NCBI GenBank assembly: GCA_002749535.1
Contig: MZZL01000406.1
Span: 974,295-1,038,294 of the forward strand
DNA from: Apophysomyces variabilis
Lineage: Eukaryota; Mucoromycota; Mucoromycetes; Mucorales; Mucoraceae
Length of the DNA: 64,000 bases
Direction: 5' to 3'
The translations under genes were made by a program, and so were the position numbers. Each line of letters begins with the position of its first letter. Position 1 is the stretch's first letter. Below are positions 1-64,000 of this stretch, piece by piece. The notes beneath the pieces are model-generated. The model ran no database searches. It was not told where the DNA came from and worked only from the letters and a program-made list of their open reading frames with translations.

Positions 1-1774
1 CAGGTAATATAAAATCTCACAATTTCACAGCTTGACAAGGAAAATTAGATCCTTGTTACGCTATTCCCGAAACTTCACTTCAAGCCTTGGTGGTTACAAT
101 ATGGCATGACATACAGATACCGATATTGCAGAAACAATCGTTTTGTTTTTATTCTAGAATTATCATGGCGTATGCAAGCCGTATTATAGCCGAGAGAAAG
201 GTCAGTGAATGCAAAAACAGTAAAGCATTCGTGGAAATCGACCTCGTCAAGCGGTCAAAATTTTGCCTTGTAAACTATGAAACAATTCGTGAATTCCGTA
301 ACGATTCTTGGACGTTTGAGACAGTAAAAGGAACGCATGCAACGCCTACTTCCGACATATGGGATAGAAATGACAGCCACAAATACGCATTCGAAGTGGT
401 ACTTGCAAGCGACGGTTTGATGCAAGTAGGATGGGTAAATGATGATTTCGAGATCGATCCCGAGGGCGGCACAGGTGTAGGAGACGACGACGAGTCTTAT
501 GGGTACGATGGTTATCGCGCGAAGAAATGGCATGGGCGACATTCTATCGCTGTAGGCGAATAATGTTGATAATTATTACTTAATATTGATTTGTCGATAG
601 AGGGCATCCTACGGCAGCAAGTGGGCGCCAAATGATGTGATCACGTCATGCTTAGATTTGGATCGAGGGGAAATTCGCTACTATAAAAATGGAATAGATA
701 TGGGCGTTGCCTTCACAGACATCGCCCGCAATCGATCGTGGTACCCGGTAAATATCTAAAATGGTTAAAGTGGACATTTTCTTACCGACGACAAGGCAAT
801 GTCAATTTCTACTGGACAAGGATGCGAATTTCGGTTTGGTGGTCCGCTGGATCGATTAAAGTGCGTCATTCCTACTATGCAAAAAGAAGATATTGATTTC
901 CATCTAGATACTTGCCGGAAGGCTACTTGCCGATAGCGGCATTAGTAAAAGGCTCTGAAACCACTGCTGAAGCTTGCTTAACCCAGATCCAAGTGAAAAA
1001 TGAGAATGCTCAAGAGTCTTCTTCGGAAGAATCTGATCTTGATGCTCTGGTTGACGCTCTGGGACGCATGAGTGTGAAATCACCGAAATCAGAACGCGTA
1101 GTCGAAAATGGAAACAGAGAACCAAACCTAAGACCGATTGATGCTCAAGTTTTTGACGGTTATTGCGACAATGTGGAAGGTACACTATCAGTCCGACGTT
1201 CTCTGGAAGAGGATGAGGCTGTGTTACCTTCATTATACTTTGAAGTGGCCATTGTGTATCAAGCAGGCGACATGGATCAAAGGTGAGTAATTAGTTACAC
1301 CAATAACTTGTGTTCAAAAGTCTGGCGGCAGTTTGATTACAGTGGGATTGCGGGGCTTAACGTCCACTCACGTTCGAATGGAGTACGATTATGCAAAGAA
1401 AACTGCGATGGTTTTCTCTGCTGGTGCGCAAAGCTCTGTTATCCCCTTACAGATAACTAGTGGAGACGTTCTAGGCATGGTGTTTATTCAAGCTACTAAT
1501 AACATAGGAATCACGCTTAACGGTCGTCTGCTTGGTAAAGTGTTGTACATGTGTATAAATGGACCGATTTTGGAAGGGCTAACGTCATGGTCATTTAGTG
1601 ATGATATGTCTCAAATCTGCTTTTTTCCCGTTTTTACCATATACGACAGGTGCCTTAAGAATGCATACTAACTATGGGGACGAACCATTTGCATGGGAGC
1701 ACGCGAATAGTCTATTCTCTAAAGAGCAGATGGCCAATTATCTCCGACGATACTTACGAATAAATCAGACATAA
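1..1774 (+). CDS. SPRY-domain protein with two SPRY modules, 5' end outside window (partial)
   Basis: The 3' part of a multi-exon gene. The first SPRY module covers about 170-840, with the family landmarks GLMQVGW, GTGVGDD, YDGYRAKKWHG and, after an intron ending near 600, a segment with DLDRGEIRYYKNG. The intron at about 751-795 leads to STGQGCEFRFGG. An acidic Ser/Glu linker follows, then a second SPRY-like module from about 1210 (ITVGLRGL, GITLNGRLLG, FFPFLPYTTGALRM, NYGDEPFAWE), ending at TAA 1772-1774. The first module resembles that of RNF123/KPC1-type ubiquitin ligases, where SPRY binds partner proteins. No RING finger is visible, so ligase activity cannot be claimed. Exon limits upstream of 165 and around 1535-1605 are uncertain. 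Confidence 0.7.
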
Positions 1775-2202
1775 TTGAACATGAATTGGTATCAGTTTTG
1801 GTGTTTAGTAGCTTTATCTATCAGTAGCGTAATGATTGCTATAGGTATTTGGAACTCTCATTTACCATTAGCAAGAAATATTCGCATGCTAGGATAGTCC
1901 CTATAATGCCATACACATCGATTTCCGCTTTTCCTACCTAGCAGTTGTTACAGCCTCATGTACTAGATATGCTCTTAAATTTGGGGCCAAAGTTAGTTGT
2001 AAGAGGAAAGGTTATGTCGGGCCGCTGCCGTAGCACTTCTCCACCGTGTCATCTTTTTGGCTCTTGGAGTGGAAGCCAAATAAAGGTCATTATCCGTCCA
2101 GTCTATAATTCTTTTGCTACGCTTAATTCCTGACCATTGACAGAAAAAAAAAGGAATCGTGCGCAACAATCGCACAACAAAAATAAAACAGTTCAGCAAA
2201 AA
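1775..2202. other. Intergenic, nothing recognised
   Basis: I see no coding sequence with family resemblance here. An A-run at 2144-2152 could act as a backup T-run terminator for the tRNA on the minus strand. Confidence 0.5.
2198..2202 (-). terminator. RNA polymerase III T-run terminator of tRNA-Asn
   Basis: Five A residues on the plus strand read as TTTTT on the minus strand, directly after the tRNA discriminator base. This is the usual Pol III stop signal. Confidence 0.8.
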
Positions 2203-2276
2203 CGCTCCTAGGTGGGCTCGAACCACCAACCTCCTGATTAACAGTCAGACGCGCTAGCCAATTGCGCCATAAGAGC
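2203..2276 (-). tRNA. tRNA-Asn (anticodon GUU)
   Basis: On the minus strand the sequence starts GCTCTTATGG and ends CACCTAGGAGCG. The acceptor stem GCTCTTA/TAGGAGC pairs over seven positions with one G-T pair. The anticodon arm has the loop CTGTTAA (anticodon GTT), and the T arm carries the B box GGTTCGAGCCC. The discriminator base is G, as in other fungal tRNA-Asn. The gene has no intron, and CCA is not encoded, as expected for a eukaryotic tRNA. Confidence 0.95.
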
Positions 2277-3810
2277 TGATGTTTTTTGAGCCACGGTGCT
2301 ACTAATTGTTCCCGGCCATGCCAATGAAGAATTACGGAAATGAAGCTCTTGCGTATACTCGATTCTACGGAAAGTCTTGGTCTTCTCCCTGTTTCTTCGG
2401 TTATGTGCACCACATTTTGGGAGGTACACGCCACTTGGGCGCAGTTCGTGCACAACGTATCTGGCTGGGACACAGCGTCTAGCAATTATTGGTACACCGC
2501 ATCTTTTGAGGTACACTACCTTTACGAACCGAAGATAGGCACACAACAGACTCCAATGGTGCACAACTTTCGTGAATGGTGAACCTACCACTTGACCTTA
2601 ACCTGGGTAAAACCGGTGTTACACGACGCTATCATCTCTGCATTTTATTTTTCTATCCTGACGTATACGCTGTTGTCTTTTAAGTCAAGATAGTGTAATT
2701 CATAATTATTTTCCTTTGTTCATTATCACTGTCTTCCATTTTATCCATTCTTTTATTAGTTTCCTTTCCTAAAGATCTTGTCTCACTAGTACGAAGTTTA
2801 GTAGAAGTTTTCCGTTAATAAAAAGATAAGGAAAAGGGAATGGAAAGGAAGGTGGCGGGAGTGACATCCAAAGAAAACCCTTTTTGTGCCTCAAGCTCTG
2901 TTTACACTCTGAAATTCGTCTTGGTCAAGTTATATTGTTGTCATCGGATCACTGAGGATTATTGAAGCATATAATTGAGAGAGTTTATTGTGTATTTCGC
3001 GAGAGCCTTTTTTTTGGTACCCTTCTATTATTGTATTTCCTTCTTTCGATCACCTTTATTTTATTATTCTCTTTTAAATTCTTTAACACCCTCCTTACGG
3101 TTGAGATTATCTTATTGTACCCTTCCCCTTTTATCAATTGCTATTACATTGTATTCTTTTCCTCTAAGTGTTATATTTATTGTGCGCCCTTTCCCTTCTT
3201 AAGTACATTTGTATTCTCTTATTTTGTATCCTTCTGTCACAAGACAAAGCAACGCACGTGTCATTTTTGACATGGTGTGTAGAGGATGCAGGTGAAACTA
3301 CTACTTGCACTATTAGAACACAAGGGCAATACAAAGGAAAGAGGCAATAGAAAGACACGGAATGGTGAAGGTCTCAATGTCCTAGCTTGCGTGGTTGACG
3401 AGTATACGATCACGAAGTTTTGCCAACGTTTTATCACTTAGTTGATTATCGATCTGTGTGACTCTAGTTTTTATTTCTTTTTCTTTTTGACAGCTAAACC
3501 CAGCACCGCACAATAATATTAGACAATAACTTAGCGGCAAATAAACGACAATATCTTTTACCTGTAAAAGATTTTTACTATTAAATGGAGTAATTCGTTC
3601 AGCTCACTACACCTTTATCAATAGAATTAGCAGCATCGTTAAGGCAACCAGCATCGTTATCGCAACAGCAGCATACAGCAAGCAATTATTAGCAGTTACA
3701 GATTGTAGTAATGAGAACTCTAATACCCCACATGTCATTTTTTACACTGCGTCCAGTATTTAGGAGTGGACATGCCTACCGAAAAATGACCATAAAAACT
3801 AAGAGTGGGG
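2277..3810. other. Intergenic, T-rich, no gene recognised
   Basis: The stretch is AT-rich with pyrimidine-rich blocks (about 2990-3230). Open frames in it are short, low in complexity and match no family known to me. Confidence 0.5.
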
Positions 3811-3818
3811 ATAGACTA
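3811..3818 (+). repeat. Left target-site duplication of hAT element
   Basis: The 8-mer ATAGACTA lies directly before the left inverted end. The same 8-mer follows the right end at 7461-7468. Eight base pairs is the duplication length of the hAT superfamily. Confidence 0.85.
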
Positions 3819-6800
3819 AGGCTCACAACGGTCAGTCCGGGACGATACAGGCTGGTCCAAGGTAGGTGGACCGACACTGTCGGTTATTATTACTCGGTCA
3901 GTATTCGGGATGGTCTATAATCAGGATGGTCCAAGGTACAGATACTGAGACTGCTGGAAGGACTGTTGGGAGGGCCGTCAGTCTATGCTATGACTTCCAC
4001 ATGACATCACACACAATATTACTTACAGCCATTCAAAGTACATATTTCTCTTTGCTCCAATAAGTGCAGTTATACAAGTATACAACAGCTTCGTTGCTTG
4101 CAAGATTTTTAGTTTCAGTATGATTCATATTATAGATTAAGAGAAGCAGTTTATCTAATAAGAAAGTAAAACGCAATGCATCGTTTATTAACTGCTAATC
4201 AATACTCCATTTATTTCAGAGAATAATGTATATCAACTCTAGTGTTCCTGTCATAGCCAGTATTTTTTAAGCATACAAGCACGAATCGTTTCTACAGCAA
4301 GTGAAGCACGGTTTGGGCTTATAATAGCCTTGCCAGCGGAGAAGACTCGTTCTGATGGAGCACTTGTGCCTGAGGTAACGACATTAATCAAAAGACAAAT
4401 GTGGGCTGAACAAAGACACTAGCCTGGAATTGCTAAGTAACCGCGCGCCATTCTAGCTAAGGATAGATGCTTGCCAATTCCTATAGTCTGCCACCATTGA
4501 AGTGAATCGCAGTTTTTAGCATTGATTGCAAGATATTCAGAGAGCTCATCTTCTTGTCATGCCTTTCCTTTGTCGCGCAGATGACCGAACAGATGCTGTA
4601 ATAGTTCATCTTTTTCCACCTCTGTTTGTGCCGAACTACTAGCAATATTCTCACCAGCATGCTCAACTTCAGGGTATGCCATAAACATAGTGCATACTTG
4701 CTTCTCTACAAACTGTACCCATTTAGTTTCCCATTCGTGTCGCTTATGGTAAGATAGCTTCAGTCAAGGATCTAGTATTGTAAAGGATCGTTTAGCTTAT
4801 AAAATTTACATTAGAGTGTTACCTGTTGTTACTCAGCAAATGGGTGTGAAGTCGGTCATGTTATAGTACTTCTACAATTTTTTGAAGCATGCAACTGCTG
4901 CCTTCTGAAGCTCCGAATTGCTAGTGATGTAGTTATTTAGCTTGTCCATCAGAACGTTATATGTAGGTATAACGATCCCCATGGTTGGGTAATTGCTAGC
5001 ACTTAACATGGTTGTGCTCTTTTTGAAGATCTATCATTAAAAGGTGGGCACTACATATTTAGAAATCAATATATCTAATAGTAACTTTACCTCTAGAAGG
5101 TCTTTCAAGTGAATTAAAGATTTGCCACTCATTCTCAGAAAGCGACCATTTGTTCAGGTGGCTTTCAATGCTTATTAATACAACGAGTGGACCTTGGATT
5201 CGCAATGCAGAATCGATCATGTCATACGTAGAATTCCACCCTGTTTTAGCATCAATCACCGGTTGATAATGTCGCACATTCATGTTTGCACAGCACTGCT
5301 TCAGTTTTTCATGGAGTTGAATAAAATGGCAAATTGAGACAATGACATTTCGAAGCTATAACTGTGCTAAGTATAACATATATGTAGTAAGCAATTACCT
5401 TGACTAAATAGAAGAAATTTCGGTCGTGCTCCGATCAAAATGGATCTGTTCATCATATACGTTGTTCGTTGCTTCAGGAATTATTTTGATCGTTGCCAAA
5501 AGATCCTGCACCGCAAGGTTAATATCATGTGCAAGAAAGAGGTTATGCTGTTTTTTAGCCCTGAAGAAGACGCCATATTCGGGCCAGGTTTCTTCCAGAT
5601 GTTGCATACGTGTATCATTACTTGGTGCTTTAGTAGTTGTTATTGCTAAGATCTGTTGATAGTGGATCACTTAAAACTGCTAAACGGTATTAAAGTTCTT
5701 ACCTTCGAATGTATATTGAGATCGTGCATTGACCTCATCAAGGCATCACCTATTGCTTGCCCAGTATGACTTCACTCAATATGGATAAAATCTAGCAGTA
5801 GATCATGGATCTGGCAGGTTGCATCGATGAAATGCCCAGTAACTGCAAGGAAACCAAATGAACTTGGTGACGTCCACGTGTCAAGCGTAAGGGATATATT
5901 AGAATCTAGTGTCTAAAAGAAGGTATTAATATGATAATTGCATTCTGCAAGATATCATACTGCAAGGTGATCTCGCAAAATAGTACGGCCATGATTGCAG
6001 CTATTTATAATATCAGATTTAAGAGTGTTTGCGCTTATGAATATCGCTTCTGGATTGAGGTAACTGATCAGGGTTTGAAATGATTTTGACTCTATTTCAA
6101 TGAATGGCTGGTCATTGAGAACAACCTATTCCCGAAGATGTTGACAAAATTTGGAGCTGCTAAATTGAGGATGGCTACATTACATGTAAGTACAGCAAGA
6201 TATACATATATTTAACGGTACTTACGATGGAACAAATTGGTCCAATGGTCCTTTCTGGGTTGGAGCCTGAGCACTCTTCCATTCTTTAAGATGGTAACTG
6301 CTCGTATGTTTTCGCATTTGCTTAGTGCTGCTCCCGTTAGCAGAAATCACTGATCTCTTGCTTGTTCTAGATTGGATAAGCAATATATTAGAAGCGTAAC
6401 CAGTTTGGCATGTTAGCACAAACCCATCATCTCCGTCACATATGGTACACAAAGCTGTCTTCGACTTCGAACTATTATCCCAGTTAAGTGGTTTAAACCA
6501 CTTACAAACAACACTAGTGCGTGTGCTGGTCATGGTGGCAGAAGAGGTACTAGCTGCAACTGATGTGGAAGACTCTTGAGATTGCAAGCGGTTTGGGGAA
6601 TCAATTTGCAAGGAAACGATAATTGATTCTTCATCGCTGTCTGCTTCGGTGATTCTTGGACGCTTTTCGTTTCGCTTGTGAATAGACATGTTTCAAAGGT
6701 ACAGACACTCCACCATAACTACACATTTAATTTATAGCTTTTTTGCAAGTTACATGGATTGTCATCACAGTGCACTATGAAAAAACGTATGCATGTTAAG

Positions 6801-7460
6801 AAATCGATCAACACTATATCTAAGCTGATATTGAACAATTTCGTATTGATTCCCGTAACGAAGCTCCAGTATATATAATATCACATCATTGTGAGGGTGG
6901 TTAAAGCTAGGATATGCATCCAGAAAAGTACAATGCTTGGTTGGCCAAATTGCTATAGAGAATTTATAAATTTGGTAAGTGAACAGTCATTACTGCAGAA
7001 ATCGAAGGTAGGGGTTTACCTTTCAAACACTTTTTCATACCAAATGCTACTGATACTTGAAAACGGTATGGCATATAATGTTGAAAGAAAGAACAATTAT
7101 CAATAATAACAACACGAAGAATAGAATGCTAACTTACAAATAATTCTTTGTTTGCGCATTCTATAAGCAAAAATAAAAAACTACGAACTGATTAAATGCA
7201 ACTATTTTACTTGTTGTGAGAGTTGTTTCTCCAATAATACTTTATAGATAGTAATGTTTTTTTTGAAAACCAAAACTACTATTATGACCGACGGTCCAAT
7301 CGGTCGGGTTGGAACGGTTTACCTGAACCGAGATCGGTCTAAAATCTATAAACCGAGACCGTCGGTCCAAGGGGTTCGGTCCAAAACTTACTGACCAAGA
7401 TCGACGGTATGGTTTGGTACGGCTCGGTATCGGGACGGTCGGTCCAAGATTGCGAGCCTT
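3819..7460 (-). mobile_element. hAT-superfamily DNA transposon, about 3.6 kb, decayed
   Basis: The left end reads AGGCTCACAA. The right end, read outward on the other strand, begins AAGGCTCGCAA. The two ends match imperfectly over roughly 35 bases, up to a shared GATAC. The element is flanked by a perfect 8-bp repeat, ATAGACTA. Both subterminal zones (about 3830-3935 and 7285-7450) are rich in GGTCCA/GGTCGG-type motifs on both strands, as expected for transposase binding sites. The interior holds one transposase gene on the minus strand. The exact terminal base is uncertain by one A/T shared with the duplication. Confidence 0.85.
4251..6689 (-). pseudogene. hAT transposase, inactivated
   Basis: Reads from ATG 6687-6689. 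The N-terminal exon has a BED-type zinc finger (CTIC then HTSSYH), perhaps with one more intron inside it. The DDE core follows with LTLDTWTSPSSFGFLAVTGH, LAHDINLAVQDLL and DAKTGWNSTYDM. The C-terminal dimerisation region is QWWQTIGIGKHLSL, ARMARGYLAIP, then TSAPSERVFSAGKAIISPNR. Two stops fall inside otherwise conserved frame: TAG at 6126-6128 and TGA at 5772-5774, the latter in the IHIE-stop-SHTG motif where one base change would do it. The intron between AIP and TSAPSERVF is GC-AG (4370-4433, donor GCTAGT). The fold remains recognisable, so inactivation looks fairly recent. The copy is not expected to encode active transposase. Confidence 0.88.
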
Positions 7461-7468
7461 ATAGACTA
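7461..7468 (+). repeat. Right target-site duplication of hAT element
   Basis: ATAGACTA follows the right inverted end and is identical to 3811-3818. Confidence 0.85.
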
Positions 7469-9641
7469 GGCAGACAAAGTAAAAATAGAAATAAAACCGC
7501 AAACAACTTATATGAGATGAATCAGCATTCAGGATTCTCAAATGTTTCAAAAATAATATATTATTATCATCCTGTTTATGGTTCCATTCATCTTATTCAT
7601 TTTCCTTAAGTTGAGGTTAAAGCAGTCTTTATTTAAGAAGAATGGATTCAAGACAAAGGAGAATTTTACCAATACAGAAAACAGAGAGCTAAAAATAAAG
7701 CATAACCAAGTCCAAAAGGTCCACGGATTTTTATTACTTTCCATGTCGTTTTCCTCTAAATGACATGCGCATTGTTCAGACATATACAAAAATGGTCTGG
7801 ATAACAGTTAAGACAGCTTTCCATATATTTTCGTAACTTCAAACTTTTGTGCTAGTGCCACTTTGGAGATTGCCTAGTTTAAGAGTACCTGTATTTGTGT
7901 CTTTTTCGCCTTCTCTCTTGCCATTTTCTAATAATTTTATACTTTTTTTAAGCACGATCGTGGTCCTTACTATGAATCCTTTCAATGTGTGGTTAATAGA
8001 TCGGCTAAAGGATCCTTCTCACAACCTTAGAGAATCCCTATTTCTAGCTACAAAATACATTTTGAGTAAAGTTCACATACGGGCTATTGCAGCTGCATTT
8101 TTCGTAGAAGTCATTCTTTCTTTTCTCATTGAAAGAGAAGGCTTATATGAAAGGGACAGAGACGGAAACTGTTAGGACTTCTTCTTGACATTTCTTATCG
8201 AACGACAGGAGCGAATAGGAAAAGGCATCAGCAATTAAACGCGCGTTCCGTGGATGTCCCTATAGGTCTAGCTAAAATTATATCACCAGGAAGATAGATT
8301 TGGCGTCTGTTTCAGATTACGTACAAATGGTTTTGTCAAATGCCTCGAGCTTTTGGGGTACGCTCCTACTGTACATACTCTACTTTTCTTTTGAAACATC
8401 AGGCTAGGAAGCATGGGCCTCTAGTCAGGCGATGAATTGATTTTCTTTCTATATGTTACTGTTAGGCAATATTTCTATGCAAGGGAATAAAGTTTACCGA
8501 CAGTAGTACAACAACTGACAATCTCCGTTTCCCAGTTTTGCTCTTGTTCTTGTCTGGTAACAGCAAACAGAACTACAGGGCTCTTTAGCTAAGAGAAAAG
8601 TAAGAATCTATGTTTAGTAGCTGCATTAATATGAGAGTAGAAGAAGGGCTATAAGGACCAGAAACCTCGGCACGAAAAAAAATACCACAAGATAATTTTC
8701 CAATTTTGGATTAAAAATGTTCGGCCAATCATCAATGCTTTATCTATCACGTTGATCGGAAACGGCGATCATTGCCAAGCGGGCAGATCCCAATAAGAAT
8801 CTCAGTCAAAGTTTTTTGGCAACATGCATAAGCCTCTGTTATTACTGGGTAAATCAGCAAATATATATATACAGAGTGCCGGAAACATGTATAATCGTGA
8901 AGATGATTGTGAAATGAATAAAGTTTGTCTTTGTGTACAGTAAGCAAATATAAGATAAAACGAAGGAATACCGGGAAATGAGGGCTCGAGACATGACCAC
9001 GCCTCATCAACTCGATCATTGATTGGAGCTTAACAACAAAGAGCGAGGCGTTTCACAGTCCAATCTTGCCCATCGAATTATCTCACGCGACCTCAGTTGA
9101 TTGAAATCGTGGGCTTTTTTCTTCATATTTAGTATATAAGTATCTGCAGTAATTTTTCCTTTTTTTTTTTTTTTTTTTTNNNNNNNNNNNNNNNNNNNNN
9201 NNNNNNNNNNNNNNNNNNNNNNNNNNNNNNNNNNNNNNNNNNNNNNNNNNNNNNNNNNNNNNNNNNNNNNNNNNNNNNNNNNNNNNNNNNNNNNNNNNNN
9301 NNNNNNNNNNNNNNNNNNNNNNNNNNNNNNNNNNNNNNNNNNNNNNNNNNNNNNNNNNNNNNNNNNNNNNNNNNNNNNNNNNNNNNNNNNNNNNNNNNNN
9401 NNNNNNNNNNNNNNNNNNNNNNNNNNNNNNNNNNNNNNNNNNNNNNNNNNNNNNNNNNNNNNNNNNNNNNNNNNNNNNNNNNNNNNNNNNNNNNNNNNNN
9501 NNNNNNNNNNNNNNNNNNNNNNNNNNNNNNNNNNNNNNNNNNNNNNNNNNNNNNNNNNNNNNNNNNNNNNNNNNNNNNNNNNNNNNTTCCTTTTTTTTTT
9601 TTTTTTTTACTCCCAACAATTTCTCCTTTTCTAGTTGATTG
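7469..9641. other. Intergenic with assembly gap, no gene recognised
   Basis: No family-like coding sequence was found. The last part is the presumed promoter and 5' leader of the phosphate transporter. The sequence CTGCAGTAATTTTTCC before the gap and CCTTTTCTAG just before the start codon could be the ends of a 5'UTR intron with a long poly-T tract. I saw no CACGTG site of the kind bound by Pho4. Confidence 0.45.
9180..9586. other. Assembly gap (407 N) in poly-T tract
   Basis: Both flanks are TTCC followed by a long T-run, so left and right contig ends look like copies of the same low-complexity tract. The true distance may be much shorter than 407 bases. Confidence 0.8.
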
Positions 9642-11273
9642 ATGTCTGTTACACAATCTTCTCGAGACCAACAGCACTTCCATTCGGCAGAACAGAAGCT
9701 AAAGAGTCTTGAAAGACTTGACGATACTGGTGCCGGCAGCGCCTTTAACTGGTTCACCGTTCGTACCATCCTCACATCCGGCGCCGGGTTTTTTACGGAT
9801 TCTTATGATGTTTTTATCATCAATCTGGTCACACCCATGCTGGGTTACGTCTATTATTCAACCCACGGTAACAAGATGCCATCTGATGTCGAAGGTGTAG
9901 TCAAAGGCATGTCCTCTGTTGGAACATTGTTTGGCCAGCTGTTTTTCGGATTCATGGGTGATATTCTCGGTCGCAAGATCTATGGTTTCGAACTGATGAT
10001 CATCATTTTGGGCACAATCAATTGTGCGACATCATCCTCCGCTGTTCGTGGCATTTCGGCCATTGGTTTCCTCGGTTTTTGGCGTCTCATTCTCGGCTTT
10101 GGTATTGGTGGCGATTATCCCATGTCCGCTACTATCACATCCGAATGGTCCTCTGCTGGCAGACGTGGAATGATGATGGCTTTGATATTCTCCATGCAAG
10201 GCATTGGTAATCTGGCAGCTGCCATAGTTACCTTGATTGTGCTGGCCATCTTCAAGGACGCAATTAACGCTGATGTGATGAACCTGGATTATGTATGGCG
10301 TCTTTGTATCGGCCTAGGTGCTGTACCGGCTGTGGCCACTGTCTATCTGCGTTTTACTATGCCAGAATCTCCCCGCTACTCACTAAACGTCAATCGCGAC
10401 GTGGAAGCTGCAGCTGCTGCCAAAGGACAACAAGTGACGGAAGATCTTGCTAAGCAGTATACCAAGGTCGAAACAAAACGAGATCATTGGGCAGAATTCC
10501 GAGCTTATTTCTCACAGTGGAAACATCTAAAAGTCCTTCTTGGTACTTCGCTCTCATGGTTCTTACTAGACATAGCATTTTACGGCCTCGGCCTTAATAA
10601 CTCTTACATCCTTTCGGCGATCGGTTTTTCTAACAAATCAACACCGTTCGAGACGCTCTGGGCAAACACTGTGGGTCAGATCATTATAACTTGTCTTGGC
10701 TCCGTTCCTGGTTATTACCTAACGGTTTTCTTCATTGAACGCTGGGGTCGTCGACCTATCCAAATAATGGGATTTGCCGCATGTACCATTTTGTTTGCCA
10801 TCCTTGCCGGTGCTTACTATCAGTTGCGCGATCAAGCTATGCCGGCATTTATTACCATCTTTACTTTGGCCCAACTCTTCCAGAACTTCGGCGCTAATAG
10901 CACGACGTTCATTATTCCCGGCGAAGTTTTCCCAACCAAGGTTCGTGCCTCCGCTCATGGGATTTCGGCTGCCTCCGGAAAGGCTGGAGCTATTCTTGCT
11001 TCATTTGCCTTCAATGTCCTTGTCGATGTGGGAAGCACAAAACCTGGGCAACATGCATTTTTGCCAGAGACATTGGGTATTTTCGCAGCCATCATGTTTC
11101 TCGGTCTGATTGTCACGATCCTGTGGATTCCTGAATCTAAAGGAAAAGATTTGGAAGAGTTTGAAGAAGATTATACTGCCCCTGCAGAGCTTACTTCTGG
11201 AGGTATCGTAGAAGCTCATCATGTTGTTTCCCACGAGTCCATTCCTCTGGATAGCCTTGATAAGCGTTATTAG
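9642..11273 (+). CDS. PHO84: Inorganic phosphate:H+ symporter, PHO84 type (MFS)
   Basis: Single-exon frame of 543 residues, the usual length of PHO84-type permeases, which take up phosphate with protons at the plasma membrane. The first ATG (MSVTQSS) is at 9642. The family signatures are present: GFFTDSYDVFIINLV in TM1, LFGQLFFGFMGDILGRK in the TM2-3 loop, GFGIGGDYPMSATITSEW in TM4, PESPRY before the central loop, and ERWGRRPIQ plus GANSTTFIIPGEVFPTKVR in the second half. The central cytoplasmic loop (about residues 245-290) is hydrophilic, as usual. It is one of the few intronless coding regions in the window. A 5'UTR intron may lie upstream, across the gap. Confidence 0.93.
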   Translation: MSVTQSSRDQQHFHSAEQKLKSLERLDDTGAGSAFNWFTVRTILTSGAGFFTDSYDVFIINLVTPMLGYVYYSTHGNKMPSDVEGVVKGMSSVGTLFGQLFFGFMGDILGRKIYGFELMIIILGTINCATSSSAVRGISAIGFLGFWRLILGFGIGGDYPMSATITSEWSSAGRRGMMMALIFSMQGIGNLAAAIVTLIVLAIFKDAINADVMNLDYVWRLCIGLGAVPAVATVYLRFTMPESPRYSLNVNRDVEAAAAAKGQQVTEDLAKQYTKVETKRDHWAEFRAYFSQWKHLKVLLGTSLSWFLLDIAFYGLGLNNSYILSAIGFSNKSTPFETLWANTVGQIIITCLGSVPGYYLTVFFIERWGRRPIQIMGFAACTILFAILAGAYYQLRDQAMPAFITIFTLAQLFQNFGANSTTFIIPGEVFPTKVRASAHGISAASGKAGAILASFAFNVLVDVGSTKPGQHAFLPETLGIFAAIMFLGLIVTILWIPESKGKDLEEFEEDYTAPAELTSGGIVEAHHVVSHESIPLDSLDKRY

Positions 11274-12224
11274 ATTATCTTTCTTTTTCTCTAGTTATTG
11301 TTTATATAGGCTCCTTTCTTTTATGTATTGTATTTGTATATACTTATTTTTGATAAAAAAAATTGGATGATTTGGAGACGGGTGTTCTACACCGACAAAG
11401 ATTGTTTCAATGGACACATTTCTCAATGAATTTTGATTTCTATACAGAGTACAAGCTTTGCGCTTTCCTATTGAAAAAAGTTTGCTGTCCCAGCGTGTAC
11501 CGGTTTATAGCGTAAAGTGAATGCAATTCAGGCTTTTTGCTAATCAGTGGACTATGTTTCCTAGAACCAAAGCCGCATCTTTGCTAAGTTCGCTCGGGGC
11601 ATTGAATTACCAGTTATTGTAGATGGAATTGACATATGTCACAGACCTGCCTACAATGTTTGAAACACCTTGTACGACCCCTCGATCAAGTGCACGTTAA
11701 ATGGCTGAATACGTTTAGCTTTTGAGTATAAGGAGCAAAAAAGCATCATGACATTCAATGACACTTACCAAGTAGCGAGCATAGAACAGCACCTGTTCCA
11801 CCTTTGTATGAAACTGCGAATGCATCGTTCTTAAAATTAAAAATATTCCAAGATGGGTTTTGGTACGATGAGGGCAAAAGCGCAGGGCAAAAGCGCTGAG
11901 TATATGCATGAAGATACGAAAGCTTGTACCACATATCTTCCTGAGAATTTGATCTCTTAATTCCTGTTAAGCGATGTCTGCAGTTAAGGAAACGACAATA
12001 ATTTTAGTAAGGCTGTATATCCTAATGAAGCGAATAGTGATTATGCAAACTAACTTAAGAACAGTCATTATCATATAATGAAACAGCTACTGTCTTTATT
12101 TACTCTTAACATAGGATCCGAGGCGTAGGTGGAAGTGTGTCACCAAGTCTAAAAAAGAAACACTTTGATTCCCGCGTTCCTGCTTCTTTCGTTCCTCTAT
12201 ATTTTGCAGGAAAAGATCAGTACC
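11274..12224. other. Intergenic, 3' region of PHO84 and upstream region of helicase gene
   Basis: AT-rich, with no recognisable coding sequence or RNA gene. Confidence 0.5.
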
Positions 12225-15200
12225 ATGGTGGCCTTTGAAGTAATGAGCAGCAAAGTAATGTCAACTTTGAGCCTGATTTCCATTCTAGCACGACGGTACA
12301 TGCATAGAGCTGCCTAAATTCTCGATCTCCGAGTTGTCGAAACATTCATACTATAAGTGCGACAAGCTTATCAAACTATCTGGCCTTAGAGACACCAAAG
12401 CACTGAAAGAATCAGTTAATGCTAAACTACAACATCTGAATGCAGCCCGTTGTAAGCGAGGTAATCTGTTTGAAGAAGAGTTGTTAAGGAAGCTGGGTGA
12501 TGATATTGTCGATCACTCGCGCACTCCGGTGACAAATAGCAAGGAAGTGCTGAGGGACTGCAAGCACGGTCAAATACTATATCAGCTTGCTTGCGAGATG
12601 CCAGAGGAATTTTATGAGGATGAGCGGATAGGAAAGAAAGTATATCGGCTCTCTAAATTCATCCCCGACTTTCTCTGGATTAAGGAGGATCCAGCAACAA
12701 AGAAAAGGTTAATCTTCGTGGTGGATGCCAAGTCTTCAGCTGCAGTTACACCATCTCACCAGGTAATGCTCTTTTGTTCCTATCATTTTCACTCACAACG
12801 TGATGTTGACAGTTTCAAGTGGCTTCTTATGCTTATCTGATTAAATATATCATTCGTGATATTCCTGATCTCGAAATACATGAAATGGGTGGCGTACTAC
12901 TACCATCGGATAACGACGGACTCAACATAGAGACTTTCCGGATGGATATAGCAATACCAATGGTCAAGAGGTTCTATACGAATGAGCTGATTGCTATTGT
13001 TCGTAACCCCAAGCCAGACTGGCTGTTCAACGCCAATTGCAAGACATGCAATTATTCTGAACGCTGCAAAAAAGATACAGCGAACAATCTGGGAATCATT
13101 CCATATACAACAAAGCAAAAGGTCCAAACGGTTAAATCTAGCCCAACCGAAGACATTGAAGATTTGCTGAGCCCGTTTAAAGCTCTTCAGCTTAAAGACG
13201 CGAATAACAGTGCTGATATTGACGAATTGACTAAGGGCTTACAGTCAGTAGATCTTAACTCACAGAATCCCTATCTTATGCACCCCAAGAACAAGCCATA
13301 TCGCGAAGCATACAGTTCAGGGAAACCGCAAGTAATATGCTCAATTCAAGGATCTGCTTTCAACTAACCTTTTCCACAGTTTCTCGGTAACGGCACCATC
13401 ATGATGGCGTGGGATATAAGCCATGATATATTTATTTCAATGATTATCGATCCCATCTATGAAAAACCATGTGCGTATTCTATCCGCGTCTACGACGCAA
13501 ATACAGGGCGTAGTATCTCCGGAGGCCACTACGAATCGAGCACACCTCCATTGCAGGAGACAGACAAAGTTCGTGCAGAGTTGGCGAAGCTGGTAAAGTC
13601 TTTCGTTCTGGATCTTCACGCAGTACTTGAACGGATGGTCGGCTTGCGATGTATACTGTATGTCTATCAACCTACAGTAAAGACACATATGCAGAAGTGC
13701 TTGATTGACTTGGTTTCGACGGGAGCGGAGATGATTGAACCTGTGGGCATACGTGATGAGATATGCCGTATGGCGATTCAATGTCTGCTCGTCTTGTTTC
13801 AAGACACACAGCTTCTAAGGATATCCGGCGTAGATACAGTGCCTACGAGTGACGGCGTAGAGAAGAACGTATGTACGGTAGTGGGTCGCATGACTGTGCT
13901 AGATCAGCTACTGGAGGAGAACATCGCACTCGGAGTCCCTGGGTTTTATTCTTTCAAAGATATTGTGCAATGGATGATCGACCGTGATGCGGAGGTGATA
14001 GACGATGACACCTTATACGAAGCATGGTATAGCGGGAATAGTCTGTCCTCTTGCTTCGAGAAACACACTACTGCTCTGCGGCTAATCTTGGGATGCTATC
14101 GATCCCTGGCCAAGGGATACGAGACCAGCTCTAATGAAGAGCAGTTTCCTCTGAAAGCTGCCCCTTTCGAATGGATCCAGACGCAATCTTTCCGTTCTCC
14201 AATACTAGCCCGACTAGCTTTCTTTAAACGTCTCGAAGCATTCACAGAGTGTGATCGGATTCGTGAAGCACGGATCCAGGATTACAGAAGCTTAGGTCGT
14301 TATAGCAAAGTCCCAGGGCGTGGACTTTGTTTGGAATTTGTAGAGTTTAAAGATGTATATAGTCCGAAGCGCAAAATTGTGTCTCGAGGCGCTTGTTTCA
14401 AACTTGTTCAAGAGCCATTCAGACCACCAGTGCAGATACAGGCAGATATGCTCTCTATGAGCTACTTTGATCGATATCTACTTGTACCAGATACCCGTGA
14501 GGTAATTGCAAACATAACAGCCAAAAAAAAAGCGATTAACCTAAGCCGTCCACAGGGAATTCTGAAGGTTATTAAATACCCGGACATGGTTTATTGCAGA
14601 GAATTCAAGAAGCCAGGAATCAGTACTGTGCATTTACATAGCCGAGAGCAAGATGGCAACATTCTTGTTCTTACAGGCTGCCATCCGTCGCTGAAGCTTC
14701 AAACCGGTCGACGCTTCCGACTATATCAACGATATACAGACTACACGACCAACAAAGCCCTCGATATATTTTCCGAGATGGATCAAAAATGCGAAGACGA
14801 TAACTTGTTTATTGTAAGAAATATCTGTATGGAAAACAAGCTGTTGATAGAAGGGTCTCTAGCAATTATTGAAGGATCCAAATAGCTGGACTTTCACAAG
14901 GCCTCATGAATTCTCCAAACACATGGAATTAACGGCTTTGAAGATGCGAGACGAGTTTGATATGTCAGCATCACAGAAAGAAATTTGCGAGCAAGCTGTC
15001 CACCGAAGGATGCAGATTGTCTGGGGACCGCCAGTAAGTGTCATTCGACGCAGGATTTGTTGTTAATGGGTGACCTTTCACTGTTAGGGTTCCGGAAAGA
15101 CCGAGTATCTTGCGCGGTTCGTAAACTGGTATTTAAAATATCTTCACCAACCATCTGCCCACCAGGCACGACCGTTTATAATCGCAGTAACAGCTTTCAC

Positions 15201-16781
15201 GCGTCTAGCTATTACCAACCTTTTAGACAGGATAGCTTCAGTGCAAGAAACCTATTCTTGCAGCGAGCACTTTAGAATCGTGTCTTTAGAATCAGGTTCG
15301 GAGAGTTCGCCGTCTCGGTTCCTCAAACAAAAAGCAGAAAGACTTGAGAAGACTGCTCGAGATTATAGTCAGAAGGGGATAACAGCTCTGGTTGTTGGTG
15401 GGACCGTATGGGACTGGAGCAAGGTCAAAAATAGCTGGCTGGACTGGGCTGGTAGCGACATGATGATCATTGACGAAAGTTCGCAGGTAGTGCATGAGCC
15501 GCTTTTAAAATACATCTCCGGCGGCGTCTCATCCTTGACTTACCCTGCGTCTCCTTAGTTACTTGTCTCAGATGCTGCGGTGGCAATCGCTTCCTTAAAT
15601 GAGGCTAACGGCAGGCTAATCATAGCGGGAGATCATCTGGTAACAGAAAAAAGAGCCAACAAAAATGCTGATTACTTCTTGGCGTTTTATGTTCCTCATC
15701 ATTGGTCGTTAGCAATTAGGTCCCATTATCCATAACAGGTATCCACGGCTACCGTTGCATGAGCCCTTGCTTTTCGGATCTATCCAACAGGCGCTTATGC
15801 GAACAGAAAAGAACCAGTCGATCCCAACCAACGACGTGAGGTTAGGGCGGGGACAGTCTTATGATTTGGGGCCAAACACATTCCAGCTGAACGACAACTG
15901 GCGGATGGTGAGATTTCTTTTTCTTTTTGATATTGTATCTATGACTGGCTGACCTAAGGTGTGTTGGATGGATGATGAAGAATAAGGAGTTGAATGGCTT
16001 TTTCCAACAAATCTATGGCGACGATTATGTGTCACGATTTCCGGAAAGACTACTGGGATACAATAAGACCATCTTTGATGCTTTAGGAGCAGATATCCGA
16101 GCAGCACTCGATCCAAACAAATCAGTGACGATACTGGGAATTCCAACGGTCAGTGTGGAGGATGCTCTCGCGCATGATTGGACAGTCAGTGCAGCGGAAG
16201 TGGCTACCGAAGCCGAGGCGGTTGCACAGCTAGTGAAGGCACATTTTTCCACACGTGCGGTCGGTTCAGGATTAAAGAATGCCGCGGCAGATCGGCATGT
16301 GATGGTGGTGACACCACATCATCGTCAACGCGTAGCAGTCCAGCAGCACTTGCAAGAATTCGGTTCTCAGGTGATCGTCAATACAGTGGAAAAGCTCCAA
16401 GGACAAGAGTGCGAGCTCGTGATTGCCTGCTTTGCGGTGAGAGATCTTATGGAAAATCCTGAATTCATGCTGGATTTCAGACGCTGGAATGTTGCCATAT
16501 CAAGAGCAAGGTAAGAAAACCTGTGTTTCTTTCTTCTCCTTGTACAACCATTATGAAACAAGCTTGTTTTTCATTTTTTAAGGTGCAAAGCTATTGTTTT
16601 AATGACGTCTGATATGTTGTCACGAAAGACTATCCAAGCCAATGGACTTCAGCTATTGTGTAAAGGGGATTCCACCGAAGGCTGGGTATTCATTAATTTG
16701 CTGCAACATTGGGCGGAACACGCCGATGCTATTGTGATGTGGCTGTCATCATCCAAGATAACGCAAGAAGAAGTAAATTAG
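12225..16781 (+). CDS. RecB-type nuclease / SF1 helicase fusion protein
   Basis: Ten exons give about 1338 residues. Exons: 12225-12239, 12289-12762, 12813-13331, 13380-14813, 14863-15033, 15088-15486, 15559-15639, 15713-15907, 15981-16510, 16583-16781. The frame stays open across all nine GT-AG introns. The N-terminal PD-(D/E)XK nuclease shows IPDFLW (about 130), VVDAKSS (about 150) and SHQFQVASYAYL (about 165). An early Cys (YYKCDK) and CKTCNYSERC (C-x2-C-x5-C, about 238) match the iron-sulphur pattern of Dna2, AddB and Cas4. A middle region may be RNase H-like. The helicase has GPPGSGKT (about 869), IIDESSQ, AGDHLQLGP, VEKLQGQE and NVAISRAR. The layout resembles bacterial TM0106-type RecB-like proteins more than Dna2. 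It presumably acts on nucleic acid ends or forks; the substrate is unknown. Confidence 0.85.
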
Positions 16782-17015
16782 TCAGCGTTCGTTAGCTAGA
16801 AGATGGTGGGTGATGCTGAAATTTTATTGCTTTGCGGAAAGAAAATGCTGATATTAATACAAACGGAAAAAACAAGCAAAGAAGAACAAAAAGGACGTTT
16901 TTTTGTGTGGATGGGTATGTATATATGAGAGGGATAAACGCAAGTTTTCGAACAAACGAATTCTTTTTTCCTGCATAAGCTGGAGAATAGGCTTTAAACC
17001 CTCTTGTTTTGTTTT

Positions 17016-18839
<1,824 letters not shown>

Positions 18840-21040
18840 TTTATCTGCTATTCTTTTCCTTTGGATAGAAAGATGGAGTAAAAGAGAAAGAGGATATAAT
18901 CCAAGAAAAGAAAAGAAATGATTAAAGAGAAGAGAAAGGGAAAGGTTAATTGCTTTTTTCACCTTTGTTTTAAAAGCATAGAGCAGTATGGGGGGAGGGA
19001 GGGGAAAGACGGGAAGACTGGCTTTGTCAGGTGGCCCTCTCTTTCTTCTCTCTCTCTCTGTCACTGTGTGTGTCTATCTTTCTTCCCCCCCACTATTGTA
19101 TTTTGCCTGCTCTCCGGATTTGTTTGATTGGATTGGGGGTGAAGGGGAGGTTGTGGTTGTAGTGGTTTGCTTATGAGCCCTTCAAATTCGGCTGACATAT
19201 CCGTGATCAGCTGAATAGAATGATGTTTCTTTCGGGCATCTTGCAGCAAGAAAGATGGAAGAAATGACGCTCTTGTGCTTTTCTTCCCTCCCCCCTCCTC
19301 CTCCTTCTCTCCCCTCTCCTTGGCAGCTTAAGCCCTCTCTTTCTTACTTCACTCATTCACTCTGTGTGTGTGGATTACTCATGCAGTAAACTTTATTTTG
19401 GCGCGTTCCTTTTCATGGATTGTTTTCACTGTGAATTTCTCTCTCCCTCCTTATCATTTTCGTGCGTATATATGATGCTCCCTGCCTTTTTTTTTTTGCC
19501 TTAACGATGCACTGTGCATGTTTTCTTCCCTTACCACACTGTTTTTTTTCCTATTTCCCATTATCTTGACAACGATATAAAGTAAAAAAATGATGTTTAC
19601 ATTAAAAGTAAATAGAATGTTCTGTTCTCTGCTTATTTACCCTTTACTTCTCGAAATAAACAAAGCCTGCTTATCTCTTGGTTGCTGTTGAGGTGCGAGC
19701 GCAGTCCTCTTAGGCTTTGATCCTGCATGCAAACGTCTATCCATATTCTTTCTATGTATGGGAATTGGGCGCTCCAACAAACTCACTTGGCCTATTCTAT
19801 TTTTTTTTTTCCTTTCTATCGATGGATTCTTTCATGAGTTCTACCGGTTTTATTACTTTTCCTGGATGATTTTCCTGTTTGCATGTATGGTTTTTCCAAA
19901 CACAGGGGAAAAGAAAGGGGTTCATAGATCATCCAACGTTATTTGTTACCAGTGAAAAGGTTAAGTTGTTTATCTGCAAACGGAATGACGAGCCGATGGT
20001 GCCGTCGATAACCACGGGCTAAACATCACAGGGTTTATAAAAAAGTGCTTCGTTATTTCTTTTTTTAACCAGGTTTATAGACGTATTTGGGTTGCGTTCG
20101 GTTTCTCTCCAGGACAAAGATTTAAGATTTGAGCCCATCCGAATATGGCCAAATAAACCTCGCAGTTTTTAGGATGTGAGTGGATTCGGAAATGGACCAA
20201 GTAAGAGACGAAGACAGAGACAGAGACAGAGTGAGTGACTGATTGGTGCAGTCCAAGACGATATATCTCAAAAGGTCATGCAAGTTGGATGAATCGCTCA
20301 TGCTTTTCGTACTGTTTCATCTCTATGCAAAAAACGCCCATCAAAAAATGAGCCTTACCTTTTTGCTTCTTTGCCGCCTGATCCTAACCATATCCGAATG
20401 CAATCTCATAAAAAGAAATAATGGGCGCAGTGTTTCAAATGTTAAAAATGGTAAAGTGTTAATCTACCTTTTTTACCCTCTATATGCTCAGCTGCAACAA
20501 AAAAGAAGGTTTATCAGGGCGTCACCGAAACAAACTTAGTCTCTTCTTCTCTTTCATATGTCTTTTCGTTCTTATTGCATAGAGTGATTCAAGTATCACG
20601 TTACATTTGGGAAGCATCCCGGTAACTATCCCGATGCAGTGATCAACCCATATCCTGTCACCCAGACGTGCATACCCAGGTTTTTCCTCATGGGAAACGC
20701 AACAATATTCCTTCATACTTTCCCTCCATCTGTCTTTCTCTCTCTCACTGTCTCCCTCTCATCCTTCTCCTCTAAATCGGCACAATCCATGTACCCTGGA
20801 TGCTATGCATGCAGCACATGACATGCATCTTCCTTACGTACTTCATTGTAACTGTGCTGTGAGGTAGCAATCCGAACATAGGAAAACTCTTTTTTGTTTT
20901 CTTTCTTTTGGCAGTCCTCCGAAAAAGAGGTATGACAAACGATCGCCGGTGTTATTGTTGATGGTCAATGCGGTTTTCCTAGTGCTATTGTTTGTGTTTC
21001 TATCCTTTTTCTTTCCTGTCCACGCTTTGTTGATGCTGTT
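18840..21040. other. Long upstream region of forkhead gene, low complexity
   Basis: It contains pyrimidine-rich blocks (about 19040-19370), a T9 run near 19800 and a short hexamer repeat, (GACAGA)3, near 20212-20230. No coding sequence is recognised. It is likely a long 5' leader and promoter for the forkhead gene plus the 3' flank of TIM50. Confidence 0.5.
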
Positions 21041-22706
21041 CTACTGCTGCTGCGATTGTGGCTCGCCAAGCAATTGGTCTGGAGGAAGCAGTGGTTGACC
21101 CTGAAAGCAAATTTTAAGTTCATACTTTTTGCCCTTTGTTTAGTCTTTTCTTTCGATTGTTACCGAGGCAGCGTGTGACATCATCTCCCATACAGTCATC
21201 TTCATCTCGCCCATCTTTTCCTGCTGCATTTTCATAGCCTGCATCATCTCGTCTTGTTGCTTCTTCATGTTCTCTTGCTCTGCATTAAATGCCTCTCTAA
21301 TATATGCAATACGTTGTTCTAAAACGGTAGGTGGAGGTTCCTGTTCCTCTTGCGCGGAAAAGAGCGAGCCCAGGTTTCTCTTGCCCTTCTTCGATGCCTG
21401 CTCTTCCAGCCATTGCTTTCGGTGCTCTTCTTTCATCTGAGCCTCGCGCTTGGCCCATTCAGTGGGAATATGCTTTCCCTCGAAACTCTTCAAAATAGGT
21501 CTGACATCGTCTGGATTACTCACAGCAATCACTTAACAAAAGCAGTTAGTACGATTCCCTTCTTTGATTCTGCTCCATTGATGTATGTCAACCTACCCTC
21601 CAGGAAAGGAATGTACGACAGCAGATCTCTATCATCGGGTTCACCATGCCAAGGCTTCAATGCAACACCGTTCTCCGGTTGGAGGGAAAAGGCTTCCGGA
21701 GAACAGTCCATAATAATGACCTTGCTCAGATCACGGTTTAAATGCGACAAATCTTTGACAAACTTTCCGTCCACATAACGTGTACCTTCACGGTACACTC
21801 TGTACAAGGCGTAATTATAGGGGTCCAGTTTATCCAAGATGGGTTGGGCATTCTAATCCATCACATAAGAATAATCCTACCATTCAAGTTTAAACTTACC
21901 ATAGCCTGCTGAGATGTGAAAATGACAATCTCATAGAACTGAGATAGATAGGATAAGAAATAGTCGACACCTGGTCGTTTAGCATGGCGCCATCCATGTT
22001 GTTTCTTTTCCAGGAAACCATGTTATTAATATTGACCGTTTCATCGGTTTTGATTATACTTACATCCCAAGTCGAATGAACCAAAGTATCGCTCAAGTTG
22101 ATCACCAAAGTAAAAGGCGCTCGGTATTGTTCAGGTACGTCAGGAAGGATTTTTTCCCATGCAGGTTCGTTTAGTTTCTAGAAGAAAAAAGTAATGAGAT
22201 ATGCGACCTATTGAAATAATCAACCTACATCTTGGAACTCTTTAAAACGATCAATGCAACGGTTGTAGGCTGCCACAAATCCATTTTCCTCAGCGTACTT
22301 AATAATAACAAGACAATGAGCCCGTCCATTCCTTTTCTCGTAGAATCTAGATACCATACCTTATCCACACGGCCATCTTCGAATGGTCGGCCTAATGAAT
22401 CAATATCAGTACTCCGTCCGATACAGATATCCGCTTCTAATTACCGAAATAGAATAGGGAACCGAGACCAAGGCCAGTAGCAGCCCCGCTGCCCAAAGCA
22501 ATGGTCTTCCATGTACTGTCACCCTCTCCAGAAGGCTTTGTTGGCTTCTTCTCGCCCTTGGGTAAGGTTGCTTTGCGTCCTGCCTTTCGAGCTAAGGCCT
22601 CCTCAAGCAAGGCTTGCGAAGATTGCTGCTCGGGTGTGGATGCATAGGCACGTCGAGCAGCTAAATGGGCTGATCGCTGGAATCGCTGAATCGTTTGGCG
22701 AAACAT
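21041..22706 (-). CDS. TIM50: Mitochondrial import inner membrane translocase subunit Tim50
   Basis: Several short exons starting at ATG 22704-22706 ([21 protein letters not shown], a basic presequence). A Gly-rich membrane segment ([19 protein letters not shown]) is followed by the FCP1-like domain: [80 protein letters not shown], and KPWHGEPDD. The phosphatase motif DxDx(T/V) reads NLSDT, so the domain should be non-catalytic, as in known Tim50, the presequence receptor of TIM23. The C-terminal coiled stretch is Met/Gln/Glu-rich. The frame could stop at 21140, but a donor at 21163 and acceptor before 21100 add a last exon ending GEPQSQQQ at 21041, which I prefer. Confidence 0.9.
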
Positions 22707-23806
22707 TGCCGGGACAGACGGGCAAAAAAAGTGTGGAAATTTCCAGGGGGCGATGCTGCAAATCTCTGGCACTATTCACGGTGGCTTGTTCTCAAACTGC
22801 GATACAAGCGACGGTTCTTGCACTGCCCAATAGGAAAAGTTTTCGGCTGTTTCAAATAGTTTCAATACACGGTTTCAATAAACCTACGTTAGCTGAGCGT
22901 CGTTCTTGGCTTCGGTTACAAACGGTATGTACGCTAATATGGGTACTACTGTAGTGTGGATAAACAGCGAGTGAAAAGACATAGGCTTTCCAAAAAAACT
23001 CCGCACGAATTGTTTTTGAACGCCTATAATGCAACACTCCAAGAGTTTTACCGGCTTTCTTCACAAGTAAAAGTATTTTCTTCATATTCATTATATTTAC
23101 AGCGTCAGTCTACTTGTTTATTGACATAAAGCCTGTTAGAGTAACGAAAAGTAATATATTGTAAGCAGTAAGTGGTAGTCTGGGATCAACGAATGCGCCA
23201 TGCCCCAAAGATATCAAACCACAACCATCACTGAAATTAGTTTAATATCACATTAATGGACGCCTCAGTCTAAAGAACGTTTCTACGTGTAAATTTCGCA
23301 AAACAATTTTCTCTAAAACGTGGTAATCAGAGCTTTGTGCGATTTCCCGTGAAGAAAAGAGAGAAAGAGAGAAAGGGAATCATATTGTATCCAGGATTCT
23401 CCTCACAGACTTCTGCCAGCGGCATGTTCATTGGCTCTTCAGCTGAAAATTGATTGGGTGAAAGTCTCCTTGTGCATTCGCTTATTTTGCCGCAACCAAA
23501 GATTTCTTGCCATACCCAACGTATTATGTATCTTCTACACCGTAAGTTAACTTTAACAAATACTGATCGCTAAAGATCTACATTTGTTAATTAAGAAAAC
23601 GAGTGAGCAAAATCCATCATCGATGGAAAACACCTATACGATTATCACATTTTTTTCACTTTTAAATGCAACCACTTTCCTTATCCCGGATGATTTTCTA
23701 TTTTACTTCTGAATATCGTTTTTTCATTACTTCACGTAAAAATAGACGTAGATTAAAAAAAATCAGTCCTTTGCACGTCTTCCTCTTTGCAATATCGTTC
23801 GCCACC
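22707..23806. other. Divergent promoter region between TIM50 and FKS
   Basis: About 1.1 kb between two divergent start codons. No coding sequence or repeat recognised. Confidence 0.5.
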
Positions 23807-26800
23807 ATGGTCCCGCGTTCGCCTCATCCTCGAGGATACCACTCCGCGCAGGAATTGAACCAGGCAAGAAATGAAGCGCCTGTCCGCCTAGACAACGATT
23901 CGTTCACAAATATCAGGGCATATTACATACAAGCGTGAGTCAACGAAACTATCAATATTATCACGTGCTAATAGCGCTACAATCAGAATGATGCCAGAGA
24001 CGGACCTTGCCAGTAACAGCAGCAGTAGCAGCATTGCTACTAGACAAACCGACACTAAACATCGTTCCGACCACCCCGCTCATCTTCCGGGAGGATCTCT
24101 TCCAATTTTAGCCAAAAACAAAGAAGAAAGAGGTAATACCTCCAAGAACACAAGGATGGGATGAAACTCAGGAATGCGATGGTCGTAATTCCCTGTATTA
24201 ACTTTTGGACGGTTAGACATTGCGAAGAAGAATAAGCAAAAAAGCTCTTCGGCCATCCTTTACACGAATGATCGGATGGATCTGATCCAACCACAAATTG
24301 ATCCTCGGAATTCACGTCGTTCGATTAATGTATTTGAGTCTTTAACAAGTCCCGATGAAGGACGGTACTCTCGGTATGATTCGTCTCTGGACTTTTTGCG
24401 CGCGTCTTTGGATCGAAAACGATTAGCAGAAAATCTATCGGGCGAGCACTATATCCTCCACACAAGTCTTCCTCCAGCAAGTAAACGGAAAAGTGCATTT
24501 CTAGAGTTCAGCCACGATCAACGGAATACATATCCTTCATGGATTGCTCATGATACTATTCCCATGCCAGAAGACGACATAAGGAATGAATTGATCGATA
24601 TTGCTCGCAAGCTTGGATTCCAATTAGACAATGCCGCCAACATGTACGAACATCTCATGGTCATGCTGGATTCTCGTTCATCGCGAATGTCTCCTCAACT
24701 GGCTTTGGATACGCTGCATGCTGAATACATTGGCGGCGAAGGGGCTAACTATCGCCGATGGTATTTTGCCACGCGTATGTATCTGATCGACAAACCAAGG
24801 TTTGTCAGCGATAAAAGGAAAGAAAAGGACGAGAGAGAGGATCAGAAATCGGAAAAGAGTCAAGAAGAACAGCAGCACGAGCAAATAACCGAATGGGAGT
24901 CGTTAGAAGCAGACGAGGCGTTAAGGATTGCGGATGAACGCTGGAAGTTGCGGATGCAAACATTATCCAACAAACAAAAAGTACGCGACCTATGCCTGTA
25001 CCTTCTGATCTGGGGCGAGGCAGCATCTGTTCGATTCATGCCGGAGGCATTGTGCTTTCTTTATAAACTAGCAAGCGACTATGTAATACACAGTCCCGTC
25101 GATGAAAGCATGCCACAAGACGCATTCATGGATGACATTATTACACCTCTGTATCGTTTCATCCGTGATCAGCTCTACGCATCGATCGATGGACGTCTTG
25201 TAAAAAGGGAGAGAGACCATCATCGGGTCATCGGTTACGACGACGTGAACGAATTCTTCTGGGATCCGCATTGCTTAAGAAAGATTTGTGCCTCCGACGT
25301 GCCCTTAATGCAACTAGAGCCTGGTCGGCGATATCCATCGCTCAAAGACGTCAATTGGAAAAAAGTCTTCAAGAAGACTTACAAGGAAAAGAGGTCTTGG
25401 ATGCATATATCTATAAATTTTGTACGAGTCTGGATCATACATATTGTTTCATTTTGGTATTATATCGGTGGCAACGCGGGCGCGATTTACCTGAACGATG
25501 ATCCGAAAATAGCGGAACTAGAGCAATCCGTACAATTGTCCGTCGCAGCACTTGGAGGAGCCATTGCCGTTCTGCTGATGATCGTAGGCTCGATTGCAGA
25601 ATACACTTATTTACCCACATCCTGGGCGAATACGAGGGTAATCACGAAACGTATGGTATGGCTAGCTATGTTACTAGTGGTCAATGCGGGTCCAACGGTT
25701 TACTGCGTGATGATCGATCGACAGAGTACTCTGTCGAAGATCATTGCTGTTATACAGCTCCTTGTCAGCGTCGCCACGACCCTCTATCTCGCCATCACTC
25801 CACCAGCCCGCTTGTTTCAATGGACAAAGCCAAGTCTTGCGAGACAGCAATTTACGGCCAACTTCCCTCCCCTGAAAAAGATGGATAGCATCATGTCCAT
25901 CGGGATGTGGCTGTGTGTCTTTACCTGCAAGTTGATTGAGTCCTATTTCTTCTTGGCTCTGTCATTCAAGGATCCACTCAAAGTCATCAGTAAGATGAGT
26001 ATTGTCAAGTGCAACGATGCCATTTTGGGATCGTTACTTTGCAGACAGATGCCGTTGATAACCCTTGGTCTCATGTTTTTAATGGATCTTATCCTTTATT
26101 TCCTTGATACATACCTTTGGTACGTTATCTGGAACACGATTTTCTCGGTTGCTCGATCGTTTTATTTGGGTATCTCCGTGTGGTCGCCATGGAGAAACAT
26201 CTTTTCACAACTCCCCATCCGTATCTTTGTTAAACTTTTGGCCACAACACACTCAGAGGTGAGCGGCAGTCAAAACGAGCTCTGTGCACAGGTCTGGAAC
26301 GCTATTGTGATTGCCATGTACAGAGAGCACCTGCTTACAATGGAACAAACAGAAAAGCTACTCTATCAACAGACCGTATGTTTTCCCGCTTTTTCTTTCT
26401 TTTTCTCCTAAGCTACGCTGATTCCCATGTTCTTACCTGAGCGCTTGTTAGACATATGGTGGTCAAGATGATTCCAATATCAAGCCTCCGCCATTCTTTA
26501 TTTCGCAGGAGGATACCGCATTTAAAACGGAATATTTTCCTCGCGGTGGAGAAGCGGAACGTCGTATGCACTTCTTTGCACAGAGTTTGACAACACCCAT
26601 GCCACAACCACAGCCTGTTGATCGTATGCCGTCTTTCACGGTTCTAACAGTAAGATACGCCTTTATTGAATAGATGCCATTCTTTTGCCTCAATTTTAGC
26701 TCACTATTGAATTATCTGTTTATCCTGTTGCCAGCCCCATTATGGAGAAAAAATATTATTGTCACTGCGTGAAATCATTCGTGAAGAGAACAGGAACACA

Positions 26801-29800
26801 AGGGTGACGATGTTAGACTACCTGAAGACACTTCATAAACCGGAATGGGAAAACTTTGTGCGCGAGGCAAAGTCAATGCTTGATGATTCACCATCCAATT
26901 CCTCCAGAACAGTGGCCATACAACAAGAACCTGCAAAAACTCATGATACCACCTTTTACTGCATTGGATTTAAATCAGTTCGGCCAGAGACAACAGCGAG
27001 GACACGTATATGGGCGTCTCTACGAGCACAGACATTATATCGTACGATCAGTGGGTTTATGAATTACCGGGCCGCGATACGTTTGATGTACCGTGTGGAA
27101 AATGCTGAGACAATCCAGGCTTATCAAGGCGACCATAAGAAGCTCCAGCAAGATCTGAATCAGTTGACCAACTTGAAATTCCGGTTACTGGTGGCCATGC
27201 AACGCTATGCACAGTTCAACGAACAAGAGAGAGAGGACGCCGAGTTCCTGTTGACCACCTATCCGGACTTGCAGATTGCCTACATCGACGAAGAAAAGGC
27301 CGACGAAGAGGGCGGCGAATCGACGTTTTATTCAGCTTTGATCGATGGCTACTGCGAGCTGTTACCGGAAGGTAGGCGAAAGCCAAAATACCGAATACGT
27401 CTTCCGGGCAACCCTATTTTGGGCGATGGTAAATCAGACAACCAAAACCACGCCTTAATCTTTTATCGGGGCGAATTCTTGCAGTTGATTGATGCCAACC
27501 AGGACAACTATTTGGAAGAATGTCTCAAGATTCGTAACGTTCTCGCCGAATTTGAGATGCTGGAGCCCACAGAGGTGTCGCCTTATGCGCCTGCCTATGT
27601 CAACAAAGAGACGAGCCCTGTGGCCATTGTGGGCGCTCGAGAATACATTTTCTCCGAGAACATTGGCGTGTTAGGCGATATAGCAGCAGGGAAAGAGCAG
27701 ACATTTGGCACGCTCACACAGCGGATCATGGCCAAGATAGGAGGAAAGCTACATTATGGTCACCCGGATTTCCTCAATGCCATCTTTATGACGACACGTG
27801 GCGGTGTAAGCAAAGCGCAGAAAGGGCTTCATTTGAACGAAGATATCTATGCAGGCATGAACGCCTTCATCCGTGGCGGTCGTATCAAACACACAGAATA
27901 CTTCCAATGTGGCAAGGGACGCGATCTAGGCTTCCAATCCATCCTGAACTTCACCACCAAGATCGGCACAGGCATGGGAGAACAGATTCTGTCGCGCGAA
28001 TACTATTACATAGGTACCCAGCTGCCTCTGGACCGATTTCTCACCTTTTACTATGCACATCCCGGATTCCATATCAACAATATATTTATCATGCTCTCCG
28101 TGCAAATGTTCATGCTTGTCATTCTGTTTATTAATGCGATGGCATCCACTTTGCTAATTTGTGAACGTCATCCGGACGCTCCCCCTGACGCGCCATTGAC
28201 ACCAGATGGGTGTTACGATATGATTCCTATCCTTGAATGGGTCAAGCGTTGTATCCTTTCCATCTTTGTCGTCTTTATGGTCGCCTTCCTGCCCCTCTTC
28301 CTTCAAGAGCTGACGGAACGTGGTCTGGCGAGAAGTTTGACACGTCTAGGACGCCATTTTATCTGCCTCTCGCCATTGTTTGAGATCTTTGTTACCCGGA
28401 TCTATACTAACTCGGTGCTGGACAACCTGGTTTATGGTGGAGCGCAATATATTGGTACCGGGCGAGGGTTTGCTACGACACGCGTATCGTTTGCGACGCT
28501 CTATTCGATGTTTGCTGGCCCAAGCATCTATGTCGGTGCGCGTAACCTATTGATCATGACGTTCGCCTCTGTCGCTGTCTGGATGCCGCATCTGTTTTAT
28601 TTCTGGTTTACCGTAGTGGCTCTCATCGTATCCCCTTTTGTGTTCAATCCGCACCAGTTCGCCCTTGTTGACTTTTTTGTTGACTATGGCGAGTTTCTGC
28701 ATTGGCTCTCTCGAGGGAATTCACAAGTACATCCGTCGTCATGGATCAATCATGTTCGGACGTTACGGACACGCATCACCGGCCACAAACGCGTTCGGCA
28801 TGCTCGAGATCAGTCTACCAAGGATATGCCTAGGATAAGTTTTACTTCCTGGTTCTTTCCTGAGCTTGTGCTTCCGCTGTTTTATGCTATCCTCTGTCTT
28901 ATTCCCTACGTCTTTGTGAAAAGTTTCGATGCGGACGACCCTACTCAACCTAACCTTTCCAATCATAGCGGATTACTGCGTATTGCTGCCCTGTCGGTTG
29001 TACCAGTGTTACTGAATGCTGTCGCGCTGATTATTTTTGGCTTTATTTCGTTGCTCCTCGGATGTCTACTTGGGCTTTGTTGTGGTAAATTTGGGTCCAC
29101 CATAGCGGCCTTGGCCCACGGATGGGCAGTCATCAATCTGATTCTCTGCGTTGAAGCATTGATGTTTCTTGAAGAATGGAACATAGCCCATATCTTTTTG
29201 GGTTTAGTATCCATGGCGGCCTTGCAGCGTTTCTTTCTTCGGGCGTTAACCATACCATTTCTCACGCGAGAATTTAAACATGGTCAAAGCAATGTAGGTT
29301 GGTGGACCGGCAAGTGGTATGGTCGTGGGGTAAGTGTTCAGCCTTTCTAGGACGTCCTCTATATCAGTTTCAGCTTACTCATCATTGGGTTCTTTCTTCT
29401 TCTTCTTATTGCAGTTGGGCTGGCATGGTATGTAAAATTTCTCTCCGCGTGTCATCTCTGCAAAGACTAACCATGGCCTCTTTTCTTCTTGTCAGCTTTC
29501 TCGCAGCCTTTTCGAGAATACCTGTGTAAAATTGCTGAGATGAGCGAATTCGCCATTGACTTTATTTTGGCCCATTTTATCCTTTTCTTTTTATTTATTT
29601 TTTGCCTTATACCCTATGCCGATCGGGTCCACTCGCATATGCTCTTTTGGTTGAAGCTCAATAATCAGGTACAAAAACCGTTCTTGCCTCCCAAGGAAAA
29701 GCGTAGGCGTAGATGGCGTGCCGTCACCTATGGTATCCTGTTTGTCTTCATGTTCATCGCGCTCACCGGTCTCGTGGCCGTCCCACTGATGTTCGGCAAT

Positions 29801-29839
29801 CATCTCAAGTTCATCAATCCTCGCAAACTCCCCATTTAG
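23807..29839 (+). CDS. FKS1: 1,3-beta-glucan synthase catalytic subunit
   Basis: Seven exons: 23807-23934, 23975-24132, 24217-26375, 26452-26649, 26735-29329, 29415-29427, 29496-29839. Total about 1864 residues, close to yeast Fks1. The start has a full Kozak context, GCCACCATGG. The cytosolic FKS1 domain shows [20 protein letters not shown] and [15 protein letters not shown] cluster of membrane segments follows from about residue 490. The catalytic half starts near [18 protein letters not shown] and holds [39 protein letters not shown] and [13 protein letters not shown]. The C-terminal membrane block ends at LPI. It makes wall glucan from UDP-glucose at the plasma membrane, with Rho1 as regulator in known fungi. 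Exon 6 is a 13-nt microexon encoding LGWH plus one base. Confidence 0.95.
29415..29427 (+). other. FKS1: 13-nt microexon of the glucan synthase gene
   Basis: TTGGGCTGGCATG between acceptor TTATTGCAG and donor GTATGT. It is needed to restore the conserved LGWH-(A/F)[14 protein letters not shown] segment. Without it the frame between exons 5 and 7 fails. Confidence 0.88.
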
Positions 29840-30357
29840 ACAAAGCGCATTTTAATATATCCAACCAAAAAAAAAATAACTTTCGATTTATAAGCATATG
29901 TATACTCTTCTTTTTGCTTTCTGCCCTTTTCCCTTCTGATAATATGTAATTTGGCCGCAAAACAAAGAAAGAACCCCATGGTGCAGTACCAATTTTACAA
30001 AAGGCACAAAAACGAGATATCGACCATGTTAGGCCTGCATTTGATGTTTTGAAAATTTCCAAGCAAACAAAAAGCATAAAATGACATGGTCTGATTAAAA
30101 ACCGCCGTTCTAAACAACAATGCGTAGGAAAAACTGATCTAGCAGCTTCCGTTCATAGTTTTGTGTTATCCCACCGCGCATTATAGCATGCTCTTTTCTC
30201 AACACATTTGACTTCGTAATTGACGCTGTGTGCACATAATGCTTCATACGTGTTGAGATAAAAGTGAAACAGTGTTCTTTATTCGGGATAGATAGTATAT
30301 GGCGATCAAGTCGTGTATGTATTGAACAGGTGTACAAAAGGAAGTTATATATTGCAT
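29840..30357. other. Intergenic between convergent FKS and RMD1 genes
   Basis: AT-rich shared 3' region, with no coding sequence recognised. Confidence 0.5.
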
Positions 30358-32210
30358 TTAAACAACGTCGACAGACTGAAGCACCTTGACGGCAATCTCA
30401 AACTACGCACAACTCGTTATTGTCACGTTAACCCATATCATGAAACACTTACACATGCAACAATTACAGCAACGATAATTAAATAAATGATGATTAATGT
30501 CTGATATTCCACCCCAAAATTGGTCAGATGATCTCGTAGCATGGAAAGCAGATCTGAAATAACTCGCAGGCGGTCATTCAAGATCTTTGCGCGCTGAGGG
30601 ATTTCGAGATATTCTGTAGACTCTAAAATGAGAAACAAGCCTGAAAGAAGAAAAGTTACCTCTTATTGCGTTGTACATAGGCTGCAATGCAGGCTCGGAC
30701 CAGAAGATCTCAGGTGTATCTGTTGGTGTATAGTCAAAATTCTATTGCATTTGGTCCTTGTAGTTGACTTACCGAGCACATTGGATACCAGATTGACATT
30801 CATTCTCAGGTTGAAAAGTTCTCCATTGATTTTCGTGATCTCTGTACGATTCTTATCTAAACGACCGGTCTGTGCCATTTCTTTGGGCAAGTGTTTTGTA
30901 TCCTCGATTGTTTTATCCATGATATCCTCATACCGTGCTAACACGGCACTCTGCGACAGTCCATGTGATAGTGTCAACTTAATCATATGGTTACCAGTCT
31001 TCAACGTAATCATATCATTAAAGATACGAGGCTTCAACTGTGAAGTATCGTATTGGAAATGCATTTCCTCGATTTGCATATCCTCATCTGGGTTGTCCCG
31101 GAAGGGCCGGATAGAAAACTTGGCTAGATCTTCCAACATCAACAGCTCTTCGGCACGGCGGAAGTTCCAGAATACAACAACACCATAGTCAAATATGAAT
31201 ACTTCACCACCCTCGAAAGGTTTAATGGAAGGTATTGAGTTATGTCTCTCCGCTGGCACTGCCTCCAAAGCCGGCATCGGGTCTTCTGTACATGGTGAAG
31301 CGGGAGCAGAGGCTGATTTGACAGCGTTCGCTGTTGGCTTTTCCCCTTCAACCTCTCCTTCTTCGTAGTTACCGGAGTCTATCAGCGGTGTTGCTTCGCT
31401 GGATTCATCCTGATACAACGGTTCTTCTTGTGATTGTTCTTGAGAGGTATCTATATTGTGCGTATGCTCATAATGTTGCGGGTATTGGTATTCGTTTGGT
31501 TGCGTATTCTGATCCAAGCCCTCGCTTTCTCGGGGATAATTATCTTCTTCAAAGTCCATTTCCTCTTCACGGGCAGGTCGGGGTGAAGCACTTCGTACTC
31601 GGATATTGTACAAGTTGTCCTTATCCGGTCTTAAAGTCATCAAGGGAAATTCGTATGCAGCATATAAGCATTCATCATATAAACGTGGTACGACATGATG
31701 GTGTTCGCGCAAAAACGGTCGAAGTCGATTTAATGCGTATCCTTCTCCTGTACAGTACGCAGCTACTCGAGGCAAACCGGCGTAATCCCGCTCATCCTTA
31801 GGCATACGTTCGGCTGGTGTCCGAGATCCGAATGTCCATTCAACTGGTAAGGGAACTCCTGCTGCTACCTGTGCTGGATGCTCCTCGCGCCATGTCTCTT
31901 GTTCAAATGCCTCTTGCGCTTCCTCCAGTTCAGTTTGCGGTAGTAACAGTTCCGAGTCTATAGGCAGTGTCGCCTGCATTGTCGACTGCACTTCTGTTGA
32001 CGGCTGCGGGAACAGTACAAGCTTCTGAGAGACCTTGGTGCTACGAAGAGGTTGGGTTGCCTTGCCTCTGACAGCCGAGTCAGAAGCAACCGCTTGTGGA
32101 ACAGGATTATGCTTAAGGACTTGTTTAGAAATGGCCGAGGGTTGTAATTGTCGCTGTCCCAGTAGGTTGGAACTGGATGTCTTCTTGGAACTACTCTCGG
32201 ATGGCTTCAT
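30358..32210 (-). CDS. RMD1/DUF155-family membrane protein
   Basis: Four exons (30773-32210, 30660-30719, 30453-30622, 30358-30402) give 570 residues, with ATG at 32208-32210 (MKPSESSSKK). A long disordered, acidic N-terminal half carries PVEWTFGSRTPAERMPKDER, then EGYALNRLRPFLREHHHVVP. The DUF155 core has FIFDYGVVVFWNF, RRAEELLMLEDLAKF and LSHGLSQSAVLARYEDIMD, and the tail has the family pattern EIFWSEPALQPMYNAIREY. A single membrane helix (TLIIIYLIIVAVIVACV) sits near the end with about 15 residues after it. Relatives are Rmd1, Rmd8 and Sif2 in yeasts and mitochondrial RMND1 in animals. The long N-terminus and lack of a clear presequence fit the extramitochondrial fungal branch. The molecular function is not established. 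Confidence 0.88.
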
Positions 32211-32769
32211 GGCGAACGGTGCTTTTAGAAAGCAAATGCGGAACAACGGTTTTTTCTGAATATTTCAACTTTGAAAGGAATTACTGTCGGAGAGCGAAAA
32301 CAAAGCCATGATCTGGTCTGCCTATTTCCCGCGCATAACCTGCCGAGAGCGCGCGACAACACAATGTATATGGACGTCGAAGATAATAAGACAACATCAA
32401 GCGGCAGTGGTATTTAATGAACAACGTAACCGGTGTGGACTGATTAGAGCAACTTTAGCTACATAATGCATATCAATAACTTGACAAAGACAGAAATCAT
32501 TTTCTGCATAAACTCAAAGTGCCCGTAATCCCAAAGCACACCTGCGAAAGAATCATACGGTATGGTCTAGGTTAGATAAGATATGGCCTCAACTATTCGG
32601 AGACTTCTTGCTTCACATCAATACGAGAAAAGGTCGTTTTTCAAATCGAAAGCAGCCTTTCGGGACGTTGTATTAAATATGAAAGAAAAATCGCTTCCGT
32701 GACTTCGCGATTTAGGGAAACCGAAAACCCTTCTCACCTTCATCATCAAGTCGTCTGCCATCAGCAACC
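32211..32769. other. Divergent promoter region of RMD1-family gene and ARL2
   Basis: 559 bases between two divergent start codons. No coding sequence recognised. Confidence 0.5.
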
Positions 32770-33528
32770 ATGGGACTACTGACTATTCTAAAGAAGAATC
32801 GGCAAAAGGAGAAAGAGATGCGGATCCTGATGCTGCAAGTACATACCCATACTTTTCTCTTGCTTGTCAACTCATTCTTCCTCTAGCGGTCTGGATAATG
32901 CAGGAAAAACGACTATATTAAAACGCATCAATGGAGAGCCGATTGACACCATCTCGCCCACGTTAGGATTCAACATTAAAACGCTTGAGCATGATACGTA
33001 AGCACTTCGTTACAGAATTGAAGCAAGGGCCTGAGTATCTTCTCTGGATTTAGTTACAAGTTGAACATATGGGATGTGGGTGGTCAAAAATCGATCCGAT
33101 CCTATTGGCGCAACTATTTCGAGCAAACAGATGCTTTAGTATGGGTAGTAGATTCTGCTGACAGGCTGAGACTGCAAGACTGCCGAAAAGAATTGGCAGG
33201 ATTATTACAGGAAGAGGTAGATGATTGGCAACGTAGCGCTGTCAAAGCCTTAAAAATATGTCCTAGCGGCTAGCTGGTGCAACACTGTTGGTGTTTGCAA
33301 ACAAACAGGATATCGCAGGGGCATTGTCAGAGCAAGAAATAAGAAAGGTAAGGTGCTATTGACATAGGTTCACCGTAACTTGCCCTGTTGTAGGCACTTT
33401 GCTTGGATGACATCAAGAGCCATCATTGGGCCATCATGGCATGTAGTGCCGTTACTGGGGAAAATTTACTCAAGGGTATGGATTGGGTTGTGAACGATGT
33501 AGCTTCACGGATCTACATGCTAGATTAG
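32770..33528 (+). CDS. ARL2: ADP-ribosylation factor-like GTPase Arl2
   Basis: Five exons: 32770-32834, 32887-32997, 33054-33216, 33267-33347, 33394-33528. The 184 residues equal the length of animal ARL2. The start is [17 protein letters not shown]. Guanine-nucleotide motifs are GLDNAGKT (P-loop), [13 protein letters not shown] (switch I), [18 protein letters not shown] (switch II), NKQD, and SAVTGEN in the G5 position. ARL2 works with tubulin cofactor D in tubulin heterodimer assembly (yeast Cin4, fission yeast Alp41). The first intron has a GC donor: only GCAAGT at 32835 joins to the acceptor at 32886 and restores M-L-G-L-D-N. A GT choice two bases on destroys the P-loop frame. Confidence 0.95.
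32835..32886 (+). other. ARL2: GC-AG intron in ARL2
   Basis: GATGCT|GCAAGTACAT ... CTCTAG|CGGTCTGG, 52 nt. Frame and the invariant GLDNAGKT motif force this choice. Confidence 0.88.
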
Positions 33529-33777
33529 GAGAGACGAGGTTGTATATTGACAAAGAAAGTACACACGACTACCAGCAAAAATAGATACCAGGAAAAGGAA
33601 TCGATAAGCAAATTGTCAGTTTCTCTTTTGGAAAAATCATACAAAAATCGAGCAGGAGAAAAACAAAACGATTGAATATGTTGTTGCAAATTGTAGGGGT
33701 TTGTACGATAAACAGTGTGCATGATATCTTTACAAAAAAGGAGAGAGAAGAGGGAGGCGGGTGGGGCGGATGGTATA

Positions 33778-35202
33778 TCAAAGATGCGAGAAAGGACCAG
33801 GGATTGTATTGTCGAGGATATCCGTCACATCGTCAACGGTTGCAAGGTCTTCTAAAAATGGTATGAGGTCTACCAACTCGGAGTCATGTGGATCATTGAA
33901 CCAAGATGACACGGGTACAGCATTGGCAGTATGAAATATATAGCTAGCAGGCGAGTTATCCAGGATTATCACTTGGTTTAGGTTGCGACCTAATTGTGAG
34001 AGGTCCTTTACATAGCTGCCTTTATAGTTGAAGCATGATTCACGAAATAGTCGATGCCGAATAACGTGATGACGATCAAACATGTCAAGTACAGGATCAG
34101 CATACTATTATAATTGCTTTAGTTCTGAGACCAAGTTTTACGAATTTGAGGATCTTACCTTGGACAAACTTGCGGTAAACACAACAATCTCGTATATCTC
34201 CCCCATGCGTTTCATAAATGCGTCTACCCCCGGACGCTTCAGAACATATACGTCATGGAGTTGACCATCAATCTCCACGGGAACGACAAAGTCTGCGTGT
34301 GGCACCATCTGTATTATAAAAAAGTCTATGTTATTATATTTTATAAAATAGGATCATTGGGTTTACCTTGAAGGAGCTGTGTACTAAAGTCTCATCAAGA
34401 TCGAGCACTAGACACTTTCGCCCCCGATCCTCCTGAGCAATTGGTTTCAGAAGCCAAAGATCCTAGAATAAACAGAGTACCCAAAAAAGGTCTGATTTTA
34501 GTTTGGACGCTTCCCATTAAGTTCGCGTGTGTGTATATGTGTGTACCTGTGATGATTCTAGGGTGGGTGTTGTTGTTTCCAAAACCACATTGCACGGTAC
34601 ATCCTCTTCCACCTTTCGATCTAATAATGATGGTTCTTTCTTTTCATAGTCGCATGGTGACAATTGCTTTGATTTTCTGCTTAGAGTTGACACGGTGTCG
34701 TTTGATTGTATTCCTAGTTTCTCGAGCGCAGCCACATCCGGGGTCTCCTCCACCGAAGAATGTTTCTTTACACTTGATCCGTCTGTTGCTCCTTCTTTCG
34801 AAATAACGGAACCTGTTGAATACGTGATTGTTTGAGATGTTGTGGCGTTGTTACTGCTCGTCCGGCGAGCAGTGTCGTGAAACACGTGCGGTTGTCGGCG
34901 ATGGCAATCTTTCTCCTGAAACACAGCCCCTCCAAATGTACAACACATCAGCAACGATAGGAATCCAGAGCCATGACGGTGCTGATGCTGGTGGTGGTGG
35001 TGTTGGAGATCGGATTGCTTGTGCTTAGATGATTTTCCAAATATCCGTAGTTTAGCTGCATAAAAGTAGAATGATTATTTTTCGTGTTTCCTAACTGGGA
35101 ACCAGGCAACACACACCCCATACCTTCGGACTTTCCGAACAACCTGAAGCGATGAGGAGTTGGAGCGACCAACGACGAGCCCTTTTCTTTACAAGTACTC
35201 AT
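33778..35202 (-). CDS. Plasma-membrane Psr1-like protein phosphatase (FCP1/SCP, HAD fold)
   Basis: Five exons (35124-35202, 34547-35055, 34367-34462, 34159-34308, 33778-34104) give 386 residues, starting at ATG 35200-35202 ([10 protein letters not shown]). The N-terminal part has a His-rich stretch and [10 protein letters not shown], a likely palmitoylation pair as in yeast Psr1/Psr2. The C-terminal catalytic domain has [16 protein letters not shown] (DxDx(T/V)), [31 protein letters not shown], and [12 protein letters not shown]. Known Psr1 acts in salt and general stress response together with Whi2. The order of domains and length fit this group better than the nuclear CTD phosphatase Fcp1 (no BRCT) or Nem1 (no membrane segments). 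Confidence 0.88.
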
Positions 35203-35715
35203 GAGGATGAACTGACTGAATGGAACAAACAAAGAGGAAACGAAAAACAAGAGAAGGGGAAGGGATAATGTGGAAAATAGGAAGGGGGATAAGGAACTCG
35301 AGTCAGTGGAGTAACTCCAGGAAAATAAAGCAAAGAGGAAAGAAAGAGGGAAAGAACCTGTGTCGACGGAGCCTAAAGGGAAATAGAGCAAGTTCAATTT
35401 TTTTTTTTTCCTATGTTTTGAGAAACGGGCAATTTGCACGTGGGTACTTTTATACCCACACACCCAAAAACGCACCTACGCAACACAACACAACCATCCA
35501 TATATATCCATATATATATTCATTCTCATATATGCACACAACTCTTGCACAAATACCCACGCACTGCAATAAAATGTCTTTATCACGTTTCAAAACAAAG
35601 ATATTGACCTAGCGAATAACGCAGACATCGAAACAACTTGATGGGCAGAATAAATAAGAATCGACGACTTGGGGAGGGAGCCTCCCCTCCTCAAAATATA
35701 TATTGTTTGAGGAAA

Positions 35716-35719
<4 letters not shown>

Positions 35720-35782
<63 letters not shown>
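35720..35782. repeat. Compound microsatellite (GA)n(GT)n
   Basis: About 15 GA units run straight into about 16 GT units with one break near the end. Confidence 0.95.
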
Positions 35783-35783
<1 letters not shown>

Positions 35784-36827
35784 GTGTGTGAGAGGGAGGG
35801 TGATCGCCTTCACATCAAAAACTGCGTGAAAAACAACAGTTGACCCGAGAAATCAGCCTATGTCAAGAAAAAGACATTCAAGGAGACTATGTGGCGGAAT
35901 GCCGTGCAAGTCAAGCTTCCATTGTCTGGATCGCACGCTTACCATGTTAATCTGATTAGAACATATCAATTTCAAAGGGGAAAACATGGGAGGCTATAGA
36001 CTAGTCGAAAGAGACACATAGTAAGATAACGTTCAAGAACACATTTGTGGATAGGATAAAAAGCAACCTGCAAGGACTCTATATCGCACAGACAGGCCAC
36101 TGAGTTAAGGGAACAGCAAATCGAACTGTTCCGCATCCGAGATGGTGCTAAACTGACTACCATATCGTGCAAGCGCAGTGTATATCATTCATTGAAAGGC
36201 AGGGTTTTTAGCGGCTCATATCGTTACGGTACACGTAGATACGAATAATACCTCTAAGGGTTTGCCACATAGAAGAAGCAAAACATATAAATACTATGCT
36301 CGTTCTTCAAAACGTACTAATCACCGTAGGCGAAACTTGAGCGCGTTTATTAGCCTTTACCTACCTAGTTTTTCTGTGCTTCTTCTTCTTGTATTCCCCG
36401 TAAGTCTACGTTGCCAAGTTGACTCGAACATTGGAGACAGCGCATACACATTAACTATCTATAACAATGATTAAACAATCAGTCTGGTTTCTGCTACAAC
36501 AGCTGCTGCTTTTCACCCTATGCATCAAGCTGCTGTGTTTGAAACAGCTACAGTGATTTCCGTCAGTCGACTTCAGCCATTCTTCAGTGCATGGAGTGAC
36601 TATGTAATCCTCTCGCCGAGTGGGAAATGGTGGCTTCTTATTCCGCCTTGTCTTCAAAGGTTCGAACGTGGGTATTTAATGTGCATAATTCAAGATTAAC
36701 AAGTTGTAAAATGTACAACAGTTACTGTGTGCTAAAGTCTTACATTCAGTAGTACTAAGGGGAAAATGAGGGAGACTAACTACAATTCGGCAGGGCCTGA
36801 AATAAAATCCCACGCTACAATACTGAA

Positions 36828-37221
36828 TTAAGCGCTCATCGTAGATCTTGCTTTGAATATATAATCGAGCAAGTCTGCGCTGGTGGTGTCAGTAGCACCC
36901 TCTGAAATCCGAAGACTTCGACTGGGTCTGTTGTCGTCTAATGGTAATAGGATGTCAGTTTGAAAAACGAAACTGGGTGAATGCAAAATACCTGAATTGC
37001 GTGTCCCTGTCCTTTCCACTATCCCATACAGTGAAGCATATCGCTATTTTCCTTGATACATGAATCATCTATTTCACTTTGCATAAGCTATGTTAATTAT
37101 GAGTTAATGGTGGATACTTACCTTGCGCAAAGTAGAGAGTCAATCCTTGAATGGATGATGCTGCCATGAATGTATTTCCTGAACGCAAACGGGGAGGTCT
37201 TCTTTTCTTGAGGGAATACAT
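36828..37221 (-). CDS. Possible small spliced protein, unknown
   Basis: ATG at 37219-37221 opens MYSLKKRRPPRLRSGNTFMA and reaches a clean donor (AAG|GTAAGT) about 100 bases on. An intron of about 52 nt, the common length here, could join to DDSCIKENSDMLH, and a second of about 90 nt to DDNRPSRSLRISEG with a stop at 36828. The product would have about 85 residues. I recognise no family. The second intron is longer than usual and contains alternative sites, so the model is weak. The alternative is non-coding DNA with chance sites. Confidence 0.3.
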
Positions 37222-39419
37222 CCCGGTTAAAGAGAGTTAAAGGTAATGGGAAAAGAAGGGACGACATTTATGCAAACCGTGATTGATAATGACTGCTTTG
37301 ATTTGCTGTATCTGAAGCCAAAAAAAAGACAACTCATTGTCCGGATGTCCCCCATTTTTTGAACAGATAACCATATCTAAAAGATATGTTGCTATTAAGT
37401 GAAAAATAATCTTGTGACACACGCAATGTGGTCTTTTTCAGCCTTTATGATTGTTCTGCTTTTTATAATAGACCAGCTTTGCTTTGCTCGCTTCGCAGCG
37501 CACCCCCTTCTCCTCCCCCCACCATACCCATCCGCCACAGCCCTCCCTCGCCCTTCCCGTTTAGTGTCAGGTATAGGTTCATTAGACACATATTGTGTAC
37601 TTCTCTAAGCAACCGTGCAAGTAATTTTTGAAGCTGCTTATCCAGCTTCTCCTGGCCTAAGTATAAAATCCTATTTCCAGTGCATGAAGAGACCACTGTC
37701 TGAGGATGATACGGAAACAATTGTTGAAAACCTATACCCTGTGCACAAAGAGACTATTGCAAATGAAACAAAAATACTGAAGAAAAATGCAATGGCCGGC
37801 TGCTATTGTTATTTGTAAAGCTGCATAAAATACTCTCAGGATAGTATGGAAAGAAACAACTCATAATATATGAATATGCCGTGAAGTAGAAAGGAGGGCA
37901 AGAGCGAGGCATTGAAATGATATGTACAATGAACCAGAAAACAACCCTTTTTTCTCCTTTTTATAACCATGAAATGACTTTTTTAAGTGTGGTGGCGACT
38001 ATGTTTTTGATTGTAAAACGTTGCAGTTGATCACTAATCCTTCTATTTCGGTGCATTAAGTAACCGTAGTTTTACTTTTCTTGCATTGTAAAGGGCAATT
38101 GGAAAGTAGAAAGAGTAGCTTTCCTAATATATTCGCTAATTTTCAAATATGGAGATTCCTTTGGGAAAAGACGGCTTAAATGAAAAACTCTGCGAATGAG
38201 AAAGAAACGGTATCTGGAAAGACTGTTGAGAATGGAAATTTGTGCTCCTCCCAACATCTTTCATGTGGGGCCCAACAGCAAAACGGTATTTCTTTAGTAA
38301 AGGTGAATGAATGATGAATGAGAGATTAATATACGGTAACTAGTTCTGTTACCAGTTACAACCGTCATGGATAAATTTCGGCACGATATATTAAGCGAGC
38401 AACACTAGTTATGGTCCCAAGTAGGTGCTGTAAAAGCTCAAGAGGGAAAAGTATGCAGTTTTCCAGTTGTTTAGACGAACGGAAAGAGCGCCCCGACCAT
38501 ACTAGGAATCCTATGGAAACCTTGGATAACCTTGTTTAGATAATGACGGATGTGCTTGCTTAACGAAAAACGATGCTAATGTTTGTTGTTTATATATACT
38601 CCATAAATGCACAGACATTTAAATTAAATCTGGGAAAAACTGAGTGTATGACGCTCTGTGTCTACATACAACGCGTTGGAATGATGATAAGTGAGTACTC
38701 AAAAGCAATCTTTTGTTGAGCATCGGTTTGGCAGCCTAGATGCGGCGGGCTGCAAATTAATCCAATCGCGGCGCAAGTAAACGATCGACCATGCGAAAAG
38801 GTGGTGACACTGAGCCTATGGCTGGGGCTACACGAAAGATTTTCTGGTACACTAAGTACTGTTTCCTTTTCTTTTGCTTCCCCCCGTGCTTCTCCTTTCT
38901 AGATTCATAGTCAGTAAGTAACAGAATAAACGGTTGCTTTATACGAAGAAAATCTATATTGCACGTAATGGCAGAATAACGTTGCATTATCCTATAGGTG
39001 AACAGTCATGAAGGTGGATTAACCGTAACCTTCGATCGGGATTAGCGGGGATTGTATCAGATTAAGGCAAGCGTCCATTTTTGTCCAACGTACCGATGAT
39101 CCCACTGTAAAGAAGCCAGCTGCATAGATAAATATGAACGTGCAAGAAGAGAATATAGACCATAGGTTAAGTTTATTAAACAAGGAGAGAATACGGGGTA
39201 TTAGAACGAGATGTAGTTCTTTTTCACTCTTCTGAACACCAAGTTTAAAGAGAAGAGAGAAGGGGAGAGAGAGAGAGAGAGAGGCGTGTGGCGTCCTTTG
39301 AATGAGACATTGCGGGGTTTTTGTGGGAAAACTTCCGCGATGATTAGTTTCCTTTTTCCTTCTTGACAACCCTTTTCCCTTTTTCCTTTGCTTTTTACTT
39401 TCGTATCATTTACCAAAGA

Positions 39420-41184
39420 ATGAATCACGAGACTGTGCCGCTACTGGACTCGAGATATCGAGAAGATCCAACCTTTTGGTCATCCTTCAAGAAAACTATT
39501 ACCTCATCCTACTTCAACATCTTGCTGGTGTTCGTCCCTATCGCGTTAGGCTTTTCGTTCGCTGGTGCATCCGATACTGTGGTCTTCTCTCTCAACTTCA
39601 TTGCTATCGTCCCCTTGGCAAAACTTTTGGGTTTTGGTAACATGAAATAAATGAAAAACAGCCCTTTTTCAATATAAATACTGAAATCGTTCATTTACCC
39701 ATAGCTACGGAAGAGTTGGCCCTACGATGTGGTAGTACTATTGGCTCGGTAAGGGAGAATAGGTGGAAGTTTCTTTTCTTGCGTTCTAAACAATCTAAAG
39801 TTGCTCAATGCCACGTTTGGTAATGCAGTCGAACTGATTTTGGGTATCATCGCACTGAAAGAAGGTTTGATCCGCGTTGTGCAAGGTGAGGAAAAGAAAA
39901 GAAAGATCTAGGTTACACTCTGACACTCCTTTACAGCCTCCATTCTTGGTTCTATCTTGTCCAATATCCTGCTGGTAAAATATTATACATAAATCTTTCG
40001 TTTTATTCTTACCAACGTCGTCATCAAGGTACTCGGTTTTTGCTTTTTGTGCGGTGGAATTTCTCGTAGCGAACAAAGTTTCAATGTCACCGGTAAGCGA
40101 TTCCTGTGTCACCATCTCGGTTGCTGTGGCTAACCTTTTGTTTTTCTTAACTTTATACATCATGCAGCCGCTCAGACCTCGTCATCCCTGCTCGCCTTGA
40201 CCACTCTCTCTTTGCTTGTGCCAGCTGCCTTCAGCTCAACTACTACTGGAAAGGACTCGGAAATAGGCATCCTGAATCTCAGTCATGGAACTGCCATTAT
40301 TCTCTTGGTCGTCTATGTCTTGTTCCTGATCTTCCAGGTAACTTATTTGTTTCAACATAAAAATTTTTGTTGCTCTGACATGTTACACGCTTGTAGTTGA
40401 AAACCCACACTCATTTGGTAAGCTCCGTCCTATCTAGAAGTAGAGTCACTGATTCAAAAACAGTATGAAGATGAAGTTGGTGAAGATGAAACTCCTGAAA
40501 CTACTCTTACATTCTCTGCCGTCTGGTAAGTTGTCTTATTATTGTTGTCCTTATTGATGTCGTCTTTCATCGTGGCACACAGTTTGCTCGCTGTTGCCGG
40601 TTTAGTCTCATTACATGCGGAGTATCTCGTTGGCGCGTAAGTGACAATAGAAAACAAACAAACACGGGATTGATCCGAGACTATCCATCAGCATCGAAGG
40701 TGTTGTCCACAACTGGGGAATTAACGAAACATTCGTCGGTATCATTCTTTTGCCTCTCGTCGGAAAGTAAGTATACATTGTCCTTAAAACCCCAGTCTTG
40801 CTTAACCATCGACATTTGATAGTGCTGCTGAGCACGTCAGCTCTGTGACCTTTGCCATCAAAGACAAGATGAACCTTTCAGTAGGTATTGCTGTGTCATC
40901 TTCTCTGCAGATCGGCCTTTTGGTTACTCCTGTTTTGGTTATTACTGGATGGATCATCGGTCAACCAATGACCTTGTTCTTCGAAAACTTCGAGACGGTT
41001 GTGTTGTTCAGTAGCGTGTTGATCGTGAATTATCTTATTCAGGATGGTCGATCAAACTGGCTCGAGGGAGTTCTCCTCTTGGTAAGAACTTTGTCCATAA
41101 GCATATCTAGACTAACACCATTACTAGTCTGCTTACATGATCATTGCCATTGCCTTCTATTTCCACCCCGCTTTATCATCTTAG
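39420..41184 (+). CDS. Vacuolar Ca2+/H+ exchanger (CAX family)
   Basis: About twelve short exons starting at ATG 39420 ([16 protein letters not shown]) and ending HPALSS, TAG 41182-41184. The two family repeats are clear: [16 protein letters not shown] in the first half and [20 protein letters not shown] with [12 protein letters not shown] in the second. [16 protein letters not shown] and SLLVPAAF lie between, and the acidic loop [12 protein letters not shown] separates the halves as in yeast Vcx1. It moves Ca2+ into the vacuole against protons. Exon 7 is a 21-nt microexon encoding LKTHTHL. The N-terminus is short, with no long autoinhibitory tail like that of plant CAX. Confidence 0.92.
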
Positions 41185-41508
41185 TTCCTAACGAGAAGAT
41201 GTGTGTTATTCGGATAGGCAAAATAAAACCCTCTAAGTTCTAAGAAAAGAAATAGTAGGAGTCTACCAATTATCTGCTTTGATACATCGTAAATACTTAG
41301 ACCAATTCATTTTCCATGAAAACAGAACGCTTCATATAGTTTGTTGCCATCATCGCACTTTTTCGCTGTCCTGTGGCAATTGAAACCGCGCTTGGCCGTA
41401 ACTGAAGTGGACCTGTGTTCGGACATTGATGTTTCGTCCCTTGGCTGGTTTCCCGCTCGGTTCTGCTGTGCATTACCTCGTTTCCAGAGTGGAAGCACAG
41501 GAAATACT
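41185..41508. other. Intergenic between exchanger and SZT2
   Basis: 324 bases between two genes on the same strand. Nothing recognised. Confidence 0.45.
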
Positions 41509-44500
41509 ATGGAAGGGTAGCGAACTGAGAAAGCTTGACGAAGTTATGAACATTTAAAGCGTTCTTTTTAGTATTGGCGATGTATCACCGCACCATACCC
41601 CTCATGACGATGGAGCTCGCTGGCAAAGCCGGCTCCACACTGCTGTCAATAACAATATACCTACTACAGATATTAAAGTACGTATTCCTCCACGCTGAGA
41701 AACGTCTCAATCGTCGTTCTTCTTATGTCTAGGTCAATGAGGCTCGTACTGCCATTCTCCTCGGAAAAGGCACACCTTTATCGACACGTAACGAACTTAT
41801 TATGTGGTTATTGAAAAATATGTTTCGACCTATAATGACTCGAGAATATGAGGTATGTCTAAGGCTAGCCATTTAACTTGTGCATTGATATGGTATGTCT
41901 CAGAATTTCCACCTCCTGCACTTGTCTGCAAGCCATAAAGCAATATGGGAACCATCATTATTTCAGACAAAGGAATATAAACCACATCGAAACCTTACGC
42001 TTGATACGCCAACAGAAAACCAAGCATCATCCTCTATATCTCCTCTATCGTCCGGCACACCTACGGTAGTTACGCCTCCATCTGCTGCATACCAACAACC
42101 CATGATGCAATCGCCCACAGTTACCCATACTCACCCAAAAATGTATATTATTACCCCGAGGACTCATATACTGTCAATTGCACGAGGATACCGCGCAGTA
42201 TTCATGATTGACCTCAGCTCAAGTCTGGCAACTATAGATACCAGTAGTGGTCAGGTTATGATCGGCAGCGCGTACAATGTGTAGGTGTGCCTTATAGTCC
42301 ACATATATGTTGGGTTAACGCTGTTTATAAAGTCTGGAAAATATCATCAGCAGTGTCGTGCGGCCATTTTCACTTAATACGTCGGCGACCGGCGCATCGA
42401 TTCTGGTAAGTTATTTCGGCAAGGAAAATGGTATTTTTGACGAATAGAGTGGAATAGTTTGAGCCGGAGATTCGCATCACTGTCATTGCAGAATGTTCTC
42501 ACTTTGGATCCAACATGAATGTGATACCCATTATAGCTGAATACCCAACCATGCGAGTTCTTATGCAAAATGTATCCGTTGATCAAGCTAACATCAAAGC
42601 TGTTCTGAAGACGCTTCACGAAGAGATAAAAAGATTTCAAAGTGATTTGGCCAAATTTCGCCAGAAGTTAACTGAACGAAGGGCGAAGTTAGGATATGAG
42701 CTTGATGTTCGTGGAGATCATACTTCTGTTGCCGATGAAGGAGGAGGCTCTGATTATGACGTAGAATCTCGATATATATCGTCGACGAAAAACGCAAAGA
42801 CGACGAATCCAAAAAAGATTGAAAAGAAAAAAGGTTCGAAACCATCCAAGCCATCACAGCCTTCGAGGCCATCTATAGTTACCAGAAGTGATTCTACTGG
42901 GGGCGCAAAACGAACCCAGGCGTCAGCAAATCGAGCTCATCATCGTACAAACTCGCTGTCGAGCAGTATGCATCATCGTCCTTTGAAAGGGATTGCCAAT
43001 GCTAAAAAGGATGTCTGGGGCGTTGGCAAGACCGGGAGTACATTAGGATACATCCTTCGCGCTGGATCGTTCGCATTAAGCTTACTGCCTTCGGAAAACC
43101 AGCCATTGCTTGTGTTGATCACAGACGGTGTCGTGAGATCTAACCTACAAGATGAATCCATAATACGACAGCTTTCCAGCGATGATATTGCCTGCAGCAT
43201 TGTTCAAATCGGATCTAATGGCGGGTTCACTCCGGGCTGCAACTTTGGGTTTGTCCCAGATAATGAGATATTGAGGTTTGTTGCGAATGCAACGAACGGT
43301 CAGTTTATGTATGCCGAGAATTGCCCTCCTTGTCCACATGAAAACATGGAAGAGGAAAGCAGACTTGCCCCTCCTAACATATACCATTACCGTCTATTAA
43401 TGAGAGAAATATTCCTCGACAAGTCGCGTTCAGAAAATCGAATTCTGGCTGCCGCTTCTTGCACGAATGATCCCCCAGTCGATCTTCCTAGGGAACGCTT
43501 TCCCGATTTTATACGAGGTGGCAGATCTATGGTCTTTGATGACCCACTCTCCCGGGCAATACCATCCACAATTGCATTTCCTTGGGACCCCAGATCAGAG
43601 CCAACGTTCATCGAAACCAGACTGCTAAGATACCAAGAGTACTATCTACCTGCAGAATTTTGGCATATCATCAAAGCCCGTATTCGCCAAGGGTTTTCGC
43701 TATTCTCTATTATGTTCGATGACAATCGCAGCCGTCGGGGCGGGAACGGGATAGAGGATGCTGTTTTGAAAAAGGAACGTATACTAATAACACTTATGAT
43801 GCAATGGCAACCGAATATCACTATTGAATACAGGGTACGGGCAAATTGGTCATCTACTTGGTCCAAATTTTTAAAATCTTTTCCGTCGATCCATGAACGA
43901 ACCATTTCGCCTACCGTTCTCGAAGATAACTCCGTATTAACAAGTGACGGCATGCTGAGCTCTATTCGAGCTCCAAGGGCTGAAATCCTTATCAGAGCGA
44001 ACAGTACTTTCTCCCACATGTTGCAGAATTGGGATGCCTTTCAGCGAAGAAGTCAGATGATGGGAATTGTTACCGGAACTGCGAGTATAGGTGATTTTTC
44101 AGGCTCCCCAGGCTTCCAAAAGGTTGGCAAATTGAAAAAGCTGCTCGTCCGTATATCCGAGACGGATGAATTGCTAAAATCGCTTGTAACGTTTAATACA
44201 CGTTACATCAGCGATCGCACTTTCTCAGGTCAACGACAGGATTACATACAAAAGTTCTCTGCTCTCTGGGAGAAGCTTAACAATTCCGAGTTTCGTCCCC
44301 AAAGTCGGTGTTGGTTTGATGAGCACTGTTTTGATATTGTCATAGCCGGGCCGCCTGTAGTGAGCATTCATGAAGAAGCGAATACAAAAGAAAGCCAAGT
44401 CAATACGCAGTTTACTATAGAGCAGATCCATCGTTTGTTTGCAGCGTGGTCTACTTTTGTTGGAAGCGATCAAGTTTATGTAAAAGTTGAAGGTATTGAC

Positions 44501-47500
44501 GCTGTGCCACGCTCTGATCAGTTGAAGGGTGAGACAATGCCTGACGTCCAAGACCAAGGGGATCAAAAAATTCAGCTAAGAAGTAATTCCATGGAAAAAT
44601 GTGTCCAGTTCTATGAGATCAGAATCTGTCAAGACAAAGAACGGATCCTTAGCATAAGAACAGTTTTCTTTAATATTGAACTTGCGAACAGACAGCGCAT
44701 TTTGAACGAGTTAAAACAGCTGCTGATATCACCCATTCATCGGATGGAAGGCGACCTGACGGATCTAGAAATTAGGCGTCCTTCTACAACCGTGCATAAT
44801 GCGACTCCGCCGAATTTAATAGTTGCCAAGCGTCCGCTATCCAGTCTGTTAATGCGTGATCCGGAGCACTACATGGCTACGGACGTACAAATCGAGAAGC
44901 AGCAAAATTACATGAGCAAAATGTGGTACATGAACCCTACGTTCTGGTTAACCGGCGAGTTTATCGTGAAGAATTACCTACAGCGATATGTCTGGCATTG
45001 GGAAATACAGGATATGGAAAACGATCCATTTATCCGTAAGCAACTGATATCCCTGCCGAATTTAGCCTTCGAATATCTCTGTAACGCTCGATTAGAGCAA
45101 GTAAGTGTATTAGCGTAGTGCATCCAGAGGTATGATAAATTAACATAAGTTTAAGGGTTATACCTTGGTATCTTCTCAACGAGTAGGAGCACATTTCTAC
45201 AAGGAAATAGACTGCTGCCAATCCGTCTTTGCTGCTCAATATTACGTGTGGAACGATATAGGGAAAAGGAAAATTAGCACTGAATTATGGCTAGAACCCG
45301 TTGTGTGTGAGCCTGCTAACAAAGACCATGACTCTTCGGTATCCGACGTCTTTAATAAGGACAAGCAAATTTTGACCCAACTGATTACCTTTGATTCTAT
45401 GTACGCGATCGGGCAACATTATGAACTTGATTTAAATGAGGATCGTGACCTGTGTGACGCTGTCAACGATGATTTACTTAGTACTCGGCGGATGCATCGA
45501 TCAAGTCTATTCAACGTGTCATCTGTGTTACGCTTGGGGACATTCTTACTAGCTTCCTACTTATGCCCGAAGTACAGTGATCATTATCTTGTTCCGGAAA
45601 ACGTGGACTTGTTTTCTTCCTTTACTGATACACATGCAGCTGTGAAGCCCGTAGAAACTGGCCATGATACCGGATTCAGTCGCAGTACTGAGCGGTTTGG
45701 CGTTCGCTCAAGAACTAATTCACGCTACAGTCCAGTGTCATCCCCGCTTGGAGATACACAGGCAATCTGGCATTCCGATCGCAAGTTAACCTGTACTTGT
45801 CCTTTACCTGACGAATTTTTCTGCCAACATAAAAACGCCATATCGCGACTTCCTGCTATTCATAGAGATATCGCTCTTTTGCACTATTACTTAGAACAGT
45901 CTCTGGCAGCTATTGCTGGCAACGATGTATCGGTTCAAAACATGCCGGTTGATAACTTCTGGAGCAAGCTTCTCACCGCCATCGTGGATCAGAATCTAGA
46001 GACTGCCATATCAAGTACCCTTCCTATTGCCAAAGACTTACAGGATTTGCGTTGTTTTGTCAAAGCATTTGATCCGAACGTATTCGTCGTCATACTTATT
46101 CCCTCTCTTGACTGCGTGGTGGATGGATTAAGCAATCTGGACGATAATAATGTGCCATCTACGTATTGCAAACTGCTTGGGACCGATGCTATACAATTTC
46201 AACACATGAGTTTATTTATGTTCGAATGCCACCGTCAGACTCTGGAGTGCGATAACAATACCAATTCTCATTCTTTGTTGGGTGTTGAAAATGATCGCAT
46301 CCTTGTTAAACCGGTCGATCCGACGTCGTCAAAGGAATGGTTAGATAGTCTAGGCAACACGCTGCGGCCGGACCTTTTCCAAGGCTATTTCAATGATGCA
46401 TTCACTCACGATACTTTATCGGACCGTACCCTCCGTTTAATGCAGGATATTACACGAGTATATTCCAGAAGTTTTGTAAAGTCCGTGTTTACGTGTCTTC
46501 TTCACGGGCGCGCCGTTGAACCGGATGATTTTGATAAGGTCCTCGACATATGTGACGAATCTTACGTTGATATCGACTTGACCGGGTACCTAAACGTACA
46601 GACTTTGTTACGGCGCAGGAACAGAACTAAGTAAGTTCTCTTTTTTTTTTTTTTTTTTTTTAGTGGGGGTTTTACAAACTTTTTTTNNNNNNNNNNNNNN
46701 NNNNNNNNNNNNNNNNNNNNNNNNNNNNNNNNNNNNNNNNNNNNNNNNNNNNNNNNNNNNNNNNNNNNNNNNNNNNNNNNNNNNNNNNNNNNNNNNNNNN
46801 NNNNNNNNNNNNNNNNNNNNNNNNNNNNNNNNNNNNNNNNNNNNNNNNNNNNNNNNNNNNNNNNNNNNNNNNNNNNNNNNNTTTTTTTTTTTTTTTTTTT
46901 TTTTCAGTGAGGGTTTTACCAACCTATTGTAGCTTGGAAGAAATCGAGACAGCGCATCAGCGATTCAGTGCCGTGCTGGGACATTATTTCGAACCTGTCA
47001 TCCTTACCACCGGAAGGCAAAAGAATATATATGCTTATCGCCCACCTTTCGCAAAAGTAGGGCAAAAACTGGGATTTTCCTTGTCAGGAGAAAAGCCAAG
47101 CAATCTAACGGACGTCGTCGTCTGTGCGCAAAATCCATTGTTCGTCCGACTCGAGTGCACATTCCGAAAGCCTAAAGAGTCCGGAGGCTATTCTACAGTT
47201 ACTTTTCCAGTAGAGCGTCTTCTATCCTCTTATGAAGGCTACTACAAGGATGGCACCCCCTATGATTTTGAGCCTGATGTTATTGGATCGTTATATTCTC
47301 CAGTCGATTCTGCCGATGGAATAACAAGTGCTACACTCCGCTTGGTGTGCATGGCTTTACCTCAGACTGACTCTGATCCAGTTGGTGTTCAATCCACACA
47401 TGCAGACGGATGTCTTGGTGATAGAGCATTGAATCCTGAACTGTAAGCCAACCATCTTAGTGTACCGTGCATAGATTACTTACTCAAATTAGATCTTACC

Positions 47501-50500
47501 TAGATAATGAGTCAATCAATCGTGACAATCTTACATTGTTAACTCGGGATAAGCAAGATGCCATTATCGAGACAGAGGCGCGTTTGAACTGGATGTTTAC
47601 CGAAGAAATCATGCATGGTCTTTTGCGGGCAGGACCTATTACACAATCCGTGGTATCGTATATTGAAAGACAGCTAATGAAGAAGAACCCGTTTGTGGAT
47701 TTCCCAGCTACTATGTTTATGCCACTTGTGTTCGTGAAAAACCAGGCATTAAGTCGTCAAGTGTTCTTTGAAGAGCTTCAGAAGGTTCATAGCACACCTT
47801 ACAAGCTGGTGCGTGTTGGCGATTCATTTTATGCCAGCGATAATAGTGGTTCAACTTTTCGCGATCCTTTCGCGATCGTTAGCACCCATGATATACCCGA
47901 TGATCAGCAAAGTCGTAATACAGGAGTAAGTGGACAAAGCCAAAGCCTGAACAATGATCAAGAAAGTGGCGACGAGTTTTGCCAAGGTCTCGGTATTAGT
48001 ATCTTTGAACCTGAAGTTCCTGATGAGGTGGAGACAACCGCCAGGGAAGACGCTGTCGATCCGATGCAAAAACAACTCTATTGGCTGTTGCTTATTCCTC
48101 AAATGCAAAGCGTTCAGATATATTTTTATTCGAAACTGCAACAACACGTCAATAGGTCTGAGATTATACGGGTGACAAAGGCAATGGTGAACGAGGTTCT
48201 AGAGAGAACAAATAAATTGGTTCTACTTCAGCATATGCACGATACGCGCATCTGCAGGTAAAGCTAATTTGATGAAGGTTAGGAAAAAGACTTAATTAGT
48301 TTTTCTTGATAGCAAATATCTTTTGGCTCCGAACGAAGATGATGAGAGGCAGCAGTACTCCTCAGACGACTACTCAGACGAAGAGCTCGATCCAGGAGAC
48401 AATTCCGGCACAGGAGATAACCTTGTGGAGATTTTATCCACATCTGAAGAAGAAGCAGCATTTACGCCGCCAAAAAAGTTTCAGCCAGGTCAATTTGGCT
48501 GCGACATTGTATTCACCAAGCGGTTTCCATTACACTGGCGATTACAACCGAATATGGCTCTTAACATCTTGTCAAGTGATGTATTGCGACCTTTCGCTGT
48601 AAAAAACAGGCCTAATATGTTCGTATACATGAGAGACAACCTCGTTGCGTATTGCTTCTTATCTGAAACGACGGTGACACACTATGCAGGTGAGACGGAG
48701 CAGCAGAACGAACAGGACAGTAGTTTCTTGCGTCCGTCATCGCCGTATGGTTCATCCTTGACCCACGCTGCCAGTGACAACACGTTAAGTTCATCACATA
48801 ATCGTGTGCATCATGTTAGTCTCGGTCCCGGAAAGTCATCTCCACACGGCAGTGGTACAAGTGGGGGCGCCAGCCCAAAGACAAGTCCTGGAAAGCAAGA
48901 TAGCAATCTGTCTCCTGGAGGTTCTAAAAAGGCAGGACGAACATACGAAACACGAGAGCTCGTCTTGGAGGTTCATGGTGTGGAGCTGCCAAGCTGGATA
49001 TCGGAAGACCTTGTTGATCTTCTTGAGAATAGACTAACTTCGCAGATTACCTTGAAAGAAGTGCAACAGTTCCTCATGAGAAATCCAAACTCCAAATTGT
49101 CACGCGCGGTAAGATTTGTTTTTCCTGTTTGATTTCATTACTAATAGTTTGTTTTCACTTTTGCTCGTTATCAAGGATATTGAATTTATTTTGCCAGTCG
49201 AGAAACCACCTGCCTTGCATCGAATGGTGCGCTTGCCCAACTTGATCGCAAACCCAGCGCAGTTCTTGTATCTTTTACGGCAAAATATCCTGGTTGGGCC
49301 ACTGCGCGCATTATCTGGCGCAGATTTACCTCTAATCATCAAGCGTCAACGCGCAATACGTTACGGCATTTATTGTGGTGCCAATGCATGGCAGTCCAAT
49401 AGCACGAGGTAACACTGCATTGGTGTGTTTGCTAGAGTTTAAATGACGTAGTAGGAGAGAACAGGGTCCACTGGATCCTTCCGCAAGCGACCTCTGCTTT
49501 TATTACAGTTGTTTCAATAGAGCACCTGGCGTATGCTCACCTTTCGAAATGAACGTGGGTCAAGGAGTAGCTGGTATATGTTTAAGCTGGCTTGAACACC
49601 CTGAAAATACAGCCAAACGCCTCAGACATGAAAGTATCAAGGACTTTAATCGATACGGCTTGGATTCCTACTTAGAGGACAGCTTTACCGAAAATATAGC
49701 GGAAGAAGGTTTCAAGCTGGGAATTGACATATGGACCGTTGGACAGATCGATACAAACCATTTATTTGATCATCTCTATGTTTGTTTCAAGCAAACTATT
49801 TGCGACTATATCATTGAGCGAACGGTAACATTAGCATCTATTGGACCTGCAATCACAGACGAAGCAACGGTATACAACAGTCGCCAGGAAGAGGATGATT
49901 TTCGGTTGCAATCTATCATTAGCCCTTTTCTTGGTGTTCTTAGAAAGGCAGCAGAATGGAAAAGTCTCACAGTGAAAGAGATGTCTAGATCAGTCAATTT
50001 GCCCCCGTGGTGTATGGAGGACATTTTACTTCAGCTTAGCGAGGAATTAACCGAGTATCATAGCGCATTAAGACCACTTATTGCACGGAGTACATTGGAT
50101 TCCGCTTTGGATAGCGGAAAAGCGAACGACACCGGTTACGAGATATATGAGCCTTCCGTTAACCCTTTGTCGGCTTCAGGAGACCGTCTGTTCCAAAACT
50201 CGCGGTTCTTGTTAGTAAGCGGGCTACCGGAGCTTTATCATAAATTCATGTCCTCGGAATTCCTACGTCGGCAAAGCGAGGATTTTGAAGCCTTCCAGAA
50301 AACATATGCACGTTCTCCACTTGGAAAAGAAGAAGAATTACAGCGCAAAGAATCCAACTCATTACGTCGCGACGATTTGAGTATACACAGCCGCCATGAT
50401 TCTATGACTTCCGGTCTTACAAAATCAGGACCAGCATTTTTTGCAAAGTATAAAAACAACTTTAAGGACGTATCCCATAGGCATTCTTTCTTACTGTTCA

Positions 50501-53022
50501 CGATGGACACAGCTATGATCACAGTATACGCTTACAATTGCTCCGATGCTTTTACTGAGAAGATATTCCATTCCATACTACGCGCTGTTATACAGCAAGA
50601 AGGGAGACACTTGGCATTAAAAAATATTGTTCATCAGAAAATGGGGCTTTTTCATCATACCGAGTCGATGGCAGAGATTTTGCAAACGATGGAAGTATCA
50701 ACTACCCATTATAATATAGTTGCGAACCATCAGCAAGCAAGCCGCGCTCCGTTATCACCCAGTATATCTAGTATCGCACGGTTAGCTCAAACAGATTCTC
50801 AGTCTCGTGCAAGTACGATGAATTCAGTCTCTAGCATGCATTCGGAAACAGGCGGTTGCTCTAAAACCGAAGTTAACTTTGGAAGCTTACGGCAGATGAT
50901 CACCGGGACTTTTTCTGCCAGAAAACGTTTAGGATGGGATAGACAGGTCCAGTCATTGGACGCTGAAGGTGAATGTACCACTAGTGTATTTGATGTGCAG
51001 GATGGCGCGAAGCTATGTAAATCGCCAAAAGCAGACCCACTAGATGTGATATATACGGCAGTAAGGATTGCAGACGCCAATACAGTTTTACGAGATGCCT
51101 TTGCCGAATCTACCGCAGAATACAATCATGCTCAGCACAGAGATTACCTATTGAGACATGGGGAACCATTTTTGAATATGTATCTACGGCGAGCACAGCT
51201 TCAAGCAGCTCACGAGAAAGCATTTGCAGCTTACACGAAATGGGCTGATAGATATACTGGGTCCGAACGACCAACACAAGACAGCGAAATGATGACAGCG
51301 GCGGAACTCAAGCTTATCTTAAAAGCTTCTCGCCTGCTCCATTTTTGCCGTACTCCCTTATTTTTTTCAGAGGCAGTATCAGTGGATGCAGCAGTTGGCT
51401 TAGCAAGTGCTAAGATTTTTGGCGACCCATCACTGACGAAATGCGATATTGTTACTAACTGGTATCAGCAGCTGACATGTACATTTATGCAAGAGTATGC
51501 TGCGTATTTGGGATCGATTGGCATGCATCTTATTGTCCATGGTCCGTCCAATGCACAGAATGAAGAGGAGACGGAAGCTTATCTCTCAAAGTTCAAGATC
51601 ACAGAAGATTACGTTGTTCCTTCGCCAGTAATCTATCTACTACAAGTCTATAAAGGTGGAACTATCATGTGCGAAGCCCGCTTAACAGGAGTATTTATCT
51701 TTGTGACACTATATACTCTACATCGCCGTTACGGTCGATTGACTTATTCGCCTTATACGCATGAGAAACGTGAGACAAGACGTGCTGGATTCCAAGACTT
51801 TACAGAAGAATGCGATAAATTCAAGCAAAGGATTCATGTGAATTCTTTTGTATTCGATTTTCACTTGCGGTATATCCAGAGAAGCCTGGATAATATCGAA
51901 CAGATACCGGACAATCTCAATCTTCTAAATATCATCAAGAATATGGTTTCGGTCTACAACCGACCCACCAGTTATTCCCGAAATAGGATTGTTCAAGGAG
52001 TCTACGAAATTGTCATGGAGGAAAAGATAGAGTACTTGCTGCCATCGATCTTGCGCGATGCTTCCAAGTTCGGCTTAAAGACCCTCTATTTCGAGAAAAA
52101 GCCAATTGCTTGTTTTGTATCATCGAATGACCTTTCGTTCGAAGAAGACGATGTCATGGCCAATGCCAGCACTCCTTTTCGCTATACACTTATTATTTCG
52201 GCTGACGAAAACGCCGATGCCCGGTGGACGAGCAGCCAAAGTATGCATAGCCGGACAAACTCGGTGGGCTCTTCGCGCCCTATGAGTACTGGAGGCAACG
52301 GTGAAGGCATGCCAGATAAGTTGGTGCTACATTATTATGTTATTGCTACGTACCAAGGCATGTATCGCAATGCAGATATCGGATCTCCATGGTCTCAAGC
52401 GTTGAAGCCTAAGCCGGAACGAGTGTTTAACTCTCTTAACGAAATCATGTCGCCTACATCCTACGCGTTGGGCGATGTGGTTCAGCAGGCAAAGAAACGC
52501 ATCGACAGTATGATTAGGAAGGTTTGTTGGAAAAGATCCGTTAGACAAGATATGTATCTTACTCCCATATAGGCTGTCTTTTCCTGCCATAGAGATGCAG
52601 ATTGGAGCAGACTTTACCAAGCGATTAGCACCGGTCGAACTAGGGAAAGCCCGGAACAATTGGTGACACTAGCCAAGCGATTTAATACCATGAACCTTCA
52701 AGATACTGAGCCGTCGTTGCAGCAGTATTTAAGGCTGAACCTACGATGGGGTGACGTGCTTGATACCTTGAAGACGTTTTATCCATTGATATCCGGAGAG
52801 ATCCGCATACAACAGACACGACATCTGTTAATCTTTGTGCCACATGCCGTGATGGATTATTTCGCCCACTTTGAGTACCAATGCGACACTAACAGTATCA
52901 CGATTTATATCAACAGCAAGGATAAACGAAGTGATCCTAACATGTTGGACGAAGCAGAAGTTGGCTACGTAAATAATCTAGCTACTACTCTGGCATACTA
53001 CATATGGAAAAGCACACGTTAA
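41509..53022 (+). CDS. SZT2: SZT2 homologue, giant KICSTOR-type regulator of TORC1
   Basis: A multi-exon gene of 11.5 kb encoding roughly 3,400 residues, like animal SZT2. Large exons include about 42463-45100, 45156-46629, 46910-47442, 47477-48256, 48314-49109, about 49463-52520 and 52572-53022. The N-terminal landmarks match animal SZT2 in order: a STRNELIMWLLKN segment, PRTHILSIARGYRAVFMIDL, then TIDTSSGQVMIG and VVRPFSLN. The VWA-like part has LLPSENQPLLVLITDGVV, IACSIVQIG and CNFGFVPDNEILRFVANAT. Later come ISTELWLEPVV and a C-terminus HLLIFVPHAVMDYFAHFEY. In animals SZT2 links KICSTOR to GATOR1 on lysosomes. An insertion rich in Lys/Ser/Pro (about 42780-42990) is disordered. An intron near 46630-46909 contains a gap. 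The 8-nt first exon (41509-41516) is tentative. Confidence 0.88.
46687..46881. other. SZT2: Assembly gap (195 N) inside a poly-T intron of SZT2
   Basis: The flanks repeat each other: T-run then AGTGGGGGTTTTACAAAC on the left, and T-run then CAGTGAGGGTTTTACCAAC on the right. This suggests two noisy copies of one locus, with the real intron being a short poly-T tract. Confidence 0.85.
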
Positions 53023-53385
53023 TATTGAATAATTGTTTTATAATTTTTCTGTCACATTTACATATGCAATAGTATTGTAATGGATAATACTAATAGGACC
53101 CAAGAGATTTCTTCACGATAAATTTTAAAATTGAAGCTTGACAAGAACAATCCAGGGTTTATTGGTTTTGATCAGATAATATGCTGCTTCTTAGGTACGA
53201 GTGATAGAGATACTCTATCGCAAATGTTCTCATTCTTATTCATGCAAACCGTCGATCTTCTTATCTGCGCAGACTGGTAGTACTTCCCCTGGATTGCGAC
53301 AAGTCCGGAGTCTGATCGCCAAAAAAGAAGAAAAAATCGCGTCAGGGCGCGTGCAGCCCTTTTATACCTCGTTTCTCGCGTCCTC
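53023..53385. other. Intergenic between SZT2 and kinesin
   Basis: 363 bases, AT-rich. Nothing recognised. Confidence 0.45.
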
Positions 53386-56300
53386 ATGCTCAGGTTGCTC
53401 ACCTTGAACCTTATACCATTACTGATCGACGATTTTTAGTCCTCAAGCCAACGATGGTCCGTCGACACCATCCCGCACAGCTAATACTCCGAGAACACCA
53501 CGCACACCTACCCGATCCGATCGTTCGAACTATCATACACCGAATTCACCCCATCGCTCATTCAATCGAACCTTCAGCAGAGGAAATATAGCAGGTGCCA
53601 AACGAGCTCTTTCCAAACCATCCACTCCGTCAGCTAATTATGCTGACCGTACTCGAGAAGCGGATCCACCATCATTCTCGGTCTTGTCGCGCGACACTTT
53701 AGATGATAGCCAAGACAGCTTTTTTGGATATAACCCAGAAAAAGAGCCGATCAAGGTACTTGTCCTCTCGACAATACCGCTGTAAGAGAATTTAGCAAGT
53801 TTATCCTATAGGCTTATATGAGGATACGACCTCGTCCACCAAATCATGAAACAGAAATTGAAGAGCCGTATCTGCAGATCGTTGATGACTACGAAGTTTC
53901 CATGACTCCTCCAGAGGTATTACAGCTTTTTTTTTGGATAGCTCTGCAAAACTAAAAGTACTCCTCTTCTCGCAGAACTCAAATGCATACAGGACACGAA
54001 ACAGAGCCCCAGAACGATACAAATTTACAAAGATATTTACAGAGTCAGTAACACAACAAGAGTTCTTCAACAGCAGTACTCTCCCTTTAGTAAAAGACGT
54101 TTTGCGCGGTGAAAATGCTCTTGTGTTTGCATACGGAGTGACAAACTCGGGGAAAACTTATTCGGTGATGGGAACGAAAGAAGATCCTGGATTATTGCCT
54201 CGAACGCTGGACGTTATCTTTAATAGCATTGAAGGATATATCAGCGACTCACTGGTAAGCCTGGAAAAAGGTCATACTATTTTCTGCAATGTACTGATTT
54301 TCCTGGAAGCTTAAACCTACGATGCACAGTTTAGTGCAGTCCTATGATGACCAATCTGTGGAGAATCGCGATATTTTACACAATGTAGGGTCATACGAAT
54401 CGCCGCATCCAGGGAATTCCGTAAGTCCAGACTTAACACAATGATCGCTAATGATTTATAGAATCCTCATCTTTTGGATCAGTTTCGGATTCCAACTACA
54501 AGAGACAAAACAGGTGAGGTCCTTAAACCATATGCCATTGTCGTTATTGAATTTGATCTTTTTCAACAATTTCAAACTGTTTTCCAGTCATTGATATTGA
54601 TAAGAAATTTGAATATGGGATATGGGTATCTTTTGCGGAGATCTATACAGAAAAGATCTACGATCTTCTCGTTCCTCCGGATAAACAGCTCAGGCGCAAA
54701 CCGCTTTCATTGAAGTACGAATATCGAAGCGGTCATAAATATATTTATGGACTCAAGGAGGTGAAAGTCAACTCGATTGAGGTACGGACAACGTGAAATG
54801 CTATGGTCTTTTATTCACCGTAAATTTAGGAAGCGTACAGCGTTTTATTTGAAGGACAACGGCACCGAGCGGTTTTCTCAACCCTAATGAATCATACAAG
54901 TAGCCGAAGTCACAGCATTTTTACGATTCGTATCGTCCGAGTACCAATTGATGAAGACGACTATATTATAGAGGTTAAGAGCTTTATATGGCCGCATCAT
55001 CATGTATCTTATCTTTTTTATAGGATCCTTCCTATGCGACCGTATCAAAAATGTCAATTGTCGACTTGGCTGGCTCTGAACGGCACCGTAATACGTTTAA
55101 TTCCGGTAAATAAGAGCCAAAGTCTAATGGAAGGACTGTTAACGTCATTCTAATTGCTCACCTTGTAGGACAACGACTGAAAGAAGCTGGAAATATAAAT
55201 AAATCGCTAATGGTTCTTGGGCAGTGTATGGAGACTTTGCGGTTGAATCAATTGAAGGCGGATATGGGAAAGGTCAGTAAACTATCGTACACTATGGGGT
55301 CTAAACTACACTGTTAGCGTCCAGCTGTGGTTCCATTTAGGCATAGTAAGCTCACTGAGCTATTCAAAAGTTCATTTGAGGGTGATGGAAAGGCGGTAAA
55401 CCAACCATTAGCTCGTTATTTTACATTTTTACTGAATCTACACGTTTTTATCCTAGGTTATGGTTGTCAACGTAAACCCGTTTGATACCGGATTCGATGA
55501 AAACAGCCATGTAATGAAATTTGCTGCTGTCGCCAAAGACGTCGCTACATGGCGTCGTATTCATCCAAAACTTGATCTGAAAGGAATATCTGGTATAGGT
55601 ATAGCCGAATGGAACTAAACCGCAGTACTGAGATGATTATGTAGCAAAACGGTTGAGGACAAACTCCAAGGACAGATTAGGTAAAGCTTAGAGCTTTTAC
55701 TACCAAGGCAGTGAATAATATTTTTGGACGTTAGGTTCTATGCTTGATATTGAAGGGCCACTGTCTGAGGAGCTTCTCGCAAACGATATCATTGATGAGG
55801 AAGAGGATGATAGCGCGGACACGGATGATCCATTTGTGGACCATCTGATCAACCAGTTAGAAGACCTGCGTGACAAGGTATCATTGACGTTTTCTGCTGC
55901 CTAGAGAGGTTATTAATTGTCAATAGTGGGTTGACGCTGAGACTCGCTGCGCGAGCATAGAGTCAAAGGTTAGACAACAAGTTACCCGGGAAATGGAAGT
56001 GGAATTGCGGAAGATGGAAGATATATACATGTCTGCTTTGAAGCGTGAGGTACTACAACCAGGGTTTATTTCTGATGTACAGCGCTGAACCGCACAATAC
56101 TAGAATGATCTGAACCAAGCAGATATTTTGGACCGGTTGAAGAGCATGGAGAAAATTTCTGGTAAGGCTCGTATGAATAAATAACCCTTTTACACCTATA
56201 TTAACCGAGATTTCATAGATGAGACTGACGATCCATTCTTGTCAAATGCAAGTGAACATAGATGAAATATGTGCAAAGTTCTAACTAGGAAAAATCATTG

Positions 56301-57695
56301 CAGTTACATAGCAGACAGAACGCTTTGACGGCGGAGATGAATAAGTTACGTGCTATCGTTGAGGACCATAACACGACAAAGCAGAGCTTGTTGGAAAAGG
56401 TTGGCATATACTAAATGATAGAAAAGGTTTGTGAACTGAAAATGATGCATAGATTTCACAGCTTGAAAAAGAGAAGCGGAAGGAACAAGAAACTTTACGA
56501 CGACTGACTCTAGAATTAAAAGAACGTGATAAGAAGATAGAGGAGCTATCGAAACAGTCGGTTGAAAGTTCTGAACATATGGAAGATAATAGTCCGTCGT
56601 TAGAGAATAGAATCGCTTTGACATGTATGGGAAAGCGATCAACATCGCGGTCTATAATGGATCTTGACGGCGAAGAAAAGCCAGCGGACAATGCAAGGAC
56701 GGATAATAAGAAATTTGATCGATTTTTGGAACTAAGAAAGCAACTTCGACGAAGCATATTCAGAGGAGAAGAGGTATAGTAACCTAATAGCAAGAAAGAG
56801 AGGCAAAGGGAGTAGGAGTATACCTTTACCAATATTCGTTTTAGTATTCTCAGGACGCAGACGTGATTATGAGTGAAATAGAACAGTTTGAAGGAGTCAC
56901 TTTCGAGCTGGTCAAGGTTGGATAAGGGTTCTGGGCTATACCGGCTATTAACCTTTTTCCAATAGGAAACAAACATGGGCCTTGTTCTAAAATTAATCAC
57001 GCAACGAACATTCACAAATGATCCATGTAATATCCAGCAGCGTGCTAAAACTCTTTTCAAAAAATTCGCTCGACTCTCGATACCCATCTTGGCACGTGCG
57101 GAGCCAAATCATACCGACTCGACAAAGACAGTTTTACTCAGTGTAGACGCTGGAAAGGAGGAAGAATTAATTTCCGAAATGCGAGAGGCACTTGATTCGT
57201 TACAAGAGGAGAATACGCAATTGAAAAATCGTGTTAAGGTAAGCTTACAATGTTATTTGTTTGCTTAGCTATTGACGTTCGAGAAAGGCTATGCAAGAGG
57301 GTCATCGTCGGCTAAAAAGAGCATTTGCTCAGACAAAAGACATGGAAATCGATTCCTGGTTTATGGAGACGAGCGAAACCAAAGACTCAAATTGTGTTCT
57401 TACGGAAGGCAAAGCCTTGACTGCGACTGACGAGGTAATGCTACCTGTACGATGATGTGTCTCCGGCTAAAAGAAATGTAGGATATGGAGAACAGAAGAG
57501 AATCAGCCATGTTTAGCCCGGTTCTAGAAGCCCCAATGTCTCCTGTATTACCAGACGTTGCAGAGGATGAATTAGAGGCATTATTCCACAGAGAAGAGAA
57601 GCCTAAGCGGCGAAGGTATCTGTGCTGACAAATGGGTTATCGATGGTTAAACTGAAGTGTGGCTATGTTTCAGGAAATTACGAGCAAGACAGTAG
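53386..57695 (+). CDS. Kinesin-6 family motor (MKLP/KIF20-like)
   Basis: About 24 exons and roughly 1,000 residues. The start is probably ATG 53386, an 8-nt exon joining to PQANDGPSTPSR. A Ser/Thr/Pro-rich N-terminus precedes the motor: AYMRIRPRPPNHE, FAYGVTNSGKTYSVMG (the V-T-N-S version of the kinesin P-loop typical of kinesin-6), the switch I motif HTSSRSHSIFTIRI, and switch II in IVDLAGSERHRN. KEAGNINKSLMVLGQCMETL and VVPFRHSKLTELF follow. A long insertion between P-loop and switch I (VQSYDDQSVENRD, FRIPTTRD) is also characteristic. After the motor come acidic sequence and coiled coils (about 55930-56760). It ends with KRRRKLRARQ, a basic tail. Kinesin-6 motors act at the spindle midzone and in cytokinesis. 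One intron (56248-56303) is GC-AG. Confidence 0.9.
56248..56303 (+). other. GC-AG intron in kinesin-6 gene
   Basis: TCAAAT|GCAAGTGAAC ... ATTGCAG|TTACATAGC, 56 nt. The nearby GTGAAC would leave the wrong phase for the following open coiled-coil exon. Confidence 0.75.
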
Positions 57696-57890
57696 ATATC
57701 GGATGCTGTCTCCGTGACAGCTGGGGGAGAGGGGGTCGTATGCATCGCATTATCATCAGAGAGCAAAATAATACATTTACCTAATTAGGGTATCTTAACG
57801 TCATGAATGCCTTTCAGAAAAAACATATAAAGTCTCATTTCCTCTTTTTCAAAATGCATGAAACCCCCCAAAAAATTGCTTTTACTCTAA

Positions 57891-58160
57891 ATGACCACTT
57901 ACGTTCAGCCTATGTCTACAGAATTAGGCTTTTTCGACGAAAGCCCTCCTCCTTATACGCCATCAACTGCGTATTCACCTCTTAACGAAAGCAAAACAAT
58001 TGGTCAACAACAGCAACATTCGTTATTCACACGTCAGGAACATCATTGTTTCCGAGATATACGACACAAGTGGCACATTGTCAAGGAAAGATGGGCAGCT
58101 CACAGAGCGCGTCGACGAGAAAAACGACCACAAGACGGGAAGACCAATCCATTTGAATAA
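57891..58160 (+). CDS. Small hypothetical protein with PPxY motif
   Basis: A single open frame of 89 residues from ATG 57891 (MTTYVQPMSTELGFFDE), about 195 bases after the kinesin stop. A TATA-like ACATATAAAG lies about 65 bases upstream. The N-terminal half holds SPPPYTPST, a PPxY motif of the kind bound by WW domains such as those of Rsp5/Nedd4 ligases. The C-terminal half is strongly basic (HKWHIVKERW, HRARRREKR). I recognise no family. Small adaptor proteins with PPxY plus a basic tail exist in fungi, but here function is only inferred. There is no intron or signal peptide. Confidence 0.5.
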   Translation: MTTYVQPMSTELGFFDESPPPYTPSTAYSPLNESKTIGQQQQHSLFTRQEHHCFRDIRHKWHIVKERWAAHRARRREKRPQDGKTNPFE

Positions 58161-60315
58161 GCATGCTTTTTCATTTTCTTTTTCTTTTTTGCTTTGTAAA
58201 TAGGATCATTGTATAATAAAATAACTCAACTGCTAAGGATGAGTATGCAGAAACGATTTAAGGTTTTAGGATCGGGAATCTCTTTCCACTGCCATCTGCC
58301 CATTCAAGCACATTGCTGAGTTCTCCACTCCTATTTGTTCCTTGTCTATGCCTAAACGCTTCCTCATCCATGAACTCCGCTTGCCGATGAAATCTTGGCA
58401 GATGGATCATTACACAGCGCCACAATCATGAGATGGGTCCTGATTTCGTCCTACTAAACCATCCACACGACTTGATGTGACCTCAACTGACATTTTTGGT
58501 TGGTTAGACTTGCAATTTCAGGAAAGCTCTGGTGAAACTGGGAAAAATCCTTGGAAACCTAATCATCGCTTGTTTTGTCAAGTAACTACATGTTTCCGAC
58601 ATGACCTACCACGTTCTTTTGACTTACTATGACTTTTCTGGAAGGAATCATAACATTGAAACGTAGCATAAAGGATCTCTACTAAAAACTATGAAACAGT
58701 GACCCCAACCTTGTATGAACATAACACATTTTTCCTGTAGATGCGACACTTGTAATCTGCATGCAGTTGTCAGAAGACAACCACAGCCTCTAGCAATTCT
58801 GTTTTGTGTACGACAGCTTCCAACTTTTCTTTTGTTCTCTTAAGCATGCATCTTACAGCAACTTTGAAATGCATGTTGCTTTATCAAACAGGAGCGACAT
58901 TAAGCAGGAAACGCAACTTGAGAACAACCTTTAATAACCGCTATGGATATATAAAGCAGAACGAGGGTCAGCCATTTCTTTGACAAGCTGAAGAAAGAAA
59001 GAAAGGAATTCTTTTATTTTGGTTTGAGAGTGCTTATTTGTTGACCATGACAGCTTCGATCTATTGAAGCATGTGATTCAGTCACTTGTTAGTCTTGTGA
59101 TCATGTTCAGCACCTTGAACAATTCCTGCCAAGGTAGGGGGAGGAAGCTTTCATACCTTATCCCTTAGAATCTTGGGCGTTCTGGGATAAAAATGCAGTA
59201 AATCTAACAATTAACCTTACATTGCGCAATCGACAATTCTCATCATCCGCAGGGTGTGCTCCAGCTAACGATACGAAGACAATCTCTGTTGCATCATTTT
59301 TCTATGCTTGTTTCTAAAATAAAATAGCTATTAGGTCCTAATCTAACAAGGAGCAGTTTCCATAATAGAAGATAAAACGTACACAAATACGAATCATCGT
59401 AAATGGGAACCAACCTCCACGGTTATTTGACCGTACAGAGAGGGTGTCTACAATGACGACTTGCGACATTCAAACGATAGAAACGTACCCATTTGTACTT
59501 GCAAAGGTGCACTGGATCCTATCAACGCACTTGCTGATTCTGTATCAGCTTGCAACGGCTGAGACATATCAGGCACAGCATGATATTGCTTATAAAATCG
59601 ATCTTACACACTTCCCACCCAACACTATCGTGGGATTATCTGCATGAGCTTGTATAAAAACCGGTTTATGGTTACAATCGTTTGCTCGCTCAATATCAGT
59701 TGAGATTCGTATGTTCATAAAGTGAAGCTAACACGTAGATAATGGAAAGAAAGACGATAAAGGAATATTTGATTAGATACATATGCCTTGTACGAGAAAG
59801 TTGTCTGTCAAGAACATATCCGCGCACATGTAACTTAAGGTATCCAGATTGTCATCCACAAAGCGCTTACAATACGAGAGACTATATTTCCTTCTACATA
59901 AATTGATTGTTTACGAAATGCAAGAAGATACAAATGAAGAAAATATATTGAATGGAAGCAAAGAGAGATATTGTTGCAGAAAATATCTACCTAATGCCAG
60001 ACTACGCACACTACATTTTCCAGTCAAACTGAACTTGCTACAAGGGTTTTAAATAGCACTTATAAATGGAGCGCGTACTTTGCGTCTTCCATGTTGCAAA
60101 TGAATATTAGTTTTGAGACAGTAAGAGACCATTGTCGTTATGTAAAAGTGTATCCATATATGTCTTCTGGCAGAACCTTGTACTATGTTTTGAGTTACGG
60201 TGAACTGTTACAAGACAATCCCATGCGATATATGGACTGGCTAGTGCGCCATATCCGGCGGTGGAAAACGGGTGGCCTATTTTTTTCACTTTCTTTTTAC
60301 TGTCTAGACGCGAAT
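58161..60315. other. Intergenic, no reliable gene
   Basis: Over 2 kb. A minus-strand stretch near 59215-59300 can be read as EIVFVSLAGAHPADDENC and ends in a plausible donor, but I cannot build a complete gene around it. Nothing else recognised. Confidence 0.4.
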
Positions 60316-61666
60316 ATGCGATCCTCTATGCGTTTCATTGGCAAGTTCCTCTCTTGATGGAACGAGTTACGAGTAGTGCTAATCCCAAGCAACAGAGATA
60401 GGTGCCAATCTGACTGACCCCATGTTCAGGGGTATCTATCGCGGGAAACACGTTCATGCTGGTAACGATTTTGCAATCAAATGAACAGAAAAGCGCTTAA
60501 TTTCCGAATAATGTAGATGATTTGCAACTTGTCATGCAACGAGCCAAGAATGCAGGCGTTCAAAAGTTAATCATTACCGGTACAAACTTGGAAGAATCGC
60601 GAGAGGCTGCAGCAGAAACCCAAAAAGAGGGGCAAGGTATATCCTTCCGTCCACAAGCCCATGTTTCTTCGCCAGTTGACCGTCACTGCTTTAGATCAAT
60701 TTCTGTATTCGACAGTTGGATGCCATCCCACACGAAGTGACGAATTTGAAGCATATGAATCTGGACCTGCAGGGTATTTTAATGCTCTTTTCGAAGTGGC
60801 CACTACAAGCAAGAACGTAATAGCCATTGGAGAATGTGGTTTAGGTACAACACTCGGATCTGCATTGTACGATATCTTTAAGCTGTCTCAAATGGTTAGA
60901 TTACGATCGCCTACAATTTTGCTCCAAAGAGACGCAGAAGCAATATTTCGAGATGCAGTTTGACTTGGCGCAGAAAACAGGCCTGCCTATGTTTCTGCAT
61001 AATCGGAACACTGGCGATGATTTTTATGATATCCTTTTCCCTTGCTTATAACAACATCGATGCAACGCTACCATAGATTTCTCCTTAACTTCTCTAATAC
61101 AGCTTGTAAAGGCCAACCGGCACAAGTTCTCGCATGGAGTAGTTCATTCATTTACTGGAACGGTAGAGGAAATGCATAAACTCGTCGAATTAGATTTGTA
61201 TATCGGTATCAATGGCTGCTCTTTGAAAACTGAGGAGAACCTCAAGGTAGTCAAGGAGATTCCAGAAGACAAACTTATGATTGAGACTGGCAAGTTTAAT
61301 GGTTTGACAGTTGGAAAGTAGAGCTTATGGAAGTCTCATAGATTCACCATGGTGTGATATCCGCCCAACTCATGCATCGTTCGCTCATCTGTCCAATGTT
61401 TCCAAGGACGAGATGGCTTTGTACGCACCTGCAAGCAAGAAAAAAGAGAAATTCGAAATGGGCTGCACAGTAAAAAGCAGAAATGAGCCTTGTGCTATTG
61501 GGTACGTACGTCCTTTCTGGCCGAAATTACTCACTCGTTTTGTTTTGGTTATAGAATGGTTCTACACGTTGTTGCATCTGTCAAAGGATCTGATCCACAT
61601 GTATTGGCAGAGAAAGTGTGGGCAAACACTTGTAGAGTATTCTTTCCGTCAGCAGCAGATGAATGA
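60316..61666 (+). CDS. TatD-family deoxyribonuclease (TATDN1-like)
   Basis: Eight exons: 60316-60340, 60396-60461, 60517-60636, 60695-60844, 60900-61028, 61101-61289, 61342-61501, 61555-61666. Total 316 residues. Core motifs match eukaryotic TATDN1: [82 protein letters not shown], then [16 protein letters not shown] and SRNEPC. Metal-binding His, Glu and Asp residues expected for the TIM-barrel hydrolase are present, although the first motif is EIGANLTD where many have DIGxNLTD. TatD enzymes are Mg-dependent 3'-5' exonucleases or endonucleases in DNA repair and apoptosis. Three intron classes occur in one gene: GT-AG, GC-AG (two) and AT-AC (one). Its 3' end lies 32 bases from the converging RPT2 gene. 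Confidence 0.93.
60341..60395 (+). other. GC-AG intron 1 of TatD gene
   Basis: TTCATTG|GCAAGTTCCT ... CAACAG|AGATAGG, 55 nt. It joins RFI to [11 protein letters not shown], conserved in the family. Confidence 0.85.
61029..61100 (+). other. U12-type AT-AC intron of TatD gene
   Basis: TTTTATG|ATATCCTTTT ... TCTAATAC|AGCTTG, 72 nt. ATATCCTT is the minor-spliceosome donor consensus. The branch consensus TCCTTAAC is present exactly at 61082-61089, with the branch A 12 bases from the last intron base. Splicing here gives [19 protein letters not shown] in frame with the family. No GT-AG or GC-AG choice does. Confidence 0.92.
61290..61341 (+). other. GC-AG intron of TatD gene before the catalytic Asp-Ser-Pro-Trp
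   Basis: GAGACTG|GCAAGTTTAA ... TCATAG|ATTCACC, 52 nt. It restores [14 protein letters not shown], the conserved metal-binding segment. Confidence 0.88.
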
Positions 61667-61698
61667 TCAAACACACATGACCAAAAAAGATTGCTTTA

Positions 61699-63390
<1,692 letters not shown>

Positions 63391-63465
63391 CTTTGATTTT
63401 ATTCGAGCAAACGAAGACTACACGTCCAGAGCTTTGATTCCGCAATTATCAACCGTATATGTAAT
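63391..63465. promoter_or_regulatory. Short bidirectional promoter between RPT2 and the right-hand gene
   Basis: Only about 75 bases separate the RPT2 start codon and the next plus-strand ATG, so the two transcripts probably share or overlap promoter elements. No proteasome-associated control element was recognised by eye. Confidence 0.35.
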
Positions 63466-64000
63466 ATGATGACGTCAGAATCTCTTACGCAATCGTTCTC
63501 ATCTGCAGAAAACCGTGTGCGAGAGTAAGTGCACTGCTTTTGGATGGGTGAACATAAGGAAACGGTCTATCCGGGAGATGTATTGTTTAGATGGCCATAT
63601 CTGGAAGCTGCTTCGTTCCAGCCCTATCGAAGCAATGGTACGTGGCAGGCCGCTAGCGAAATCCCGACTTCGGAAACTAAAAGCAAAGGATAAGTCAAGT
63701 CAGGTCAATGTTTCACTAAGCATACGTCGGTATGAATCAAACGTTACAGATGGAGGTTTTGATGGAAAATTACTATAGCCATGAAATGCTGACTCAGAGG
63801 GACTAGAGAGGGGTCAAGGTGCTATATCATTTCTTAATAGCATCAATATCTCGGAAATCGTACCTTAATTACTAGCAACAACCATAGCGAATGGTCAATT
63901 TAATGCTACAGCAGAACGGATAGGCAAAAAGCGATATCTTAGTAACCGAACTGAAAACAAAGAAAAGCTTATATTAAGACCGTTTTCTGCTCTGGTGATG
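63466..64000 (+). CDS. 5' part of an unresolved gene, partial at window end
   Basis: ATG at 63466 opens MMTSESLTQSFSSAENRVRE and reaches a clean donor (GAGA|GTAAGT). A 35-nt intron ending CATAAG joins to KRSIREMYCLDGHIWKLL. A second frame over the same DNA, ETVYPGDVLFRWPYLEAASF, also looks protein-like but does not fit the phase. I recognise neither. The gene either continues beyond the window or ends near 63780. The call rests on the ATG, the donor and the position opposite RPT2. Confidence 0.35.

Follow-up and report, generated by a model that had tools for sequence, protein, structure and literature searches.

Positions 61029-61100 of the window (the whole stretch of 64,000 nucleotides of Apophysomyces variabilis DNA that was analyzed) are almost certainly a genuine U12-type (minor-class) intron with AT-AC ends in the Mucorales orthologue of TATDN1, judging from the splicing signals and from the protein that they interrupt. 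Minor-class introns are a rare kind, normally unread by the ordinary splicing machine and removed by a second one. A preliminary description had noticed this intron; its coordinates proved exact and the signals, including a branch A 12 nt before the last base, were found as given there. By its sequence the TatD intron is real and well supported, and it is of a type already known from other moulds.

The TatD gene and its AT-AC intron

The protein predicted from the joined exons (Table 1) matches the full TatD domain of Pfam (PF01026, 187.8 bits) and, over residues 1-311, human TATDN1 (2xio_A, 324 bits, E 6.4e-96), which was the top of 16 PDB sequences. The description had held that the flanking exons join in frame to TATDN1 sequence, and these matches bear it out. 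Its placement of the DNA in the Mucoromycota fits as well, the best-scoring named relatives of the protein being Mucorales among the 120 listed of 6920 matches. The gene has seven introns, four GT-AG, two GC-AG and one AT-AC, with six of the seven in phase 1; all but the AT-AC intron were positioned by homology. Tail to tail with it, on the - strand at about 61690-63187, lies a gene for a proteasome-type AAA ATPase, with an AAA domain at 62081-62449 (119 bits) and a proteasomal ATPase OB domain at 62561-63187 (51 bits). The window has two runs of N, at 9180-9586 and 46687-46881.

Table 1. Location of the TatD gene, its introns and splicing signals (window positions) and of the minor snRNAs (contig:positions).
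Feature	Location	Strand	Remarks
TATDN1/TatD DNase gene	60328-61666	+	8 exons, 312 aa; predicted start codon and splice sites homology-based
TatD gene exons	60328-60340, 60396-60461, 60517-60636, 60695-60844, 60900-61028, 61101-61289, 61342-61501, 61555-61666	+	joined, translated
GC-AG intron, TatD gene	60341-60395	+	GCAAGT...CAACAG, 55 nt, phase 1; predicted
GT-AG intron, TatD gene	60462-60516	+	55 nt, phase 1; predicted
GT-AG intron, TatD gene	60637-60694	+	58 nt, phase 1; predicted
GT-AG intron, TatD gene	60845-60899	+	55 nt, phase 1; predicted
U12-type AT-AC intron, TatD gene	61029-61100	+	72 nt, phase 1; sequence, in-frame join and gapless human TATDN1 alignment
U12-type 5' splice site ATATCCTT	61029-61036	+	complementary to U11 5' end and U6atac AAGGA
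U12-type branch element TCCTTAAC	61082-61089	+	presumed branch A 61088 (or 61087)
3' splice site AC	61099-61100	+	sequence, in-frame join
GC-AG intron, TatD gene	61290-61341	+	GCAAGT...TCATAG, 52 nt, phase 1; predicted
GT-AG intron, TatD gene	61502-61554	+	53 nt, phase 2; predicted
U11 snRNA	C94:2022278-2022412		71.2 bits, Rfam cut-off 39
U6atac snRNA	C75:833608-833744		63.1 bits, Rfam cut-off 33
U12 snRNA candidate (L001)	C95:3559514-3559713	-	47 bits, below Rfam cut-off 53
U4atac snRNA candidate	C95:2871311-2871433		33.4 bits, below Rfam cut-off 53; E 0.0085

The intron begins ATATCCTTTT and ends TCCTTAACTTCTCTAATAC, its last bases being TAATAC. The start satisfies the U12-type 5' site RTATCCTTT, and the AT...AC termini are within the pair, AT-AC and GT-AG, allowed for U12-type introns. 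The branch element TCCTTRAC of such introns is located about 8-21 nt from the 3' end; here the second A of TCCTTAAC (61088) stands 12 nt ahead of the final intron base. The exons join as TAT G / AG CTT GTA, which reads FY-E-LVKANRH, and the spliced protein aligns with human TATDN1 without gaps at the junction, while translation of the retained intron runs into a stop after DILFPCL. The calculated duplexes of the 5' site were -5.8 kcal/mol with the U11 of this genome and -6.7 kcal/mol with its U6atac. Following established minor-splicing biology, the U11/U12 di-snRNP would base-pair through U11 with ATATCCTT and through U12 with TCCTTAAC, and the exons would join G/AG in phase 1, so restoring the TatD metal-hydrolase core.

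The intron had been called a textbook case. This applies to the complete 5' site and branch element, not to the base preceding TCCTTAAC, which is C and not A/G, nor to the branch pairing, which is weak. Extended upstream pairing of the branch site (TTCCTTRAC with U12 GUAAGGAA) is common in U12-type introns, not defining. It is missing in TatD, where the calculated duplex of TCCTTAAC was -8.0 kcal/mol with the own U12 and -8.2 with the consensus U12, that is, about equally weak with both.

Length at the site departs in six of the 120 relatives and is kept in the other 114. Among the six are two protein models from Apophysomyces. The one from A. ossiformis (P0004) agrees with the protein at 97% of the aligned columns, and its BLASTP identity is 79% over 96% of the query because the model skips a stretch: it begins inside exon 2 and omits the exon preceding the AT-AC intron. 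It also carries 17 additional residues at the second GC-AG intron, probably that intron retained. This model deviates at each of the three introns that are not GT-AG, two of them GC-AG with GCAAGT. The model from Apophysomyces sp. BC1034 (P0104) is without RNTGDDFY at the site. Our analysis provides sequence support for a minor-class intron where the public models of these two Apophysomyces omit the preceding exon or trim the adjacent segment, and gene prediction in Mucorales has to include models of AT-AC (and GC-AG) introns. Two more of the six departures are Phycomyces nitens (P0032), with FYDILFF at the junction, matching the translation of G/ATATCCTTTT, and Geosiphon pyriformis (P0048), with FFNILS, matching the translation of A/ATATCCTTTC (protein models only in both cases). 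On these two readings the TatD AT-AC intron is probably older than the Mucorales.

Candidate U12-type introns elsewhere in the genome

Taken singly the words are not rare, and they are mildly over-represented in the window: ATATCCTT was found seven times against 2.7 expected (4 of 100 shuffles reach seven) and TCCTTAAC four times against 2.0 (18 of 100 shuffles reach four). What counts is the combination. Eight matches came from a loose scan for the pair on the two strands of the window, and full RTATCCTT plus TCCTTRAC was present in the TatD intron alone. ATATCCTT is also found at 60639, at +3 to +10 of the GT-AG intron 60637-60694 and without TCCTTRAC; being inside an ordinary GT-AG intron, where it probably lies by chance, it was not counted as a U12-type site.

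We extended the scan to the genome (38,696,054 bases, 126 contigs), with the reversed pattern as control. TATCCTT-N{26,56}-TCCTTRAC gave 41 matches against 9 reversed, and TATCCTT-N{57,87}-TCCTTRAC gave 22 against 6. With both spacings the strict pattern marks 63 distinct places, compared to 15 in the reversed controls. Chance occurrence of the motifs was rejected on this enrichment and on the in-frame joins of conserved proteins described below. The base ahead of TATCCTT in the 63 places was A in 34, G in 15, T in 10 and C in 4, an A/G excess that is independent support because R at this position lies outside the pattern. Among the 49 places starting with A/G, 32 (23 A-start and 9 G-start) had AC or AG, respectively, 8-16 nt past the branch element, a condition applied without a control; the 14 of 63 matches starting with C/T were taken as background. 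A variant overlapping the first pattern, TATCCTTT-N{26,56}-CCTTAAC, gave 28 matches against 9, with T preceding CCTTAAC in 24 of the 28. With an initial pattern that required TTCCTTRAC there were 11 rows for 6 distinct places, three of which fit introns in coding sequence by eye, and 4 control matches. The TatD intron was missed by this last pattern, and it was from this that the preceding base was found to be mostly A/G here.

Twenty spliced peptides were picked by eye from the candidate joins, the join also being chosen by eye where several 3' ends fitted; two of them (L026 and L054), with 19 nt past the branch element, do not belong to the 8-16 set. In 11 of the 20 an above-cut-off Pfam match spanned the junction, the families being Dcp2, MIOS WD40, ChAPs, Ion_trans (twice), PP2C, Sec1, Gaa1, VPS11, FancD2 and Glyco_transf_22. 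Counting TatD, this makes 12 in-frame U12-type introns checked in conserved genes, nine AT-AC and three GT-AG, a ratio that is not a census, since the strict pattern may be biased towards AT-AC introns. The other nine joins had no above-cut-off Pfam match spanning the junction: for five there was no Pfam family (L023, L063, L083, L079 and L044), three had sub-threshold matches alone (RabGAP-TBC, ApoO and QRICH1), and in L054 (C16:51590-51661, - strand) an above-cut-off Ion_trans match ends short of the junction. At L041 (C78:972650-973395, - strand) there are two U12-type intron candidates about 0.6 kb apart, with Ion_trans twice. We take the genes at L041 and L054, by eye, to resemble the Cch1 voltage-gated calcium channels; in animals, voltage-gated calcium channel genes hold minor introns. 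These data indicate that the genome contains dozens of U12-type introns alongside the minor snRNAs.

Minor snRNAs and proteins

A search for minor snRNA genes had been proposed in the preliminary description. It succeeded in full for U6atac, and for U11 too, both above the Rfam cut-offs, and gave candidates below the cut-off for U12 and U4atac (Table 1). At a loose threshold (E <= 1), 14 control genomes gave sub-cut-off matches to U6atac in eight, to U4atac in one and to U11 in one, none of them over the cut-off, and at E <= 0.001 there was no match to U12 in these 14 genomes. The U12 candidate carries UGCCUCAAAUGAAUGAGUAAGGA (GAGUAAGGA), an Sm-like site AUUUUUUG and the loop GCCUACUUUGC, with 61 extra bases after the Sm site and ahead of the 3' stem-loop. 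In an all-family Rfam scan the U4atac candidate came up as U4 at a low score (28.7 bits against a cut-off of 46); one match of the same clan that overlapped it was omitted and unnamed. Paired with the U6atac of the same genome, the U4atac candidate forms a stem I of -9.4 and a 14-pair stem II of -25.6 (calculated). The interaction energy was -20.4 kcal/mol, versus -7.0 with the own major U6, and in 300 mononucleotide shuffles the pairing was -6.7 (sd 2.9), the lowest being -17.1. This complementarity supports the U4atac candidate.

Regarding the proteins specific to the minor spliceosome, U11/U12-25K is clear (77 bits with the exons joined, cut-off 22.8; PDB 25K, E 3.1e-9). We also found a U11-48K-like CHHC finger (22.9 bits, cut-off 21.1; PDB U11-48K, E 1.3e-4). 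The zf-U11-48K model was also above its cut-off in one of the 14 control genomes (Sulfolobus), and PDB GTSF1 matched the protein nearly as well as U11-48K did (E 1.4e-4), so its identity as U11-48K is likely rather than certain. PDCD7 (59K) and CENATAC gave no match in this genome, in a search that was uninformative and does not imply absence. With four snRNA candidates, two specific proteins and 12 in-frame introns, the working minor spliceosome that had been proposed for this organism is very likely; from the same sequences we infer expression of the snRNAs and proteins, and splicing itself.

A possible correlated change of U12 and the branch site

The usual branch consensus, TTCCTTRAC, has T immediately before TCCTTRAC. 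This T is also present in three AT-AC introns of T. spiralis (PMC2846911). When the Rfam consensus of U12 (GAGUAAGGAAAA) was compared with the U12 of this genome (GAGUAAGGAUAA), we found GGAAAA changed to GGAUAA beside the branch-pairing core, and the changed base faces precisely the one before TCCTTRAC. In the 32 strong candidates this base was A in 18, G in 7, T in 5 and C in 2, a purine in 25 of 32 (binomial p 0.0008 versus 0.493), and in all 49 A/G-start candidates it was A in 26, G in 11, T in 9 and C in 3 (p 0.0002). The 12 confirmed introns had A in 5, G in 4, T in 2 and C in 1. The background of C/T-start matches, a small set (n=14), had A in 4, G in 2, T in 7 and C in 1 (Fisher p 0.04 versus the strong set). 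One base further out, 19 of 32 had T, the base expected from pairing with the U12 A, although the background was also T-rich there (7 of 14). In the calculated duplexes A/G was favoured with the own U12 (-11.3 versus -8.0 for T), and with the consensus U12 it was T that was favoured (-10.7 versus -8.0).

A tentative reading, which we hold to be possible and only a little short of probable, is that of a concerted drift in which U12 went from GGAAAA to GGAUAA and the branch sites from TTCCTTAAC to TCCTTAAC preceded by A or G, restoring a continuous helix, with A-start (AT-AC) introns making up most of the surviving set. It is to be read with the facts that TatD itself has C, that the background set is small and that the U12 comes from one genome. 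Among the literature matches listed, titles and abstract openings held nothing on point about a co-change of snRNA and branch site. If true, the concerted drift would amount to a natural double mutant for testing to what extent pairing between U12 and the branch site limits minor splicing.

Alternative explanations

Some AT-AC introns are removed by the major (U2) spliceosome, and in Phycomyces 31-32 "other AT-AC introns" that are not U12-type by motif have been counted (PMC2846911, Table 2). That the TatD intron is one of these is highly improbable, as ATATCCTT and TCCTTAAC match the U12 signals in full and with the right spacing, in a genome with minor snRNA candidates. The minor system might instead be decaying or non-functional, leaving the TatD intron as a relic or rarely spliced. 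Such a state would suit the sub-cut-off scores of U12 and U4atac and has some precedent in Lichtheimia, where U4atac was reported to be undetectable and the U12 stem atrophied (PMC4133162); the failure to find PDCD7 and CENATAC goes in the same direction, uninformative as that search was. Nevertheless, the complementarity between U4atac and U6atac is intact, and without minor splicing the 12 introns, TatD included, would interrupt conserved genes, so that decay too is very unlikely.

The real protein could also come from a major-class splice, GT-AG or GC-AG, with the AT-AC motifs there by chance. We enumerated GT/GC-AG removals with donors at 60905-61059, acceptors no further than 61179, a minimum of 40 nt between the two and the frame open to 61289. 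There were 21 that left the frame open, all starting with GC and none GT-AG. They lend this explanation some room, as do the annotated proteins of A. ossiformis and Apophysomyces sp. BC1034, which detour around the site. However, every one of the removals deletes or adds residues where 114 of 120 relatives keep the length, in a segment containing the nearly invariant motif FLHxRNT. The major-class alternatives at the TatD site were rejected on this change of residue count, and we regard them as extremely unlikely.

Comparison with known systems

U12-type introns in Rhizopus oryzae and Phycomyces, both Mucorales, were reported by 2006-2010 (PMC2846911 and work cited there), and U12-type snRNAs are reported for R. 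oryzae and Phycomyces blakesleeanus (PMC2846911). The statement in the preliminary description that some Mucoromycota keep minor snRNAs is in print (PMC2846911, PMC4133162). The main text of PMC2846911 does not contain "TatD", and the gene here differs. Minor introns number 205 in Rhizophagus irregularis and 249 in Basidiobolus meristosporus, and all four minor snRNAs are reported for Rhizophagus (PMC10639083), a paper whose main text has no Apophysomyces. Among the literature matches listed, Apophysomyces was unmentioned in one set and TATDN1 in another. With these findings Mucorales become a fungal group in which the minor spliceosome is tractable.

The protein itself is orthologous to human TATDN1 (PDB 2xio, 8efg), gapless at the intron junction. 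Among fungi, R. oryzae and P. blakesleeanus share with this genome the order Mucorales, the consensus RTATCCTTT/TCCTTAAC and both the AT-AC and GT-AG subtypes; from ESTs they had 3-4 and 17-20 introns, respectively (PMC2846911), compared to the 63 strict places (15 in controls) found here with different methods. Rhizophagus and Basidiobolus are also early-diverging fungi with many minor introns, but belong to other lineages than this one, and the motifs of Rhizophagus are reported to be close to those of animals and plants (PMC10639083), whereas here A/G mostly stands before TCCTTRAC and U12 has the matching change. In Lichtheimia corymbifera four of the five AT-AC splicing RNAs were found, with an unusual U12 and no U4atac, of which one copy is reported in other basal fungi (PMC4133162). 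Both this mould and ours are Mucorales, and where Lichtheimia was without U4atac, Apophysomyces variabilis has a candidate backed by pairing with its own U6atac.
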